A stretch of DNA of 64,000 nt. It comes from an uncultured Candidatus Saccharibacteria bacterium (lineage in GTDB: Bacteria; Patescibacteriota; Saccharimonadia; Saccharimonadales; Saccharimonadaceae). Numbering within the stretch: position 1 is the first letter of the stretch; each line of letters opens with the position of its first letter. Location: assembly GCA_945873065.1 (NCBI GenBank), contig CAMCBN010000001.1, positions 124,001 through 188,000 on the forward strand, read 5' to 3'. The position numbers and the translations under genes were made by a program. The notes beneath the pieces are model-generated. The model was not told the origin of the DNA. It saw only the letters and a program-made list of their open reading frames with translations, and ran no database searches. This document shows, one piece after another, positions 1 to 64,000 of this stretch.

Positions 1-481
1 ACTCGACCAGCTCCAACCTGTAAATTCGCACTGTCCGCACGGGTATTTCGACCTTTTTCCCATCACGCGCCAACCTGTAGGCACGCTGGCCATTGATCTT
101 GATAGCGCTAAATATCGGCGGCCGTTGACATATTTCACCAGTAAATTGCCGCAAAATATCCTCTACTGTGACGCGCTCGGGTGGAATAGTACTTAGCTTT
201 GTTATATCACCCTCTGGATCGCCTGTCGTACTGGTGGCACCCAAGTAAATGGTAGCCTCATAAATCTTGTCTAGCTTAGTATAACGCATGGCATTTTTGC
301 ATTCTTTACCAGTCACCAAGACCATCAAACCCGTCGCAAAAGGATCGAGCGTACCACAGTGTCCTACTTTTATTTTATGTCCAGCCTGTTCGCTCAAGAC
401 TCGCCGCAAACGTGCCACCACACCGAAGCTAGTCATCCCAGCCGGTTTATCGATCAATATTATGCGATCATCCTCATCCAT
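1..481 (-). CDS. truB: tRNA pseudouridine(55) synthase TruB (C-terminus cut by window edge)
   Basis: Makes pseudouridine 55 in the T-loop of tRNAs. The first 160 or so residues are visible. They hold the N-terminal KPAGMTS motif and the catalytic GHCGTLDPFATG motif, whose Asp (about residue 46) is the nucleophile of the family. The RPPIFSAIKINGQRAY stretch follows near residue 120. I derived this frame from the bases; the gene runs off the left edge, so its end is unknown. The start ATG at 481 is preceded by TATACT at a 7-nt spacing with no Shine-Dalgarno site, so the mRNA is probably leaderless. Confidence 0.95.
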   Translation of the reverse strand, partial: MDEDDRIILIDKPAGMTSFGVVARLRRVLSEQAGHKIKVGHCGTLDPFATGLMVLVTGKECKNAMRYTKLDKIYEATIYLGATSTTGDPEGDITKLSTIPPERVTVEDILRQFTGEICQRPPIFSAIKINGQRAYRLARDGKKVEIPVRTVRIYRLELVE

Positions 482-488
482 GATAGTT

Positions 489-494
489 AGTATA
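489..494 (-). promoter_or_regulatory. -10 box of truB, leaderless type
   Basis: TATACT ends 7 nt before the truB ATG, which places the expected transcription start at the start codon. Confidence 0.55.
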
Positions 495-590
495 TCATCT
501 AGACTAAACGGCAACTAGACAAAGTATTGCCAAGGTAACACCAGGCGCCGACTCACGCTCGCGCATATACGTATAGTTATTACTGTCAGA

Positions 591-2090
591 TTATTTCGGT
601 CGTTTGAACTGAGCCGGGTTATCGCTGTCTTTTTTGGATTTCGCCTCTGATTGAAGAGCTGCATCAAGCTGCGACATTGAATCGTCACCATCGCCTGGCA
701 TAGGTGGCAAGCTCGAGAAGTCTGGCATCGGTGGAAGCGGTGGCAAAACAGGCGCATCGGCGTTATCGGGCCGCGGCATTGGCTTGCCACGATGCTCAGC
801 ATCAATTTCTGCCAAAGTCGGCTCTCGCCCAGGCGCTGGGGGCAACATACCATCATTGTGCGCCATCGGTATACGAGATGCACCACTAGTCGCAGCATTT
901 AAGGTATCTTGGCTCGAATTATCTTCGAGATATCGACCCCCTTTGTGCGAGAGGATGGTTTTGTTGCGACCATCTTCATCCGCTCGACGCTTATCGTCGG
1001 CAGCTTGTTTGATCGTCGCACTCAATGTGCCACCAAGACTTGGCTCACCAATCGGTGTTTCTATCGGACGACGCCAGTCATCGGCTGTATCACCACCACG
1101 GCCTGAACGACGCGAGCTATTTGAATTCGTTGGGTTATTCTTGGCTAACTGCTGTGCCAATTCTTCTTCATCGCTGTCGGTTTGACTTAATGGTTTTTTC
1201 GACTTTGGCGCAGCATTTGGATTGTGTGAAATAACTAGCGCACGATCTTTGTTCTTGTTGGTAGCCTTTACCTTAGCTGTGTTAGGCGTCTTAGTTTCCT
1301 TCGGTAAAGGGCCAGCGGCCAATTGCCGCGCCTCGGCTAATTTCGCCGCGATGAGTTGCTGATCGGCACCAGCTGTCATCAATTGCGCCGCCAAAGTCAT
1401 CACACGCGAACTAGTCTTTTCGTTACTAAAGCGATCGGTCGATGCCACGATACCCGTCAAAAATGCTGTCGCAATGTGTTTGTCTATCAGGGGTTGGTCA
1501 TCACCATCAACCACAAAGTCCTGCGCCAACCGAGTAGCCATTTCACTGTAGCTGCTAGCAGTTTGGTCGGTCCACATGATATTACCCAAAGCACCTGGGT
1601 TGCTAATGTGCAGTGCAGCGACCGGCGACTCTCGCAAAATTCGCCCGTGCCCATGCAGAGCTGGATCGAGATCAGACTCTTCTCGCACCCCGATCGTCAC
1701 GACAAATTGAACATTATAATCACCCTGGCTAAACTCAAGATCATCCTGATTAATCGTCGCCCTATATGGCGTAATAAACACCTTCACCAGATCACCATCA
1801 ACCTTGTAGCGCAAATGGTCGGCTTTTTCTTTATCAAATGCAATAATAAAATCACGCAAACTATTAATAGTGTTTTCAAAGGTACGCTCTGGCTCCAAAA
1901 AACCAACAGCCGGCGGAACATCGCCACTAAATACGGCTGTCGCATGCTTGTCCATTTTGTTAAGCAATAAAGTCAGGCCTAGCGCAGCACTCAATTCATC
2001 CACTGTCGGATTCGCATTTACCGCAACGAGAATGTTGTTGCTTTCGTTTAGCTTATCGATAATCTGTTGCCGCACCTGTTCGTCGTCCAT
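591..2090 (-). CDS. Degenerate DHH-family phosphoesterase-like protein
   Basis: A 499-aa protein. Residues 1-270 have the layout of NrnA-type DHH phosphoesterases: a nucleotide-fold start (ILVAVNANPTVDELSAALGL) and a later segment NPGALGNIMWTDQTASSYSEM that matches the region after the DHH triplet. The ligands are gone: the HxxPDxD motif reads NxNPTVD, and the DHH position reads HIS. The C-terminal 230 residues are low complexity, first Lys/Asn/Ser-rich and then Pro/Met/Asp-rich, and look disordered. Upstream of the ATG is AGGAG. It lies next to truB on the same strand; in many bacteria nrnA-like and truB genes sit together near rbfA. I infer a structural or binding role rather than catalysis. 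Confidence 0.7.
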   Translation of the reverse strand: MDDEQVRQQIIDKLNESNNILVAVNANPTVDELSAALGLTLLLNKMDKHATAVFSGDVPPAVGFLEPERTFENTINSLRDFIIAFDKEKADHLRYKVDGDLVKVFITPYRATINQDDLEFSQGDYNVQFVVTIGVREESDLDPALHGHGRILRESPVAALHISNPGALGNIMWTDQTASSYSEMATRLAQDFVVDGDDQPLIDKHIATAFLTGIVASTDRFSNEKTSSRVMTLAAQLMTAGADQQLIAAKLAEARQLAAGPLPKETKTPNTAKVKATNKNKDRALVISHNPNAAPKSKKPLSQTDSDEEELAQQLAKNNPTNSNSSRRSGRGGDTADDWRRPIETPIGEPSLGGTLSATIKQAADDKRRADEDGRNKTILSHKGGRYLEDNSSQDTLNAATSGASRIPMAHNDGMLPPAPGREPTLAEIDAEHRGKPMPRPDNADAPVLPPLPPMPDFSSLPPMPGDGDDSMSQLDAALQSEAKSKKDSDNPAQFKRPK

Positions 2091-2179
2091 AGCTCCTCAC
2101 TTAGCTTACTAGAAACTCTGTTCATTCTACCATAAGTAATTTCGTTCCGTCAATGATGAGCGCCCCTAGCTGCTAATAC

Positions 2180-2208
2180 TTTACAAAAACACTAATGTGC
2201 TTTATAAT
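2180..2208 (+). promoter_or_regulatory. Sigma-70 promoter of rpsT
   Basis: TTTACA (2180-2185), a 17-bp spacer, then a perfect TATAAT (2203-2208). The start codon at 2259 has an AAAGGA site, so this gene has a conventional leader of about 45 nt. Confidence 0.75.
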
Positions 2209-2258
2209 GGGCGACTGATTGTAGTACTAACCGATAAATTAACGTACAAAGGAAATAC

Positions 2259-2513
2259 ATGCCCATCATCAAATCTGCGGTCAAACGCATGAAGCAAACA
2301 GCTACCCGTCGCCAGCGCAATATTACGACTAAGCGCAATATCAAGCTCGCCACGAAAGCCTTCACTGCTGAGCCAGCTGCCACCAGTCTGAGTCGCGCCC
2401 AAAGTGAACTCGACAAGGCTGTCAAAAAGGGTTTACTCAAGAAACGCACCGCGAGTCGCCGCAAAGCCGCTCTCGCCAAGGCTGCCAAGGCCGCTAACGT
2501 TAAGCTTGCTTAA
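2259..2513 (+). CDS. rpsT: 30S ribosomal protein S20
   Basis: An 84-aa, very basic protein matching S20 in length and in its helical pattern: N-terminal PIIKSAVKRMKQTATRRQRN, a middle SELDKAVKKG, and the KRTASRRKAALAKAAK tail. It binds 16S rRNA early in 30S assembly. It has its own promoter and a hairpin terminator and is convergent with holA; rpsT and holA are neighbours in many bacteria. The start is fixed by AAAGGA six bases upstream of the ATG. Confidence 0.95.
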   Translation: MPIIKSAVKRMKQTATRRQRNITTKRNIKLATKAFTAEPAATSLSRAQSELDKAVKKGLLKKRTASRRKAALAKAAKAANVKLA

Positions 2514-2530
2514 GTCATTGGCAAATTTCA

Positions 2531-2562
2531 ATAAAACACCTCCCTATTGGGGTGTTTTATTT
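2531..2562 (+). terminator. Terminator after rpsT, possibly bidirectional
   Basis: A 10-bp stem, ATAAAACACC with GGTGTTTTAT, around a 10-nt loop, lying between the convergent genes rpsT and holA. Confidence 0.8.
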
Positions 2563-2579
2563 ATCAACTGTAAACTGTA

Positions 2580-3527
2580 TTATTTATCTCGCTGCGCCAC
2601 ACGCATCAAGAATCGCTCAATAGCCAACCATGGGTCTCCACCGACCGACTTCATCTCAGTGTCGAGTGCCGCTGCATATTTAGTCAATTCGTAAATCGCC
2701 GATGACGATATGTTTTGCACTAATGGTCGTGTTTTTTTGACAACGAATGGATGTAAACCCGTATCTTTCGCTAGCTGTGCATCGCTCACCTGGCTACCGA
2801 TAGATACTGCCACCACCTGATACCACTGCGACCATATCAATGGAGCTAGCTTGTAAGGATCATCATTGGCTCGCAACTCCCTTAATGCTGCCTGCACCTC
2901 TGCTGAGCGACGACGAATCGCAAGAGCCATAAGGTCGAACGCCGAGAATTCTCGAGCGGGCGGCAACACCGTTGCGATCGTTTCATTGGTCACGGTGTCA
3001 CATAGCGCCAAAGCTGTGATCGCCTGCGCTAATAATGCTTGGTCGATCGTAGCTGTATATCCCGTCTCGTCGGGCACTACTGCTCGCATCACCATATCGC
3101 TCACCTGCTGATTTGTGAGTGACACCCCATGGTTCATTGCATACTGCTGTAGCCACCGTTCTGCTGCTGGCCTTTGCCGATCTGTCAATGGCTCAACTGT
3201 AGTAATTTTGGCGTGTTTTTGTAATGTCTTATATGTTTTGGTGCGCTTGTCTGGTTTCGCTTCGACCAAAACCAGTGTTGTCTCAGCCGGCACCTCTGTC
3301 AACCACTCTCCCAACATACGCCATAACTCCTGCTGCTCGGATAATTGTCGCAATACTACTAGCCGCCGCTCGGCGAATAAACTCACCCCCCGCATAACAT
3401 CTGCTAGCCCATTGAGGTCGAGCTCTGTAGAATCAATCATTTCGCGTTCCACTCCGACCTCCGCTGCTATGACAGTGAGTATTTCGGAAATACGAAACTC
3501 ATTTGTACCGACCAAGAGATATATCAT
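2580..3527 (-). CDS. holA: DNA polymerase III subunit delta
   Basis: A 315-aa protein with the delta-subunit layout: an N-terminal domain starting MIYLLVGTNEFRISE, an AAA+-like lid region with a degenerate nucleotide site, and the helical C-terminal collar domain (FDLMALAIRRRSAEVQAALRE and KKTRPLVQN). Delta opens the beta clamp within the clamp loader. The length is slightly below the usual 330-340 aa. The start ATG at 3527 lies 7 nt after a TACAAT box with no ribosome-binding site. The family is diverse in sequence, but domain order and the rpsT neighbour support the call. Confidence 0.88.
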   Translation of the reverse strand: MIYLLVGTNEFRISEILTVIAAEVGVEREMIDSTELDLNGLADVMRGVSLFAERRLVVLRQLSEQQELWRMLGEWLTEVPAETTLVLVEAKPDKRTKTYKTLQKHAKITTVEPLTDRQRPAAERWLQQYAMNHGVSLTNQQVSDMVMRAVVPDETGYTATIDQALLAQAITALALCDTVTNETIATVLPPAREFSAFDLMALAIRRRSAEVQAALRELRANDDPYKLAPLIWSQWYQVVAVSIGSQVSDAQLAKDTGLHPFVVKKTRPLVQNISSSAIYELTKYAAALDTEMKSVGGDPWLAIERFLMRVAQRDK

Positions 3528-3534
3528 CTATCAT

Positions 3535-3540
3535 ATTGTA
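3535..3540 (-). promoter_or_regulatory. -10 box of holA, leaderless type
   Basis: TACAAT ends 7 nt before the holA ATG. Confidence 0.45.
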
Positions 3541-3590
3541 CTCAACTGTCTCTTTTCTTGCTAGAGAACGACCTAGGTACTCATACTCAT

Positions 3591-4481
3591 CTATATCTCA
3601 TCCATTGGAGCTGGTTGACATACTGGACAAGTGTGCGTGCCACGTCCGCCGACCTTGGTTTTGATAATAAGTACATCGGGGTGGCGATGACAAGGCTGCC
3701 CTTCACGGCGAAACACATGAGCAAACTGAAGATAATTCCCCTTCCGCCCTTCGGCGTCGACGTAATTTTTGTCGGTCGACCCACCTTGACTAATGCTAAG
3801 CTGCAATATCTGCCTGAGCTCCGTGAACAACACCCGGAGCTGTTGGTCGCCGACATCACCCACTCGAATCTCCGGGTGGAGGCGTGCTGCCCAAAGTGAC
3901 TCATCAGCATAAATATTTCCTACCCCTGCGATAACCGATTGATCAAGTAACGCTGGCTTCAACTTCATCCTAGGATGGCGCCGAATTCGCATGATAAAAT
4001 CATTTGGTGTAGTACTCGGATCGAGAGGCTCGGGACCGACTTTTTGCATAAATGGTAACCGCATGACTTCATCAGTCGGTATAAGCTTCATCCAACCAAA
4101 CTTACGCTGATCATTAAAGAACAACTGAGACCCATCGGTGAAACTAAGCTGCACCCGAGTCGAACGATCAGGCAAGGCTCCGACCAACGAATCGGTCGGG
4201 TGACCACCACCAAACTGCTGCAGATCGTTGCGCAACACCAACTGCCCCGTCATCTTCAGGTGTACTACCAATGAATAACGACTGTCGAGATCTATCAGCA
4301 ACACCTTAGCACGACGACGGACCATAGTTACCGTAGCTCCATATAGAAATTGCTGCACGTCAGCCAGAGCGTTAGGAAAACTTTTCGGTGAATCAAATAC
4401 TACGGTCGCACACACTATCTTGCCTGGCAATAATTCGGCCAAGCCACGACGAATCGTTTCTACCTCTGGTAATTCGGGCAC
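3591..4481 (-). CDS. mutM: Formamidopyrimidine-DNA glycosylase (Fpg/MutM)
   Basis: A 296-aa base-excision repair glycosylase/AP lyase removing 8-oxoguanine and FaPy lesions. It starts MPELPEVETIRRGL, with the catalytic Pro2 and Glu3 of the family, has Lys in RRRAKVLLID (the K57 equivalent), and the H2TH segment ALLDQSVIAGVGNIYADE. The C-terminal zinc finger is unusual: the first pair reads C-H-R-H (CxxH) rather than CxxC, while the second pair CPVC is normal. The start is GTG at 4481 with AGAGGTG upstream, so this gene uses Shine-Dalgarno initiation. Confidence 0.95.
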   Translation of the reverse strand: MPELPEVETIRRGLAELLPGKIVCATVVFDSPKSFPNALADVQQFLYGATVTMVRRRAKVLLIDLDSRYSLVVHLKMTGQLVLRNDLQQFGGGHPTDSLVGALPDRSTRVQLSFTDGSQLFFNDQRKFGWMKLIPTDEVMRLPFMQKVGPEPLDPSTTPNDFIMRIRRHPRMKLKPALLDQSVIAGVGNIYADESLWAARLHPEIRVGDVGDQQLRVLFTELRQILQLSISQGGSTDKNYVDAEGRKGNYLQFAHVFRREGQPCHRHPDVLIIKTKVGGRGTHTCPVCQPAPMDEI

Positions 4482-4504
4482 GCTGCACCTCTTCGTTATT
4501 TTAT

Positions 4505-5083
4505 CTACTCTACATTAACACCGTATGGTTGGAGGTCGCGCTTCAAGTTAGCTACTGTAGTATATAATATTGCACTCATACCGGCCACCTCGGCTCCATC
4601 GCAATTTTCTGCCCGATCATCGATCATGATACAGCGTCCTACTGGTATACCCAACCGCTCAGCCACCAGCGAGAAAGCTTCTGGATTTGGCTTGGCTATA
4701 TGCTCTTCGTAAGACAGTACGCGAGCATCAAATAGCGCCAAGTCTTCATTGGTAAATAGCTTGTTAATCGTATCACCGCCAACATTACTAAGTAATCCGA
4801 TCTTAAGCATCGGATATCGCTGTCGCAACCGACGAATTACCGCAAATAGTGTATCATTACGGACATGCGCCTGTGACAAAACACGACGGAAATGATCTGT
4901 CGAATAACCCAACAATCTTGATGCCTCTGTGATAAATTCATCGTGTGTGATATATCCGTAGTCTGACTGTGCGAAAATATCCGCTAACTCATTTCTGTTC
5001 TCTGGTGGGCACTGTGCTGTTAATATTTCGACGCTACCACCAAACAGCACTCCAAAACAATCAAAAATCACTGCATCAATCAT
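4505..5083 (-). CDS. HAD-superfamily hydrolase, YihX-like
   Basis: A 192-aa HAD-fold protein. Motif I is FDCFGVLFGG, with the nucleophile Asp but Gly in place of the usual second Asp. Motif II is LLSNVGG, motif III the Lys in EHIAKPNPEAF, and motif IV MIDDRAENCDGA. The alpha-helical cap between motifs I and II fits the YihX/epoxide-hydrolase-like HAD group. The substrate cannot be read from sequence. I placed the start at ATG 5083 rather than 5128 because TATAAT lies 6 nt before it and the protein then begins directly with the first strand. mutM lies 24 bp downstream, so the two are probably co-transcribed. Confidence 0.8.
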   Translation of the reverse strand: MIDAVIFDCFGVLFGGSVEILTAQCPPENRNELADIFAQSDYGYITHDEFITEASRLLGYSTDHFRRVLSQAHVRNDTLFAVIRRLRQRYPMLKIGLLSNVGGDTINKLFTNEDLALFDARVLSYEEHIAKPNPEAFSLVAERLGIPVGRCIMIDDRAENCDGAEVAGMSAILYTTVANLKRDLQPYGVNVE

Positions 5084-5089
5084 AGGAAT

Positions 5090-5095
5090 ATTATA
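5090..5095 (-). promoter_or_regulatory. -10 box of the HAD gene, leaderless type
   Basis: A perfect TATAAT ends 6 nt before the ATG at 5083. Confidence 0.6.
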
Positions 5096-5132
5096 ACATG
5101 AGTCGACACCATCCACCCCAAAGCTCACCTAC

Positions 5133-5735
5133 CTATTGTACTTTGTCAAACAACGGCGCAAAATTTGGTATCTGGTTCGCAAATAGTGCATGAATCTTAG
5201 CGACGTCTGCCTTCATCGAGCCAGGCGAATTCTGACAGCTCGAAGTCCAGATGCGTGTTTTCGTTACGCCGTTATCCATCGTTTCGAAAGTATACAAACG
5301 CCCTGCCGTAGCACAAACACCGCGCACATCGTCATCGTCGACTGATCTAGTCTTGTCGACCTCTGCTTTAGCTAAAGCAAATACGAACTGCTCATACGCC
5401 TGTTGGTTATTCTCGTACGTTTTTTCGTCGAGCTTCTTGTCGAGATAGCCCTGATAAACTGTGTAAATACGGCGACTCGGCGTAATCTCTATCTGGTACG
5501 AACGGAATTTTTCATCGGCTACGATCGGACCTCTTACCGTCCACCGCACACTATTAGTAGCATTGTGTGCTACTACCTGGTCGTAAAGCGTCTCGGTCGA
5601 CTGCTGCTGAGTCGTTTTCGTATTCTCGCGCGACGCTACCATACGCACAACTGACGTAACCGCCGCCACCATTAGTGACACCACTAAGATGGTCACGATG
5701 ACAGGAAACACCTTCGGTCGATCACCTTTATACAT
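5133..5735 (-). CDS. Single-pass membrane protein of unknown function
   Basis: A 200-aa protein with a short basic N-terminus (MYKGDRPK), one hydrophobic helix at about residues 9-33, then a Gln/Thr-rich linker and an extracytoplasmic domain. The domain has two cysteines (in GVCATAG and SSCQNS) that could form a disulfide. I do not recognise the family. The N-in membrane anchor and secreted domain suggest an envelope protein. There is no clear ribosome-binding site; the preceding bases are TACTATC. Confidence 0.7.
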   Translation of the reverse strand: MYKGDRPKVFPVIVTILVVSLMVAAVTSVVRMVASRENTKTTQQQSTETLYDQVVAHNATNSVRWTVRGPIVADEKFRSYQIEITPSRRIYTVYQGYLDKKLDEKTYENNQQAYEQFVFALAKAEVDKTRSVDDDDVRGVCATAGRLYTFETMDNGVTKTRIWTSSCQNSPGSMKADVAKIHALFANQIPNFAPLFDKVQ

Positions 5736-5800
5736 GATAGTACGTTACCACAAATTATCTAAAATTACAATATCGCTAAACAGTATACACCTCGGTCGAG

Positions 5801-6862
5801 TCATTTTCGATATGTTGCTCGACGTGATCGCGCCGCCATCGCATTTCGCTTTGGGTAATGATAACTGACTGTGGTGTTTGGTCGTAAGTTAAAAATACCT
5901 AACGAAGAGTCACTAGTAGTAGGTGCTGCTTTCTTAGTTTGTACAAATGTTTGATCACTTTCTACCGCGTTATCTTTGTCTATTTTAGGAGAATACGACG
6001 ACGTTTCTTGGCTAGATGTATCATAACCAATTCGCTCGAGAAACTCACCTAACACTGCTAGTTCTTCGTTCGATTTGTCACGGACCCCGAAACCAAACTG
6101 TTCATCGGTAAATCCATACACCCAAGCTCTCTCCTGTGGGCTCAAGTGACTTATGTCGATCTCCCCCGCCTGAACACCTCGCAAAAATTCTGCCGCCACG
6201 ACCGCACGATTTAGCTCGTTTGTTTGGGACGTGTTTAGTATATTACCCCAAGGAGTCTCTGTGTTCAGCTGATCACCTTGGTTGGTCGACTCTCCGATTC
6301 CTGCCTCTATCACCGAAGCTGCCGTACGCTCTTCGATAGTGCGCTTCGTTTTGTATCCTTTAGAATCATACGATGAGGTGAACTCTCTCAATCGTTTCTC
6401 GGCCATACCTTGTGTTCTTTTCCACTGCCTAGCGACCTTACCGCGTGACGAACCACGATTTAGTGCATCAGTCAAACCATCGATTTTATCTTTCGCCCCT
6501 AAAGTACCACCACCAGATTCACGCAATGTGTTGACTACAGATGGGTCGAGTGCTTTGAGTACATTACCCGCATTAACTTGATGGGGCTGCATCATATGGT
6601 CTGGCTCATTATCAACATCGGGCTGTCTCATAAGTGCACTGGCCTCGTTGTCGGTCAAATCGTCATACACTCCGTTGACAAGTTGATCTGATTTATTGCC
6701 TTCCTTGCCTTCTTTATCTGACAATAGCCCACTATATAACGTATCTACTCGTCGCTTCTCATCTGCCATCCGCCTATCTACTGCTGCTTCGGTGAGGTCT
6801 TTACTTCTTTCCCTCGCACGTAACGCTGGGTCGAGATCCCAATAACCAGGTTTATATGTCAT
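5801..6862 (-). CDS. Hypothetical hydrophilic protein
   Basis: A 353-aa protein with no transmembrane helix and no motif I recognise. It is rich in charged residues with Ser/Thr, has a basic N-terminal third (RARERSKDLTEAAVDRR) and a Ser/Thr-rich tail ending in a cluster of Arg and Lys. The better start is ATG 6862, which has GGAGAC five bases upstream; the longer frame to 6925 lacks a ribosome-binding site. It follows another unrecognised gene on the same strand (6926-7591), and the pair probably forms an operon. Confidence 0.65.
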   Translation of the reverse strand: MTYKPGYWDLDPALRARERSKDLTEAAVDRRMADEKRRVDTLYSGLLSDKEGKEGNKSDQLVNGVYDDLTDNEASALMRQPDVDNEPDHMMQPHQVNAGNVLKALDPSVVNTLRESGGGTLGAKDKIDGLTDALNRGSSRGKVARQWKRTQGMAEKRLREFTSSYDSKGYKTKRTIEERTAASVIEAGIGESTNQGDQLNTETPWGNILNTSQTNELNRAVVAAEFLRGVQAGEIDISHLSPQERAWVYGFTDEQFGFGVRDKSNEELAVLGEFLERIGYDTSSQETSSYSPKIDKDNAVESDQTFVQTKKAAPTTSDSSLGIFNLRPNTTVSYHYPKRNAMAARSRRATYRK

Positions 6863-6925
6863 ACTGTCTCCATGATATTGACGATTTACTAATTTTATCC
6901 TAAATTTAATAACTATATTTGTCAA

Positions 6926-7591
6926 TCATGCCACGACCTTGAGTGTTGCCTCAGGCGACCAGTGTTTGTCGTCTTCCACACCCATATCAGCAAAACCTTG
7001 GCCTTCCACCGGTTCTGGCAGCCTCCACGAAGCAAGAAATGGCATAAGAGTCTTAGTGCTACGATCGTTACACCAAACAATCATTCGGTATGGGTCGTCT
7101 TCTGCTTCATTTTCGCCTTTCGGAAGGTCATGATAAACGTCTATATAATAATCTTGACCGCCTTTTGTCAATACCTCTATGCGCTCGTTCACCCCGTCTG
7201 GCAACAAATAACCGATGTCTCTCATGTTTTCTCTTTTGTATCGACTCACTTGGGTGATCTCAGGAAAAAACGACACCGCGCTAGACGGTTCAGTCCCGGA
7301 CGGGACAGCTATCACACACCAATCTTCGGGCCGCTCAGATCCACAAGTGTCGCCAATTACTACGACATCACCTTCTGCACTACACACAGTCGGGTAGCGG
7401 TATGATGTCTTTTCGTCTACCAGCTGTTCCGCTAACCATTGATGCGGCGAATGAGGTGGCGTTATGCCCTCGCCATAGCATTCACGGATAATAGTATCAA
7501 TCGCCGGAGGCACTAACGACCGTTCGTATTCTTGGCCGCGACCGTAGCCCTCCCCTCCTCTATTACGTTGATTTGAGGGTGGCCGTTTCAT
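6926..7591 (-). CDS. Hypothetical protein
   Basis: A 221-aa soluble protein. The N-terminus is Gly/Arg-rich (RGGEGYGRGQEY), followed by a compact region with several Trp and Cys residues (GDTCGSERPEDWCVIAVPSG). No family is recognised. AAAGAGGT lies upstream of the ATG, so the start is well placed. It precedes the 353-aa hypothetical gene on the same strand. Confidence 0.65.
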   Translation of the reverse strand: MKRPPSNQRNRGGEGYGRGQEYERSLVPPAIDTIIRECYGEGITPPHSPHQWLAEQLVDEKTSYRYPTVCSAEGDVVVIGDTCGSERPEDWCVIAVPSGTEPSSAVSFFPEITQVSRYKRENMRDIGYLLPDGVNERIEVLTKGGQDYYIDVYHDLPKGENEAEDDPYRMIVWCNDRSTKTLMPFLASWRLPEPVEGQGFADMGVEDDKHWSPEATLKVVA

Positions 7592-7668
7592 GATGATACC
7601 TCTTTCTGCGCGACTATGTACTTATAGTGGGGTAGATTATACACCTGTCATCACCACTTGTCTAGCTA

Positions 7669-10218
7669 CTATACCGCACCCCATGTGTCACCTATAGATA
7701 CATCGACTTTAAGACGCACACCTAGCTCTGGGCAAATCTGCTCCATCGTCTGACGAAGTAGCTCTCCTACTCGCTCAGCTTGGGTACGTGGACATTCCAC
7801 CATTATACTATCGTGAATCTGCAGTACCTGGTGTCCCAGCGGCTCCTTTGAACCAGCTTCATCCTGATGTAGACGCCGTTCGACTGCCAGCATCGCCTGC
7901 TTCATTAGATCTGCCTCGGTACCCTGGATCGGCATATTCGCTGCTGCTCGCTCTGCAGCCGAACGTACAGCAAAATTGCGCGACGCCACATCCGGCGTCC
8001 AACGGCGTCGCCCAAATAAAGTCTGCACAAAGCCATCATCGTGCGCTTGCTGAATCGTTTGCGCCATATACTGCTTCAACTTCGGTCGCAAACGATAGTA
8101 TTCATCAATAAACTGTTGCGCCTCACCATAGCTCATCTCCGCTGCTGCCGCTAACCCATGTTGGCTCATGCCATAAAGCACTCCAAAATTCACTACCTTA
8201 GCACGACGACGCTGCTGCTTTGTCACCTCCGATAATGGTACATGGTATACTTGAGCAGCTGTTTTAGCGTGAATATCTACATCGGTATTGAAATCGTCGA
8301 TCATCTGGGTCTCTCCCGACATAACAGCCGCCAGTCGCAGTTCGAACTGTGAATAATCAGCACTAACAAACACATTTCCTGGAGCCGGCACAAAGGCTTC
8401 GCGGATCTGGCGCCCCAGCTCGGTCCGAATCGGGATGTTCTGCAAATTTGGCTCGGTACTGCTTAACCGCCCTGTCGCTGTCACATCTTGATTAAACGTA
8501 GTGTGAATATAGCCGTGTTCGTCAGTTTGCTCAGGCAATGTCGCTACATAAGTATTTTGCAATTTCGTTAATTCACGATAGCGTTCGATTAGCTCAACGA
8601 CTGGATGTTGCCCACGTAATTTGTCTAATTCGGCTCGACCAGTCGAATAACCCGTTTTGCCCTTTTTTATACCGACTGTTGGTAACATCAACTTCACGAA
8701 GAGTGCCTCAGCTAATTGCACTGGGCTACCAATATTAAACTCATACCCTACGAAATTATATATTTGCCGTTGCAGTTCAGTGATAGAATGCTGTAGCGAT
8801 TGATTCATTGTCGCGAGCTTACTCGTATCCAGACGAATACCATGATGCTCCATCCGTGCCAACACTGGTATCAACGGAAAGTCCATCTCGTGGGCTACTC
8901 GCGCTAAGTCGGGTAACGCCTCAAACGCTTGCGCCTGTTCGTCGTACACCGTCCACAGCGCACTGATAGCCAGGCGCGGGTCGTCGATCGACTCTAACCC
9001 AGTCAAATCAGCCAAAGTCCGTGACTTACGTAACGGGTTGAGCAAAAAGGATCCCTGCGAGGTGTCGTGCTTTACCTCTGGTAGTTGCGCTACACCACGA
9101 CGTAACATTTGCCGTAAGAAACCTTTCACGCCATGCCCTACCAGTGGTACACGCGGAACGATATTCATCGCATCGGACCAACTCAACCGGGCTGCCTTAC
9201 CCCGTTCATGGCTCACCCAAACGACATCGTCAGTCGGCCACACGATCAACTCATCCGCCATTAATAATAAAGTTCTAGCATGATCAGTTGGCAATTCTGT
9301 CGCACGACTTGCCACTGATGGCCTTTGCATATCAAAATCCGACCGCATTTGTGATGGTAGTTTTTTGATCAAGCTCCGAAACTCTAATCGATGCAACAAT
9401 GCCAACAACGTATCACTATCAAAATTACGAACATCCATCGCTGGCAAATCAAGTGTAACTGGTGCATCTGTGAATAATCGCGCCAGTTCGCGGCTCATGT
9501 AGGCCGATTCTTTGCCCGCCTCGAGCTTGCGCCTGAGACTATCTTTGACCTGCCACAAGTTATCATAAATATTATCGAGCGTGCCGAACTGCTGCAGCAG
9601 CTTCACAGCTGTTTTTTCACCAACACCTGGCACACCAGGAATATTATCCGACGAATCACCCTTTAAACTTTTTAGGTCGAGAAACTGATCGATGCGAATG
9701 CCATAACGCTTCTCAAACTCTGAAAGGTCAAACTTATCGATATTCGTCAAACCTTTCTTGAGTGCATACAAAAAAGTATTCTTGTCGAGAATCTGCAGCG
9801 CATCTAGATCGCTAGTAATAAGATACGTTTCGATGCCACCGTGCTTTTCAGCTTGTGCGTCAAGCGTCGCCATAATATCATCAGCCTCATAATCGTCGAA
9901 TTCATACAACGGCCAACCAAATGCCGACAGCAATTCATGTAAAATCGGGATCTGCGTATAAAAATCCGGTGGTGGCGCCTTACGGCCAGCTTTGTATTCA
10001 GGATAAATAGCCAAGCGACGGCGGATATTAGTTTTGGGTTTATCCCAGGCTACACAAACGTAATCTGGCTCGATCCGCCTGATCAGTTCCAAACTAAGCG
10101 CCGCAAAACCATACACTCCGCCAGTCGGCGTGCCATCAGCCGTCGAAAGATTTGGCATAGCATAATAACCACGATAGAATACACTTTTACCATCGATGAT
10201 CACCAGGCGTTTCGTCAT
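7669..10218 (-). CDS. polA: DNA polymerase I
   Basis: An 849-aa Pol I. The N-terminal 5'-3' exonuclease (FEN) domain has its metal ligands (IIDGKSVFYRG, DDYEADDIM, SDLDALQI, GDSSDNIPGVPGVGEKTA). The polymerase domain carries motif A (ADYSQFELR), motif B (RRRAKVVNFGVLYG) and motif C (QIHDSIMVE). The middle 3'-5' exonuclease domain shows none of the expected acidic residues, so proofreading is probably absent, as in Taq-type enzymes. The upstream in-frame ATG at 10287 was rejected, since ATG 10218 starts directly with MTKRLVIIDGKS and has TATACT at 6 nt. It is divergent from the P-loop kinase gene. Confidence 0.96.
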   Translation of the reverse strand: MTKRLVIIDGKSVFYRGYYAMPNLSTADGTPTGGVYGFAALSLELIRRIEPDYVCVAWDKPKTNIRRRLAIYPEYKAGRKAPPPDFYTQIPILHELLSAFGWPLYEFDDYEADDIMATLDAQAEKHGGIETYLITSDLDALQILDKNTFLYALKKGLTNIDKFDLSEFEKRYGIRIDQFLDLKSLKGDSSDNIPGVPGVGEKTAVKLLQQFGTLDNIYDNLWQVKDSLRRKLEAGKESAYMSRELARLFTDAPVTLDLPAMDVRNFDSDTLLALLHRLEFRSLIKKLPSQMRSDFDMQRPSVASRATELPTDHARTLLLMADELIVWPTDDVVWVSHERGKAARLSWSDAMNIVPRVPLVGHGVKGFLRQMLRRGVAQLPEVKHDTSQGSFLLNPLRKSRTLADLTGLESIDDPRLAISALWTVYDEQAQAFEALPDLARVAHEMDFPLIPVLARMEHHGIRLDTSKLATMNQSLQHSITELQRQIYNFVGYEFNIGSPVQLAEALFVKLMLPTVGIKKGKTGYSTGRAELDKLRGQHPVVELIERYRELTKLQNTYVATLPEQTDEHGYIHTTFNQDVTATGRLSSTEPNLQNIPIRTELGRQIREAFVPAPGNVFVSADYSQFELRLAAVMSGETQMIDDFNTDVDIHAKTAAQVYHVPLSEVTKQQRRRAKVVNFGVLYGMSQHGLAAAAEMSYGEAQQFIDEYYRLRPKLKQYMAQTIQQAHDDGFVQTLFGRRRWTPDVASRNFAVRSAAERAAANMPIQGTEADLMKQAMLAVERRLHQDEAGSKEPLGHQVLQIHDSIMVECPRTQAERVGELLRQTMEQICPELGVRLKVDVSIGDTWGAV

Positions 10219-10224
10219 ATACAC

Positions 10225-10230
10225 AGTATA
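10225..10230 (-). promoter_or_regulatory. -10 box of polA, leaderless type
   Basis: TATACT ends 6 nt before the polA ATG at 10218. Confidence 0.6.
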
Positions 10231-10317
10231 CCATCCAGCTAACGATGGCACGATTCCGTATCGCCATACAGACTCCCAGTGCGCCATGCAACAATAATTA
10301 AATCACCGATTGTCTGT

Positions 10318-10323
10318 TATACT
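10318..10323 (+). promoter_or_regulatory. -10 box of the P-loop kinase gene, leaderless type
   Basis: TATACT ends 6 nt before ATG 10330. It is divergent from the polA promoter about 90 bp away. Confidence 0.6.
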
Positions 10324-10329
10324 TGTAGC

Positions 10330-10902
10330 ATGAGTCATCATTCGTCGAAAAAAATCATCGCCTTTGTCGGATTACCCGGTGCTGGCAAAAGCTCTGCTGT
10401 TAATTATCTCACCGCCAAAGGTTTGCCGAAAGTATATGTAGGTGGCCTGATCGTCGAAGGAGTCAAAGCCCTTGGCCTACCTGTCAACCCACAAAATGAG
10501 CGTGAATATCGCGAGCGTATGCGCCATGAACATGGCAACGATTACTTCATACGCCAATGCGCCAAACAGATCAATCACCTGTTTGAAGCTGGACAACATA
10601 CTGTAGTACTCGATGGTTTGTATACCTGGACAGAATATAAGTATCTAAAACATAAATTCCCCGGTGAACTCGTTACTATCGCGATAGTTGTACCGCGCCA
10701 CGAACGCCACCACCGGCTAGCTGTACGACCTATCCGCCCACTCACCGAAGCAGAAGCTACTGAACGCGACTGGGCGGAGATCGAGAACCTCGAAAAAGGT
10801 GGTCCTATTGCCATTGCCGACTATTTTTTGTACAACAACACATCGATCGATGCTTTGCATACCGACATCGACGCTTTGCTCCACCAAATCGAGCTAGAGT
10901 AA
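10330..10902 (+). CDS. P-loop kinase, dephospho-CoA kinase/AAA-like
   Basis: A 190-aa nucleotide-binding protein with a Walker A motif at the N-terminus (GLPGAGKSS), a lid-like Arg-rich segment (ERHHRLAVRPIRPLTEAEATERD) and the YFLYNNTSIDAL ending common to small P-loop kinases such as dephospho-CoA kinase and predicted UMP/CMP-type kinases. The substrate is uncertain; the KGLPKVYVGGLIVEG stretch resembles the archaeal/CPR AAA_18-type kinases. The start is ATG 10330, which has TATACT at 6 nt, rather than the upstream in-frame ATG 10279. Confidence 0.75.
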   Translation: MSHHSSKKIIAFVGLPGAGKSSAVNYLTAKGLPKVYVGGLIVEGVKALGLPVNPQNEREYRERMRHEHGNDYFIRQCAKQINHLFEAGQHTVVLDGLYTWTEYKYLKHKFPGELVTIAIVVPRHERHHRLAVRPIRPLTEAEATERDWAEIENLEKGGPIAIADYFLYNNTSIDALHTDIDALLHQIELE

Positions 10903-11026
10903 ATGTCTACGATTATACGACCACCACTTTTTTCGTCTGCCAAGCATTAGCCTTCATTGACACTAACGCCAATCACCTAGCCCGCTAGCCTGCCACCAAT
11001 CCATCGATCAGGCTGCTAGCTACGGC

Positions 11027-12058
11027 TTACGGCTCACTGACACGGATCAACGCCTTAATCGCTTCGCGCTTGTCCATTTTGTCATAAGCTTCGGCGATGT
11101 GATCGAGGTCAGTTTCGAAAGTAAAGACGCGGCCTGGATTGATTTTGCCCGATAACACCGCATCGAGCAACTCTGGCACATATGCTCGTGTCGGCGCTGG
11201 CCCACCATGGACGCCAACTGTAGCAAAAAAGATCTTGTCGAACGGTACGTGTATATCATGTGGTACTCCAACGGTGCCAACGATAGCACCTGGGCGAGCG
11301 ATATTAAAGGCAGTCTGCATAGCCGCATCATTACCGACACATTCCATCACTGCATCAACACCAACACCTTCTTCGGTCAACGCCCTAACTTTTGCTTCAC
11401 CTTCTGGCCCACGCTCTGCTACGATATCAGTCGCACCAAATTCACGGCCCAGAGCCTGGCGATCTTCATGCCGACTCATCAAGACAATCCGCTTGGCACC
11501 AAGCAGTTTCGCAGAAATAACCGCACACAAACCAACAGCACCATCACCGACCACCGCCACAGTCTGGCCTGGTTTTACCTGTGCCATTTTAGCAGCATGA
11601 TAACCTGTTCCCATGACATCACTCAAGGTGAGCAGCGACTTCAGCTGATCATCAGTGTAATTCCCCTCAGGAATTTTATACAATGATCCATCCGCCAATG
11701 GTACATACGAATACTCACTTTGGCCAGTGCCATACCATGTACCATGCAAACAATTCGTCTGGCGACCCGCCCGACAATTAGCACACGTACCATCGCTCAA
11801 GCCAAACGGAACAATCACGAAGTCACCTGGTCGGAAATTCTTCACTCCATCGCCGACTTCTTCGACGACACCGATACCTTCATGACCAACCTGACTGCCA
11901 GCTGGCCGCTCTTCGATACCACGATAGAACCACAAATCCGAGCCACAAACACAGGCACGCACCACTCGAATCACCGCATCGGTCGGAGCCTGAATAACAG
12001 GCTTGTCGCGCTCCTCGACTGTGATTTGCTTGGCACCTCTATAAATCGCTGCTTTCAT
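11027..12058 (-). CDS. Zinc-dependent alcohol dehydrogenase family protein (MDR)
   Basis: A 343-aa medium-chain dehydrogenase/reductase. Catalytic zinc ligands are visible (CVCGSDLW and GHEGIGVVEEVG). The structural-zinc loop CANCRAGRQTNC shows three cysteines instead of four. The Rossmann dinucleotide motif is VVGDGAVGLCAV. It resembles IMP-type dehydrogenases acting on small alcohols or aldehydes, but the substrate is not readable. A strong AGGAGG precedes the ATG, and TATAAT at 12118-12123 would give a leader of about 50 nt. It is one of few central-metabolism enzymes in the window. Confidence 0.9.
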   Translation of the reverse strand: MKAAIYRGAKQITVEERDKPVIQAPTDAVIRVVRACVCGSDLWFYRGIEERPAGSQVGHEGIGVVEEVGDGVKNFRPGDFVIVPFGLSDGTCANCRAGRQTNCLHGTWYGTGQSEYSYVPLADGSLYKIPEGNYTDDQLKSLLTLSDVMGTGYHAAKMAQVKPGQTVAVVGDGAVGLCAVISAKLLGAKRIVLMSRHEDRQALGREFGATDIVAERGPEGEAKVRALTEEGVGVDAVMECVGNDAAMQTAFNIARPGAIVGTVGVPHDIHVPFDKIFFATVGVHGGPAPTRAYVPELLDAVLSGKINPGRVFTFETDLDHIAEAYDKMDKREAIKALIRVSEP

Positions 12059-12117
12059 AATAATCCCTCCTAACTTACGTTTGTTCTTGGAGTAGCCGGA
12101 TGCTCTCCTGTCCTTAT

Positions 12118-12123
12118 ATTATA
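12118..12123 (-). promoter_or_regulatory. -10 box of the alcohol dehydrogenase gene
   Basis: TATAAT about 60 nt upstream of the start codon, consistent with a leadered mRNA carrying the AGGAGG site. Confidence 0.45.
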
Positions 12124-12218
12124 CACGTTCATGCTAATTGATCAGTTTATTTTTCGTTGCAAAATACCCCCTACCCTATTAAATAAATCCTGATCCGTTC
12201 TTGCTAAACTTTGCTTTT

Positions 12219-13496
12219 TTAACGACGACGCTTGATACGCAATCTGCTAACCACTATCACAGAGCCGCCTGTTATCGCGATAATGGCTGCGACGATAGCT
12301 ATAATATAAATGTTTTCGCCAGTATCAGCCAACCTATCCGCGTCTCCAGCAGTAGATTTAGGCTGCTCATTTTGTTGGTTCAGCCCCACTGAGGCCTGAC
12401 TATTAGAAGCAGCCGATTCTTTGGCAGAAGGAGTGTAGTGGCCCGATGTTTTGGGCGCGACTGCAGAAATCGCTGTGGTGGCATTCCCTTCACCATACAC
12501 ACGTACATAGTCAATCAAAAATGTCTGGACTGGGAAACGTTTCGTCGGTGATGGCGGATTGAGGTTAGCTTTCGACTCCACATAATCATTCAAAATTATA
12601 TACCACTTATCGTTGAATACTTTCTGAGCCAATTCACCAACACCCAATTTCGAAATCTCTCCACTTGTCATAGATGATGGGGTACGACCTTTTTCGTCGA
12701 TCATTTTGGTGCTAGGATTAACCACCTTGACGACATTGGTATCGCTTGTTCTGTAATGAGACACACCAACTGGCTCATTGTCGACATAATATCTCACTGC
12801 CCTACCATCATATTCAACCGCCCAGGTATGCCAATCATCAGCGAGCGACACTGCCCGTCGATTCACCCTATTTTCTAACCTATAGTTGAGCGTTCGCGTC
12901 CGCCAAGTATTTAACTCTCGGCTATGAAAACAAGTAACATGCGAAGCCGACCAGGTATATTCCGGCATGTGAGAGTACCATTCGAGTATATCGAGCTCCC
13001 CATACGGTGAATTCGCTGCAGAATTCCTCGCACAAGTAGCGAGGTCTTCACTATTGCGCATCCACAGTGATGGTCTAGTCCCCTTAAGGCCATTCCAATT
13101 TACTTTAGCACGAATCTCCACTCGAAACGGCTTACTGCCATCGACTATCTTGTCGGACATGAGCCTGCCACTCAGATACTGTGTGATTTTGCCAGCTGGA
13201 CAGGGGTATTCACTAGCATTAGAGGCGTCAAGCTTTTCGCTCCGGTTTGACACACAATGCCGAGTAGTTTTGATGACCAAGTTGCCATCCTTTACGCTGA
13301 GCCCATTCTCGTTGAACGACATATGCGTACTGAGGTGATTCTTCACTTGACGAATATTCCAGTCGGTTGGTATCGATGTACTATTAAATTCCTGCGCATA
13401 AGTCGGCTTCCAAGTCACCGCACCGACCGTATTCGTGTATAGCAACGACAGCAAAAAAGCTCCAATTACTAGCCCAATTAGTTTACCCCTGTTCAC
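12219..13496 (-). CDS. Secreted GH16-like glycoside hydrolase with LAxTG wall-anchor signal
   Basis: A 425-aa protein. A signal peptide (NRGKLIGLVIGAFLLSLLYT) is followed by a concanavalin-A-like domain with the GH16 catalytic pattern ExDxxE, seen as ELDILE near residue 168, and a long second half with DDWHTWAVEYDG and FLIDYVRVYGEG, typical of laminarinase/beta-glucanase relatives. After a Ser/Gln-rich linker comes LADTG, a hydrophobic helix and a KRRR tail, a sortase-type anchor of the LAxTG class. The start is GTG 13496 with GGAG upstream; the ATG at 13547 overlaps the -10 promoter box. It may cut host or neighbour beta-glucans at the cell surface. Confidence 0.82.
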   Translation of the reverse strand: MNRGKLIGLVIGAFLLSLLYTNTVGAVTWKPTYAQEFNSTSIPTDWNIRQVKNHLSTHMSFNENGLSVKDGNLVIKTTRHCVSNRSEKLDASNASEYPCPAGKITQYLSGRLMSDKIVDGSKPFRVEIRAKVNWNGLKGTRPSLWMRNSEDLATCARNSAANSPYGELDILEWYSHMPEYTWSASHVTCFHSRELNTWRTRTLNYRLENRVNRRAVSLADDWHTWAVEYDGRAVRYYVDNEPVGVSHYRTSDTNVVKVVNPSTKMIDEKGRTPSSMTSGEISKLGVGELAQKVFNDKWYIILNDYVESKANLNPPSPTKRFPVQTFLIDYVRVYGEGNATTAISAVAPKTSGHYTPSAKESAASNSQASVGLNQQNEQPKSTAGDADRLADTGENIYIIAIVAAIIAITGGSVIVVSRLRIKRRR

Positions 13497-13545
13497 CTTT
13501 CTGTCTCCTTCTGTCTTTCTGTTAAGACAACTGTTTGTGCTTTTC

Positions 13546-13573
13546 ATTGTAATATAAATTTACAATTTGTCAA
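13546..13573 (-). promoter_or_regulatory. Sigma-70 promoter of the GH16-like gene
   Basis: A perfect TTGACA (13568-13573), a 16-bp spacer and TACAAT (13546-13551). The predicted start of transcription lies about 43 nt before GTG 13496, which rules out ATG 13547 as the initiation codon. Confidence 0.7.
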
Positions 13574-13700
13574 AAGAAGTTTATTTACATCCAAACTTTA
13601 ACGCCATCGCCACTATCCCTAAATAATACGAAACCCTACGGCATCATCTGAATAACAGACGCCTAAGGGGCCTAATTCTACGTGAACGACGGTCAAATGA

Positions 13701-14699
13701 CTATTGCTGCAGATATTCGTACAATTTCTTGGCGTCTTTATGCTTACGCAATTTTGTCAAAGCCTTCGCCTCGATCTGTCGAATACGCTCACGTGTCACC
13801 GCGAATTCCTGCCCAACCTCCTCGAGTGTGTGACTTCGACCATTCTCGAGCCCAAATCGCAGCTTGATGATCTTCTGCTCGCGATCACTTAGCGTCGACA
13901 GTATATCTTGCGCCTGTTCTTTCAGTAATTGATTTGATGCCGATTCTTCTGGGCTAATAGTGTCTTCATCTTCGATAAAATCGCCTAGCACCGACTCTTC
14001 TGCGTCATCACCATCACGACCCACGCCAGCATCAAGACTACTAATATCTTGTTTGATCTTCATTACATACTCTACTTTATCTGGCTCCATCTCTAGCTCC
14101 TTGGCTAGCTCTTTGATAGTCGGCTCACGATTTAGCTCTTGCGTCATACGACGCTGGGTACGGAGTAATTTATTGATAGTCTCTACCATGTGCACTGGTA
14201 TACGAATGGTACGAGCCTGATCGGCGATAGCCCGAGTAATAGCCTGGCGAATCCACCATGTAGCATATGTCGAAAACTTAAAGCCCTTGTCTGGGTCAAA
14301 CTTTTCCACTGCTCGTAATAGCCCAGTGTGTCCCTCTTGGATTAGATCGAGAAAATCGAGACCACGTCCAGAATAACGCTTGGCGATCGACACCACCAAA
14401 CGCATGTTAGACTCAGCCATTTTATCTTTAGCGCGCTTATTACCTTCCTTGACTTTGTAAGCCAGCTCAAGCTCTTCCTCGGCACTTAATAACGGAATTT
14501 TACCGATCTCGCGCAAGTGTAAACGTACCGAATCATCGCTAATATCATCGAAATATTGACTACTATTAAGGATCTCCTCTGGCGTATCCTCCTCTTCTAG
14601 GGCGGCTAGATCTGGTTCCATGTCGTCTGGCATAGATATCGACAGCTGAGTTTCGTCTGTTGCGACAGGCTTGGTTGTCTTTTTTTTATCGGTTGCCAC
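13701..14699 (-). CDS. rpoD: RNA polymerase sigma factor RpoD (sigma-70)
   Basis: A 332-aa primary sigma factor. Region 1.2 ([16 protein letters not shown]), region 2 with the -10-recognition helix ([29 protein letters not shown], seen in pieces), region 3 and region 4 with the helix-turn-helix ([20 protein letters not shown]) are all present. Region 1.1 is missing and replaced by a short acidic N-terminus. The start is GTG 14699, overlapping the end of dnaG by 14 nt, with GGAG upstream. The dnaG-rpoD order is the classic macromolecular-synthesis operon without rpsU. Confidence 0.96.
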
Positions 14700-16428
14700 G
14701 TGCTATCTCCTTGATTAAATCATTTAACTGCTGCCGTAACCGCTGAGCGGTCTCATCATCGCCTATCGCTTCAGCATTACGAAGTTGAGTGATAAATAAT
14801 TGCTTTTGTTGTTGCTTATGTTCGTTTGTTATTTGCCGCAAAAGTCGGGCGAGTTCATAGTAGCGATCTGTCTCGCTCCAATCGCCATACCGAGCCTCGG
14901 CACGCACTCTAGCCATTGTAATATACTCATCATAGTTTTGCAATGGTGATGGTGTCTTGGTAAACTCCTCTGTACGATGTGCCACACAGTACTCCGCTAC
15001 CGCCTGGCGTGCCTCGCCGTGAAACAGCTTTACGTCACTAGGCGCCAACAATTCACGGCTTTTCGTATCGAGCATCAACAAAGCCAATGCATCATCATGA
15101 TGAAGATAACGATTTGGCGAAATATTTTGTGGTGTTTTTATCACCTTGTATGACACGCGAGGCATAGCTTGTTGTTGTGCTTTGGCCTGCACTGCCTCCA
15201 GCGTTGAGTGTGCCCGCTCAGCGATCACTCGCTGATAGTACTCGCGCTCTACCGGATCACTGAGCTGACCCACTAACGCCAACCCGATCGAAGTGAACTG
15301 TCGCTTCCCTGCTGCAGTCGTCAAATCCAACTGCCGCTGATATTGGTCAAGCAACCAATCTACCGCTGGCTGTGCCGCCGCTATCGCCGACTGCCATGCC
15401 GCTACGCCCTGTTGTCGAATTAATTCATCTGGGTCTTTTGCCCCTGTGAACGAAATTACTTTTAGCTCTACCCCCACCTGCGACGCTAGCCCGATCGCTC
15501 GTTCGGTCGCTGCCCGACCGGCCGCATCGCTATCAAAACTCAATCGGATATCTTGCGTCAACCGCTTCAACGCTCGAAGATGGTGCTCGGTCAAAGCAGT
15601 CCCCGCCGCTGCCACTACCGTCGCTTCACCAGCCTGATGACTACTCACCACATCGAGGTTTCCTTCTACTATTACTGCATAACCATTTGCCCTGATCGCT
15701 TGTTTCGCCTGCGACAACCCGAAAACATGCCAGCTCTTGTTATACAAAAGGGTTTGCGGTGTATTTAAATATTTTGGCGCCCGTGGATCGTCAACGATCA
15801 CACGCGCTGTAAAACCGATGACTTGCCCACCCGAGTTCATCAACGGCACCATCATTCTGCCGTGAAACAAGTCTCCACCAAAACGATTCGTCAACCCTGC
15901 ATCACGTATCTCTTGCATTGTAAAACTTTTCTTCTGCAAGTATTCTACGAGCATCCTGCCTCGGTCTGGGGCACACCCTATTTGAAAATCCTGTACCGTC
16001 TGTTTTGTTAAAGCGCGCCGGACAAACACATATTCTTGCGCTCGCCGATCTCGAACCAAACAATGCTGATAAAAATTCGCAGCTAACCGATGCGCTTCCA
16101 AAAGTCGTTGCTTGCGCCGTGCCAAATCACGCCCTCGCACATCTTCATACTGTGATAGGTCGACTCCAGCTTTTCGTGCCAATAATTCCAAACTCTGACG
16201 AAAATCGACTCCTTCTACTTCCATAATGAAGCTAAAAATATCACCACCTTTACCACTACTAAAATCATGCCAAATATTTTTCTCTGGGCTAACATAAAAA
16301 CTCGGCGTTCTCTCATCAGTGAAGGGGCTCAAACCCTTAAAACTACGCCCGGCCCGCTTGAGCGAAACATATTCTCCCACAACATCCTCAATGTTGAGAC
16401 GCGAGCGCACTTCTTCCTTGGCATCCAT
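14686..16428 (-). CDS. dnaG: DNA primase DnaG lacking CHC2 zinc ligands
   Basis: A 580-aa primase. The Toprim core is clear ([18 protein letters not shown], the acidic [11 protein letters not shown] motif). The N-terminal zinc-binding domain keeps its shape, with [20 protein letters not shown] and [14 protein letters not shown], but every zinc ligand is replaced: the usual CPFH reads SPFT and the CFxC pair reads DFSS. The C-terminal helicase-interaction domain is present. It makes RNA primers at the fork. TATACT lies 6 nt before the ATG, so the dnaG-rpoD transcript is probably leaderless. Confidence 0.95.
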
Positions 16429-16434
16429 GTCACT

Positions 16435-16440
16435 AGTATA
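16435..16440 (-). promoter_or_regulatory. -10 box of dnaG-rpoD, leaderless type
   Basis: TATACT ends 6 nt before the dnaG ATG. Confidence 0.6.
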
Positions 16441-16577
16441 ACAAGTCGACCATGATTTGACCTTACCATAGCCACCTTCACTACACCACCTGTGGTCGAT
16501 ATTTTGTATATACCCACACCTATATATCTATATTAGCCATAGGGTGTATGCCTATATTATTTTTGGATTTATTTATA

Positions 16578-16617
16578 GTATATAGGGGTATTATGTATAT
16601 AGAGTATAGGGGTATTG
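16578..16617. repeat. Direct repeat in AT-rich dnaG upstream region
   Basis: The 330-bp gap between dnaG and the next gene is AT-rich and has no ORF. It holds two copies of a GGGGTATT-containing repeat (16578-16593 and 16604-16617, 26 bp apart), and flanking copies of TATACCC-like words near 16510. This could be a regulatory site. I found no DnaA-box cluster, so an origin is not supported. Confidence 0.4.
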
Positions 16618-16758
16618 TATATAATATTAATGTTTAATTTTTATTGTGCAGCATTAATATACTTATGTGATTTTCTTCACACAAAAAAATCTACCACCTC
16701 TGTTGTGAATATAATCCCTCTTTACCTCTGTTAGTGGTTGTGTTTAAATAGAGACAGT

Positions 16759-17862
16759 ATGAATCCACAACAACCGTATCAACCGCAATCCGCTAATCAG
16801 CAACCACCTACAATGCCATACAACAGTGATGCTGGTGCACCACACTACGCGCCATATACACCTTCTCAAATTGATTATGCTGGACAGCCATCACAGCAAG
16901 CATACACTCAAACACAGCCCAACCCTCAGTCAACAGCCTACCCACACCAACAGGACCAGCAACCCGCTCCTGCAGCCCCAGTACAGCAACCATACCCGTA
17001 CGCCAATGCTGCACAGCCAGCACAGCCAGCACAGCCAGCTACTACACCAAACACCATACAACCTACCCAACAAATGGCACAAACGGCCTACAACACATAC
17101 CCCGGGTATACGCAGCAGACCTACCAGCAATCTCCTGGGGGCCAACCACAATCAGCTTACTCTACACAGCAGCAACCTCCCTACCAGAATGACCTACAAA
17201 CACAACCATCTGCAGCTTATAGCGATCAACCATCGCCCGCCCAGCAGCCGCCCGAGCCGAGCCCAAATAACGAATCATTCTCGGTAGACTACCTCAATGA
17301 AATCGCCCCACAATCACCACCAGTACAGCTCAATAATTTTGCTGTCATTGGACTGATCGTCGGTGTACTTGCGCTAGCCTTTGGCTCGCTTGCTTTCCTC
17401 AATGGGAGCCAACCAGACTACACCAAGGAGGCACAGGCCACCTATGCTCGTATCGAGACGCTCCAGGCAGCTACAAAAGAACATCAGAGCCACCTGACCG
17501 AAAACGAGCTTTCGAGCATGAATGCTACCCTGACCACCTCGTTAGGTAGTATGGCGTCTGAGCTCGAAACTACCATGAAAGAGTCTAAAATTAAAACGAC
17601 CCTTACTGGTAATGAAAAAAAGAAAGAACAAGCCTACGCCGAAGACCTTACCAAGACTCTTGAAGATGCCTATCTAACAGGTGTATTAGACCGTGTCTAC
17701 GCCCGACAGATGAGCTACCAGCTCAACATTCTTAAAAGCCAACTACAAAAGCTAAAAAACGCTAGTGGCAACCGCAAAACTATCAAGACTTTTTATGACA
17801 CCAATAGCAAGACTATCGACGCGGCCACTAAATCATTTAACGACTTCACCTCGACCAAATAA
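16759..17862 (+). CDS. Pro/Gln-rich single-pass membrane protein of unknown function
   Basis: A 367-aa protein. The first 190 residues are low complexity, dominated by Gln, Pro, Ala, Tyr and Thr, with small repeats such as AQPAQPAQPA. One transmembrane helix follows (AVIGLIVGVLALAFGSLAFL, near residue 205), then a C-terminal helical domain of about 140 residues with Lys/Glu/Thr-rich, coiled-coil-like character. The orientation is probably cytoplasmic tail first. It resembles the proline-rich anchored proteins seen in CPR bacteria but I cannot name it. The start ATG 16759 has GAGACAG upstream. Confidence 0.7.
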   Translation: MNPQQPYQPQSANQQPPTMPYNSDAGAPHYAPYTPSQIDYAGQPSQQAYTQTQPNPQSTAYPHQQDQQPAPAAPVQQPYPYANAAQPAQPAQPATTPNTIQPTQQMAQTAYNTYPGYTQQTYQQSPGGQPQSAYSTQQQPPYQNDLQTQPSAAYSDQPSPAQQPPEPSPNNESFSVDYLNEIAPQSPPVQLNNFAVIGLIVGVLALAFGSLAFLNGSQPDYTKEAQATYARIETLQAATKEHQSHLTENELSSMNATLTTSLGSMASELETTMKESKIKTTLTGNEKKKEQAYAEDLTKTLEDAYLTGVLDRVYARQMSYQLNILKSQLQKLKNASGNRKTIKTFYDTNSKTIDAATKSFNDFTSTK

Positions 17863-17977
17863 AATAAGAAAATAAGCACTGAGAATATAGCCGACTAAAA
17901 GCCCTATATCTATGGTTTATAGGCGGTCTAATATCAATATGTTAAGCGTGGATTAAGCAGTTTAGTTTTCAGCAACG

Positions 17978-18325
17978 TTATGAGCTTTCTGTCACTAGCC
18001 GCCAGCTCAACCGAGCCAAGTCAAAAATTTCATCGTCGCTCAGCTGACCCGAGCAAATCACTGTAATCCAATGCTTTTTATTCATATGATAGCCCGGCAG
18101 CACTGACTCGTATTTTTCCTGTAGATTGAGTGACAACTGTGGATCGCACTTCAAATTTACTCGTAGCGGATTCGTCCCTTCAGCGATCATCGCAAACATC
18201 TTTTCCTTGTCGCCTGGCACATCTTTATGCCCGACTTTATACACCGCCCATTCCTTACCAAACGGATAATCCAGCCATGCACCCGGCAAACTTAATAAAA
18301 ATTCCTCTAGTTGTTTGTGTGTCAT
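17978..18325 (-). CDS. MmcQ/YjbR family DNA-binding-like protein
   Basis: A 115-aa protein of the YjbR/MmcQ fold. It shows the conserved PGAWLDYPFGKEWAVYKVGHK start, KMFAMIAEG in the middle and NLKCDPQ, then GYHMNKKHWITV. The fold has a double-wing DNA-binding look, but the function is not established. The ATG has AAGGTG upstream and overlaps the 3' end of orn by 4 nt, so translation is coupled. Confidence 0.85.
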   Translation of the reverse strand: MTHKQLEEFLLSLPGAWLDYPFGKEWAVYKVGHKDVPGDKEKMFAMIAEGTNPLRVNLKCDPQLSLNLQEKYESVLPGYHMNKKHWITVICSGQLSDDEIFDLARLSWRLVTESS

Positions 18326-18873
18326 GCTTTCACCTTCTTTAGGTAATACTTGAGCTCCTGAATGCTGCCGCGAATATCATCAAGCGCCCGATGATTCTCG
18401 GGTTTAGCAAATTTCTTACCGTATTTCCCCTCCATCACCACCTTCCAGGCACTCACATCCAGCATTCGGTAATGTAACCTTTTTGACAACATCGGCCACC
18501 ATTGATCAATGAACCTGCGGTCCTGATGAATCGAATTACCGCCCAGTAAAATTCGCGCCTCGCCCGCACAAAATTCATCACAAAACGTCAACAATTCCTG
18601 CTCAATCTCGCCCAGCGGCTTACCTGATTCATTTTGCTCCTCAAGACCGCGACGAGCCTCTGGGTGCTCACCCCAAAAACCAGCATTACGATCAAGCAAC
18701 GTCTTCAGCTTCGCTCCGTCGTGTCGCACCACTCCTTCATACGTCGCGATTTCCGTAAAATCCCAATCCGTCACAATCGCCGCCACTTCCAAAATTTCGT
18801 CATGTACCGGGTCCAGCCCGGTCATCTCCAAGTCGACCCACACAATCCGCTTCGGTTTAAACGCTTGTCTCAT
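18322..18873 (-). CDS. orn: Oligoribonuclease (DEDD 3'-5' exonuclease)
   Basis: A 183-aa exonuclease that degrades 2-5 nt RNAs to mononucleotides. The DEDDh residues are visible: WVDLEMTGLDP (Asp and Glu), the Asp in QDRRFIDQWWP, and HRALDDIRGSIQELKYY with the final His and Asp. Length and motifs match Orn closely. TATACT lies 6 nt before the ATG. With a degenerate DHH/NrnA-like protein elsewhere in the window, Orn may be the working nanoRNase of the cell. Confidence 0.95.
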   Translation of the reverse strand: MRQAFKPKRIVWVDLEMTGLDPVHDEILEVAAIVTDWDFTEIATYEGVVRHDGAKLKTLLDRNAGFWGEHPEARRGLEEQNESGKPLGEIEQELLTFCDEFCAGEARILLGGNSIHQDRRFIDQWWPMLSKRLHYRMLDVSAWKVVMEGKYGKKFAKPENHRALDDIRGSIQELKYYLKKVKA

Positions 18874-18879
18874 ACACTT

Positions 18880-18885
18880 AGTATA
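18880..18885 (-). promoter_or_regulatory. -10 box of orn-yjbR, leaderless type
   Basis: TATACT ends 6 nt before the orn ATG. Confidence 0.6.
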
Positions 18886-18918
18886 TACCCGCTCGTACGC
18901 TCACTTCAACAAACCAAC

Positions 18919-19503
18919 TCAGTTCCTTTGTATAGCCGCCAACACAGACCGAATTTTTTCAGCATCATCAAAATTCATTGGCTGCTGTAGTACCATCATA
19001 TCTTCCACGAGTTTCTGTATATCCTTCTCATCCATTTCCGACCAATCCATCCGTGGAAGGTTATTCGGGCTTATTCTATAATTTCCGATAGAGTATTCCG
19101 TATCTCGCGTTCCTGCTACTGGGTTGCCATACTGGCCACCAATACTCCACGTCCTTGCTATCTCCAGAGGCTCTGCTTCGCCTTCTCTTCCTATTGTTGT
19201 AACAATCCGCATAAATATCTCATCCTGGAGTCTCATATCGTCGTCAAGTATAGTTTCGGGTGCATACAGTATCTGGCATTTATCAGAAAGCAGTACCTCA
19301 TCGTCATCAACAAATAATTCACGAATTAACTTGGGAGGTAGCTGACATGAATACACGTAGGCGGGGCCTCCGTCCGCAGATAAACTACCTCTTTCCTCAT
19401 TTTTTTGACCTCTGCTCATAAGAATCTCACGCGCCTCGTTGCGTAATTCGCCAAGAGCCTTTTCGTCCAAGACAAGATCAAAGGAGTTTTGGGGTTTTTC
19501 CAT
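18919..19503 (-). CDS. Hypothetical acidic protein
   Basis: A 194-aa soluble protein rich in Glu and Asp, with no membrane segment. It shows PPKLIRELFVDDDEVLLSDK in the first half and ARTWSIGGQYGNPVAGT later. No family is recognised. The start ATG 19503 is preceded by TATAAC at 9 nt rather than by a ribosome-binding site. Confidence 0.6.
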   Translation of the reverse strand: MEKPQNSFDLVLDEKALGELRNEAREILMSRGQKNEERGSLSADGGPAYVYSCQLPPKLIRELFVDDDEVLLSDKCQILYAPETILDDDMRLQDEIFMRIVTTIGREGEAEPLEIARTWSIGGQYGNPVAGTRDTEYSIGNYRISPNNLPRMDWSEMDEKDIQKLVEDMMVLQQPMNFDDAEKIRSVLAAIQRN

Positions 19504-19574
19504 AATAGTTTTGTTATAACATAAATTATTTATTTATTCAATTATATCCTTTTCACTATACAGCTTTCACATGC

Positions 19575-19580
19575 TACACT
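19575..19580 (+). promoter_or_regulatory. -10 box of pyrH, leaderless type
   Basis: TACACT ends 6 nt before the pyrH ATG; TTTTCA stands upstream at a 19-bp spacing. Confidence 0.5.
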
Positions 19581-19586
19581 AAACTC

Positions 19587-20291
19587 ATGACCAAACGCAT
19601 TCTTCTCAAACTCTCAGGCGAACAATTACAAGGCGAGTTCTCGAGCGGCTTCGACCCGAACCGCGCTCGCTGGATCGCTGATCAAATCAAACCAGCGCTC
19701 ACGAACGGTGCCGAAATCGTCATCATGGTCGGCGGCGGCAACTACGTTCGCGGCAACCAAATCATCGGCCACGGCATCCAGCCCGTCTCTGCCCACAATA
19801 TCGGTATGCTCTCCACGCTAATGAACGCCATCGCGCTGGCCGACGTCTTCAACGACGCCGAGTTGCCGACTCGTGCGCTCTCCACCGTCGAGATTAATCA
19901 ATTTATCGATCAATATACTTTCCGCCGCGCTCTCAGCCACATCAGAAAAGGCCGCGTTGTTATCGTCGCCTGCGGCACTGGCCGGCCATTCTTGACTACT
20001 GACACTGCCGCACTTAATTTGGCGCTGGAAATGCAATGTGATGTTGTGATTAAAACAACAAAAGTTGATGGCGTCTATGACAAAGACCCGACGAAATTTC
20101 CCGATGCTGTTAAATTTGACCGATTGACTTACGACGATATTTTAACCAACCCCAATATCACCGTCATGGACAAAGCTGCCATCGGTCTCGCCGCCGAAGA
20201 AAACAAGCCTATCGTCATTTGCGACCTACTCACAAGTGGTAATATAGCACGAGCTGCCCGCGGCGAAGATGTCGGTACGCTGATTTCTTAA
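19587..20291 (+). CDS. pyrH: UMP kinase
   Basis: A 234-aa amino-acid-kinase-fold enzyme phosphorylating UMP to UDP. Visible motifs are ILLKLSGEQLQGE at the start, the VGGGNYVRGN glycine loop, CGTGRPFLTTDTAA and KTTKVDGVYDKDP. The length matches the family. It feeds pyrG and the reductase genes located 5-10 kb downstream. It is followed by a strong terminator. Confidence 0.96.
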   Translation: MTKRILLKLSGEQLQGEFSSGFDPNRARWIADQIKPALTNGAEIVIMVGGGNYVRGNQIIGHGIQPVSAHNIGMLSTLMNAIALADVFNDAELPTRALSTVEINQFIDQYTFRRALSHIRKGRVVIVACGTGRPFLTTDTAALNLALEMQCDVVIKTTKVDGVYDKDPTKFPDAVKFDRLTYDDILTNPNITVMDKAAIGLAAEENKPIVICDLLTSGNIARAARGEDVGTLIS

Positions 20292-20333
20292 ATTTAGTTG
20301 CCTATTACTAGACCCCGATATCATCGGTACAAA

Positions 20334-20369
20334 TTAGACCCCGCTGTAACTATCTACAGCGGGGTCTAA
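20334..20369. terminator. Bidirectional terminator between pyrH and mscL
   Basis: A perfect 15-bp inverted repeat, TTAGACCCCGCTGTA paired with its complement around a 6-nt loop, between convergent genes. A second smaller hairpin (TAAAAGCC/GGCTTTTA) follows at about 20374. Confidence 0.75.
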
Positions 20370-20387
20370 CGCCTAAAAGCCTGGCTT

Positions 20388-20834
20388 TTAATCCTTTTTC
20401 TTATCTAATTTATCCAGCTTCAAAAAATGAATGATCGCATACACCACAAACGCTACCGCTAGCAAAGTGATCAACGAACTAATAAATGCCCCATAAAGAA
20501 ACTCACCTTTACGACCTGCGATTTCGACTGTGAAAGACGCCGCCTGTAAACCTTTTTGCGAGCCAACGATCAGCTGCACCAGTGGATCAATGAAAGCTGT
20601 CACCAACTTTTTGACCGTGTCGCCAGCGGCAGTACCGATCGCCAAACCAACTGCTAAGCCGACCACACCCTGCTCGCGTATAAAGTCCATAAAGCCACCA
20701 CCATGGCCCTTCGCCTTCTCTTTGGCCGCTGCTGCCCTACTCCGCAACTCTGCCACACTTGGTTTTTTCACAGCTGGTTTCTTGGTGGCCGTTTCTTTGA
20801 CCGCTGTTTTTTTGGCTACTTTTTTCTCTGCCAT
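20388..20834 (-). CDS. mscL: Large-conductance mechanosensitive channel MscL, extended N-terminus
   Basis: A 148-aa homopentameric channel releasing solutes on osmotic downshock. The core MscL signature is present: FIREQGVVGLAVGLAIGTAAGDTVKKLVTAFI in pieces, the second helix LITLLAVAFVVYAIIHFL, and a short basic tail. It differs by a 40-residue Lys/Ala-rich N-terminal extension (AEKKVAKKTAVKETATKKPA), which resembles histone-H1-like or ribosomal tails. AAAGGAG precedes the ATG, so the extension start is well supported. Confidence 0.93.
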   Translation of the reverse strand: MAEKKVAKKTAVKETATKKPAVKKPSVAELRSRAAAAKEKAKGHGGGFMDFIREQGVVGLAVGLAIGTAAGDTVKKLVTAFIDPLVQLIVGSQKGLQAASFTVEIAGRKGEFLYGAFISSLITLLAVAFVVYAIIHFLKLDKLDKKKD

Positions 20835-20879
20835 AAAACTCCTTTTGGTTAGTAATCATTTCGATTGTATCATACAACT

Positions 20880-21773
20880 TTACAAATTACGTAAAAGTTT
20901 TCTAGCTGCTGAGAGTTTACCTGTCCGCAAAGAACTAGGTGGTAGTCGTTCATATTCACCCAACGCCCACTGTGCTAGCTGTTTATTACGTGTTCGCTTG
21001 GCAATACTTCTTAACGTATCTGGCAAAAAGAGCTGATTTTTTGATGTGTCACCTGGGACTAAGCTCTCAGCCGCCATTGCTGCCAATTTTATCGCTTCAT
21101 CATACTTTTCTGCCTGTAACAATTTTTTGCACAGCCTATCGAGCTCTCTCAAGTTGTTACGTGGATCAACATCAAGGTATATACCCGCCAGTTCTAGCAA
21201 TTCCTCATTTGCCACATCGACCTCACCCCTGTCTGCCCGCCGGGCAGCATTGTACTGTTGTACCAATAATAAACGACCAGGCACCGATGGCAATGTTAGT
21301 AATTGTAGTACATGATCAGTAGGTCGATACTCCCGAAACCGCGCAATATCCGTATCGTCAAACGACAACCATGGTCGCGACCCGACGAACTTTTCTCTAT
21401 CAGTCGACGGTGGCAACCGCTTCAAAAGCTCATCTGAGTACAGCGTGTTTACTGCCCGTAAATCACCCATCGCCAACTGATCCAGCGGATCAGACCCACC
21501 AATTGCCTCAGTCATATCACAGCACAACTCCTTCGTTGCCACATCAAGCAAAAAGGCCCTATCACTACCTCGGTCGAATAACGTCACTATCGCATGTTGG
21601 TTGGCATAACTGACGAAATGCTCAATACCCAGCTGCTCCAAACACTCTGAAGCGATAATTACATGGCCAAAACAATTCGTCACTTCGCGATGTGCTAACT
21701 CTGTCGCATCTAACAATGGCGAAATCGCTGAAGTCGGCGCAAAATCCACCGTCTGCCGTACCAAGTGCGCCAC
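20880..21773 (-). CDS. Hypothetical protein, 5' part probably shifted in frame
   Basis: A 297-aa frame beginning at GTG 21773. The C-terminal half is helical with TPR-like spacing (LDRLCKKLLQAEKYDEAIKLAAMAAESL). No family is recognised. The frame stays open upstream to 21866 with coding-like sequence (RANYEQSPRSFDDATEAA) but has no ATG there. A promoter and ATG in another frame (21842-21943) point into it. I infer a single gene interrupted by a -1 shift, or else an unusual start. If joined, it would be about 350 aa. Confidence 0.6.
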   Translation of the reverse strand: MAHLVRQTVDFAPTSAISPLLDATELAHREVTNCFGHVIIASECLEQLGIEHFVSYANQHAIVTLFDRGSDRAFLLDVATKELCCDMTEAIGGSDPLDQLAMGDLRAVNTLYSDELLKRLPPSTDREKFVGSRPWLSFDDTDIARFREYRPTDHVLQLLTLPSVPGRLLLVQQYNAARRADRGEVDVANEELLELAGIYLDVDPRNNLRELDRLCKKLLQAEKYDEAIKLAAMAAESLVPGDTSKNQLFLPDTLRSIAKRTRNKQLAQWALGEYERLPPSSLRTGKLSAARKLLRNL

Positions 21774-21841
21774 CTGCGTAGCTGCCTCCGTTGCGTCATC
21801 AAACGACCGCGGCGACTGCTCATAATTAGCCCGAATTAATT

Positions 21842-21943
21842 TCAGTTGTTGAGAGTCCAGAATAATTCACGCTGCAATTCTGGATCACCATCAACGAACC
21901 GCTGTTTTGGCGTCATCAAATCGGCCGAAAGATACTTATCCAT
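21842..21943 (-). CDS. 33-aa ORF, likely the shifted 5' end of the downstream gene
   Basis: ATG 21943 starts a 33-codon frame (begins MDKYLSADLMTPKQRFVDGD). It ends in TGA inside the open upstream part of the 20880-21773 frame. TATAAT lies 6 nt before the ATG, the same leaderless pattern as at other genes here. The overlap of the two frames (21842-21866) is where a one-base shift would join them. No standard slippery heptamer is visible. Confidence 0.5.
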   Translation of the reverse strand: MDKYLSADLMTPKQRFVDGDPELQRELFWTLNN

Positions 21944-21949
21944 GGATTT

Positions 21950-21955
21950 ATTATA
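21950..21955 (-). promoter_or_regulatory. -10 box, leaderless type, before the 33-aa ORF
   Basis: A perfect TATAAT ends 6 nt before ATG 21943. Confidence 0.55.
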
Positions 21956-21969
21956 CAATAAAATGCATT

Positions 21970-23601
21970 TTACAGTTTCTCTGGTGCTGCAATCCCCAAG
22001 ATCGTCAATCCCGCCTTCAAAATATCCGCATAAAGTGCTACCAGTGCCACTCGATGCGCCTCTTTTTCACTACCAACCACCCGGTTTTTTTCGTAATAAC
22101 GGTTAAACTCTTGCGCCAGTTCAAACAAATAATTGCAAATATGGTGCGGCTCGAGTTGCTTCATTGCCTGCTCGACCACTTCTTTGTATTCAGTCAATTT
22201 CCGTATCAATGCCCGGTCTTCGTCTTCGATCGTCGTTGGAAACGCCGCTTCAACTGAGGCTTTATTTAACACACCACGCGCCCGAGCATGCGCATACTGC
22301 AGATAACTACCGGTGTTTCCAGTCAGACTAACCGCCTCGTTAATATCAAATACTACGTCGCTGCCGATTTTTACTTTCAAGAATTGATACCTGAGCGCTC
22401 CAGCAACAATCTCTTCTGAAGCGTCACCACCATGCTCAGCGATAGCTTTGGTAAATTCATCAAACAGCCAGCCAATTGTCACCACTTCGCCGGTGCGCGA
22501 ACTCATTTTACCCGTAGTCAATTTTACCAAACCAGTCGCATAGTTAAATAATTTTCCTTTTAGCGAGGGGATTGCCAGTTCGCTCGCCGCGATCACCCCG
22601 CGAAAGTACGCTGCCTGCTCTTCACCGTTCACTGTAATAGATAGGTCAAGGTCTGGAAAATCTTGATGCTTCAACTGGATCAAGCCCATATCATGCGCAC
22701 CGTACAAGCCATTACCATTTGATCCAATGAAAACGTTATCAAATGAACCATATTTACTGCCTTGAAAGACATACGCACCATCAGACTTAGTAAAAACATC
22801 AGGTGTTTTTTCAATAATTAAAGTCTTACCCGGCTCTTCAGTCTCGCTCTCAACATAGCGCCGCTCAATTGGCACATTACCCAACCTCGCAACATTACTA
22901 TCAATCTCATCAAAACTCCACCGCTTACATATTTCATAGACCTGTTTATAGACTGGATCGTCCAAAACAAATGATTGCTTCGCCAGTTCATCAATTTCTG
23001 CCCGCGCCTCTGGCGACTCCTTGGCAGCACGCGAACCTTCGACATACATGCGGCTCATAAATTCATTCCGCTTCTCTACTGGAACATCGTTTAGTTTCGC
23101 TGGGTCGCGGTTAATTTCGCGTAAAATCGCCCACATGCTTTTGCCGACGTGTGTACCAACATCACCATGATAACTCACGCGGTGTACCGTCGCACCATCA
23201 GTTGCCAGTAAGTTTGCCATCGTGTCCGCCAGGATTGAATTTAAGGCATGACCAATATGCATCGCTTTAAATGGATTTGGACAGTTAGTTTCGATCACCA
23301 CCTCTTTACCTAGGCGTTTAGTGATTGGTCGTGCATGCAGTAGGTCCAACAGCGCCGCGTCGCTCAGCCGAATATTGATAAATCCCGGCCCCGCCACGGT
23401 TACCTCAGTAAAATCATCATGCAAGCGCAGTTTCTCAGCGATTTTCTCGGCGATTTGGCGCGGATTTTCACCAAGTGGTTTTGCAAGTTGCAGCGCCACA
23501 TTGGTCGCGTAGTCGCCGAACTTCGCGTCCGGCCGCGTTAGCTCAATATCAATTTCGCGGTCAAACAACTCTTTCACCGCATCAAAAATAACCTGTTCCA
23601 T
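21970..23601 (-). CDS. argS: Arginyl-tRNA synthetase
   Basis: A 543-aa class I synthetase. It has the N-terminal Add1-type domain, the HIGH motif in NPFKAMHIGHALNS, the ArgRS-typical ARARGVLNKA anticodon domain, and a Lys-containing KMSS region (VKLTTGKMSSRTGEVV). It charges tRNA-Arg; a tRNA-Arg(GCG) lies at 43.2 kb. TATAAT is 7 nt upstream of the ATG. Confidence 0.97.
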   Translation of the reverse strand: MEQVIFDAVKELFDREIDIELTRPDAKFGDYATNVALQLAKPLGENPRQIAEKIAEKLRLHDDFTEVTVAGPGFINIRLSDAALLDLLHARPITKRLGKEVVIETNCPNPFKAMHIGHALNSILADTMANLLATDGATVHRVSYHGDVGTHVGKSMWAILREINRDPAKLNDVPVEKRNEFMSRMYVEGSRAAKESPEARAEIDELAKQSFVLDDPVYKQVYEICKRWSFDEIDSNVARLGNVPIERRYVESETEEPGKTLIIEKTPDVFTKSDGAYVFQGSKYGSFDNVFIGSNGNGLYGAHDMGLIQLKHQDFPDLDLSITVNGEEQAAYFRGVIAASELAIPSLKGKLFNYATGLVKLTTGKMSSRTGEVVTIGWLFDEFTKAIAEHGGDASEEIVAGALRYQFLKVKIGSDVVFDINEAVSLTGNTGSYLQYAHARARGVLNKASVEAAFPTTIEDEDRALIRKLTEYKEVVEQAMKQLEPHHICNYLFELAQEFNRYYEKNRVVGSEKEAHRVALVALYADILKAGLTILGIAAPEKL

Positions 23602-23608
23602 AGCGCTT

Positions 23609-23614
23609 ATTATA
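23609..23614 (-). promoter_or_regulatory. -10 box of argS, leaderless type
   Basis: A perfect TATAAT ends 7 nt before the argS ATG. Confidence 0.6.
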
Positions 23615-23746
23615 TCATTTCAAGATGAACGTAAAAACCAGCTTAAAAATCAAGCTGATCTAGGTGTGAGTGTACACAATTATTGTTCATCACAATGTAT
23701 ATCTACCACTGTCAGTATATTAACACTGCATAATCCTTTCGGCCTA

Positions 23747-24664
23747 TTAGACAACGTGCTTGGCTTTAGCTAGCTTTTCATCATAGTTGTCTCGCATCCA
23801 CTCTAGCACTACACCGCCCAGCCGTCGCAAAACCTTACGCTGCTCTTGTTGTGCCGCTTCAGAGTTGTCAGACCTTAAGTCTTGCAGTATTTCATTATAA
23901 TTACCGATTTCGTCATTTGTAGGTGTCATCGACTCCTCAAAAGTCATACGCACATCTTTTTTACGGAACGTCCACGAAGGATGAATGGCATTGTCATTGA
24001 GCTGCGTCGGATTATTCTGCTGCCCCTCTACTTGCATTAACACTGGCAGAATTGGTCGACCAGTAGCCAAAGCCAAATGCGGCACTAATTTACCAGGCTT
24101 TTCTGGCAACTTGCCATCGTTGCTAATATTATGCGTAGTCATTGGATTATGTGCTGCTGCAACTATACTAAAACCCTGTTCTTTCATTCTCTCAACGAGT
24201 TCTTCGTAGTCGCTACTATCGAAATGTCCAGCCACTTTATGGTCCGCTCGATCTTCCGCCTCTTCAAAACCATCCGCAAAACTATATGGCACTTTATAAA
24301 CCGTATCTAGACCAACCATTCTATACGGTATCTCTTGGTGTGCCAACTCAAAATTTGTTGACGCCACTGGAACTTTAACGTCCAAAACCTGGGAGGCAAC
24401 CATAGCAGTCACCGGAACATCAACGTCTGTCAGGTGGCTAGTGCCAACTATTACATTCTTTTCTGGATCAAGGTGGTGCGCAGATTTTTTGGCGGTACTA
24501 AGTAAATTGTCTAGCCCAACAATCTCAAGAGCTACATTACCCAATAACCCATTCTGTGTCAGTTTTAAGCCTTCGCGAAGTAGCCACGGACTAGAATCAT
24601 ACCCTCCGGTAGATCCCTCCTGCTTAATTCTTTTGAAATCCGGCGAATGCGAAAATAATGTCAT
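23747..24664 (-). CDS. PlsC-like acyltransferase family protein
   Basis: A 305-aa protein with an acyltransferase-like layout: the Hx4D motif in GTSHLTDVDVPVT (about residue 77), a middle FSIVAAAHNPMT block, then KLVPHLALATGRPILPVLM as the substrate-side strand. There is no membrane helix. It may use acyl chains in phospholipid synthesis, which CPR cells often take from hosts. The start ATG 24664 has TATATA at 6 nt, weakly matching the leaderless pattern. It is 24 bp from pyrG. Confidence 0.6.
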   Translation of the reverse strand: MTLFSHSPDFKRIKQEGSTGGYDSSPWLLREGLKLTQNGLLGNVALEIVGLDNLLSTAKKSAHHLDPEKNVIVGTSHLTDVDVPVTAMVASQVLDVKVPVASTNFELAHQEIPYRMVGLDTVYKVPYSFADGFEEAEDRADHKVAGHFDSSDYEELVERMKEQGFSIVAAAHNPMTTHNISNDGKLPEKPGKLVPHLALATGRPILPVLMQVEGQQNNPTQLNDNAIHPSWTFRKKDVRMTFEESMTPTNDEIGNYNEILQDLRSDNSEAAQQEQRKVLRRLGGVVLEWMRDNYDEKLAKAKHVV

Positions 24665-24687
24665 AACGTTTATATATCACATATTGG

Positions 24688-26262
24688 CTATTCTGCCAAA
24701 CTCGCGCGAATCAGCCCGACAAATAGTGGGTGCGGGCGGAATGGTCGCGACTTAAATTCTGGGTGAGCCTGGGTCGCTACGAAATAGTCGCAGGCTGGCG
24801 CTTCAACAAATTCCACTAGCCTACCATCTGGCGAGGTACCAGATACTATCAACCCACCCTTTTTGACAGCCTGAACAAATTTTTGATTAACCTCATAGCG
24901 GTGTCTATGGCGCTCAGTTACCTCTGTTACACCATAAAGTTGCGCAATATGTGAATAATTTTTTAGTACAGCTGGATAGTCGCCCAGCCGCATCGTGCCG
25001 CCAGTCGATTGCTTGCCCTCTTGCCCATCCATAATATAAATCACGTTCGCCCCATCTCCAGCGCCAAATTCTTCGCTATTTGCATTTTTTACACCGCCCA
25101 ACCGTGCCGCTGCGATCACTGCTGTCTGTAGTCCCAGACAAATCCCAAGATATGGTTTGTTGTTTGTCATACAATATTCTGCCGCCAAAATCATACCCTC
25201 CACGCCGCGCTCGCCAAAACCGCCTGGCACCACAACGCCGTCAACACCGGCAAAATCTGCTACCTCGGCCGTCTCAGCATTAATCCAGCGGATCTCAATC
25301 TCGCTCTTTTCGCCCCACGCAGCCGACTTGAGTGCTTCGGTCACCGACAGGTAAGTGTCCGAATTATCAATATATTTTGCCACCAGCCCGATCGTCACTC
25401 GTTTTTTGTATTCAGTCGTGTCGCGCCGCGCTAATTTTCGCCATTTATCCAAATTTGGCTCAACGATGTTACCAGTAAAATTACTCAACGTCGCGCCCAG
25501 GTCGCGCGCCACCGTTAGCGGCACTTCGTACACCGTATCGACATTTGGCATCATAACGATCCCGTCCGAGCGCACGCCCGATGAAATAGCAATTTTTTCG
25601 CCAATACTGCGCGGCGGTTTATTATGTCCCTCGGTGCGCACTGCCACCACATCTGGCATAATCCCAAAACCGCGCAAATCCGCCAAAGCGTTCTGCGCCG
25701 GTTTGGTTTTATATTCCTGCGACGCTTCTAAAAACGGCACATAGACTACATGAACAAACAGACAATTTTCCCGCCCAACATCCAGCGCAAAGCCGCGAAT
25801 CGCCTCAATAAAACTGAGACCTTCATAGTCGCCGACCGTTCCGCCGATCTCCACCAAATGAACCTCGCCCTCGGCCGCCTGATGAATGGCTTTTTTGATC
25901 GAATTCGTCAAGTGCGGCACCAATTGCACTGTTTGTCCGCCAAATTTTCCAGCCCGTTCATCATTGATCAAATCGCGAAATAATCGCCCGCTCAAAGTAG
26001 CGTTTTTTTGCGTTAATTCAAGATCCAAAAACCGCTCGTAATGCCCCAAATCGAGATCAGTCTCAGCACCATCCTTAGTCACAAAACACTCGCCGTGTTC
26101 ACGCGGGTTCAGCAGCCCAGCATCAACATTCAAATACGGGTCGCATTTTTGCACCGAAACAGTGATCCCTTTCGCCTGCAATACCGCCCCGATGCTAGCC
26201 GCCGTGATTCCCTTGCCCACGCCCGACAACACCCCGCCAGTCACGAAAATATATTTAGTCAT
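24688..26262 (-). CDS. pyrG: CTP synthase
   Basis: A 524-aa amidoligase making CTP from UTP, ATP and glutamine. The synthase domain (MTKYIFVTGGVLSGVGKGITAASIG, with the P-loop) and the glutaminase domain (GICLGLQTAVIAAA with the catalytic Cys, and AHPEFKSRPFRPHPLF with the His/Glu) are complete. I chose ATG 26262, which has GAGGG six bases upstream, over the TTG at 26268. It sits 52 bp after the 57-aa CxxC ORF and near nrdAB, forming a dNTP-supply cluster. Confidence 0.97.
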   Translation of the reverse strand: MTKYIFVTGGVLSGVGKGITAASIGAVLQAKGITVSVQKCDPYLNVDAGLLNPREHGECFVTKDGAETDLDLGHYERFLDLELTQKNATLSGRLFRDLINDERAGKFGGQTVQLVPHLTNSIKKAIHQAAEGEVHLVEIGGTVGDYEGLSFIEAIRGFALDVGRENCLFVHVVYVPFLEASQEYKTKPAQNALADLRGFGIMPDVVAVRTEGHNKPPRSIGEKIAISSGVRSDGIVMMPNVDTVYEVPLTVARDLGATLSNFTGNIVEPNLDKWRKLARRDTTEYKKRVTIGLVAKYIDNSDTYLSVTEALKSAAWGEKSEIEIRWINAETAEVADFAGVDGVVVPGGFGERGVEGMILAAEYCMTNNKPYLGICLGLQTAVIAAARLGGVKNANSEEFGAGDGANVIYIMDGQEGKQSTGGTMRLGDYPAVLKNYSHIAQLYGVTEVTERHRHRYEVNQKFVQAVKKGGLIVSGTSPDGRLVEFVEAPACDYFVATQAHPEFKSRPFRPHPLFVGLIRASLAE

Positions 26263-26313
26263 CACCAACCCTCAATTACATAGAAGCATTACCCTACAGC
26301 CCCTATTGGGGAT

Positions 26314-26487
26314 CTACTCACAACCATCACAAACCGTCAAAGATGCTGGATCAAGCGGTGCTGCCACACCACCAGTTGCTCGTGCTTGGTCGTCGGCTGC
26401 CGCCTGGGCCGCCTTCATCGCTGCGTCAATAGCGCTTAATTTTTCTTCCAAAGTCATGTCGTCGGAGATAATTTGACTCGCGTTCAT
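26314..26487 (-). CDS. 57-aa ORF ending in a CxxC motif
   Basis: A short gene I found by reading the bases. ATG 26487 has AAGGA at a good distance. The product is acidic and helical (MTLEEKLSAIDAAMKAAQAA), then ends LDPASLTVCDGCE, with two cysteines two residues apart and one residue after them. This ending resembles the C-terminal CxxC redox tail of class I NrdA proteins, which the NrdA in this cluster lacks. It sits between tandem NrdR-like boxes upstream and pyrG downstream. A redox partner of ribonucleotide reductase is an inference only. Confidence 0.6.
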   Translation of the reverse strand: MNASQIISDDMTLEEKLSAIDAAMKAAQAAADDQARATGGVAAPLDPASLTVCDGCE

Positions 26488-26498
26488 TTTTCTGTCCT

Positions 26499-26546
26499 TT
26501 TCTATATTTAGTAGTGCTTATATTCATGTTACGCTATATATAGCGC
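26499..26546 (-). promoter_or_regulatory. Tandem NrdR-like boxes upstream of the 57-aa ORF
   Basis: The box at 26531-26546 (ACGCTATATATAGCGC) is a near-perfect palindrome matching the NrdR consensus aCaCwATATATwGtGt at 13 of 16 positions. The box at 26499-26514 has a core CTATATTTAG, one base off the core consensus. They start 32 bp apart, three helical turns, the usual arrangement for NrdR, the ribonucleotide-reductase repressor. The nrdR gene itself is not in this window. Confidence 0.6.
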
Positions 26547-26957
26547 TTATGCAATATAATGCAGCCAATTTCCTGTTGTAGTTTTTTCATCAAGTTGACC
26601 AATTGGTGCTACGTAGATTTGCGGATTTTTACATTTTGGCAAGAAATCTTTTAGCTTTTCTCTATAAGCTTCCATAGCCGCCACTTTGTCATCACCAGAC
26701 ACCTCAGAAGCAATTGTTTTCAAAAATACCCCGCGCACTTGATCATCCCAAATGGCAAACTCCACCTTGCCAGTTCTGAAAGCATTTTTTGAATGCCGCG
26801 ATTCCTTGTCTGATATCCAAACAATTTTATCGCCCATACGCGCAAAATGTACTACAGCGATGGCTGGCGTACGATCACGATTGACTGTCGCCATAGCGCC
26901 AACCCGCACATTATCTAAGATTTCTTTTGCTAGTTCGTTCATTCTCTCAGCCCTCAC
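26547..26957 (-). CDS. Pyridoxamine 5'-phosphate oxidase-like FMN-binding protein
   Basis: A protein of about 136 aa with a split-barrel flavin fold: ILDNVRVGAMATVNRDRTPAIAVVHFAR and GDKIVWISDKESRHSKNAFRTG are typical of PNPOx-like proteins. The exact substrate is unknown. The start is uncertain: GTG 26957 overlaps the nrdB stop as GTGA, while ATG 26942 has GAGGG nine bases upstream. It closes the nrdA-nrdB run and is followed directly by NrdR-like boxes. Confidence 0.82.
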   Translation of the reverse strand: MRAERMNELAKEILDNVRVGAMATVNRDRTPAIAVVHFARMGDKIVWISDKESRHSKNAFRTGKVEFAIWDDQVRGVFLKTIASEVSGDDKVAAMEAYREKLKDFLPKCKNPQIYVAPIGQLDEKTTTGNWLHYIA

Positions 26958-27934
26958 TTCGTTGTATTCACCTCGTAACTCGTATTGGTGCTTTCAAAGA
27001 AATTGACGAGTTCCAGCGTGTCGTTTGCCGTTGCCATCCACTTGGCAGGATTTGTCACATTATATTCCGGCTCAAAGCCTAATTCTTGCAAGCGGCGGTC
27101 AGTCATGTGCATGACGTATTGATTGACATAATACGCATTCAGACCCAAAATTCCCTTTGGCAGCATGTCCTTGTTGTATTCTTTTTCTAGTTCAACCGCC
27201 TGCAAAATTAGCCCGCGAATTTCCTCAGCAAACTCCTGCGTCTGGAGCTCTGGATTTTCATCGAGAATCGTTAGCAGCAAATTAATGCCAAAAGTCAGGT
27301 GAAGATTTTCATCCTTAGTAATCCAGTCGAGCAGCGTACCGACATTTCGAAGCAGATTGCGCTGGCGGAAACTCATACCGACCATAAAGCCGGAGTAGAA
27401 CCAAATACCCTCAAGCACGATGTTGTAAGCCACTAATGAACGAACAAAATCTTTCTTGCCTTCCAGGCTGTAGATGTCCAGATTTGGATCAAGCATCACT
27501 TCCAGGTGTTTGTTTTGGAAGTCAGCCTTGTCAGCCAGCGATTTTTTGCCAAAGCCAGCCGCATAAATTTCCTCGCGATCAAACGGAAAGGTCTCGATGA
27601 TGTATTCAAAAGTCATGAAATGATTAGCCTCTTCCCACATCTGTTTCGAGAGGTACAGTTGTGCTTCCGCCGCATTAACGTACGGATAGATACCAAACGC
27701 TAGCGATTTATTGATCAGCAGCTCATTTGGATTGAGATAGCTGATGACGGTTTTGAGCGCGTGCTTTTCTTCGTCGGACAATTTGTCAAAATCCGCCAAA
27801 TCCTGCACCAACTGCACTTCGTTCGGAAACCATGTGTTAGCCACCGCTTGATTGTACAAATCGTACGCCCACTGATAGCGAATTGGATGTAGGCTGAGTC
27901 CGTCGCGTAAACCTGATCCTAAAATACCACTCAT
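26954..27934 (-). CDS. nrdB: Ribonucleoside-diphosphate reductase small subunit, Tyr-to-Phe type
   Basis: A 326-aa class I R2 subunit that holds the metal site generating the radical for NrdA. Ligands are visible: Glu in LNPNELLINKSL, EEANH (ExxH), Glu in VLEGIWFY, and DENLH (ExxH). Four residues after the first His, where the radical Tyr normally sits, there is Phe (HFMTF). This is the signature of Mn/Fe class Ic enzymes such as that of Chlamydia. The ATG 27934 is directly preceded by the TAG of the 42-aa ORF and by GGGGAGG. Confidence 0.94.
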   Translation of the reverse strand: MSGILGSGLRDGLSLHPIRYQWAYDLYNQAVANTWFPNEVQLVQDLADFDKLSDEEKHALKTVISYLNPNELLINKSLAFGIYPYVNAAEAQLYLSKQMWEEANHFMTFEYIIETFPFDREEIYAAGFGKKSLADKADFQNKHLEVMLDPNLDIYSLEGKKDFVRSLVAYNIVLEGIWFYSGFMVGMSFRQRNLLRNVGTLLDWITKDENLHLTFGINLLLTILDENPELQTQEFAEEIRGLILQAVELEKEYNKDMLPKGILGLNAYYVNQYVMHMTDRRLQELGFEPEYNVTNPAKWMATANDTLELVNFFESTNTSYEVNTTK

Positions 27935-28063
27935 CTATTTGTCCTCCCCTTCTGCCAAAAAGTCCAAAGTAAACAACGCTTGTTGGCCAAGGGCTTTTTG
28001 TGCTGCCTCCTCTGTCAAAAAATCAATTTCCGGTAGCGGTGGTTGATATTCTATTCGTTCCAT
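27935..28063 (-). CDS. 42-aa ORF packed between nrdA and nrdB
   Basis: ATG 28063 has GGAGGG upstream, one of the best ribosome-binding sites here. The frame runs to a TAG that touches the nrdB ATG. The product (starts MERIEYQPPLPEIDF, ends LFTLDFLAEGEDK) is acidic. FTLDF resembles the C-terminal R1-binding peptide of R2 subunits (mouse R2 ends FTLDADF). NrdB here ends shortly after NFFESTNTSYEV, so a binding peptide encoded separately is conceivable. That is inference; the ORF itself, with its ideal site and tight packing, is well supported. Confidence 0.65.
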   Translation of the reverse strand: MERIEYQPPLPEIDFLTEEAAQKALGQQALFTLDFLAEGEDK

Positions 28064-28077
28064 ATTTCCCTCCTTTA

Positions 28078-30480
28078 TTACTTCTTAATCTTAGCGAACC
28101 CAAACCCGCGCGTCTTGGCGCCAGTTCGAACTTTTTGTTCAGAAATCTTATCAACCGAGACGGTCGTCTGCTCCGATTGATGGCGCGGCTTAACATGCAA
28201 ATAATATGTCGTTTTCAAGCCGCGGCGCCAGGCTTCGGAGTAAATTTCGACATATTCATCAATGTTGCGCGTCTCCAGATACATATTGCGAGAAATCGCC
28301 TGGTCGACCCACTTTTGTGCCCGCGCTGCCACCTCAATAAACGCGTATGGACTGAGCTGGAAGCTTGTTTTATACACATCGCGAATTTTTTGCGGGATTT
28401 CATCAATATGCTGAATGTCGCCTTGATTTGCGAAAATTTCATCTTTCAATGTGTCCCACAAATCTAGCTTCTTGAGGTCGCGCACTAAATTATTATTCAC
28501 CTCAAGGAACTTGCCATTCAGCGTCGAGCGGCTGAAAATCTGGGCAAACTGCGGATCAATACCCGGCGTGGTACCCGCCACATGCCCAATGTTTGCCGTT
28601 GGCGCGATCGCCATGAGAGTCGCATTGCGCATACCTTTTTTCACTTTTTTGCGCAAACTGTCCCAGTCCAGGCGCGTTTTATGATCAATTTTCACCTTGA
28701 GTTTGCGATTTTCGGACAGTTCATCCAGCGTGTCGATCGGCAGCTGACCTTTGCTCCAGCCGCTGCCTTTGTATGCCGGATAGCTGCCCCGCTGCTGAGC
28801 CAAATCCGCCGACTGGTCGATGGCGTGGTAGCTGATAAATTCGGTCAATTGGTCAATCAGATCGTACGCCTCGTCCGACTCATAACAAAGCCCTAATTTC
28901 TCCAGCACGTCAGTAAAGCCCATTATACCGATACCAACCGCCCGCGTTTGCTCGTTAGCGTGCATCGCCTCGGGAATCGGCGTCTGCGTAATGTCCACCA
29001 GATTATCCAACTGGCGCGTTGCTGCCCGCGACGCCTCTTTCAGCCGCTCCCAATCCCACGTCTTATCCTCATTCAAAAACGCCGACAAATTGATACTAAT
29101 CAAATTACAGGTAGCGATATTTTTCTCGTCCTGCGGCAAAGTAATTTCCGTACAGAGGTTCGACAGATGAATTGTGCCGGTATTGTTGTTGAGTGCCCGC
29201 ACATTAATCGTGTCTTTCCAGGTCAGCCACGGGTGGCTAGTTGCCTGCAAACTAGTCAAAATCTGTTTAAATTGCTGACGAGCGGGGATTTTTTCAAACA
29301 CGCGCAGTTTGCCCGCTTCAGCCATTTTGACATACTCTTTATAGCGCGCCGAAAACGCTTCGCCGTAAAGCTCTGGCAGGTCGGACACTTCAGCCGGGTC
29401 AAACAAATACCAATCTTGATCTTTCTGAACACGCTTCATAAATTCATCAGAGATAAACACCGCCGTGTTCGCAAAGCGGGTACGCATATACGGATCGCCG
29501 GAATTAGAACGCAGATCAATAAACTGATCAAAATTAAGATGCCAGTTTTCCATATAAATCGCTGCCGCACCAGCTTTCTTGCCCTTGCGGCTGACCGCAA
29601 ACAGCGCTGTGTCGATCATTTTCATGAACGGAATCGGACCGGTTGATTCGGTATTAGTGGTTTTCACTGGACTACCAGCTGCGCGAAGTTTGGTAAAGCC
29701 GATGCCGATGCCGCCAGTACCTTTCGCGATAAACATTGTGTCGCGGATCGATTTAGCGATCGACTCCATGTCATCTTGTACTTCCATCAAGAAGCAGTTC
29801 GAGAGCTGTGGGAACGAACCGCCGGCGTTCACCCGGGTTGAGCCGCCCGGTAAATATTCCAACCGACTCATATGTTCATAGAACTCGACCGCCGCCGCGG
29901 TTGGATCTGGCTCATTGTAGCTAAGCCCCATAGCAATCCGCATGTGGGTAAACTGCGGCGTTTCCAGCGGTTGTTTGTTTTGTTTACGCAAGGCGTAGCG
30001 GTTGCGGTTGGTCATCACGCCGAGATATTTACTGAGGTCATCGCGCGCTGGCTCGAGCGCCTTACCTAATTTTTTCAAATCAAATCGCCCGTCGCTCATT
30101 CGCTTGTCGAGTAGTCCGTCCGTGACCGCCGTTTTAACAAATTCTGGAAATTTCTGGGCATGCAATTTTTTCAGTTCATCAGCCGTCTCGTAGTCGCCCA
30201 GCGTATTTTTATAAATATTTTTTAGGAGCAAGCGCGCCGCGATTTTATCATAATCCGGATCATCCTTGACGTTTTGCAGCGCCGTCTGAATCACTGCCTC
30301 GTCCAGCTGCTCCGACGTAATACCGTCAAACAGCGTCAACTGCAATTCCGTCGCAATCTGCACCACTTTTGACACCTGGTCCGGCAAGCCGTCGCAGGCT
30401 TTTAAGATCGCTGTATTAATTTTATTCGCATCAAACGGTTCTTTCGAGCCGTCGCGCTTGATAACATGAATTTGTTGCAC
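28078..30480 (-). CDS. nrdA: Ribonucleoside-diphosphate reductase large subunit without a C-terminal CxxC
   Basis: An 800-aa class I R1 that reduces NDPs to dNDPs. The ATP cone (VIKRDGSKEPFDANKI) opens it. The catalytic set is present: the first redox Cys (QLSNCFLM), the NLCTEI radical Cys and Glu, the second redox Cys (ATCNLISIN), and the TTYYLH radical-transfer pair. The usual tail with a CxxC that re-reduces the site is missing; after TTYYLH there are about 45 residues ending RGFGFAKIKK with no Cys. The start is GTG 30480 with AAGGAGGGG upstream. The NrdR-like box lies in its promoter. Confidence 0.97.
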   Translation of the reverse strand: MQQIHVIKRDGSKEPFDANKINTAILKACDGLPDQVSKVVQIATELQLTLFDGITSEQLDEAVIQTALQNVKDDPDYDKIAARLLLKNIYKNTLGDYETADELKKLHAQKFPEFVKTAVTDGLLDKRMSDGRFDLKKLGKALEPARDDLSKYLGVMTNRNRYALRKQNKQPLETPQFTHMRIAMGLSYNEPDPTAAAVEFYEHMSRLEYLPGGSTRVNAGGSFPQLSNCFLMEVQDDMESIAKSIRDTMFIAKGTGGIGIGFTKLRAAGSPVKTTNTESTGPIPFMKMIDTALFAVSRKGKKAGAAAIYMENWHLNFDQFIDLRSNSGDPYMRTRFANTAVFISDEFMKRVQKDQDWYLFDPAEVSDLPELYGEAFSARYKEYVKMAEAGKLRVFEKIPARQQFKQILTSLQATSHPWLTWKDTINVRALNNNTGTIHLSNLCTEITLPQDEKNIATCNLISINLSAFLNEDKTWDWERLKEASRAATRQLDNLVDITQTPIPEAMHANEQTRAVGIGIMGFTDVLEKLGLCYESDEAYDLIDQLTEFISYHAIDQSADLAQQRGSYPAYKGSGWSKGQLPIDTLDELSENRKLKVKIDHKTRLDWDSLRKKVKKGMRNATLMAIAPTANIGHVAGTTPGIDPQFAQIFSRSTLNGKFLEVNNNLVRDLKKLDLWDTLKDEIFANQGDIQHIDEIPQKIRDVYKTSFQLSPYAFIEVAARAQKWVDQAISRNMYLETRNIDEYVEIYSEAWRRGLKTTYYLHVKPRHQSEQTTVSVDKISEQKVRTGAKTRGFGFAKIKK

Positions 30481-30512
30481 CTATCTCCCCTCCTTGATGC
30501 TCAGCAAAACCA

Positions 30513-30533
30513 CCGCCGACCTCCCCGCGGCGG
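30513..30533 (-). promoter_or_regulatory. GC-rich hairpin in the nrdA leader
   Basis: A 6-bp stem CCGCCG/CGGCGG within the predicted 113-nt nrdA 5' UTR. Its loop contains GGGGAGGT, a second Shine-Dalgarno-like run. It could affect translation; no known riboswitch pattern is seen. Confidence 0.4.
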
Positions 30534-30599
30534 CGACTGACACCTCTCGTCTGTCTGCTTTTATTTAATATATTCTTACACATTTAGCGTATAGTTATT

Positions 30600-30628
30600 A
30601 TAATAAAGCACTATATATAGAGTGGCAA
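30600..30628 (-). promoter_or_regulatory. nrdA promoter with NrdR-like box in the spacer
   Basis: TTGCCA (-35, 30623-30628), a 17-bp spacer and TATTAT (-10, 30600-30605) on the minus strand. The box GCACTATATATAGAGT (30608-30623) fills the spacer and matches the NrdR consensus at 14 of 16 positions, so a bound repressor would block polymerase. I saw no second clear box at 31-32 bp. Confidence 0.6.
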
Positions 30629-30693
30629 GCAAATTTGTTAATTTTACAACCGATTTATCAACGTAGACTGTTTCTCATTACAAACACAAATCG

Positions 30694-30799
30694 ATAGTCT
30701 TTCGACTATTAAGCATCTTCGGTTAAGATGCTTAATCGGCACCCCTCCAAAGTATTCTTGTGAAAACTTATCCCCCAACCTACCTTTAAAATACTTTGG
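30694..30799. repeat. Three inverted repeats in the gap between the spermidine-synthase-like gene and nrdA
   Basis: The 350-bp gap has no ORF. It holds ATAGTC/GACTAT (30694-30709), a perfect 11-bp stem TTAAGCATCTT with loop CGGTT (30709-30735), and CCAAAGTATT pairing with AATACTTTGG across 33 nt (30747-30799). There are no T-tracts after the stems, so simple terminators do not explain them. A structured RNA at the 3' end of the upstream gene is possible. Confidence 0.45.
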
Positions 30800-30829
30800 C
30801 TACATCATTTTATCTAATCAAGTTTGTCA

Positions 30830-32251
30830 TTATTTATTTTGCGCTTGGCAGGTTTGGCGCAATCGCTCAAGTGGTACGAAATCGTCACTATATGGTGTCT
30901 GACCAGAAAACAACTCTGGCCGTTTGTGTTCATTATTGCCGCCGTATATTGCGATGATATTATTTTGCTCATACCTTTGATGAAGCGAAAATACTCCCTG
31001 CCCCCGGATCGACGAATATGGAGCGTCTTGCGCAGCCAGCAGTGGTCGACACTCTGGCTGAAGGCTCGCAATCATATTGACTGCTATACGTGAATGGTCG
31101 TATAGATGGCGCTGCAAGGCCTGAGCATACTCATTTGTCACCAAAGACGATGGAATATCACCATCATTATAGACATCGACTAGTACTACATCGTAGCGAT
31201 CATTCGTCTGCTCGAGAAACACTCGTGCATCTTGAAAGATCGGCCGAACATTCGGTGGATCGCGGTAGAAAAAATATTGTCGAGCGATCGGTAAAAGCCC
31301 TGGGTCGATTTCGACCACATCGATGTGACTCTGTGGGTAACGCCGTGCTAGATACTGTGGTAGCGTGAATGTACCACCGCCCAACATTAAGATACGCCGC
31401 TTGTGTGGGGCACGCTCTACAGCATTAGCCAATTGCTGCGTATACCAAAACACCAGCCGATCTGGCTGATGAATATCTACTCCGGACTGTACGCCAGCCG
31501 GGCCACTCATAATACCCCGTATTTCTTTACCATCTTTCACCCACTGCTGAATAGTGTAGTGTGCTGATGCAGTATCGACTGCCTGAGTGCTAACCTTGCG
31601 CGGTGTCGGTGTCGCTATATATATAATTATCAAAACTAAAAATAATATACTCACCCCTATTCGCCAGCGCCAACGCCAACCAGGATTATCAAGCCAGCTT
31701 GTCGCTACCAAAATAGCTATCAGCAAGACAAATACACTTTGCACACCCAACCAACCAAACAAGAAAAACCCCGCACTAAATGTTCCGACAATACTCCCCA
31801 CCGCATTCACTGCGCTTAGCGACGCTACCGATCGCCCTGCTACTGTTAGCGATTCGGTTTGTAACTTAGCAAGATAAGGACTCAGCGCCGCCAACACGAA
31901 ACTACTTGGCGCGAATAATACACAAGCAGCTATTGTCGCTTGTAAACGGATATCGATCTCAAGACTCGCCACCCATTGTAGCAACGATCGTTGTTGATAA
32001 AGCGCGCACACCATACACAACGCCGCGAACAACAACAAACAAACTACGTCACTATCGCGCGACCGTTTGTCAGCTAAAATCCCACCTGCCCAATAGCCAA
32101 GACTCATTGCAGCCACGATCACACCAATTATACTGGTCCATACATATGTCGACGTTCCTACCACAGGAGACATCAACCGAGCTGCTATCAGCTCGAACAC
32201 CATCACAGAAAAACCAGATACAAACGCAATAGCTAACCGGCGACACGACAT
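30830..32251 (-). CDS. Membrane-embedded spermidine-synthase-like protein
   Basis: A 473-aa protein. The first 250 residues form seven or so hydrophobic helices. The C-terminal 200 residues are a Rossmann methyltransferase-type domain of the spermidine/spermine synthase family: MLGGGTFTLPQYLARRYPQ (motif I), DVVEIDPGLL (motif II) and DVVLVDVYNDGDIPSSL. Such fused proteins are common but mostly uncharacterised; polyamine synthesis is not certain. The start is ATG 32251 with TACAAT 6 nt upstream; the longer frame to 32323 adds only poor sequence. Confidence 0.82.
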   Translation of the reverse strand: MSCRRLAIAFVSGFSVMVFELIAARLMSPVVGTSTYVWTSIIGVIVAAMSLGYWAGGILADKRSRDSDVVCLLLFAALCMVCALYQQRSLLQWVASLEIDIRLQATIAACVLFAPSSFVLAALSPYLAKLQTESLTVAGRSVASLSAVNAVGSIVGTFSAGFFLFGWLGVQSVFVLLIAILVATSWLDNPGWRWRWRIGVSILFLVLIIIYIATPTPRKVSTQAVDTASAHYTIQQWVKDGKEIRGIMSGPAGVQSGVDIHQPDRLVFWYTQQLANAVERAPHKRRILMLGGGTFTLPQYLARRYPQSHIDVVEIDPGLLPIARQYFFYRDPPNVRPIFQDARVFLEQTNDRYDVVLVDVYNDGDIPSSLVTNEYAQALQRHLYDHSRIAVNMIASLQPECRPLLAAQDAPYSSIRGQGVFSLHQRYEQNNIIAIYGGNNEHKRPELFSGQTPYSDDFVPLERLRQTCQAQNK

Positions 32252-32257
32252 GACCGT

Positions 32258-32263
32258 ATTGTA
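32258..32263 (-). promoter_or_regulatory. -10 box of the spermidine-synthase-like gene, leaderless type
   Basis: TACAAT ends 6 nt before ATG 32251. Confidence 0.5.
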
Positions 32264-32373
32264 GCATAGACTATAGCGTAACCACCTACATGACAACACC
32301 TTTACTATTCTTGACTCTGACATTGTTTACTGCTGTCTGTACAAAATATACATAGTATGCTTTAATAAAACCC

Positions 32374-33126
32374 ATGAAAAAAACTAACGATCCAATTATA
32401 TCTGTTTCGCATTTCGCGATGCGGTTCGGAAATACCGAGGTTATCAAAGACCTCAATTTCGAAGTATATCGCGGCGAAACTTTTGGTTTTCTGGGCAGTA
32501 ACGGCTCTGGAAAGACCACGACCATCCGGTCGCTCCTAGGTATTTACCAACCAACAGGCGGTGATCTACTAATCAATGGCAAAAAATACACCGTCGATGG
32601 TGATATCAAGCTAGGCTATCTGCCAGAGGAGCGTGGCCTCTACAAGAAAGAGTCGGTCGTCGATATTATGACATACTTCGGGCAACTCAAAGGTATGAGT
32701 AAATCTGATGCACGACAGAAATCGCTCGATTTCCTTAAGCGCGTCGATTTACTAGACAAAGCCAAAACCCGCCTCGACAAACTCTCGGGTGGTCAACAGC
32801 AGAAAATTCAGCTAGGCATAACTGTCATGAACGACCCGGAGCTGCTCATTCTCGACGAACCGACCAAAGGCTTTGACCCAGTCAACCGCCGCTTACTCAT
32901 GGAAATTATTGAAGAGCACCAGGCGAAAGGCGCCACTGTAGTGATGATTACCCACCAGATGGAAGAGGTCGAACGCTTGTGCGACCGCATCTTGCTGCTA
33001 AAAGACGGCACATCACGCGCCTACGGTACAATTGACGAGGTTCGCAAGCAATTCGGTGGTAAATCGCTTGATGATATCTTCATCGATGTCTACAGCCACG
33101 CAGAGGAGGAACACACAAATGCATAA
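32374..33126 (+). CDS. ABC exporter ATP-binding protein, NatA-like
   Basis: A 250-aa ATPase with Walker A GSNGSGKTTT, signature LSGGQQQKIQ, Walker B LLILDEPTKGFDP and the switch His in MITHQMEE. The Gln-rich signature and the C-terminal DDIFIDVYSHA tail fit the NatA/drug-exporter group. It is translated with the adjacent permease through an 8-nt overlap, so the pair forms one exporter. The substrate (sodium, drug or peptide) is unknown. Confidence 0.92.
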   Translation: MKKTNDPIISVSHFAMRFGNTEVIKDLNFEVYRGETFGFLGSNGSGKTTTIRSLLGIYQPTGGDLLINGKKYTVDGDIKLGYLPEERGLYKKESVVDIMTYFGQLKGMSKSDARQKSLDFLKRVDLLDKAKTRLDKLSGGQQQKIQLGITVMNDPELLILDEPTKGFDPVNRRLLMEIIEEHQAKGATVVMITHQMEEVERLCDRILLLKDGTSRAYGTIDEVRKQFGGKSLDDIFIDVYSHAEEEHTNA

Positions 33127-34333
33127 TTTATCGACTGTCATTCGCTTTGAAATCGTCAGAGCACTCAAGAAAAAATCGTTTTGGATCCTTGCGATCAGCT
33201 TTCCACTGATGTTTGCTGCAATTTTCGGTATCATCTTCCTGTCAAATAAAGCAACCGACGATGCTGCTGAGAAGCTCAAAGAACAGAGCTTTAGTATAGC
33301 AATCACCGATGAGTCAACACTACTCAAGCCAGAGATGATCGCTGCCACCAAGGCGCAATCGATCAAAGCTCAAGACAAACAGTCTACCATCGACCGCGTC
33401 AAAAACGGCCAGCTTGATGCTTACATCTACTATCCAAAAAACCTTGACGCACAACCAATCGAAGTATACGGCAAAGATGTCGGACCATTCGAAAATGGTC
33501 GCTACGAAAGCATCGCCAAGAGCCTCTTGTCTACCTCGGTGCAAACGGGTGTAAGCCCAGCTATCAAAAAAGTGATTGAAGGTAAAGTCAGCTCGACCAA
33601 CACCATCTATCGTGATGGCAAGGTTCACGATAGTATAAAGGAAGCGATTCTACCGGGTATTTTCTTGTTATTGTTCTACTTCTTGATTTCCTTCTTCGGC
33701 AGCCAGATGCTGACCAGTACCACCGAAGAGAAAGAAAACCGTGTCATTGAGATGATCCTCACCACCATCAAAGCACGTACGCTTATCGTCGGTAAGATCA
33801 TTTCACTGATCATCTTGGCAATCATCCAGGGGCTGCTCGTGGTGATGCCAGCCCTGATCGGCTATCTCATCTTCCACGATCAGCTCAAATTACCATCATT
33901 CGACCTTAGTAGTCTGCCGGTCGATCCAGTTCGCATCGGTATCGGATTCTTAGTATTTGCCGCTAGCTTCATGCTCTTCACTGGGCTACTGGTGGCGATC
34001 GGTGCTGCTGTCCCGACCGCCAAAGAGGCCGGCAGCTTCTTCGGTATAATAATGATACTGTTGTTTGGACCGCTTTACGCCATAACACTCTTCGTTTCGT
34101 CGCCCGACACTGCGATCGTGAAGTTTCTCTCGCTCTTTCCACTAACATCACCGATCCCACTAATGATGCGCAATGCCATCGGTAATCTTGGCATTGGTGA
34201 GGCGATACTTGGTATCGCAATACTAGTCGTCTCAGCAGTCATCGTCATGGCGATCGGCATCCGCATCTTCCGCTTCGGTGCCCTCGAGTATAGCCGCAAG
34301 CTTGGCCTAAAAGAAGTATTTGTGCGGAAATAA
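33119..34333 (+). CDS. ABC exporter permease, NatB/ABC-2 type
   Basis: A 404-aa protein: one N-terminal helix (FWILAISFPLMFAAIFGIIFL), a large extracytoplasmic domain of about 140 residues, and five or more C-terminal helices, as in ABC-2 type permeases. EEKENRVIEMILTT is the coupling-helix motif of NatB-type proteins. ATG 33119 has GAGGAGG upstream and overlaps the ATPase; the upstream in-frame ATG at 33032 was rejected because it lies inside the ATPase gene. Confidence 0.9.
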   Translation: MHNLSTVIRFEIVRALKKKSFWILAISFPLMFAAIFGIIFLSNKATDDAAEKLKEQSFSIAITDESTLLKPEMIAATKAQSIKAQDKQSTIDRVKNGQLDAYIYYPKNLDAQPIEVYGKDVGPFENGRYESIAKSLLSTSVQTGVSPAIKKVIEGKVSSTNTIYRDGKVHDSIKEAILPGIFLLLFYFLISFFGSQMLTSTTEEKENRVIEMILTTIKARTLIVGKIISLIILAIIQGLLVVMPALIGYLIFHDQLKLPSFDLSSLPVDPVRIGIGFLVFAASFMLFTGLLVAIGAAVPTAKEAGSFFGIIMILLFGPLYAITLFVSSPDTAIVKFLSLFPLTSPIPLMMRNAIGNLGIGEAILGIAILVVSAVIVMAIGIRIFRFGALEYSRKLGLKEVFVRK

Positions 34334-34357
34334 TTTCTTTGCTAAACACTTCACTAT

Positions 34358-34381
34358 GTACCCCTTCGAAAGAGGGGTGCA
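34358..34381. terminator. Bidirectional terminator
   Basis: ACCCCT/AGGGGT stem with a TTTATTTTATT tract downstream on the + strand, between the convergent ABC permease and VirB6-like genes. Confidence 0.7.
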
Positions 34382-34395
34382 TTTATTTTATTCCT

Positions 34396-37230
34396 TTATT
34401 CTCCCGGCCTCTCCGCGAAACGCTCATATACTTCACGGTTGGCCGCATTGGTGTTACGTCGTAATTCTGGTGTATGTAATATACGATACGCATCATGTCG
34501 CAAAGCCTGGTGTCGCTGCGCGTAAACCTGGTCAAAAGTCGGCTCGACTTCAGCTCGCCGTTGCGGCGAAAGTGTCTGCAAGTATGAAGCTTTCACCTGT
34601 TGGTAATCGGGCATATTTGGTATAGAATAGATCAGTTCTAGTGCGCCATCATTTGCCCCAGCAAAATTCTCTGCCTTCAAACGCCCTTCAAATACCTGGC
34701 GCAGGGCGTGCATTTTTTCGGCCTCAACGCCGTTAAAGTCACCTCGCAAAATCGCATCAAACGTCACGTCATTCACAAACGGCACAACATTCCCCACTCC
34801 CGATGCGATCGCTGCTTGCGACACAGTAGAGCGCGCCTCGTAATTATAGCCTTGGCGCGTTTTGATAGTGCCATCCTCGGCCATATACTGGATCGCTCGA
34901 CCTGTCTCTCGAATAATTTCTCGCTTTTGCCCAGCCGAACCAGCTCGAAATTGATGCTCGATCGCCGCTTCCTTGACGTATTCGTTATCAGCTCTAAAGG
35001 TGTGGCGGTTGCCATTAGCATCTGTCAAAGTAATCGCAGCATCACCGCTGGCTGCCATTTGTTGCCACTGAGCACTGTTGAGCTTGAAATGAGTCATCAA
35101 CTGATCCTCAGCAGCGACATGTTCCCCGAACTCTTTACGCACTCGAGCAGTTTGATTAGCCACCATCAAGTTGCGATGACCAATTCCTGTAGCATACTCT
35201 TGCAAACTCTGCCCATCAATCGTTCGTCGGCGCAACGCCACCCCCTCATCATTACGCAAAACTGTCCCGTCAGGCTCAGCTACTGCACCATCGGCTAATA
35301 ACTCTCGATCGATACGCGCTCGCACCTCACGCTGAGCCATCGCTGCACGCACCTCTGTTAATGCTTGAGTTTCTGCTGCTGCATAAGCTCGACGCCCCAA
35401 ACCGACATCCATACCAGACGATGTAACATCACCACCAAGTCGCAACTCTTCATACAAAACATCTGTTTTGCTAGCAGCATTTTTCGCTTCATCGGCAGTC
35501 AGTCGAGCGTTGATCGTACGCCGACGCAATTCATCATCACCGAGCACCCGTGTGTGCCAACTCCTATCATGACGGGCTTTTGTCTCCTCACTACGTAAAT
35601 CAGTGTATCGATCGTACAATGCTCTATCGCGCCCTTCTGCAGTGCTATCGGCCATCGTTTCAAAGCGTCGATTGTACGCCTCAGTCCGTTGCTGAATCAT
35701 CCGTTTTTTGAGAGCTCGTTTGCGCGCTACATTACCTAGCCAATTTTTTTGTGCATCGCCAGCTAACACCTTGGACTTGCGTAGATCTGCTCGTTGTTGC
35801 GCCCAATTTCTACTACGATCTATCACACCACGTTTCGGATTATTCATGACCGCGCCCAATTTCCCTAGAAGCGAGCCACTGAATTTTACAATAAACGGTG
35901 TCAGCACCAATGGGGCTACCTGCACTGCCAGACCTAAAATAACCATATTCAAGCTACCAGCATCATAGCCATTTGTCAGGATAGCGATACCAGCTAAGCG
36001 CGACCCACCAAACAACAGTGACATCAACGGGAACATCACCAGCATCGTCGTGAATAAATCTTTCCACTTTTCGAAATATTTCTCGGTACTAGGCAATACA
36101 TATAACACAAATGCTAGCGGTGATATTATTACTAAAATCGTCACTAGCGCTTGACGTGCCGCGACGATTACCGCTGCGATAATTATCGAAATTAATACCC
36201 CTACCAGCACAGGAATAGCCAATGCTAGCGCCCCATCTGTCGCCCCCACTAATACCGACATCCCAATCGCTGCTCCCGCCGTTGCTGTACTGCCCGTGAG
36301 TAACCCGCTTATAACGTTTGCCCAGGTGACTTTATTCAGCGTATTATAGTCGGCCCCCCTGACAGTAGAGGCTATTTCTGTGCATAACCGCTGTAATTGA
36401 AAACCCAACATATTCGACAAATCAATCGCGAGCGCACAGATCCAAAACGAAACATTCACAACAATAATCGCTGCCACTAACCGCGGAAACATCCGCTTGA
36501 TCCCATAACTACTAATCCCTATACCGCTGGTCTGTGAATAAATCACCAACATAGACACAACAATAAAGGCAATATTCGCTATATCCCGCATGATCGACCA
36601 AAAGCGAAAAAGCGACCCTTCACTAGTAGACTGGAGGGGTTGCACTGCCAAATATTGCGTCACTTGATCGTACAGCTTATCAGCGATCCATGCCATAAAA
36701 TTACTCACCGGGCAAACGATCCAACCAATACTCCCTAACGATGTACCGCTACAGCTAGTGGTGACCTCCTCATCTTTTTTGTCATCCTGCTGCTGTGTCT
36801 GCTCAGATTGTTGGTCTGTCCCCGATTCACTTGCTGCCTTATCCGTACCTGTCCCATTCACGGTGATAGTCTTAGCATCACCGCTTTTCGTAAAGGTGTC
36901 AGGTGGAGTAAATGTATATTGGATGAAAGTCGCACTGGTCGACGTCAGATGATCTGTCTCAGGTGCAAAGGCGATCACCTGGCGCTCACTATCATTTAGC
37001 GCATATTCATACAAATGAGTACCTTCAGGTAACCCGCGTGCCGACAACGCTGCTGTATCAGCCTGGACTGGCTTGAAGGTGTGTTGCTGATAAGTGATGG
37101 TGTCATTATCTCGCTGGGCACTATCGGCAAACACCGGCGTAGGCATAGTCACACCCAAACCAAACGAAAATACCAACGCACAAAGCGCCATCCAAAATAC
37201 ATTTCGCTGCAGATCTCCCCACATCCGCAT
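34396..37230 (-). CDS. VirB6/TrbL-like type IV secretion membrane protein with a large soluble tail
   Basis: A protein of about 944 aa. A signal peptide (ALCALVFSFGLGV...VFADSAQ), an extracytoplasmic Thr/Gln-rich domain, then a cysteine-bounded helix entry CSGTSLGSIGWIVCPVSNFM. Six or so transmembrane helices follow (residues 220-490), including GVLISIIIAAVIVAARQALV and LVIISPLAFVLYVLPS, typical of VirB6-like channels. The last 450 residues are charged and soluble (Arg/Glu/Ala-rich), probably in the cytoplasm. It lies beside six pilin genes. The start is unclear: ATG 37230 or 37224; the ORF opens at 37272. Confidence 0.78.
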   Translation of the reverse strand: MRMWGDLQRNVFWMALCALVFSFGLGVTMPTPVFADSAQRDNDTITYQQHTFKPVQADTAALSARGLPEGTHLYEYALNDSERQVIAFAPETDHLTSTSATFIQYTFTPPDTFTKSGDAKTITVNGTGTDKAASESGTDQQSEQTQQQDDKKDEEVTTSCSGTSLGSIGWIVCPVSNFMAWIADKLYDQVTQYLAVQPLQSTSEGSLFRFWSIMRDIANIAFIVVSMLVIYSQTSGIGISSYGIKRMFPRLVAAIIVVNVSFWICALAIDLSNMLGFQLQRLCTEIASTVRGADYNTLNKVTWANVISGLLTGSTATAGAAIGMSVLVGATDGALALAIPVLVGVLISIIIAAVIVAARQALVTILVIISPLAFVLYVLPSTEKYFEKWKDLFTTMLVMFPLMSLLFGGSRLAGIAILTNGYDAGSLNMVILGLAVQVAPLVLTPFIVKFSGSLLGKLGAVMNNPKRGVIDRSRNWAQQRADLRKSKVLAGDAQKNWLGNVARKRALKKRMIQQRTEAYNRRFETMADSTAEGRDRALYDRYTDLRSEETKARHDRSWHTRVLGDDELRRRTINARLTADEAKNAASKTDVLYEELRLGGDVTSSGMDVGLGRRAYAAAETQALTEVRAAMAQREVRARIDRELLADGAVAEPDGTVLRNDEGVALRRRTIDGQSLQEYATGIGHRNLMVANQTARVRKEFGEHVAAEDQLMTHFKLNSAQWQQMAASGDAAITLTDANGNRHTFRADNEYVKEAAIEHQFRAGSAGQKREIIRETGRAIQYMAEDGTIKTRQGYNYEARSTVSQAAIASGVGNVVPFVNDVTFDAILRGDFNGVEAEKMHALRQVFEGRLKAENFAGANDGALELIYSIPNMPDYQQVKASYLQTLSPQRRAEVEPTFDQVYAQRHQALRHDAYRILHTPELRRNTNAANREVYERFAERPGE

Positions 37231-37338
37231 TAAGCACAGTCTCTCACACCCATATACACAGAACTGTAGCATAATATAAACGATCGGTCAAGTTCTCTGG
37301 ATGTTCGCAGTCTTACAGAGGCCACTACCTCACCTTTC

Positions 37339-37367
37339 TTTACATTTCAACACGAGTCGTATACACT
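37339..37367 (+). promoter_or_regulatory. Promoter of the pilin cluster
   Basis: TTTACA (37339-37344), a 17-bp spacer, TACACT (37362-37367). The first pilin ATG is 18 nt further and has AAGGA before it. Confidence 0.65.
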
Positions 37368-37385
37368 AGTCGTTAAGGACTATAT

Positions 37386-37769
37386 ATGAAAATAAAGTAC
37401 GTGATTTTGTCGATCAGTATGATGCTAGGGGTTGGCGTGTTTTTTACCCCACCAGTGTTTGCAGCCGGGGCTGGCTGTGGAGTGCTAGACTTTAATGGCG
37501 TTAGCTGCGAACAAGCCGACAACGATGCCACTGGCAAAGACAATATCAAAAACTTTCTCGTTGGTATTCTCCGTATTCTCACTGCCGCTGTAGGAATTGT
37601 CGCCGTAGGGGCCCTTGTTTTCGCTGGTATACTTTACTCGATGGCTAGTGGCGATCCTCAAAAAACATCTCAGGCCAAAACAATGATCACAAATACCGTC
37701 ATAGGTATCCTCGCCTATGCCGCCATGGGCATCATATTGAACTTCTTAGTGCCAGGAGGAATACTATGA
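37386..37769 (+). CDS. T4SS-like pilin 1 (VirB2/TrbC type)
   Basis: A 127-aa protein. A signal peptide (ILSISMMLGVGVFFTPPVFA), a short segment with two cysteines (GCGVLDFNGVSCEQ), a first hydrophobic helix, the linker ASGDPQKTSQAKTMITNTVIG, then a second helix. This helix-GDP-AKNT-helix layout is the hallmark of the small VirB2/TrbC-like pilins in Patescibacteria (Pfam T4SS_pilin). It is the first gene of the array; its stop overlaps the next ATG. Confidence 0.82.
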   Translation: MKIKYVILSISMMLGVGVFFTPPVFAAGAGCGVLDFNGVSCEQADNDATGKDNIKNFLVGILRILTAAVGIVAVGALVFAGILYSMASGDPQKTSQAKTMITNTVIGILAYAAMGIILNFLVPGGIL

Positions 37770-38185
37770 CAGGGCTGAGGCGGAAGATTTCCATTTTCTT
37801 TACTACAATGTTTTTGGGGGTATGCGTGGTTTTACCAACTACCCCAGTTTACGCAGCAGATGGTTGCACAGCCCCGACTTTCCTCGGTATGCCTGCTTGG
37901 TATCGAGGGCTGCAAGACCCAGAAGATTGCAAAACTCTTAAGCTAACCTCGGGTACACAAACAATCGTTCTTACGATCGCCCTTAATATCTTGCAAGCGG
38001 CGATGGTCGTTGTCGCCTACATAGTCGTTGGCTTTCTTATCAAGGGTGGTTATATGTACATGGTAAGTACCGGCGACCCACAAGCTACAGCAAAAGCCAA
38101 AAACACCATTCGTGATGCCCTCATCGGGTTAGTCATCGCTATCGCTGCTGCTGCTATTGTTAATGTAATTTCGGGGATCATCTAA
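37766..38185 (+). CDS. T4SS-like pilin 2
   Basis: A 139-aa paralogue with a signal peptide ending TTPVYAADG, two cysteines (GCTAPTF and EDCKT), two helices and the linker STGDPQATAKAKNTIRDALIG. It starts at an ATGA overlap with pilin 1, preceded by GGAGGA. Cysteine pairs recur in pilins 1, 2, 4 and 6 and may form disulfides. Confidence 0.82.
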   Translation: MTGLRRKISIFFTTMFLGVCVVLPTTPVYAADGCTAPTFLGMPAWYRGLQDPEDCKTLKLTSGTQTIVLTIALNILQAAMVVVAYIVVGFLIKGGYMYMVSTGDPQATAKAKNTIRDALIGLVIAIAAAAIVNVISGII

Positions 38186-38491
38186 GTGTTATCTTTTTTT
38201 CATCTTCTAGCATCAGGGGGCATATCGATCACTGCCAATGAAATCAACTACACCGGTACTACGAGTGACAGCGAGGTTCTCAAAAACCTTCTCAACACCG
38301 CCTACACCTGGGCCGGTGTTATCGCGGTAATTATTCTCATAGTGGCTGGATATTTTTACGTCGTATCCGGAGATGATCCAAATCGAATCACACGCGCCAA
38401 AAACGCGATTCTTGGGGCAGCAATCGGGCTCACTATCATATTTCTTGCATTCGTTATCACAAATGCTGTCATCGCGGGGGTCACACAATGA
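38186..38491 (+). CDS. T4SS-like pilin 3, short form without a clear signal peptide
   Basis: A 101-aa paralogue beginning at GTG 38186, directly after the stop of pilin 2. It has no obvious cleavable signal (LSFFHLLASGGIS) but keeps the two helices and the linker VSGDDPNRITRAKNAILGAAIG. It lacks cysteines. It may be a minor or capping subunit; that is inference. Confidence 0.72.
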   Translation: MLSFFHLLASGGISITANEINYTGTTSDSEVLKNLLNTAYTWAGVIAVIILIVAGYFYVVSGDDPNRITRAKNAILGAAIGLTIIFLAFVITNAVIAGVTQ

Positions 38492-38907
38492 TTCGTACTC
38501 ATCGCCTCACACGCATTTTGGCTATAGCAGCTATCATCCCCCTTAGCCTGTGTATGGTTTTTCTAGCTCCACACCCCACCAAGGCCATAGATCTCAACCA
38601 TTCACTCTCCGGCGATGCTGCCTGTAATAATGCAAGCGATGGCGGCAATGGATGTGAATCAGTCACCAGCAGTGGTGATGGTGTCACAGCAAATTCTATC
38701 GTCAAAGGTGGTATAAATACGGCACTCACCATACTTGGCGCTGTTTCGGTAATCATGATCGTCTACGCCGGTTTCCGCTTCGCTCTCGCGAATGGCGACC
38801 CAAAGACCGTTTCGCATGCCAGAAATACTATAGTTTATGCTGCTGTCGGGCTCACTGTTGCCATCATGTCGTATGCTGTTGTAAACTGGTTTGTCGAACA
38901 ATTGTAA
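38488..38907 (+). CDS. T4SS-like pilin 4
   Basis: A 139-aa paralogue overlapping pilin 3 by ATGA. The signal peptide ends HPTKAID, two cysteines lie in AACNNASDGGNGCES, and the linker is ANGDPKTVSHARNTIVYAAVG. The two hydrophobic helices follow the family layout. Confidence 0.82.
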   Translation: MIRTHRLTRILAIAAIIPLSLCMVFLAPHPTKAIDLNHSLSGDAACNNASDGGNGCESVTSSGDGVTANSIVKGGINTALTILGAVSVIMIVYAGFRFALANGDPKTVSHARNTIVYAAVGLTVAIMSYAVVNWFVEQL

Positions 38908-38943
38908 GGTTTTTAAAATTAAATCAAAGGAGCAATAACCATC

Positions 38944-39363
38944 ATGAAAGCTTTTCTCGGTAAACTAGCCGCTATCGGTCTTTGCGTCTGCGGGGTTGCC
39001 CTCACTCCTACCCCTGCTTTTGCAGCAGCATCAACGGGAGATGGCCTATCAAAAGAGCCTATCACAGCCTCTGCTCGCTCTACTGCCAAAGATGCGATCT
39101 CTTCAGGGGTCCAAAACGCTGGCGGCGATTCTGATGGCGCAGATATATCTGGGGCTGTCGGAAGAATCGTTAATGTTATGTTTTTCATTCTCGGCGCCGT
39201 GTCGGTCGTAATGATTATCATCGGTGGTATCCGCTACACGACCTCAAATGGTGACTCAAATGCTGTTACTTCTGCCAAAAATACCGTCCTTTACGCCGTC
39301 GTTGGTTTGGTGATAGCGATCCTTTCTTATGCGATCGTACGCTTCATCCTTGATGCGTTTTAG
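38944..39363 (+). CDS. T4SS-like pilin 5
   Basis: A 139-aa paralogue with a signal peptide ending PTPAFAAAS, no cysteines in the mature part, and the linker TSNGDSNAVTSAKNTVLYAVVG. AAAGGAG lies about 12 nt before the ATG. It shares a 41-bp identical stretch with pilin 6. Confidence 0.82.
   Translation: MKAFLGKLAAIGLCVCGVALTPTPAFAAASTGDGLSKEPITASARSTAKDAISSGVQNAGGDSDGADISGAVGRIVNVMFFILGAVSVVMIIIGGIRYTTSNGDSNAVTSAKNTVLYAVVGLVIAILSYAIVRFILDAF
39244..39284 (+). repeat. 41-bp segment identical to one in pilin 6 (copy 1)
   Basis: The same 41 bases (beginning TCAAATGGTGACTCAAATGC) occur at 39750-39790 in pilin 6, while the genes differ on both sides. This covers the SNGDSNAVTSAKNT linker and suggests recent gene conversion or tight constraint at the DNA level. 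Confidence 0.85.
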
Positions 39364-39464
39364 GATACAATAACGGTTCCACCTCTAATTAGGGCTTAAC
39401 ATTCTGTAGTTTTTTTGTTATATATAGATACAGTAAAGCCAAAATGAAAGGATTATCATTAAAT

Positions 39465-39890
39465 ATGAACTTAAAAAAATTCACTCTTTCGCTTCTCGCT
39501 GTACCTTTGCTTGCAGCCGGTGTCGTGGGTGTCGTAGCACCGAGTGTGGGCGCTGCTGCACCCGAAGGAATAACTTTACGTAAAGGAGTCGATAGTTCTA
39601 AAGGGGACGACCAAGTCACCTGTCTGTTCGGTACCGAGGCAGGCTGTGAAGGCAATGGTATCTTCAAAACTATCGTCAACGTTATTCTATTCTTGGTAGG
39701 AGCGATCGCTGTCATCATGTTAGTATTTGGTGGCGTTAAGTATACCGTTTCAAATGGTGACTCAAATGCTGTTACTTCTGCCAAAAATACGATCATGTAC
39801 GCCATTGTTGGTCTCGTCGTTGCCATTCTAGCTTATGCTATCGTGAACTTCGTCATAACGAGTATTAACAGCACCCAAACACAGGGCTAA
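39465..39890 (+). CDS. T4SS-like pilin 6
   Basis: A paralogue of 141 aa from ATG 39465, or 148 aa from ATG 39444. The start at 39465 gives a cleaner signal peptide (NLKKFTLSLLAVPLLAAGVV); AAAGGA lies 12 nt upstream. Two cysteines lie in VTCLFGTEAGCEG, and the linker is VSNGDSNAVTSAKNTIMYAIVG. It is the last of the tandem set and is followed by a terminator. Confidence 0.82.
   Translation: MNLKKFTLSLLAVPLLAAGVVGVVAPSVGAAAPEGITLRKGVDSSKGDDQVTCLFGTEAGCEGNGIFKTIVNVILFLVGAIAVIMLVFGGVKYTVSNGDSNAVTSAKNTIMYAIVGLVVAILAYAIVNFVITSINSTQTQG
39750..39790 (+). repeat. 41-bp segment identical to one in pilin 5 (copy 2)
   Basis: Second copy of the shared linker-coding stretch; see the copy at 39244-39284. 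Confidence 0.85.
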
Positions 39891-39944
39891 TCTAACTATC
39901 CCTTACTTGACAGTGAAATAATATTTCTTTCTCTTGGCTCCTAT

Positions 39945-39968
39945 CTCCACCCTCAGTGAGGGTGGAGT
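39945..39968 (+). terminator. Terminator after the pilin cluster
   Basis: A perfect 9-bp stem CTCCACCCT/AGGGTGGAG with loop CAGTG, followed by TTT and a T-rich run. Confidence 0.75.
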
Positions 39969-40022
39969 TTAGGTTACTATTTTTAGTCGCGTTGATTTAA
40001 ATGTTCGACTTTTTCTTGCACA

Positions 40023-40054
40023 AAAAACCACCCAGTGCAGACTGGGTGGTTTTA
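40023..40054. terminator. Terminator after hsp20, possibly bidirectional
   Basis: A 13-bp inverted repeat AAAACCACCCAGT/ACTGGGTGGTTTT with T-tracts on both sides, between the pilin set and hsp20. Confidence 0.75.
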
Positions 40055-40098
40055 AAATCTACTACGGCGAGGAGCCAAAGCCCCTTCCCATTGCCGTA

Positions 40099-40620
40099 CT
40101 ACATGATCGGGATCTTCTTCGCCTGTTCTTGCTTGACCTTCTCGAAGGCGATAGTTAGCACGCCATCTTTCAACACTGCCGACACTTCGTCTTCACGGAC
40201 AGACACAGGTAGCTCTAAACTACGGCTAAACTCACCCCAGTAACATTCCTGAACGTGCCACTTCGTAGCCATCGAATCATCGCCACTATTAAGTGTACCG
40301 ACAATAGTCAGGACACCATCATTGAGTTGGACTTCAAGCTCATTACGATTAACACCGGCTGTACGTGCTTTGACTATCAGATGGGTATCTGTTTCGTATA
40401 CGTCGACCGCCAACTGGCCTGGGAATTCCTCTTCAGCCTGAGGAGAATCACCCCACGATGACTGGTTTTGATTTCCAAGTGGTTGTTGCTGTGTGGTATT
40501 TTGGCTTTGCGCAGGCTGCGCAGGAACAGCCGACGAAAGTGATCCTTCATCGTCGCCATCAAAAAACGCACTAGCCAGCTCATCGCCGATCAATAGATCA
40601 TCATCTTGACTTCGGGGCAT
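40099..40620 (-). CDS. Hsp20/alpha-crystallin small heat-shock protein
   Basis: A 173-aa protein. The alpha-crystallin domain spans about residues 65-160 (LAVDVYETDTHLIVKARTAGVNRNELEVQLNDGVLTIVG in pieces; the AVLKDGVLTIAFEK strand at the end). The N-terminal 60 residues are Gln/Ser-rich and acidic with a DDDLLIGDELASAFF start. It acts as an ATP-independent holdase in the cytoplasm. It ends with the basic tail KKIPIM. GGAGGA precedes the ATG. Confidence 0.93.
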   Translation of the reverse strand: MPRSQDDDLLIGDELASAFFDGDDEGSLSSAVPAQPAQSQNTTQQQPLGNQNQSSWGDSPQAEEEFPGQLAVDVYETDTHLIVKARTAGVNRNELEVQLNDGVLTIVGTLNSGDDSMATKWHVQECYWGEFSRSLELPVSVREDEVSAVLKDGVLTIAFEKVKQEQAKKIPIM

Positions 40621-40728
40621 TAAACTTCCTCCACTTCTTTTGCTAGATAATTCGACAACAGTCTATATTCATTATAGCTAATCGATGTCGTATAATCAAC
40701 TCAGGAGCTCTATACTGTAAAAAATACA

Positions 40729-41391
40729 ATGCATCACATACTTGCTGATATCATCGCCCCACACTACTGCTGCCACTGTGACACTATCGGCTCACTCCTG
40801 TGCGACCCCTGTTTCCATGAACTTACCGAAGAGATTATTTTTCGCTGCCCTGTCTGCAAACAACCGCACACTTCTGGCCAATGCCAAACCTGCACCGTGC
40901 CATACGACGCCGCCTGGTGCGCACTCGAACGATCGGGTGCTATCGAAAATCTCATAAATCGATTTAAGTTCGAGCGAGCCCAGTCAGCAGCAGCACTACT
41001 CGCTCGTTTATTACATACAACCACACCCACACTACCACCAGACACGATCATTGTGCCAATACCAACGATCGCTCCACACATACGGCAACGCGGGTATGAT
41101 CATTGTCTACTTCTGGCAAAACATTTCGCCACCCAGCGACAACTTACCTGCTCTAGACTTCTCTACCGCGATTACAACAGTGTACAACTCGGCGCTACTC
41201 GCCACCAACGCCTCGACCAAATGAAATATGCTTTTCGTTGCTCACAATCACTTTCGGCCAAATATACCTATTGTATTATCGATGATGTCACTACGACAGG
41301 CGCGACTATTTCAGCGGCAGCAAGGGTTCTACACTCTGCCGGAGCAAGATCTATCGTCGCGGCTATCGTCGCCTATCAGCCCATTTCCTAG
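40729..41391 (+). CDS. ComF family phosphoribosyltransferase-like protein
   Basis: A 220-aa protein with an N-terminal cysteine-rich zinc-ribbon-like part (CCHCDTIGSLLCDPC; CPVCKQPHTSGQCQTC) and a C-terminal phosphoribosyltransferase domain whose PRPP loop reads CIIDDVTTTGATIS. RQRGYDHCLLLAK is the ComF signature. In transformable bacteria ComF helps DNA uptake; here it fits a lineage thought to take up DNA. There is no ribosome-binding site; TATACT stands 12 nt before the ATG. Confidence 0.9.
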   Translation: MHHILADIIAPHYCCHCDTIGSLLCDPCFHELTEEIIFRCPVCKQPHTSGQCQTCTVPYDAAWCALERSGAIENLINRFKFERAQSAAALLARLLHTTTPTLPPDTIIVPIPTIAPHIRQRGYDHCLLLAKHFATQRQLTCSRLLYRDYNSVQLGATRHQRLDQMKYAFRCSQSLSAKYTYCIIDDVTTTGATISAAARVLHSAGARSIVAAIVAYQPIS

Positions 41392-41422
41392 GCCGCTACC
41401 AATGTGGTACAATACTACTAAT

Positions 41423-41515
<93 letters not shown>

Positions 41516-41531
41516 TATTATCATCGTTAAG

Positions 41532-41563
41532 CAAAACAGCTGCCTACACGCAGCTGTTTTGTT
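41532..41563. terminator. Terminator after tRNA-Ser(UGA)
   Basis: A 12-bp stem CAAAACAGCTGC/GCAGCTGTTTTG with loop CTACAC, between the tRNA and the convergent pilin gene, so probably shared. Confidence 0.8.
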
Positions 41564-41594
41564 CTATAACACAAAAAGTGATTGTTAATTATGA

Positions 41595-42020
41595 TTACCG
41601 ATTCGAAGCACCTGTTACGGTATTCGTCACCCCATCGACACCACGGCCTGGAATCAGCGTACCAATGACGAAATTCACCACCGCATAAGCCAGAATCGCC
41701 ACCACGACACCGATCAATGCATAAATAATGGTATTCTTTGCACCTTGTACCTGCGACGAGTTACCGCCAGAAATCACGTAGCGAATACCGCCGAAAATGA
41801 TCATAATGACCGCGATTGCTCCTATCAAATACAACATGATGTTGCTGATTTTAGTAAAGATACCAGCATTACCAAACAGATCTGCCGGCTGGTCGGCACC
41901 GCGCGACTGGCTAGCGCCATCAGACAATGTACCGATTGCCATAGCAGGCGAGGCAACCACTAACGTGCCCCCTACGACAAGAGATAGAGCACCGATTGAT
42001 AAAATAAATTTCTTTAGCAT
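41595..42020 (-). CDS. T4SS-like pilin 7 (isolated copy)
   Basis: A 141-aa paralogue of the array, on the opposite strand and lying between two serine tRNA genes. The signal peptide ends ASPAMAIG; the linker reads SGGNSSQVQGAKNTIIYALIG, with Asn instead of the Asp seen in the six tandem copies. There are no cysteines. AAGGAG lies 10 nt before the ATG, with a consensus-like promoter further upstream. Confidence 0.82.
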   Translation of the reverse strand: MLKKFILSIGALSLVVGGTLVVASPAMAIGTLSDGASQSRGADQPADLFGNAGIFTKISNIMLYLIGAIAVIMIIFGGIRYVISGGNSSQVQGAKNTIIYALIGVVVAILAYAVVNFVIGTLIPGRGVDGVTNTVTGASNR

Positions 42021-42046
42021 ACGTAACTAGCTCCTTATATCTGTAA

Positions 42047-42075
42047 ATTATACGATACAGCCACTCCTTTGTCTA
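42047..42075 (-). promoter_or_regulatory. Promoter of pilin 7
   Basis: TAGACA (42070-42075), a 17-bp spacer and a perfect TATAAT (42047-42052). Confidence 0.65.
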
Positions 42076-42197
42076 GAGATGATCGATGTATTTAGTCACT
42101 TAATACCAACCACTCTACTCGATCACCCACAAACTATAGCACTCTACTACTTAATATGCTAAAATGGTCCTGATCGTATACGATGATACGGTGTTTT

Positions 42198-42290
42198 GGA
42201 GGAGTACCCAAGTGGCTGAAGGGGACGGTTTGCTAAATCGTTAGTCCGGGGAGACCTGGAGCGGGAGTTCGAATCTCCCCTCCTCCGCCA
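42198..42290 (+). tRNA. tRNA-Ser(GCU)
   Basis: Acceptor GGAGGAG/CTCCTCC, anticodon loop TTGCTAA (anticodon GCU, reading AGC/AGU), long variable arm, T-stem GGGAG/CTCCC and an encoded CCA. Confidence 0.95.
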
Positions 42291-42299
42291 AGAAGAAGG

Positions 42300-42324
42300 C
42301 AGCCGAGTGGTTGTCGTTTTTTTG
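42300..42324 (+). terminator. Terminator after tRNA-Ser(GCU)
   Basis: Stem CAGCC/GGTTG with loop GAGT, then a run of seven T. Confidence 0.55.
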
Positions 42325-42402
42325 TGGCCAAATTTAACACAAGCGACCAAGCGATAGTATATTATTAATATCTCTAGGCTTGAGGCTATCCCACGATTCG
42401 GG

Positions 42403-42408
42403 TATACT
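42403..42408 (+). promoter_or_regulatory. -10 box, leaderless type, of the 187-aa membrane protein gene
   Basis: TATACT ends 6 nt before ATG 42415. Confidence 0.6.
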
Positions 42409-42414
42409 ATACAT

Positions 42415-42978
42415 ATGGATAAAGAAGGTCCTGTTTATTCGCAGTCGGAAGAGGTGCGTGTGCCGACTACTGGCGAGCCAGCGACGGCGACTTCTGCTTT
42501 TGAGGTCAAAGCCAGCGAGCCTATTTTGATCTGGCAAGAACGTGAAAAAACAGACACCAATCGCGATCAGCGGTGGTATGTATTATTCTCTATTGTAGTC
42601 GTATTTTTGTTTATCGTCTCTATCTGGTTGTTTAAATCCTTTACCTTCGCGCTACTCATCCCAGTGATGGCAGCAGCCCTACTCATATCGCTGCGTCGTC
42701 CTGCTGTCGCAATCAATTACACCGCTAGCTACACCAACATCACTATCGGTAGTCAGTCATACTTTTACACATCATTTAAATCATTTAGCGTCACCATTAA
42801 TCCAAATCAAAATTGGCTGACTCTCATCCCGCGCAAGCGATTCGCTATACCAGTAGTGGTTTATTTCCCAGAAGATATCGGCGAACAATTAGTCGATGTC
42901 GTCGCTAGTCAGCTCCCTATGAGCCAACACAAGCCAGATCTGCTTGAGAAGATTATTGCGTACTTACGCTTACAATAA
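42415..42978 (+). CDS. Two-helix membrane protein of unknown function
   Basis: A 187-aa protein. A hydrophilic N-terminal tail of about 55 residues is followed by two adjacent helices (FSIVVVFLFIVSIWLF and FALLIPVMAAALLISL), then a C-terminal domain that resembles small PH-like or YdbT-type domains (SYFYTSFKSFSVTI, IPRKRFAIPVVVYFP). No family can be named with confidence. It lies between tRNA genes with its own promoter. Confidence 0.68.
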   Translation: MDKEGPVYSQSEEVRVPTTGEPATATSAFEVKASEPILIWQEREKTDTNRDQRWYVLFSIVVVFLFIVSIWLFKSFTFALLIPVMAAALLISLRRPAVAINYTASYTNITIGSQSYFYTSFKSFSVTINPNQNWLTLIPRKRFAIPVVVYFPEDIGEQLVDVVASQLPMSQHKPDLLEKIIAYLRLQ

Positions 42979-43190
42979 GTTCGTCTAGCGCTGGATAGCT
43001 GGTCGTGAACAGCTAATTGTTTTAATGTTGCTACGTACTACGTACTGTTTATCGAAGTCGAGAATAATTTTCGTTAAGTTTCATAAACTACCCTGGTTTG
43101 CATTGTTTACATCTTTTGTGCTAAAATACGCCTAGATCGTTTGCAAAGTAATGTGGCTTTCATTAGTCTGCACGACGATTGGGTTTCTGT

Positions 43191-43267
43191 GCACTCGTAG
43201 CTCAGCTGGATAGAGCGTTGGCTTGCGGAGCCAAAGGTCGTGCGTTCGAATCGCGCCGAGTGTACCA
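43191..43267 (+). tRNA. tRNA-Arg(GCG)
   Basis: Acceptor GCACTCG pairs with CGAGTGT (G-U at the end), D-stem GCTC/GAGC, anticodon stem TTGGC/GCCAA with loop TTGCGGA (anticodon GCG), T-stem GTGCG/CGCGC, discriminator A and an encoded CCA. Most bacteria use ACG (modified to ICG) for these codons. Confidence 0.92.
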
Positions 43268-43351
43268 AGCAAAAAAGAGGTCATTCACCTCAGCAGCTAC
43301 TACTCAGACATCTTTTTTGCCCGGTATTTACCACAGAGAAGAGTTTTTATT

Positions 43352-44878
43352 ATGACTTCAGGTAGTATTGATAAACAAGTTAATCGCTTCATAGCTTGTA
43401 TAAGGCCGTATGTGAAGCCGTTTCTTTTGGTGTTTGCTATTTACTGTGTAGCGATGCTATCTATCTGGCGAGCTGGCGTATCGTATATTGATGACAACGG
43501 CCGAGCTATTGCGGGGTATGCTTGGATGACTGATTTCAACCGCTATTCACAGTCGATTTTATCGTATATCCTTAATGTTAGCGTCGAATTATCAGACATC
43601 TCTCCATTTCCACAAATCGTCGCCATGGCGTTTTTGGCAATATCAAGTGTGATCATCACCTACGTGTTTTGCAACAAACAGATCAAGACTCTGCCCTTGA
43701 TCTTATCGACCTTCATCGGCCTGTGCCCCTTCACTATCACTTGTTGGCTTTACAAATTCGATGCACCAGGTATGGCGCTCGGTGTATTGGCGAGTTCTAT
43801 CCCGATATTGTTTTGGCATAGCCTCACAGCATCATCACGGCCAAGGAAGTGGATTTTTGCAGCAGTTGTCACTCTAGCCAATCTTATGATTATGTGGACA
43901 AGCTATCAACCTTTTGGTGGTGTATTTCTCGTTTTGGGTATTGGCCTACTCTTCAAAGAGGTCATAGATAAAGCTCCTTGGCGTATCACTCTTGTCAAAA
44001 CAGTGTTTTTTTCGTGTCTGTACCTAACATCTGCTATTTTGTTTAAGCTCATCCCTGTTAACCCAGCCAGCTACCGAGCTACACCGATGATAAAACCGCC
44101 CCAGATTTTGCATGGTCTACTCGCTAACGTCCATAAACACACCGAAACTATTTTATCGATACTTAACCCAGAATGGTCGTTTTGGCTAATCGTGCTAGCT
44201 ATTTGGTTTGGTTTATCACTTTTTATATATTCTCGACGCAAGAAAATAGCTCGCGTCATCGATTTAGGCGCGGGTGCGCTGTTCGTCGTTTTGGCTGTAC
44301 CTTTGTCGTTTGGTGCATTGCTGTTTTTGCAGACACCAGATTTTAGTAGTCGATTTTTGGCTGGAACAGGGGCGGTGTTGGCGGTCATGGCTATCATGAT
44401 GACTAGAAATATCCATGCTCGCTGGCAAATGATCGTCAGCGGAGCACCTGCACTAGTTTTGCTATACTCTTTCATGGTATTTGCCTGGGCATTCGGGAAT
44501 GGTTTGGCCGACCAATACCAATACGCAACATTTCGTACCAACACCCTAGCCGGTGATCTTGCACGGCTCTATCCTACCGTTGGCCATTTCGCCGACTCCA
44601 AACTGCAAATCCAAGGGCGAATCGGCTACAGCCAGGTCATGGAGCATGTATCGAAAGAATATCCGATCATCAGCAACACGATCCTCAGTGACCAAGATGG
44701 GTTAGCAGATCAAGCCTGGGGCACATTTCGCCTTCGCTACTATTATAAACGCGGTCAAGATTTCACCGGTGTATGGTCGCAGCACTGGGATTGTCGCAAA
44801 ATGCCAATAAAGCTCGATACTTTTTATCATACTATCAGATCTAACTCACACGATAAGATGTGCGTAGTGCTAAAATAA
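43352..44878 (+). CDS. GtrII-like glucosyltransferase family membrane protein
   Basis: A 508-aa polytopic protein with ten or so helices. The N-terminal part is characteristic: a helix, then SYIDDNGRAIAGYAWM and the NRYSQSILSYILN stretch, matching the acidic DDxGR motif of GtrII-type glucosyltransferases that modify surface polysaccharides from lipid-linked sugar. The C-terminal extracytoplasmic domain holds two cysteines (WDCRKM and KMCVVL). ATG 43352 is preferred to the in-frame codon at 43223, which lies inside tRNA-Arg. The tRNA is 84 bp upstream, without a terminator between. Confidence 0.72.
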   Translation: MTSGSIDKQVNRFIACIRPYVKPFLLVFAIYCVAMLSIWRAGVSYIDDNGRAIAGYAWMTDFNRYSQSILSYILNVSVELSDISPFPQIVAMAFLAISSVIITYVFCNKQIKTLPLILSTFIGLCPFTITCWLYKFDAPGMALGVLASSIPILFWHSLTASSRPRKWIFAAVVTLANLMIMWTSYQPFGGVFLVLGIGLLFKEVIDKAPWRITLVKTVFFSCLYLTSAILFKLIPVNPASYRATPMIKPPQILHGLLANVHKHTETILSILNPEWSFWLIVLAIWFGLSLFIYSRRKKIARVIDLGAGALFVVLAVPLSFGALLFLQTPDFSSRFLAGTGAVLAVMAIMMTRNIHARWQMIVSGAPALVLLYSFMVFAWAFGNGLADQYQYATFRTNTLAGDLARLYPTVGHFADSKLQIQGRIGYSQVMEHVSKEYPIISNTILSDQDGLADQAWGTFRLRYYYKRGQDFTGVWSQHWDCRKMPIKLDTFYHTIRSNSHDKMCVVLK

Positions 44879-45161
44879 GAAATTAACCAAGCTAATCGGG
44901 ATCTGCTACCCCTGCCATTATTTTACTATTATTACTTTTCGTCTGCCAAACAACTGCTAAACTAACTCAAAATTTTTGAGACCAATCATGGCCCAAAGGC
45001 TTATGTCTAAGATAAAACGTATTGACTTATAGCCACTCCGACATCTCTGCTCGTGCTTGACTTTTATCGAAGTCACGGGGCCGCAAAAGCTAAGATCACA
45101 ATTGAGTCACATCAAAATGATAAAACACTTCCCAAGCTCCCCTTACCTGGCCTAGAGATAC
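44879..45161. other. Gap between the GtrII-like and beta-helix genes, no gene seen
   Basis: About 340 bp between convergent genes. Apart from the terminator at 45162-45191, I see no ORF, promoter or repeat here. Confidence 0.5.
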
Positions 45162-45191
45162 AAAACAAGCCCCGCTGAGGGGCCTGTTTTC
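45162..45191 (-). terminator. Terminator of the beta-helix gene
   Basis: GCCCC/GGGGC stem extended by AAAACA pairing on each side, ending in TTTTG on the minus strand. Confidence 0.75.
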
Positions 45192-45220
45192 TTATTTTAA
45201 CTCTGCTACTGATACTAGTA

Positions 45221-48079
45221 CTAGTTGTACCGTGTATCAAGTGAATCGAGTCGTGGCTTGATAGCGCTAACTGCCTGTTTGTCATCATTCGTCAGCCGAA
45301 TGCCACCCAAGCGCAGTCGCTTCAATGCAGTGAAACGTTGCAATAGATCAGTGTGTGCCAACTTTGTTTTGTGGCTATAGTCATAAGTCGACAATGTTTT
45401 CAAAGTCGGTGCACTAGCTGTGATATCAGCAATGTCAATCTCTGCTAGAGCATCGCCACCAGAAAGCGATAGATATCGTAACTCTGATAGGTTCACTAGT
45501 GGTTTTGTCGAACGAATCGGATTGCCAGAAATCCGGATCAGCTTCAGCTTGGTCAATTTCGCGATCGAATCAAGCGACTGGATCTTATTGCCAAATGCCG
45601 TCAATGATGTAAGCTGTGTCAACTCTGCAATCGGCTGCAATGTTGTCAAATTGTTATTGTCTACACTGAGCCAATCAAGACGATGAGCAGCCTCTAGACC
45701 AGTCAAGTCTGCGACTTTTTTGCTATTAGGAGCATCTTTGGGTAGATTCAGATCAAGCCCTGTCACCGTATTCATCTCAGCTGCAGTGATCTGCTGATCG
45801 GCCGAACGTTGTTTGTGTGTCGTTCGTGCCAACACGCGATTAATAGCCGCACGCAAATTTGTGTCTGGTACTGCTACGACCGCATCCTTTTGCTTGTTTG
45901 CTGTATTGTTTTTCGGTGACGATTGTTGCGGCTGAGATGGCTTCGTCGGAGCTGATGGCGAAGTTTTCGATTGAGGCTGTGATGATTGTGGCGTAGTCTG
46001 TTGTGAAGATGCGATATTATTTCCACTAAAGTGCGGATTTACCAAAGCACCACGGTCTACAGCTACGCCAGCCTTGACTTTTTGTCCTGTCGGGTCGATA
46101 GCTCGAGCTACATCTTGCGGTAGCGGTGTACCAGATTGTTTAGCAGCGCTAGAGCCTTTCAGCTGGTAGTTACTAGTATTATATTCTCTGTTCCCTGCAG
46201 CTTCTTTGACGAAATGAGGATTATCTACCTGGCTACCCATCAAATCAAGTGAGTGAACTTCCTTACCCTGCACTGATGGCGATATACCAGCGTCTTGTTG
46301 GATCTCTCGTGGTGCTTTATATACCGTGTCGGTTTTGCCAGGACGCGATTGAAGATCCCAAACTGAGAAATTCGTGTCCTTTGTGTCTCGGTAGTATGCG
46401 TTATAATCTATACCTTTGACCATCTGGTTGGCATCAACTGTTGACCCATCTTGCTTTTTGGCTCCTTCGATACGCACTGCATAAGCTCGTTTGTATTCAG
46501 AACCTTGCTTATCGGCATTGTCCCAGGCTCGCGACGACACGATATTGTTGTAGATTTCTGCCTGTGTCAGCTTCCAACTCAGCCCCTTACTTTGCGACCA
46601 CTGTTCTGGTGCTATACAACGCCCATTTCGTGCAGCATTACAACCGTTACTACGACTATCCTCGAACAGATAAATCGGTCGGTATGAGCGCGAGATTGTA
46701 TTGTTGTATAGCTTAGTGCTATCACTGCTCGAGACACGGATACCAGTACCAGCCCCTTCGATAATATTTGAGGCAATGGTACCTCTACTCGAAACCTCAT
46801 AAAAGATCGCGATCGGTGTATTGACGAAAAAGTTATTGGTAATGTTGGTGTTGATACAACCCTCATCACACCAAAAGCCAGGTGTACTATTTTTCTCTAC
46901 TACCTCTGGACGCGAGCTGACTACTGGTGAACCTGCATTATCGATCGTATTACCCCGGAAAGTCGTGTTTTCGGCGTGAGTCACCTTGATGTCTGACACC
47001 GTACAATACGCACCACAGTTCACAGTCTCAAAGCCTGCTGCATTATTACGCGAAAAAGTATTTCCCTCGAAAGTCGATCCATGAGCTCGATTAGCGCCCA
47101 AGCCAGTACCTCCGTTATCAAGGAAACGGCTATTTGTCACTGTGCTACCTGCGGCACTATCAAAGAAAAGGCCAGTCGAAGAGTTCTGAGCGATGATTGC
47201 ATCTTGTACTTTGGCATTTCGACCATTGATAGACACTGCCACTGGGCCAGAAAGATCGCCTAATACAGGGTCCTTAAAGCCCCATACTTGATTCGGTGCA
47301 TACTGAGCTATATTAATACCCTTCAACGAAAAGCCCTGGTTAACTGCTGTAAAAGCCCTAGTCCGCTGTGAGATCTCTGTCGTACCTGCCGTTGGGTCAG
47401 AGCCTACATAGTACGTCACCGAATCCTGCCGGCCAACGTTATAACCAGCGGTGTTATTATTAGCTACTTTGAGTGTTGTCGGTGTATTGTCTTGGACGAA
47501 GAATTTTCCTGCGGTCACCTCATTTTTATTGGCGACTTGTGCCAGTGGCTTATCATCAATAAACACCTGCTCTGGATAGGCGGCAACACCCTCTACGCTC
47601 GGGTCGGCATTAACCGTACAAACATGACAAAAATTCTGGTAATTTCCTGTCGACTTCCAGAGATTGCCTTCACGCACCCAATTCGTAGCTACATCACTAC
47701 CCTTGAGCCATACTTCAGCACCTGGTGCAGCCTGGAGAGTAATGTTGTTTTTCGTAATATAAAAATGCGCTTCGCGGTAGATACCACTCTTAGCCACCAC
47801 TGTGCCACCGTCCTTGACTGCTGAAAGTGCCTTGGCAAACGTTGCGTAAGGCGAACCTTCGCTGCCGTTACCAGACGAGTCGTTCCCACTTGGTGCGACC
47901 CACGCAACATTGCTTGATGGTACAGCATGCTGCGATTTGATAAAGGTATAATTTTTATTAAGTTGCGTCGCGTTAGCTGTGTTTAACCCATATAATAGCG
48001 AGCCAACCGCAACTCCACAAACAACGATGCCAGCCGCTAATCTCCGTACTACACTACGCTTTTGACGTCTGATCTTCAT
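45221..48079 (-). CDS. Secreted beta-helix protein with C-terminal leucine-rich repeats
   Basis: A 952-aa surface protein. Signal peptide at residues 10-38 (VVRRLAAGIVVCGVAVGSLLYG; ANATQ). From about 50 to 690 lies a right-handed beta-helix of the pectate-lyase/DUF1565 type (WVAPSGNDSSGNGSEGSPYATFAKAL; many NxFxxN-like rungs). A Gln/Ser/Pro-rich linker follows (about 700-745), then leucine-rich repeats of the internalin type (LTGLEAAHRLDWLSVDNNNLT; LTSLTAFGNKIQSLDSI). It carries no membrane anchor. The role is probably adhesion or polysaccharide binding. GGAGGA precedes the ATG. Confidence 0.82.
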   Translation of the reverse strand: MKIRRQKRSVVRRLAAGIVVCGVAVGSLLYGLNTANATQLNKNYTFIKSQHAVPSSNVAWVAPSGNDSSGNGSEGSPYATFAKALSAVKDGGTVVAKSGIYREAHFYITKNNITLQAAPGAEVWLKGSDVATNWVREGNLWKSTGNYQNFCHVCTVNADPSVEGVAAYPEQVFIDDKPLAQVANKNEVTAGKFFVQDNTPTTLKVANNNTAGYNVGRQDSVTYYVGSDPTAGTTEISQRTRAFTAVNQGFSLKGINIAQYAPNQVWGFKDPVLGDLSGPVAVSINGRNAKVQDAIIAQNSSTGLFFDSAAGSTVTNSRFLDNGGTGLGANRAHGSTFEGNTFSRNNAAGFETVNCGAYCTVSDIKVTHAENTTFRGNTIDNAGSPVVSSRPEVVEKNSTPGFWCDEGCINTNITNNFFVNTPIAIFYEVSSRGTIASNIIEGAGTGIRVSSSDSTKLYNNTISRSYRPIYLFEDSRSNGCNAARNGRCIAPEQWSQSKGLSWKLTQAEIYNNIVSSRAWDNADKQGSEYKRAYAVRIEGAKKQDGSTVDANQMVKGIDYNAYYRDTKDTNFSVWDLQSRPGKTDTVYKAPREIQQDAGISPSVQGKEVHSLDLMGSQVDNPHFVKEAAGNREYNTSNYQLKGSSAAKQSGTPLPQDVARAIDPTGQKVKAGVAVDRGALVNPHFSGNNIASSQQTTPQSSQPQSKTSPSAPTKPSQPQQSSPKNNTANKQKDAVVAVPDTNLRAAINRVLARTTHKQRSADQQITAAEMNTVTGLDLNLPKDAPNSKKVADLTGLEAAHRLDWLSVDNNNLTTLQPIAELTQLTSLTAFGNKIQSLDSIAKLTKLKLIRISGNPIRSTKPLVNLSELRYLSLSGGDALAEIDIADITASAPTLKTLSTYDYSHKTKLAHTDLLQRFTALKRLRLGGIRLTNDDKQAVSAIKPRLDSLDTRYN

Positions 48080-48179
48080 GTTTTCCTCCGATAGAGTTTA
48101 ATTAATGTGCAGCCCATTACTTATTGTACCATTACGACACATACTCACCAAATATACCAATAGATATTATTAATGAATA

Positions 48180-48199
48180 CAAAAACCCGGCTATACCGG
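48180..48199 (-). terminator. Terminator after tRNA-Ser(CGA)
   Basis: CCCGG/CCGGG stem with loop TATAG and a TTTTT run on the minus strand. Confidence 0.75.
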
Positions 48200-48211
48200 G
48201 CGTCTGCTTTT

Positions 48212-48301
48212 GTGGCGGAGAGAGAGGGATTCGAACCCTCGATAGGGAAACCCTATACCGCTTTTCGAGAGCGGCCAGTTCAACCACTCCTGCACCTCTC
48301 C
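48212..48301 (-). tRNA. tRNA-Ser(CGA)
   Basis: Acceptor GGAGAGG/TCTCTCC (one G-U), anticodon stem CCGCT/AGCGG with loop CTCGAAA (anticodon CGA), a long variable arm, and an encoded CCA. Confidence 0.95.
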
Positions 48302-48387
48302 GTGTGGTCTTATTTGTATTGTAACAAACTACCACATTCTTCGCTAGATATACCTGATTTAGGGTCGCTACATACACTAGACGATGC

Positions 48388-48393
48388 TATGAT
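48388..48393 (+). promoter_or_regulatory. -10 box of the HIT gene, leaderless type
   Basis: TATGAT ends 6 nt before ATG 48400. Confidence 0.5.
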
Positions 48394-48399
48394 ATAAGT

Positions 48400-48834
48400 A
48401 TGGCTGATTCAATTTTTACGAAAATCATCAATGGCGACATCCCGGCTCGTATTATCTACCGCGATAACGAGGTAGTCGCCTTCCTTGATGTGAACCCACT
48501 CAGTAATGGGCACACGTTGGTAGTGCCCCGGCGACAAATCGATTCACTTTGGGATCTGCCAGACCAATCGTATTGTCATCTTTGGACCGTAGCCCGACGA
48601 ATCGCTACTCACATGAAAACTGTGCTCAAACCCGAGCGAGTCGGTATTATCGTAGAAGGATTCGATGTACCACACGCGCATATCCATCTGGTGCCACTAT
48701 ACGATCGATCGGTATTACGACTACATCACGATTATCCGGTTGACCTGTCAGATTCTGCACTCGATTCGATCGCTGCACGATTGACAAAAGACCTCACCGC
48801 CACGCCGGTCGATTTCGACGAGGCCAATTCGTGA
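48400..48834 (+). CDS. HIT family nucleotide-binding protein
   Basis: A 144-aa histidine-triad protein: SIFTKIINGDIPARIIYRDNEVVAFLD at the start and the HxHxH motif (PHAHIHLVPLY) near residue 90. Family members hydrolyse AMP-lysine, AMP-linked substrates or Ap4A; the exact substrate is unknown. It overlaps rlmH by GTGA. Confidence 0.95.
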   Translation: MADSIFTKIINGDIPARIIYRDNEVVAFLDVNPLSNGHTLVVPRRQIDSLWDLPDQSYCHLWTVARRIATHMKTVLKPERVGIIVEGFDVPHAHIHLVPLYDRSVLRLHHDYPVDLSDSALDSIAARLTKDLTATPVDFDEANS

Positions 48835-49286
48835 ATATTATCACTATCGGTAAACGCCATGAACCATGGCTTCGCGATGGCATTGAGCGTTACCAGCGCC
48901 GCCTAATCGGCCCGTGGCAGCTCACTTGGATATTACTACCAGCTAGTCACCAACAAACCGAACAAGCTAGCCGTCAGTCCGAATCGCAACATATCTTACG
49001 AAAAATTAAATCATCAGATTACGTCATTTTACTCGACGAACGAGGCAAACTATACGACTCCCCTGCCCTAGCTCAACAACTTCACCATGTCTTACAGCGC
49101 ACGCATGATATTACCTTCGTTATCGGTGGTGCCTATGGGGTATCACCTGAATTGCTACAACGCGCCGATACCGTGTGGTCTCTTTCATCATTAGTGTTTC
49201 CCCACCAAATTGTTCGCCTCTTGGTAGTCGAACAATTATATCGCTGCCAACAAATCATCGCTGGCCATCCGTATCATCATGAATAA
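48831..49286 (+). CDS. rlmH: 23S rRNA pseudouridine(1915)-N3 methyltransferase RlmH
   Basis: A 151-aa SPOUT methyltransferase acting on 23S rRNA helix 69. LDERGKLYDSPALAQQL and FVIGGAYGVSPELLQRAD (SAM-binding knot region) are typical; the C-terminus has QIVRLLVVEQLYRCQQI. The length matches the family. It starts at GTG 48831, overlapping the HIT stop, so the two are translated together. Confidence 0.95.
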   Translation: MNIITIGKRHEPWLRDGIERYQRRLIGPWQLTWILLPASHQQTEQASRQSESQHILRKIKSSDYVILLDERGKLYDSPALAQQLHHVLQRTHDITFVIGGAYGVSPELLQRADTVWSLSSLVFPHQIVRLLVVEQLYRCQQIIAGHPYHHE

Positions 49287-49333
49287 TTGACAATATTCTT
49301 CAATGTATAGTGAATAGACTAAACGCCCATTCA

Positions 49334-51883
49334 CTATCCGATCACATCAAGTTCATTCACCAGACGTTCGATCAATCCTTGTGTTGATTTCAGTTGTTGT
49401 CGTGACTCCTCTACTAGATGGGCTGGCGCTTGGCTAACATATCGCTCATTGTCCAGTCGGCCTTGTAGCTTCGCCGCCTGCGCTCGCGCTTCTACTAAGC
49501 GTTTTTCGAGATTCGTCTGGTGCTCATAGAGAACTTCTTCGCTGACATCTAGCCATGCATCGCGCCCACTCGCAGCAAGTCGCAATCCTCGAGCCGTGTC
49601 GACCGATTTGACCTCCTTCAGCCGTGCTAGCCGCCGGACTAATTCAGTGTTTTCAGCGATCAATGAGTCATCGCCATACAACAAAGTGTATCGATCATTA
49701 CCAGGCAATTCACTCATTACATATCGCGCCTCAGCGACGAGCTTTTTCAGGCGACTGAATTCCGCCGCCTGTAATTCATTATAAGCACACACACTCGGGT
49801 ATGATGCTTGCGCCACCAAATCATCATGCCAGCTCAATGCCTGCCAAATAGTTTCAGTCACAAACGGAGCAAATGGGTGCGCTAGTCGCAAGCAAGTATC
49901 GAGCACCCACACCAACATATCAGTGTGTGTCTCTACCTTAGACGCTTCGATATACCAATCCGCCACATCATCCCAGACTACATGATACAGCGTCTCAAAC
50001 GCTTCAGCGAACCGATATTCTGCTATCTGTTGCTCGATCAATGTACCTGCCCGACCTAGCTGACGTACTACCCAATGATCTGCCATTGATTGCGGTTCAG
50101 GTAGTTGTACCGATCGCGCTTGGCCAACTTGTGCTTCGACGAAACGAGCAATGTTCCACAACTTATTACAAAAATTCCGCGCCGCCACGACTTTGCCAGC
50201 GTTAAATGCTTGAGGTTGAGCTGCCGAACGGCTAGCGATAATCCCCATTCGTAGTGCATCCGAGCCATATTGACTGATCGCCTCCATCGGGTTGATCACA
50301 TTACCTTTGCTCTTACTCATTTTTTGCCCATGCTCATCTAGCACCAAACCGTGTAGATACACATGTCGAAACGGTACTTGGCCAGTCCGATATACGCCAA
50401 GCATAATCATTCGTGCCACCCACGCAAAAAGAATATCTCCCGCCGTCTCCATTACCTGGTTTGGGTAAAACTTCGCTAATTGCCCGCCACTCAAATAATC
50501 AGTCGTAATATACGGCCACTGGCCACTACTAAACCAAGTATCGAGCGTATCCTCTTCTCGTTTATATGTTGTACCATTTACAACTATCTCTTGTTGATCG
50601 ACCCGAGTATCAAATATCCAGTCTGTCGGGTCATCAATGTTTTGAAAAGCCGGTATCGGAATACCCCATGGGATTTGCCGACTAATATTCCAATCTTTTA
50701 ATTCACGCAAATACGCCACCAATACCTTCGATTTATTGGCTGGTGTAAAAGCCACCTCACCCTGCTCGATCGCCGCGATCGCTTTTTCGGCTAATGGTTG
50801 CATCCGGACAAACCATTGCTCTTTCACCATTGGCTGAATGACTGTGCCACATTTGTAACAATGACCCACCGAATGCTCGATACTCTCCTCCCCTCGCAAG
50901 AACTCTTCTTTTTCTAGCGCCTCAAGGACACGTTGACGAGATTCATCGACTGACAATCCAACGAACTCATCCGGCACATTCATCATCGTGCCGTTTATAT
51001 CGACTATCTGAATCGTTGGTAAATCATGACGTTGTCCGATTTCGAAGTCATTCGGATCGTGTGCTGGGGTGATCTTCACTGCACCAGTACCATAATTCAT
51101 ATCTACATATTCATCAGCTACGATCGGTATTTCTCGATTCACTAGCGGTAGCAGTGCCTTAGTGCCGATCAGTTTCGCATAGCGCGCATCATTAGGGTTC
51201 ACTGCGATGGCTGTATCACCGAGCATAGTCTCTGGGCGCGTCGTCGCGACAACGATCTCACCGATGTGATTGAGCAGTGGATAAGCGATTTTCCATAATT
51301 TCGATTTTTCTGTCTCGTACTCTACCTCTATATCAGCGAAACTAGTCTGATGCTTGGGGCAAAAATTAACGATTCGCTCCCCACGGTAGATCAATCCATC
51401 CGACCACATCTTCTCGAAAGTACCATACACAGTATCAATCACCTTCTGATCAAGCGTAAAGACTAGATCATCCCAGTCCGCCCCAACACCCAGAGCGCGT
51501 AATTGCAACTCCATATCACCACGTTTTTTATCTACAAAATCCCACACCTGAGCGTATAATTCATCGCGACTATAATCGAAACGACTTTTGCCCTGTTTGT
51601 CGAGTTCCCTTTCGTATACCACCCATGTTTCGAAACCAGCATGATCAGCTCCTGGTATATAAACGGCATCATCGCCTTTCATCCGATGGTAGCGCACCAA
51701 AATGTCCTGAATAGCTGATCCCAAGGCGTGCCCAACGTGCAAATTACCGTTTGCGTTCGGTGGTGGCATAACGATACTATACGGCGTACCCTGCCCAGTC
51801 GGTTTGAACACTCCGGCACTCTCCCACATTGCATAGATGTTTGGTTCAAATTCATTTGGTGTATAAGTTTTGGCAAGATTCAT
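49334..51883 (-). CDS. valS: Valyl-tRNA synthetase
   Basis: An 849-aa class I synthetase with HVGHA in NLHVGHALGS, the editing domain with TTRPETMLGDTAIAV, KMSKS in GQKMSKSKGN, an anticodon-binding domain and the C-terminal coiled coil (VEARAQAAKLQGRLDNERYV). AAAGGA stands before the ATG. The 255-bp upstream gap has no T-box signature but holds a repeated palindrome. Confidence 0.97.
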   Translation of the reverse strand: MNLAKTYTPNEFEPNIYAMWESAGVFKPTGQGTPYSIVMPPPNANGNLHVGHALGSAIQDILVRYHRMKGDDAVYIPGADHAGFETWVVYERELDKQGKSRFDYSRDELYAQVWDFVDKKRGDMELQLRALGVGADWDDLVFTLDQKVIDTVYGTFEKMWSDGLIYRGERIVNFCPKHQTSFADIEVEYETEKSKLWKIAYPLLNHIGEIVVATTRPETMLGDTAIAVNPNDARYAKLIGTKALLPLVNREIPIVADEYVDMNYGTGAVKITPAHDPNDFEIGQRHDLPTIQIVDINGTMMNVPDEFVGLSVDESRQRVLEALEKEEFLRGEESIEHSVGHCYKCGTVIQPMVKEQWFVRMQPLAEKAIAAIEQGEVAFTPANKSKVLVAYLRELKDWNISRQIPWGIPIPAFQNIDDPTDWIFDTRVDQQEIVVNGTTYKREEDTLDTWFSSGQWPYITTDYLSGGQLAKFYPNQVMETAGDILFAWVARMIMLGVYRTGQVPFRHVYLHGLVLDEHGQKMSKSKGNVINPMEAISQYGSDALRMGIIASRSAAQPQAFNAGKVVAARNFCNKLWNIARFVEAQVGQARSVQLPEPQSMADHWVVRQLGRAGTLIEQQIAEYRFAEAFETLYHVVWDDVADWYIEASKVETHTDMLVWVLDTCLRLAHPFAPFVTETIWQALSWHDDLVAQASYPSVCAYNELQAAEFSRLKKLVAEARYVMSELPGNDRYTLLYGDDSLIAENTELVRRLARLKEVKSVDTARGLRLAASGRDAWLDVSEEVLYEHQTNLEKRLVEARAQAAKLQGRLDNERYVSQAPAHLVEESRQQLKSTQGLIERLVNELDVIG

Positions 51884-51924
51884 ATTAGCATCCTTTTCAC
51901 TGATCTACATATACTATCTACTAG

Positions 51925-51940
51925 TTTTTCACGGGAAAAT
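51925..51940. repeat. TTTTCACGGGAAAAT repeat upstream of valS (copy 1)
   Basis: TTTTTCACGGGAAAAT is a near-palindrome (TTTTC/GAAAA). A copy lies at 52098-52112. The first is in the valS leader region. Confidence 0.5.
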
Positions 51941-52097
51941 GAGTAGATAATGTGCAATAAATTCTCTCCTAGTATACCACAGTTATCTATGTGGATTATG
52001 GCACTTCATCTACACGTAGAATTATTGCTCTACAAAGATATCGCGAAGACAGCTTTGGCTTGTATCATAACTATCAAACTTTTCACCAACTTTTCAC

Positions 52098-52112
52098 TTT
52101 TCACGGGAAAAT
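52098..52112. repeat. TTTTCACGGGAAAAT repeat after the FemAB gene (copy 2)
   Basis: Identical 15-bp word; just before it TTTTCAC recurs at short spacing (three copies in 27 bp). It could be a protein-binding site shared by the two neighbouring genes. Confidence 0.5.
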
Positions 52113-52138
52113 CCATAGAGAAGGGTTTGATGTATAGT

Positions 52139-53065
52139 TCATGAACGCCATTGTTGCAGCAGCCATAGATACAGTCGATATATCCGATAGCGCAGTGGGT
52201 GAAGTGGTTTTTCCCACGTCCCAACATAGTCGACTGGCGTACCACCAAATGACTTCTTGAAATGGGTGAACCCAGACCATGGATGATCTTTGCCAGCATC
52301 AGCTGGTGCAATTCCATACAAATCGAACTGTGAGTGACCAGTATCATGCGCATAAAATAGCGCTGCCACGACTAATGCCGTAGCTGGGCTTAGCGATCGA
52401 GCTGTCGTATACGAAGCTGCATGTGCATACGACATAGTAGTGCCATCACTAAAGAAAATCAGACTAGCGACTGGTCTATCTTCGTATAGCGCGTACATCA
52501 TACCAGCCGATCGGGTAGGGAAGAGTACTCGTGCCATCGAGCGAAAATATTCGTCATTGTGTGGTCGCATACCTGTTCGTTTGGCTACATCATGGATCAT
52601 ATCCAAAAATATCTCGATGTCAGCAGAATCATAACTAGTCCGAAATTCTACTCCAGCTTTTTGGTTCTTACGCCAGGTATAACGTACACTTTGCTTGGCC
52701 TTTTTCAAAATTTCATCATGGCTAATCGTCACGTCATTAATGATCGTGCGGTCGGGCTGCAAACTTTTGACTTTACGAAATCCCATTTGTTGCAATTGCT
52801 CCGCTGTAGCAGTTCGCGGCTCGATCCGAACGAAATCTACATTATACTGCCGACCCATTTTCGCGACATCATGAAGTGCTTCTACAAGATGTTCTGCAGT
52901 GTTGGCATCTGGACCGTAGGGGACATATAGTCGAGTATTACCACGACCATGTTCAATAATTCCACGATACTGCCAACCTTCACCAGATCGCTCGACTACC
53001 TGGCGCGCCTTATCTAGCGATTGTTGAAACGCCTCCCAGGCGCTACTTTGTAAAAAATGTCTCAT
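52139..53065 (-). CDS. FemAB family peptidyltransferase (first of a divergent pair)
   Basis: A 308-aa protein with the FemAB/FemX fold, a doubled GNAT domain that uses aminoacyl-tRNA to build peptidoglycan interpeptide bridges. Characteristic parts are YVPYGPDANT, the TWRKNQKAGVEF (lipid-facing) region, RPVASLIFFSDGTTMSY and the ending FTHFKKSFGGTPVDYVGTW. ATG 53065 has TATAAT 7 nt before it; the frame opens at 53092. It is divergent from the second FemAB gene, 85 bp away. Confidence 0.85.
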   Translation of the reverse strand: MRHFLQSSAWEAFQQSLDKARQVVERSGEGWQYRGIIEHGRGNTRLYVPYGPDANTAEHLVEALHDVAKMGRQYNVDFVRIEPRTATAEQLQQMGFRKVKSLQPDRTIINDVTISHDEILKKAKQSVRYTWRKNQKAGVEFRTSYDSADIEIFLDMIHDVAKRTGMRPHNDEYFRSMARVLFPTRSAGMMYALYEDRPVASLIFFSDGTTMSYAHAASYTTARSLSPATALVVAALFYAHDTGHSQFDLYGIAPADAGKDHPWSGFTHFKKSFGGTPVDYVGTWEKPLHPLRYRIYRLYLWLLQQWRS

Positions 53066-53072
53066 ACGCAAT

Positions 53073-53078
53073 ATTATA
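53073..53078 (-). promoter_or_regulatory. -10 box of the first FemAB gene, leaderless type
   Basis: A perfect TATAAT ends 7 nt before ATG 53065. Confidence 0.55.
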
Positions 53079-53137
53079 CCGATGTTGTACACCTTGTGTA
53101 AACCAAACTATCTCTAGTAGTTTCGCCATCGACGTTG

Positions 53138-53143
53138 TATAGT
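53138..53143 (+). promoter_or_regulatory. -10 box of the second FemAB gene, leaderless type
   Basis: TATAGT ends 6 nt before ATG 53150. Confidence 0.5.
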
Positions 53144-53149
53144 GATATC

Positions 53150-54430
53150 ATGCAATTGACTACGATTGAGCCTGCTGAGCTCGAACACTTCGTTGAACAT
53201 CACCCCTATGGCAACTTTGTCCAGTCTGCTCCGAATGCTAAACGGATCGCGCACCTTGGTTGGCGGCCACACTATTTAGGTCTTCACACAAATGATGGAC
53301 GGCTTGTCGCTACAGCCGTACTTTATGAGTGGCGAACACTTGGTCATAGTGAATTTGAATGTTTACAGGGTCCAGTCGTTGATTACCATAATGAAAAAAT
53401 TCTTAAAGAATTATTGACAGAACTAAAGAAATATGTCAAAGCAAATAGAGGCTTGTCCCTTCGTCTCCAGCCACCATTAGTTCTGCGTCACCAAAGTTCA
53501 ACCCCAGCTAGCAGGCCTATTCCTACCGATTTATCGTTTACCGATAATCAACCAAACAAACAAGCACTAGCCACCCTCATACAATGTGGCTTCAAGCCAG
53601 TCGATACCAACCGCACCGATCCAAATGCGCGTTATGTTCGTTGGTTTTTTTCTAAAGATATCTCAGCCATCCACGACCAAACCGCACTACGGGCTAGTTT
53701 CGACGGCAAGACACGAAGTTGCATCAAGGGTGCCACGAAATACGGTGTCTCTGTACGCGAGATCACCAGCCCGCACGACCTCACATCATTTGCTCAGCTC
53801 CTGATCAAGACTGGATTACGACGTGGTTTCTCTGGTCGTGACGAGAGATTTTATCGACAATTATTCCAGGCTTTTTCTCGCCAACAAGCTTGGTTTCTTA
53901 TCGCAGAGCTCGATCTAGTTGGTTATGAAACTCGTCTGAATTCACAACTGCAACAACTCAACATCCAACGTGCGACTCTGGCTAATGACCCCGATAAAGC
54001 AGGGCAGGTGAAGGAGCTCGATAATCAACGATCTGCCATCTCTCGCCGATTAAGTCGTCATCAGCAGCTTCGTACCGAAACGACTAGCAATACATTACCG
54101 CTAGCGGCAGCGATTTTTGTCTATTTTGACGATGAAGTAGTCTACTTTCTCAGCGGCTCAGACGATCGCTACAGTGCTTTTTACGGACCATATGCACTCC
54201 AATATGAAGCAATGTCGCGAGCCATATCACTAGGTGCTTCACGTTATAATTTTTATGGTACCAGTGGTGATTTTAATGGTTTCCCTGAGCAAGAAGGAGT
54301 ATATCAATTCAAAAAAGGCTTTGGTGGGCAGCTAGAGGAATACGCCGGCTGTTATGATTACACTGCACGGCCAGTCCGACGGGCATTACTACGGCTATTA
54401 CGAGCCTTACGCGATCGACTACACCACTAA
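53150..54430 (+). CDS. FemAB family peptidyltransferase with coiled-coil arm (second of a divergent pair)
   Basis: A 426-aa paralogue of the adjacent gene. It contains the FemA/MurM-type antiparallel coiled coil of about 60 residues (LQQLNIQRATLANDPDKAGQ, RSAISRRLSRHQQL) that the first copy lacks, and the ending YQFKKGFGGQLEEYAG. This helical arm binds tRNA in the FemA family. Together the pair could add two residues to the bridge; the amino acids are unknown. ATG 53150 is chosen because TATAGT lies 6 nt before it. Confidence 0.86.
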   Translation: MQLTTIEPAELEHFVEHHPYGNFVQSAPNAKRIAHLGWRPHYLGLHTNDGRLVATAVLYEWRTLGHSEFECLQGPVVDYHNEKILKELLTELKKYVKANRGLSLRLQPPLVLRHQSSTPASRPIPTDLSFTDNQPNKQALATLIQCGFKPVDTNRTDPNARYVRWFFSKDISAIHDQTALRASFDGKTRSCIKGATKYGVSVREITSPHDLTSFAQLLIKTGLRRGFSGRDERFYRQLFQAFSRQQAWFLIAELDLVGYETRLNSQLQQLNIQRATLANDPDKAGQVKELDNQRSAISRRLSRHQQLRTETTSNTLPLAAAIFVYFDDEVVYFLSGSDDRYSAFYGPYALQYEAMSRAISLGASRYNFYGTSGDFNGFPEQEGVYQFKKGFGGQLEEYAGCYDYTARPVRRALLRLLRALRDRLHH

Positions 54431-54503
54431 ACGAAGCACTTATCTTGTTCGCATGCTTAGCAGGGAACCGTTCATCTACCACCCACCACACGAACAGGCA
54501 AAT

Positions 54504-55064
54504 CTAGTCACGAAATACCGTGAGATTTCCCTTACTGTCAAACCCAACGATTTTCGATGGGTTATCCCCACCTACATATCCAACATCAACGTAAAAATCA
54601 ATAGTCTCACCAAAATACGCCTCAGCCTCAGCGATCGAGGTCGAAGTAGGAAGGCCAGGTTTGTTGGCGCTAGTAGTCATCAATGGGCCGGTTTGGGCTA
54701 ACAAACGTTGGAGTAGGGGGTCGCGCGGGATACGCACCGCCAAACTAATACGAGTTCGCTTGAGATATGATGCTACATGTGTGGCATCTACTATTACACT
54801 GACGCTGTCTGGCCAATACACAGCCGCCCGGGATAATTCTCGTCTATCGAGCCCCAACAGCGCTAAATCATCGATCGAATGTGCGATCACCGTACCTGGC
54901 TGATTAGGCCGTTTTTTTACATTATACAGACGTTCAATCGCTTGTTGGTCGCATGCCCGAGCCACCAAACCATATACTGTATCAGTCGGGATCACACCGA
55001 CAGCCCCATTGTGTAATAGTTTCACTAAACCAGTATCGACCACCGAATTAAAACGTTGTGACAT
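54504..55064 (-). CDS. tsaC: Threonylcarbamoyl-AMP synthase (TsaC/YrdC)
   Basis: A 186-aa protein making threonylcarbamoyl-AMP from Thr, bicarbonate and ATP for t6A in tRNAs. IPTDTVYGLVARA, KKRPNQPGTVIA and the TTSANKPGLPTST block (ATP/Thr site) are typical. It lies directly after tsaD (the tsaD stop TAG touches this ATG) with AAAGGAG, so both t6A proteins are translated together. Confidence 0.94.
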   Translation of the reverse strand: MSQRFNSVVDTGLVKLLHNGAVGVIPTDTVYGLVARACDQQAIERLYNVKKRPNQPGTVIAHSIDDLALLGLDRRELSRAAVYWPDSVSVIVDATHVASYLKRTRISLAVRIPRDPLLQRLLAQTGPLMTTSANKPGLPTSTSIAEAEAYFGETIDFYVDVGYVGGDNPSKIVGFDSKGNLTVFRD

Positions 55065-56177
55065 CTACAACTCCTTTGTCATACGCCAAGCAGTTTTGGT
55101 CATGGAAATACTAGGAATAACTTCCAGCTGGTATGGGTCAGTCGGGGTATTGAAGCATGCGTGCTGATAACCTAATGCCGCGATCATCACCGCATTGTCA
55201 GTACAAAATTGCATCGGCGCGTACTCAATATTTATCGGCAACGCCTCGCGTAATTGGCGGCGCAATTCCTGATTGGCTGCTACGCCACCAGCTATCACCA
55301 CTGACTGTGGTCGAAAATCCCGATAAGCCTTCACTGTGCGCTCCACTAGCGTTTCGATCGCCACACGTTGAAAACTAGCCGCGAAATCATGCTGCTGAAC
55401 GTCCGTAACGAGCCCTGGAAGCTCGTGAGAAGGAAAAGTAAAGTCTTTGCCTACTTCGCGTTGTACAGCCCGCAAAACGGCTGTTTTAAGACCCGAAAAT
55501 GAGAAATTATAAGGATTTTCGAGCTTAGCCTTAGGCAATGTATACTTGCGCGAGTCACCTAGCTCGGCAGCTTGAGCAATCGACGGTCCGCCAGGGTAGG
55601 GGAGGCCGATAATCTTTGCCACCTTGTCAAATGCTTCACCCACAGCATCATCTTGCGTTTGGCCAAGCAGCTCATAATCACCATGATCGCGAAACAACAC
55701 CAACTGTGTATGACCACCAGACACGATCAAAGCCATCACCGGGAAACGTGGCTGTGTTGATGGCAAGGTGAGCGATAACCCCTTGTGCTTCGTGTAAGAT
55801 TCAGCTTGCTTGGTGATGAAATTTGCATAAACATGCCCCTCTACGTGATGGACAGGGTAAAGCGGCTTGTCATGCAAAATCGCTAATGTTCGTGCAGCTA
55901 ATGTCCCGACCAACAGTGAACCGATCAAACCTGGGGCGTATGTCACCGCGATCGCGTCTATATCATCCCACCCACAATCAGATCGATATATCGCCTCTGA
56001 TACCACTGGGCCAACGACCTCTATATGACTTCTGGCGGCAATTTCTGGCACTACGCCACCATACTGCTTGTGAATATCTATTTGTGAATTCACAACACTA
56101 GAACAGACCCTAAATCCATCTTCGACCACGGCAGCAGCGGTCTCGTCACAACTAGATTCAATTCCCAAAATTTTCAT
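55065..56177 (-). CDS. tsaD: tRNA threonylcarbamoyltransferase TsaD
   Basis: A 370-aa ASKHA-fold enzyme. GIESSCDETAAAVVEDG opens it; HHVEGHVYANF holds the HxxxH metal site; PGGPSIAQAAELG and the SFSGLKTAV motifs follow. It transfers threonylcarbamoyl to A37 of ANN-decoding tRNAs, normally with TsaB and TsaE, which are not in this window. TATAAT lies 6 nt before the ATG. Confidence 0.96.
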   Translation of the reverse strand: MKILGIESSCDETAAAVVEDGFRVCSSVVNSQIDIHKQYGGVVPEIAARSHIEVVGPVVSEAIYRSDCGWDDIDAIAVTYAPGLIGSLLVGTLAARTLAILHDKPLYPVHHVEGHVYANFITKQAESYTKHKGLSLTLPSTQPRFPVMALIVSGGHTQLVLFRDHGDYELLGQTQDDAVGEAFDKVAKIIGLPYPGGPSIAQAAELGDSRKYTLPKAKLENPYNFSFSGLKTAVLRAVQREVGKDFTFPSHELPGLVTDVQQHDFAASFQRVAIETLVERTVKAYRDFRPQSVVIAGGVAANQELRRQLREALPINIEYAPMQFCTDNAVMIAALGYQHACFNTPTDPYQLEVIPSISMTKTAWRMTKEL

Positions 56178-56183
56178 ATGATG

Positions 56184-56189
56184 ATTATA
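56184..56189 (-). promoter_or_regulatory. -10 box of tsaD-tsaC, leaderless type
   Basis: A perfect TATAAT ends 6 nt before the tsaD ATG. Confidence 0.6.
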
Positions 56190-56308
56190 CCACTTGGCAA
56201 CACCTCTTGCGTGATCAATGCTCTTGTGATTACTTTTTTGGTGTATATTTTTGTATATTTACACCATCTTTTGAACATTTTTTCATACTATTCACTATGG
56301 GATAGTGA

Positions 56309-56314
56309 TATACT
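56309..56314 (+). promoter_or_regulatory. -10 box of the MurE-like gene, leaderless type
   Basis: TATACT ends 6 nt before ATG 56321. Confidence 0.6.
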
Positions 56315-56320
56315 AATACC

Positions 56321-57646
56321 ATGTCTGCATCGCTTAAACAATCTGTGAAAAAAATTATTCCTTCGAGTGTATTCAGTACGCTCGAGCCTCAATATCATTT
56401 ACTTCAGGCTGTGGCCGCAGCGACACGTCACGGTTATCCAGCTCATGGTATGCGTATTATTGGTGTGACTGGCACTAATGGTAAGACTACAACTTGCTTC
56501 ATGATTTATCGCATGCTGCTTGAGGCAGGGTATAATGTCGGCCTAATGACAACTGTCGCCTATGGCATCAACGATGATATTACACCACAAGTCGCTCATA
56601 TGACGACCGTTTCTGCGCCACTACTACAGCAGAGGATGGCTGATTTTCGGCGCAAAGGTACTGAGTGGGTAGTGCTCGAGGTCACCAGTCACGCCTTGGC
56701 ACAACATCGGATTTTTGGCATACCGATCGAAATTGCCGTTATGACCAACGTCACTCACGAGCACCTCGATTATCACAAAACCTTCGAACGTTATCGCGAT
56801 ACTAAAATCAAACTCTTTAAATTAGCCCAAAAAGTAGGCATAGTAAATGCCGACGATCCTTCAGCAAAGCTGTTCGAGCGAGCTGCACCACGAAGTATGA
56901 GCTATGGCATTGATAACGATAGTGATTTGCAAGCGACACATATAACCCAAACGTCATCTGGCAGTCAATACGAAGTGCGTATAGCTGGCGAAGTTTATCA
57001 TATCCAAGTAGCTATCCCAGGGGAGTTCAACATCTCTAATAGTTTGGCTGCTGTCGCTGTCGGGCACGAAATCGGCCTGACCCAAACTCAAATTGAACGC
57101 GGTATTGCTGCTCTGACAGAGGTAGATGGACGAATGACTGTGATATCAGCTGGGCAGGATTTTTCGGCGATCATCGATTTCGCCCATACACCTGATTCAT
57201 TCGAAAGATTGCTCACTAGTATCCGCAAAAATACTAAGGGAAAACTGGTAGTCATGTTTGGTTCAGCTGGCCGACGCGATAAATCCAAGCGAGCTATCCA
57301 AGGTAAAATCGCCGGCACCTATGCTGATGAGATAATTCTCACCGAAGAAGACGATCGCGACGTCGATGGGATGATGATTTTATCACAAATCGCCAAAGGA
57401 GCTGAAGCAGCTGGTAAAGTGATCGACACCGACCTATTTTTAGTTCACGATCGCGTCGAGGCTATTCGCTTCGCCGTGAGCCGAGTCGCAAACACCGATG
57501 ACACCGTGGTTTTTCTCGGCAAGGGACACGAAAAAACTATAGAGCGCGCCGACGGCGAACATCCTTGGGACGAAATGCACGAAGTCCGTCAAGCTATCCA
57601 AGCACAACACCAAAAACATACACAACACCCAAAGAAGAAACTTTAG
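56321..57646 (+). CDS. MurE-like Mur ligase
   Basis: A 441-aa ATP-dependent ligase with the Mur central P-loop (GVTGTNGKTTTCFM), VLEVTSHALAQHRI and the TNVTHEHLDYHKTFERY segment, then a C-terminal domain. It fits UDP-MurNAc-tripeptide synthetase, adding the third stem-peptide residue. The N-terminal uridine-binding domain is much shortened. The DNPR-like amino-acid motif is changed to TEEDDRDVDGM, so neither DAP nor Lys specificity is supported. Its neighbours, two FemAB genes, also act on the wall. Confidence 0.86.
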   Translation: MSASLKQSVKKIIPSSVFSTLEPQYHLLQAVAAATRHGYPAHGMRIIGVTGTNGKTTTCFMIYRMLLEAGYNVGLMTTVAYGINDDITPQVAHMTTVSAPLLQQRMADFRRKGTEWVVLEVTSHALAQHRIFGIPIEIAVMTNVTHEHLDYHKTFERYRDTKIKLFKLAQKVGIVNADDPSAKLFERAAPRSMSYGIDNDSDLQATHITQTSSGSQYEVRIAGEVYHIQVAIPGEFNISNSLAAVAVGHEIGLTQTQIERGIAALTEVDGRMTVISAGQDFSAIIDFAHTPDSFERLLTSIRKNTKGKLVVMFGSAGRRDKSKRAIQGKIAGTYADEIILTEEDDRDVDGMMILSQIAKGAEAAGKVIDTDLFLVHDRVEAIRFAVSRVANTDDTVVFLGKGHEKTIERADGEHPWDEMHEVRQAIQAQHQKHTQHPKKKL

Positions 57647-57681
57647 GTTTGAGCTATCACATCTATATTCATTTTGGTCAA

Positions 57682-57721
57682 GATAAAAGCCACCGATGTT
57701 ACATAAAGGGTGGCTTTTATC
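57682..57721. terminator. Bidirectional terminator
   Basis: GATAAAAGCCACC/GGTGGCTTTTATC, 13 bp of stem with a 14-nt loop, between convergent genes. Confidence 0.78.
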
Positions 57722-57740
57722 TCTATATCTTTCTAACAAC

Positions 57741-58235
57741 TTATCGCTGTTGCGATAGATAATCAACTTCTTTGATAATATCGAGCAATGCCTGCGCCCG
57801 GCGAGTTTCGTCGCGGATCGTCTTGGCGACCTGATACGCTGGATCTATCAAGCTTCGGTCGTCAGTAGAGCGAATGAGCAGTAGGTATGTATCGAACTTC
57901 TCTTCGGGGCCTATATTGAGCTTGTCTACCAGAGGGCGAAGCTCCTTGATAGCCGACTGCTTCACACCGTTAAGCGCATCACCGCTCGGAGCCGACCGCA
58001 TCTGTGACTGTGACATATTTGTCTCTACATTAGGTGACATAACCGACACCGACACTGGTGAACTGCCTGTGTTCGTTGACATTGATGGGCGACCCATTGA
58101 TTGCTGCGACATCATCGGCTGCTGACGTGGTGCACCAGCAGCTGTACCGACCTGAGGGCCGATTCCAGCCAAAACCTTCGCGAGTTCTTGATCATCAGTG
58201 ATTGATTGGGTTGTCGAGTTGATATTCATTCCCAC
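57741..58235 (-). CDS. Conserved-looking hypothetical protein, Met/Ser/Gln-rich
   Basis: A 164-aa protein. Residues 30-85 are low complexity (Met, Ser, Gln, Pro). The C-terminal 75 residues form a helical domain (IKELRPLVDKLNIGPEEKFDTYLLLIRS, KTIRDETRRAQALLDIIKEVD). No membrane helix. I do not recognise it. The start is ATG 58229 or GTG 58235, with GGAGAC upstream of both. Confidence 0.65.
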   Translation of the reverse strand: MGMNINSTTQSITDDQELAKVLAGIGPQVGTAAGAPRQQPMMSQQSMGRPSMSTNTGSSPVSVSVMSPNVETNMSQSQMRSAPSGDALNGVKQSAIKELRPLVDKLNIGPEEKFDTYLLLIRSTDDRSLIDPAYQVAKTIRDETRRAQALLDIIKEVDYLSQQR

Positions 58236-58427
58236 CTGTCTCCAAATATGCTTATGATTCTCTGCTAACTAATGTAGCACGGTAGCTGGTAATCTGCAAG
58301 TGAACAGATATCGATCCTTATGTTAATTTTCGACCCATTCCAGCGCACAACTCTTACGCCAACTAACCAAAATACACTCGTTGGTTTAGCAGGTAAAGGT
58401 CAGTCCAGAGTTCAAACAGGTTAGAGA

Positions 58428-59660
58428 CTAATGATACTGACGTAGTGACTCGATCGTGTTTTTGCGTGCCGCTCTGATAGCAGGGTATAGACCAAAGGTC
58501 AGCCCAACCGCCAAAGCCAGCCCGACCGCTATAAACGCTGTATTCCAGTTGAGCACTGGCGAGAAGAACAACATCAAACTAAAGCTGATCGCCGCAATAT
58601 ACCCTAATACATACCCCAAAACACCACCCAGCAAGCTAATCGCTAGTGCTTCGATCACAAACTGTGTGATGATATTACCATCAGTAGCCCCAACAGCTTT
58701 ACGGATACCGACCTCACGTGTGCGCTCTACCACACTCACCAACATGATATTCATGATACCTATCCCACCTACTACCAGCGAAATCGCAGCTATCACTGTC
58801 AGAACTTGTGTCAGAGCAGTAAATAAACGATTCGTCGGCCGGCTAATTGCATCACCAGTCGCCACCGTAAAATCTTGCTCATCTTGGTGATTTTTTTGGA
58901 CCACCTCATGAATTTGCTTTGCTACGGCCTCTACTCGACCAGCATTATCGGCCTGAATGTTGACCTGTTGGATTTGCGCATATCCGCCATTTAGCTTTTT
59001 GCCCGCCGACAGAGAAATAATGACTGCTCGATCAAAATCAACGTTGTTATAATTCAATGGATTATCGATACGCTGCAGTACGCCCACCACCATAAACTGC
59101 TGTCCACGCACCGAAAATGTCTGACCAATCGACTGATCGGTGCCAAACATATCGATCGACAACTGCACTCCTAACACTGCTGGGTGTGTCGTGGTAGTAC
59201 CACCCTCCAAAAAATCGCCATCACGCAGTGCCAACCGGCTCGTTGTCGCTAAATCTGGTGTCGTCGCTACTACTGTAGCATCAACAGGGGTATCTTTCTT
59301 GTCGGATGGTTTGATTTTGCTAGTCGTCGTCATCAGTGGCGCCGCAGCACTCACGTGTGGCACCTTACGGATCGACGCAACATCAGCTTCTGTGATTGTG
59401 CTAGTGTTGTAATTGTATTGCGAAACCGAGCTAGCCAGCGACGAAAAACTTTCGCTAGCCACTCCCGGGCGAACCACCACTAGGTTATTATCAAGATTGG
59501 CTACCTGATCGGTGATAATCTGACGCAACCCACCACTCAGTGATAAAATCGCCACGATACTCCCCACGCCTATCGCTACACCTAGTGTCGCCAATATATT
59601 ACGAGCTCGATTGCGCCGAAAGCTACTGCTAGCATTTTCTAAGTGATCTATAATAATCAT
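58428..59660 (-). CDS. MacB/FtsX-type ABC permease
   Basis: A 410-aa permease: one N-terminal helix (ILATLGVAIGVGSIVAILSL), an extracytoplasmic MacB_PCD domain of about 230 residues, then three C-terminal helices. The motif VVERTREVGIRKAVGATDG is the family signature. It works with the adjacent ATPase by mechanotransmission, probably on peptides or lipoproteins. The ATG overlaps the ATPase stop (ATGA). Confidence 0.92.
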   Translation of the reverse strand: MIIIDHLENASSSFRRNRARNILATLGVAIGVGSIVAILSLSGGLRQIITDQVANLDNNLVVVRPGVASESFSSLASSVSQYNYNTSTITEADVASIRKVPHVSAAAPLMTTTSKIKPSDKKDTPVDATVVATTPDLATTSRLALRDGDFLEGGTTTTHPAVLGVQLSIDMFGTDQSIGQTFSVRGQQFMVVGVLQRIDNPLNYNNVDFDRAVIISLSAGKKLNGGYAQIQQVNIQADNAGRVEAVAKQIHEVVQKNHQDEQDFTVATGDAISRPTNRLFTALTQVLTVIAAISLVVGGIGIMNIMLVSVVERTREVGIRKAVGATDGNIITQFVIEALAISLLGGVLGYVLGYIAAISFSLMLFFSPVLNWNTAFIAVGLALAVGLTFGLYPAIRAARKNTIESLRQYH

Positions 59661-60931
59661 GCCTGTGGCTCCTTTGTCGATTGGGCTGATGTTGATGGAT
59701 GATCGATCTTCTTTGGCGCAGAAACGACAACGACTGTATTTTCACCTGCCGTAGAGAGAGGCTGCCGCGTTATCGGCAGAGCTTTGATCGGGGCATGCGC
59801 AGGAGCTGGTATCGCTGGCTCAGACTGTTTTGCGACCGCTGGAGGTGTAGCCTTGGGTGCTACTACAGCGGTAGATGGTTTAATTTCAGCTGAAGATGGT
59901 ACTGCTTCTGGTGTCTGCGGCGAAGTCTTTTCCATCTCTACTGGTACTGCCTGATCCGAAGCTGGGGCTAATGCCATAGGAGGATTATCCGGCGGCGCCA
60001 CTGGCATAGCAGCTATCTCTGGCTCAGACTCATCGTGCTCGATGACTTTTGCGACTGGAGCTGGTGCCGCGGCTACCTTCGGCTTGCGACCTCGCACTGT
60101 CGCCTTGACTGGCTCGGGCCGGTCGGTCGTCGTGTCGGTATGAGTAGCGGGTGTAGCGGTAGATCGACGCGTACGTGGCCTTCTCGCTACTGGCTTCGCT
60201 ACCGCCGACGCAGATGGCGATACGCGCATTTGCATGTCGCTAGCGATTTGCCCGTCTAACATCTTGATCACCCGACTAGCGTAACTGGTCAAATTCGGGT
60301 TGTGTGTCACCATGATAATGGTGTTGCCGCGGCGGTGTAGTTGGTCTAGTTCTTCCATGATCACATGGCTAGAGCGACTATCGAGATTACCAGTCGGCTC
60401 ATCCGCCAGGATGATCGAGGGGTGATTCACCAACGCCCGAGCGATCGCCACTCGCTGTACCTGGCCACCACTTAACTGCCAAGGCATATAATATTCACGT
60501 TCTTGCAAATGAAAATTCTTCAGCACCGCGCTAGCCTGCTCGAGACGCTTGGTACGGCGCATACCACCTCGATAACTCAACGGCAAAGCGACATTTTCGA
60601 GCACCGTTAGGCGATTGATCAGATTGAAGCTTTGGAATACGATCCCGATCCGTCGCGACCGGATTCGCGCCTGACGTCGGTTACTAAGTGATGCTACCGA
60701 TATACCATCAAGGAAATATTCACCAGCATCCGCTCGGTCGAGCAGCCCCATAATATTAAGTAGTGTAGTTTTGCCACAGCCACTAGGCCCCATGATGACG
60801 ATGAATTCACCTTTTTCTACTCGAAGCGACACGCCATCCAGAGCGTTTTGCGCTGCGTCGCCGAGCCCGTATTGTTTCGTCACGCCTCGTAGTTCTATGA
60901 CTGGTGTAGAAGGAGTGGAAGATTGTCTCAT
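59657..60931 (-). CDS. MacB/LolD-type ABC ATPase with a long Pro/Ala-rich tail
   Basis: A 424-aa protein. The first 230 residues are a complete LolD/MacB ATPase: Walker A MGPSGCGKTTL, Q-loop VFQSFNLINRL, signature LSGGQVQRVAIARAL, Walker B IILADEPTGNLD, switch His VTHNP. The final 190 residues are a low-complexity Ala/Pro/Val/Lys-rich tail, unusual for this ATPase class. I placed the start at ATG 60931; the frame extends to 61189 only through tRNA sequence. A TATACT box stands 10 nt before it and AAGGAT immediately upstream. Confidence 0.9.
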   Translation of the reverse strand: MRQSSTPSTPVIELRGVTKQYGLGDAAQNALDGVSLRVEKGEFIVIMGPSGCGKTTLLNIMGLLDRADAGEYFLDGISVASLSNRRQARIRSRRIGIVFQSFNLINRLTVLENVALPLSYRGGMRRTKRLEQASAVLKNFHLQEREYYMPWQLSGGQVQRVAIARALVNHPSIILADEPTGNLDSRSSHVIMEELDQLHRRGNTIIMVTHNPNLTSYASRVIKMLDGQIASDMQMRVSPSASAVAKPVARRPRTRRSTATPATHTDTTTDRPEPVKATVRGRKPKVAAAPAPVAKVIEHDESEPEIAAMPVAPPDNPPMALAPASDQAVPVEMEKTSPQTPEAVPSSAEIKPSTAVVAPKATPPAVAKQSEPAIPAPAHAPIKALPITRQPLSTAGENTVVVVSAPKKIDHPSTSAQSTKEPQA

Positions 60932-61074
60932 AATTATCCTTAGTATAAACTGTTGAAAATCGATTCTGCAAGATACAATATTATGCAAAAACCACAACGA
61001 CCTATCGTAGTGATCGTAATAGGGCTCGTGACACCACTTAATTTTATAGGTAGCAGCACCAGCACATATGTTTG

Positions 61075-61165
61075 TGGCGGAGAGACAGGGATTCGAACCC
61101 TGGGTGACGCTAAACGCCACACACGCGTTCCAGGCGTGCCAATTCAACCACTCTTGCACCTCTCC
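61075..61165 (-). tRNA. tRNA-Ser(GGA)
   Basis: Acceptor GGAGAGG/TCTCTCC, anticodon stem CACGC/GCGTG with loop CTGGAAC (anticodon GGA), a long variable arm and an encoded CCA. No clear terminator separates it from the ABC genes downstream. Confidence 0.95.
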
Positions 61166-61344
61166 GACCTCTGTATTATAGCGAAACACTGCCAGAAGAG
61201 CAACGCAACAACACTAATAATAAAAAAGCGTACAATTATAGCGCACTTTATTTGACTTGCTACAAAAAAATAGTGTACTATCTAGGTGAGTGTCCGATCA
61301 CGACACCAATAACCACTAATCCGATATGGGGAGGATTGAAGCTT

Positions 61345-62559
61345 ATGGTAAACCGTGAACAAGGTCAGACGACATACCCGAATACGCCCGAAACATCAGG
61401 ACGTATCTCTGTTGAGCGAAGAAAATTTCTGCTAGGTGCATTGGGTATATCACTTACGGGTATGGCCGCTGCGTGCGGGAGCAATGAAAACCGCGGTAGC
61501 TCGACCACGACACCAGAATATCCGGCAGAAACTACCAGCGAGACGGCTACGCCGACTGCGGAAGCTGAGCCACTACCATCACCTGTTGATGTTTTTTGTC
61601 AATCCGAGTACGTGACTAAATTTAATTCAGAGATTCAGACTACTTTTAGAAATTATCTAGATAGCGCACCAAATTCTGATTACACTCCAGAACTATCTGG
61701 CGTTAAGCATATGCTCGAACATTCTGCTTTGTCTATATATCTAGATGACGAACATCGCCAAAAGTTCACCGAGGATATAAAACGACGCTATCCTCTCATT
61801 GATGACACCAAAGCCGAAGAGGTGTTCAAAAACGCTGAAAGAGACCCAGAAATTAAAGCTGATTTTACATTGTACAATGTAATGGATCGAACAGCCACTA
61901 TTTGCAATATTGCTCGAAGCATGGTTGAGACCTACAAGGAATCTGAGTATGAAGGGAAGGCTGTCAACATTGCTACAAATATACTATATGCAAATCTTTT
62001 GTCTGATAATGAACATTTACAGCCCAAAGGCAAAAAAACCCTTAACCAATATGACACTGAACTCAAGACTTACAGAGATCAGCTAGTAAGTAGCATAATC
62101 TCCGCAGTAGAAGGGTGGCGCACTGGCAATATCGATAGCGCTACATCGTTAGAGCAGAGGTTCTGTCGGCCATGCGCCGCACGCAGTACGGGTATAGGTC
62201 CTGAAGGAACTGTTCCTATAAACTATATTGAAGATTACTATCCTGAAGAAAAAACATATACTAAAGGTGAGGGAATACTCACTGCTGCATTATTTCCGCA
62301 TGCGATCCAAACCGAGAGGAACCCCTCATCTTCACCACGCTACGGAGATAATGAATCATTCCCTCAAGACAATGGCGTCAACGATCAACCATCCAAATAC
62401 ACGATTGATGAAGGTGCCGCCTGGGTACCGGTAATTGTACATATATACGATAGTAACGGCGAAGACACAGCTGTATTCAAGTATGTGCCCTACAACCCAT
62501 CAGCTACCAATCTAATCGAGAGAGACGGCCTCGGGAAATACGCTACTTTTAGTATGTAG
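61345..62559 (+). CDS. Predicted Tat-exported lipoprotein of unknown function
   Basis: A 404-aa protein. The N-terminus has a twin-arginine pattern (ERRKFLLGALGIS) followed by a lipobox (GMAAACGS), so it is probably exported folded and lipid-anchored. A Thr/Glu/Pro-rich stretch follows, then an acidic globular domain of about 300 residues with no recognised motif. ATG 61345 has GGGGAGGA about 10 nt upstream. Export by Tat would require tatAC, which is not in the window. Confidence 0.72.
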   Translation: MVNREQGQTTYPNTPETSGRISVERRKFLLGALGISLTGMAAACGSNENRGSSTTTPEYPAETTSETATPTAEAEPLPSPVDVFCQSEYVTKFNSEIQTTFRNYLDSAPNSDYTPELSGVKHMLEHSALSIYLDDEHRQKFTEDIKRRYPLIDDTKAEEVFKNAERDPEIKADFTLYNVMDRTATICNIARSMVETYKESEYEGKAVNIATNILYANLLSDNEHLQPKGKKTLNQYDTELKTYRDQLVSSIISAVEGWRTGNIDSATSLEQRFCRPCAARSTGIGPEGTVPINYIEDYYPEEKTYTKGEGILTAALFPHAIQTERNPSSSPRYGDNESFPQDNGVNDQPSKYTIDEGAAWVPVIVHIYDSNGEDTAVFKYVPYNPSATNLIERDGLGKYATFSM

Positions 62560-62860
62560 TTTTGCCTATGAGTTTGTCTATTAGTAGGCTTCGCTTATTG
62601 CGTCGTGTTTCATGCTGTGCTTTCTGATATTTTCTTACATATATTGTTACAATACTTGTAGTTATGATTAGAAGAAGACTCTTCTTATCTTTTTAATAGC
62701 CGTTGTCAGATATTGTATAACACCCTTTCTTGATGTTAGTTATTTTTCAATCCTAGCCTTCGTTACTTTTGATGTCTTCGTTTAATAATTTCACCAATTT
62801 GTGGAAAGTTGCTCACTGTATACTATTTTATTAAGTCTTTATCTGTGATTAAATAAGTAC
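62560..62860. other. AT-rich gap, no gene seen
   Basis: About 300 bp, AT-rich, without an ORF, clear promoter or strong inverted repeat. It separates the lipoprotein gene from the second VirB6-like gene. Confidence 0.5.
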
Positions 62861-64000
62861 ATGCAGACCAAATCATCGCTTTTTCAGCGCGTATCGTGCT
62901 TAATTCTGTCAGTCGTGGTATTGGCAGGCATGTTTACTTTCATGTCCGGAGGCACTGCATATGCAGACAAGCATGATGATAAAGTCAGAGGATGGACCTT
63001 ATGGACAGCCTTTCGAGGTGATGGTTACTATAGCCATTGTTTTTATCAAGTAGGTTTCATAAGTGATTCAAGTATTGGCGACGGAAGTCATCCTATAGAC
63101 GGGACACTAAATAATGGGGGTAATAGCGGTAAAATAAAGACGGTACTCGACAAGGAAATGACATGTTCTGAAATATTGCACGAGGGCATTCCTCTTTGGG
63201 GTTTTTCTAGTGTAGAAGACTTTCTTAGATCAGCAGGCTGGACACATGTTGACAAAAACCCTTCATGGACTAATGACGACCCTGGATGGACGAATGAACA
63301 CCCACATGTGGGTATATATAATGCTATATACGCTAAGTTAGGTGCAGCAGGTGATTCAGAAGTAGACAAGTACTTAACACCTGCGGAATTGTATTCCTAT
63401 TATTATCAACAGTTCAAGGGTGAACCGTGCAAAGTCAGTTCAGAGGTAGACTACAATTCGGCGAACGAGACGTTACGGTCTTTGGCAGACAATGGCGGAG
63501 ACAATTATATAACATATACCATTATTAATCAAAATAAGCAAGAGCAAAAAGTCATAGGAAAAAAGCGTGCAGGATCAGACGGATCAGACAAAAACACATG
63601 CGACGCTCAAGCCAAGCAAGTCTCAGAACAAGCTAAAAAAGCTGCGGCTTATCTAAAAGATCATCCCGATCAGGGGGTTGGGCAACAAGGCCAAGCTGCC
63701 CCTTCTGCGTCAGGGGGTGATGGTGGTGATGGTTCTGGGGGTGGTGATGGTTCTGGAGGTGGCGGCGGCCAAGACACCAATACTTGTTCTAGCGCTATCG
63801 GTGCCATCGGCTGGCTGCTCTGTCCTATCGTCAACTTCTTGGGGTCCGTTCTTGATGGGTTATTCGATGCTATCAGTACTTTTCTGTCATTTGACCACAG
63901 TATATTCGATAACCAAAAAACACAAGATGCTTGGGAAACTATTCGCTCCGTAGCTAACATTTTACTCATCGCAGCTTTTTTGTTCACTATTTATTCAAAT
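62861..64000 (+). CDS. VirB6-like secretion membrane protein, cut by window edge
   Basis: A frame of 380 codons with no stop before the edge. A signal peptide (VSCLILSVVVLAGMFTFMSGG), a domain rich in Trp and Cys, a Gly/Asp/Ser-rich linker (GGDGSGGGDGSGGGGGQ), then CSSAIGAIGWLLCPIVNFLG and a following helix ANILLIAAFLFTIYS. The cysteine-bounded IGW motif matches the VirB6-like protein at 34-37 kb (CSGTSLGSIGWIVCPVSNF), so this is a paralogue. The channel helices lie beyond the edge. Confidence 0.72.
   Translation, partial: MQTKSSLFQRVSCLILSVVVLAGMFTFMSGGTAYADKHDDKVRGWTLWTAFRGDGYYSHCFYQVGFISDSSIGDGSHPIDGTLNNGGNSGKIKTVLDKEMTCSEILHEGIPLWGFSSVEDFLRSAGWTHVDKNPSWTNDDPGWTNEHPHVGIYNAIYAKLGAAGDSEVDKYLTPAELYSYYYQQFKGEPCKVSSEVDYNSANETLRSLADNGGDNYITYTIINQNKQEQKVIGKKRAGSDGSDKNTCDAQAKQVSEQAKKAAAYLKDHPDQGVGQQGQAAPSASGGDGGDGSGGGDGSGGGGGQDTNTCSSAIGAIGWLLCPIVNFLGSVLDGLFDAISTFLSFDHSIFDNQKTQDAWETIRSVANILLIAAFLFTIYSN

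Follow-up and report, generated by a model that had tools for sequence, protein, structure and literature searches.

A 57-aa ORF near the ribonucleotide reductase (RNR) genes of a Saccharibacteria genome very probably encodes the C-terminal redox tail of a class I RNR, detached from the catalytic subunit NrdA and produced as a separate mini-protein. RNR is needed for DNA synthesis, and a swinging tail with a CxxC is a textbook part of its class I form. Its mechanism within class I enzymes is known (PMC3483043). The sequence-only reading of the window, the 64-kb stretch of DNA analysed here, had proposed that this ORF supplies the tail that NrdA lacks. Comparative evidence (co-occurrence, homology to cis tails and NrdR boxes of its own) supports the proposal; its action in trans, with docking and thiol exchange, is what we infer. 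At the level of sequence, the case comprises a C-terminal motif homologous to that of cis tails, a cis tail missing from NrdA, co-occurrence of mini-protein and tail-less NrdA, signals of co-regulation and selection on both cysteines.

The features of the locus are listed in Table 1. The window NrdA scores 1303 bits against the NF005101 class I alpha family (cutoff 988), NrdB adjoins it, and the enzyme is assigned to class I and not to the B12-dependent class II. The catalytic residues expected of it (C225, N437, C439, E441, C462 and YY730-731 in what we take to be E. coli numbering) occupy alignment columns that are invariant in 27 relatives, while the protein ends in ..RTGAKTRGFGFAKIKK (GFGFAKIKK), a C-terminus free of cysteine. 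The ORF begins with ATG and its product, MNASQIISDDMTLEEKLSAIDAAMKAAQAAADDQARATGGVAAPLDPASLTVCDGCE, closes with C53-D-G-C56-E57-stop, which places a CxxC one residue before the end. Thus the local description given by the sequence-only reading is confirmed: a NrdA with its core catalytic residues and no C-terminal CxxC, and a 57-aa ORF with AAGGA before its ATG and a CxxC near its end, located behind NrdR-like boxes and before pyrG. The ORF lies 1590 nt from nrdA, beyond nrdB and a PNPOx-like gene; in most relatives it follows nrdA directly. We regard the PNPOx-like gene as a neighbour only and propose no part for it in the mechanism.

Table 1 Features of the RNR locus in the window.
Feature	Position	Strand	Description
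pyrG	24688-26268	-	next gene after the mini-protein ORF
Mini-protein gene	26314..26487	-	MTLEEKLxAIDxAM helix, conserved, at the N-terminus; CxxC-bearing tail PLDPASLTVCDGCE at the C-terminus
Shine-Dalgarno-like AAGGA of the mini-protein gene	26495..26499	-	sequence; similar motif in relatives
NrdR-like box pair before the mini-protein gene	26499..26546	.	32 bp start to start, 16-bp spacer
PNPOx-like gene	26547..26957	-	PF01243, E=2e-7; between nrdB and the mini-protein gene
nrdB	26954..27934	-	RNR radical-generating subunit, PF00268, E=9e-71
42-aa ORF	27935-28063		fills the nrdA-nrdB gap; contains FTLDF
nrdA	28078..30480	-	800-aa catalytic subunit of a class I RNR; complete barrel with ATP cone
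NrdR-like boxes upstream of nrdA	30575..30623	.	ACTCTATATATAGTGC with a second, weaker box, starts 33 bp apart; score 22, P=0.003

Two further observations concern the same locus. The 42-aa ORF was considered as an R2 C-terminal peptide and rejected, as no similar ORF occurs among the relatives listed; these have other small ORFs in the nrdA-nrdB gap. Judged by eye, the window NrdB carries Phe (..EEANHFMTF..) at what is presumably the class Ia radical-tyrosine position, where NrdB of another family of the class, f17, has Tyr. The Phe suggests a class Ic-like cofactor.

AF2 predicted for the mini-protein alone a helix spanning residues 13-38, followed by a low-confidence tail. Searches of the Pfam and NCBIfam families returned no match, comparison with PDB, PHROGs and NCBIfam gave nothing convincing, and annotated phage records gave no match. 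Shortness and the lack of a Pfam or NCBIfam family are what one would expect of a chance frame, or of a small protein that has nothing to do with RNR and is near nrdA by accident. The conservation of the ORF speaks against this. The mini-protein is kept in 33/33 genomes of the window's family that have tail-less NrdA, and scanning a named collection with an alignment of mini-proteins from family f1 only recovered 77 loci. Almost all of these carry a Saccharibacteria or Patescibacteria label, and the complete genomes CP011211.1 and TM7i CP075337.1 are among them. Across 55 distinct 57-aa genes the median dN/dS is 0.11 (245 pairs), and both cysteines are kept in all 55; a Shine-Dalgarno-like sequence precedes 72/72 mini-protein genes, and displaced copies usually have NrdR boxes of their own. 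The mini-protein is a real, conserved gene under purifying selection, and conservation, dN/dS and the Shine-Dalgarno-like sequences led us to reject a chance ORF, to which we give practically no credence.

The presence of the mini-protein tracks the loss of the NrdA tail. Among 147 genomes drawn evenly from the class, it was found in 34: 33 of the same family as the window and G028, a member of another family (E=0.004). A short NrdA of ~800 aa (535-560 bits) occurs in exactly these 34 genomes and no others, and none of the 34 has a CxxC in the last 40 residues of NrdA. The mini-protein is therefore present in 34/34 genomes with a tail-less short NrdA versus 0/113 other genomes of the sample. 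Further NrdA-type sequences of the class that were examined (L094-L120), most of which resemble class II enzymes and have tails rich in cysteine, all show a CxxC in this stretch, except for one N-broken sequence. In the named collection, the nrdA C-terminus was found near 73 of the loci, and again no NrdA there has a CxxC (0/73), although this set was found through the mini-protein and is thus not unbiased. The sequence-only reading had named conservation of the ORF and its match with CxxC loss as points to check, and relatives with both the ORF and a NrdA CxxC as a counter-indication; the first two hold, and no such relative appeared among the 34 carriers of the class sample. According to the tree, the co-occurrence of mini-protein and tail-less NrdA in f1 and f20 traces back to one evolutionary event.

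Two side observations were made in the same material. No class I/II RNR barrel (PF02867) was found in 44/147 class genomes (e.g. genera g3 and g9), many of them near-complete. At L176 (G418), nrdA has one in-frame stop mid-barrel, for which error, recoding and decay are candidates.

In the named collection the mini-protein gene lies directly behind nrdA at 54 loci, and in many relatives the gap measures 3-106 nt and is sometimes in frame, as if NrdA and the mini-protein were made as one protein by stop-codon read-through or frameshifting. The gaps, however, occur in all phases, and the mini-protein gene is equipped with a separate start and ribosome-binding site; in some relatives, as in the window, other genes stand between it and nrdA, 1.1-2.6 kb apart, and it has NrdR boxes of its own. 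Given the gap phases and the displaced copies, we reject a fusion of this kind, the chance of which is negligible. When the in-frame read-through NrdA-mini-protein fusion of a relative was modelled with AF2 (27 rows), the mean pLDDT was 64.5, the barrel was poorly folded and no docking was seen.

That the mini-protein corresponds to a NrdA tail is indicated by NrdAs of other Patescibacteria, which end in ..GFG-[linker]-CPIDPQERxxCDSCQ. In the alignment, these full-length cis NrdAs read LKTTYYLHMKPRHTAEQST..NK..GFG, linker, ACPIDPQERLQCDSCQ, whereas the Saccharibacteria NrdA reads LKTTYYLHVKPRHQAEQSTVKVNK..GFGFAK and then stops, and the Saccharibacteria mini-protein terminates in APLDPADLTMCEGCQ. 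In a search covering 380 genomes of the phylum, the mini-protein profile (A1) matched full-length NrdAs from other Patescibacteria at their very last residues, with E=3e-7, 5e-6, 4e-5, 1e-3 and 0.03. A profile built from f1 alone matched the cis tails weakly (E 0.05-9, 4848 ORFs) and G028 with E=4e-6, so that the link between mini-protein and cis tails leans on bridging sequences. G028 is the intermediate that joins the two: its NrdA ends GFGFGFAK-stop (GFGFAK*), followed after 18 nt by a mini-protein ending in AFACPIDPAERALCDSCQ (C-terminus CPIDPAERALCDSCQ), of whose last 18 residues 10-13 are identical to cis tails. The f1 and G028 NrdAs form one clade (100/99), sister to the cis NrdAs, and the tree is consistent with a single fission in the f1/G028 clade. 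With cis NrdAs as sisters and the break in the linker, the locus has the appearance of one ancestral RNR gene that split, leaving the cysteines on the smaller piece. The conserved helix MTLEEKLxAIDxAM, to which the AF2-predicted helix 13-38 is referred, is absent from the cis linkers. The mini-protein thus combines a C-terminal CxxC, homology to cis tails and a tail-less partner NrdA, with G029 and G014 as exceptions.

A second lineage shows a similar arrangement. The NrdAs of family f17 form a long separate branch in the tree, and 11/12 of them have no CxxC; related f21 enzymes end in CSILDPDCEACQ. Using the pattern C-[DE]-x-C-Q-stop, we found free tail genes of 32-37 aa in f17 (L121-L129, L136; e.g. 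MPEVNKINDEDWDKPMVCPIDPKELAECEACQ), unlinked from nrdA and present in 8/11 genomes with tail-less NrdA; none was seen in the tail-less f17 genomes G042, G017 and G020, which are drafts 86-93% complete. By all appearances, f17 lost its NrdA tail independently of the window lineage. Candidate free tails outside the class, in G430 and G479, were dismissed as chance matches. The DEDWD segment of the f17 free tail resembles the C-terminal LxW(D/E) of NrdB from the same genome and might mimic NrdB. Two genomes do not fit simply with a detached tail. G029 (f17; L035, L121, L136) has a cis CxxC on NrdA in addition to two free tail genes, and is either an intermediate or a mixed assembly. G014 (f23; L148) encodes a tail-like mini-protein (..ANVCPLNPDNIEDCQACQ) with NrdR-like boxes (P=0.01); this genome lacks NrdB, and its only RNR is of class II and itself bears a cysteine tail.

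Regulatory signals also connect the mini-protein to RNR. NrdR boxes are paired, with a spacer of 14-17 bp (PMC12051234), and we scored pairs with this known spacing against dinucleotide shuffles. The pair before the mini-protein gene is the best in the 64-kb window and the only one there scoring >=23, and 0/300 shuffles were as good. As it lies between the same-strand PNPOx-like gene and the ORF, it can serve only the ORF. At P<=0.05, box pairs were found upstream of nrdA in 29/33 cases, of f1 mini-protein genes displaced from nrdA in 5/8, of those directly behind nrdA in 1/23, and of f17 tail genes in 7/10. A NrdR gene was detected in 13/13 genomes tested, over the cut-off in the window genome; with a predicted box pair and a NrdR gene, the mini-protein gene is a putative member of the NrdR regulon. 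At L121, L122, L124, L126 and L127 the f17 tail gene is arranged head to head with a conserved gene or placed next to it. This gene resembles a LOG-family nucleotide hydrolase and, where divergent, might share the NrdR boxes of the f17 tail genes.

A small helical protein co-regulated with nrdA could also be a NrdA-binding regulator or inhibitor whose cysteines are incidental or structural; yeast Sml1 is of similar size. Yet both cysteines are invariant, the motif matches NrdA redox tails, the NrdA tail is missing exactly where the mini-protein occurs, and an RNR inhibitor would be of little use to phages. We therefore regard a regulator as very improbable.

Viral sequences carry the mini-protein as well. 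It is encoded on 17 IMG/VR contigs (L267-L283), and no NrdA barrel was found on any of the 17 when whole contigs were searched, although these may be fragments. Four of the contigs (L275-L278) have a glutaredoxin gene close downstream of the mini-protein gene, after one small ORF; the one tested matches PF00462 with E=7e-13. At L188, the mini-protein gene is on a contig in a Saccharibacteria bin together with phage terminase and portal genes. A virus carrying only the tail gene would make sense if the tail acts in trans on the NrdA of the host, and the phage copies may provide an extra tail for the host enzyme. Separately, an extra copy on a Saccharibacteria-binned contig (L240) has a divergent Cpn60 chaperonin directly upstream.

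That the mini-protein, with its CxxC end, occurs on viral contigs without NrdA and next to a class II enzyme in G014 would also suit a small dithiol carrier that stands alone: a kind of minimal NrdH that serves RNR and perhaps other enzymes and is not a docking tail. We consider this unlikely, if less so than a regulator. The mini-protein lacks a thioredoxin fold with an N-terminal CxxC: it has no Pfam match, consists of one helix and a low-confidence tail, and bears its CxxC at the C-terminus, as NrdA tails do and in a motif that matches theirs. Moreover, the genome already encodes an ordinary thioredoxin, and in the four viral contigs a separate glutaredoxin gene follows closely, as if the mini-protein were the acceptor.

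Taking the mini-protein as the detached tail, we propose the following mechanism. The ancestral NrdA would have had a flexible tail with CPIDP-x5-CxSCQ, as it still does in other Patescibacteria. A break in the gene, presumably within the linker that follows GFG, left the tail as a protein of its own, 54-79 aa long. Its conserved N-terminal helix probably docks on NrdA in lieu of a covalent link. The CxxC of the mini-protein would, after each turnover, enter the active site of NrdA and reduce the C225-C462-type disulfide, to be re-reduced in turn by thioredoxin or a glutaredoxin. Expression could be matched to that of NrdA by position in the nrdA operon or by separate NrdR boxes. In yeast, the tail of one R1 monomer is able to serve the adjacent one. 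It is reasonably likely, with less certainty than the detached tail itself, that Saccharibacteria use a three-component RNR of NrdA, NrdB and a ~57-aa tail subunit that swings from solution or is docked by its helix, that the tail was detached at least twice in the class, and that phages carrying the tail gene only, sometimes with a glutaredoxin, boost or capture host RNR.

Such an arrangement would give a role to a conserved protein whose shortness keeps it out of present family libraries, and exemplify repeated gene fission in reduced genomes. Since a separate tail can be added, titrated and mutated apart from the enzyme, docking, stoichiometry and choice of reductant become directly testable. 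The viral copies suggest that phages could influence the nucleotide metabolism of the host through an auxiliary gene of great economy.

The sequence-only reading held a tail provided in trans to be new. This does not stand as such, given NrdJa/NrdJb (PMC4520616) and phage Aeh1 (PMC2988022), but the narrower claim does: a class I RNR with a dedicated tail subunit, ~57 aa long and also borne by phages, appears to be unreported, as no report was found in the open-access literature. The closest known system is the class II NrdJa/NrdJb of Pseudomonas aeruginosa, where the C-terminal cysteines reside on a second polypeptide, the 229-aa NrdJb (PMC4520616). As proposed here, a gene fission product bears the cysteines and performs dithiol exchange for a cysteine-less catalytic subunit, and there both polypeptides are needed in vivo (PMC4520616). 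That enzyme, however, is B12-dependent and its genes form one operon split at a fixed site, whereas the Saccharibacteria enzyme is class I and its partner is ~57 aa long (shorter in f17), is often encoded apart from nrdA behind separate NrdR boxes, and is virus-borne too. By analogy, the mini-protein would work like NrdJb, but it is no member of the NrdJb family because its enzyme belongs to class I. In Aeromonas phage Aeh1, a class I NrdA is likewise assembled from two polypeptides, encoded by nrdA-a and nrdA-b, and is functional (PMC2988022, PMC3653736); there, insertion of the homing endonuclease mobE split the gene in a functionally critical region, giving neither a detached tail nor a conserved bacterial subunit. 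Facklamia ignava, with a glutaredoxin fused to NrdB (PMC6187632), similarly shows rearranged delivery of reducing equivalents in a class I RNR, but there a redoxin domain was added to NrdB, whereas in Saccharibacteria the acceptor tail was apparently removed from NrdA. Compared with the ordinary CxxC tail of class I NrdA, the mini-protein has the same motif at the same distance from the C-terminus and homology to the cis tails of Patescibacteria, and it differs in that a gene of its own encodes it and a conserved helix has been added.
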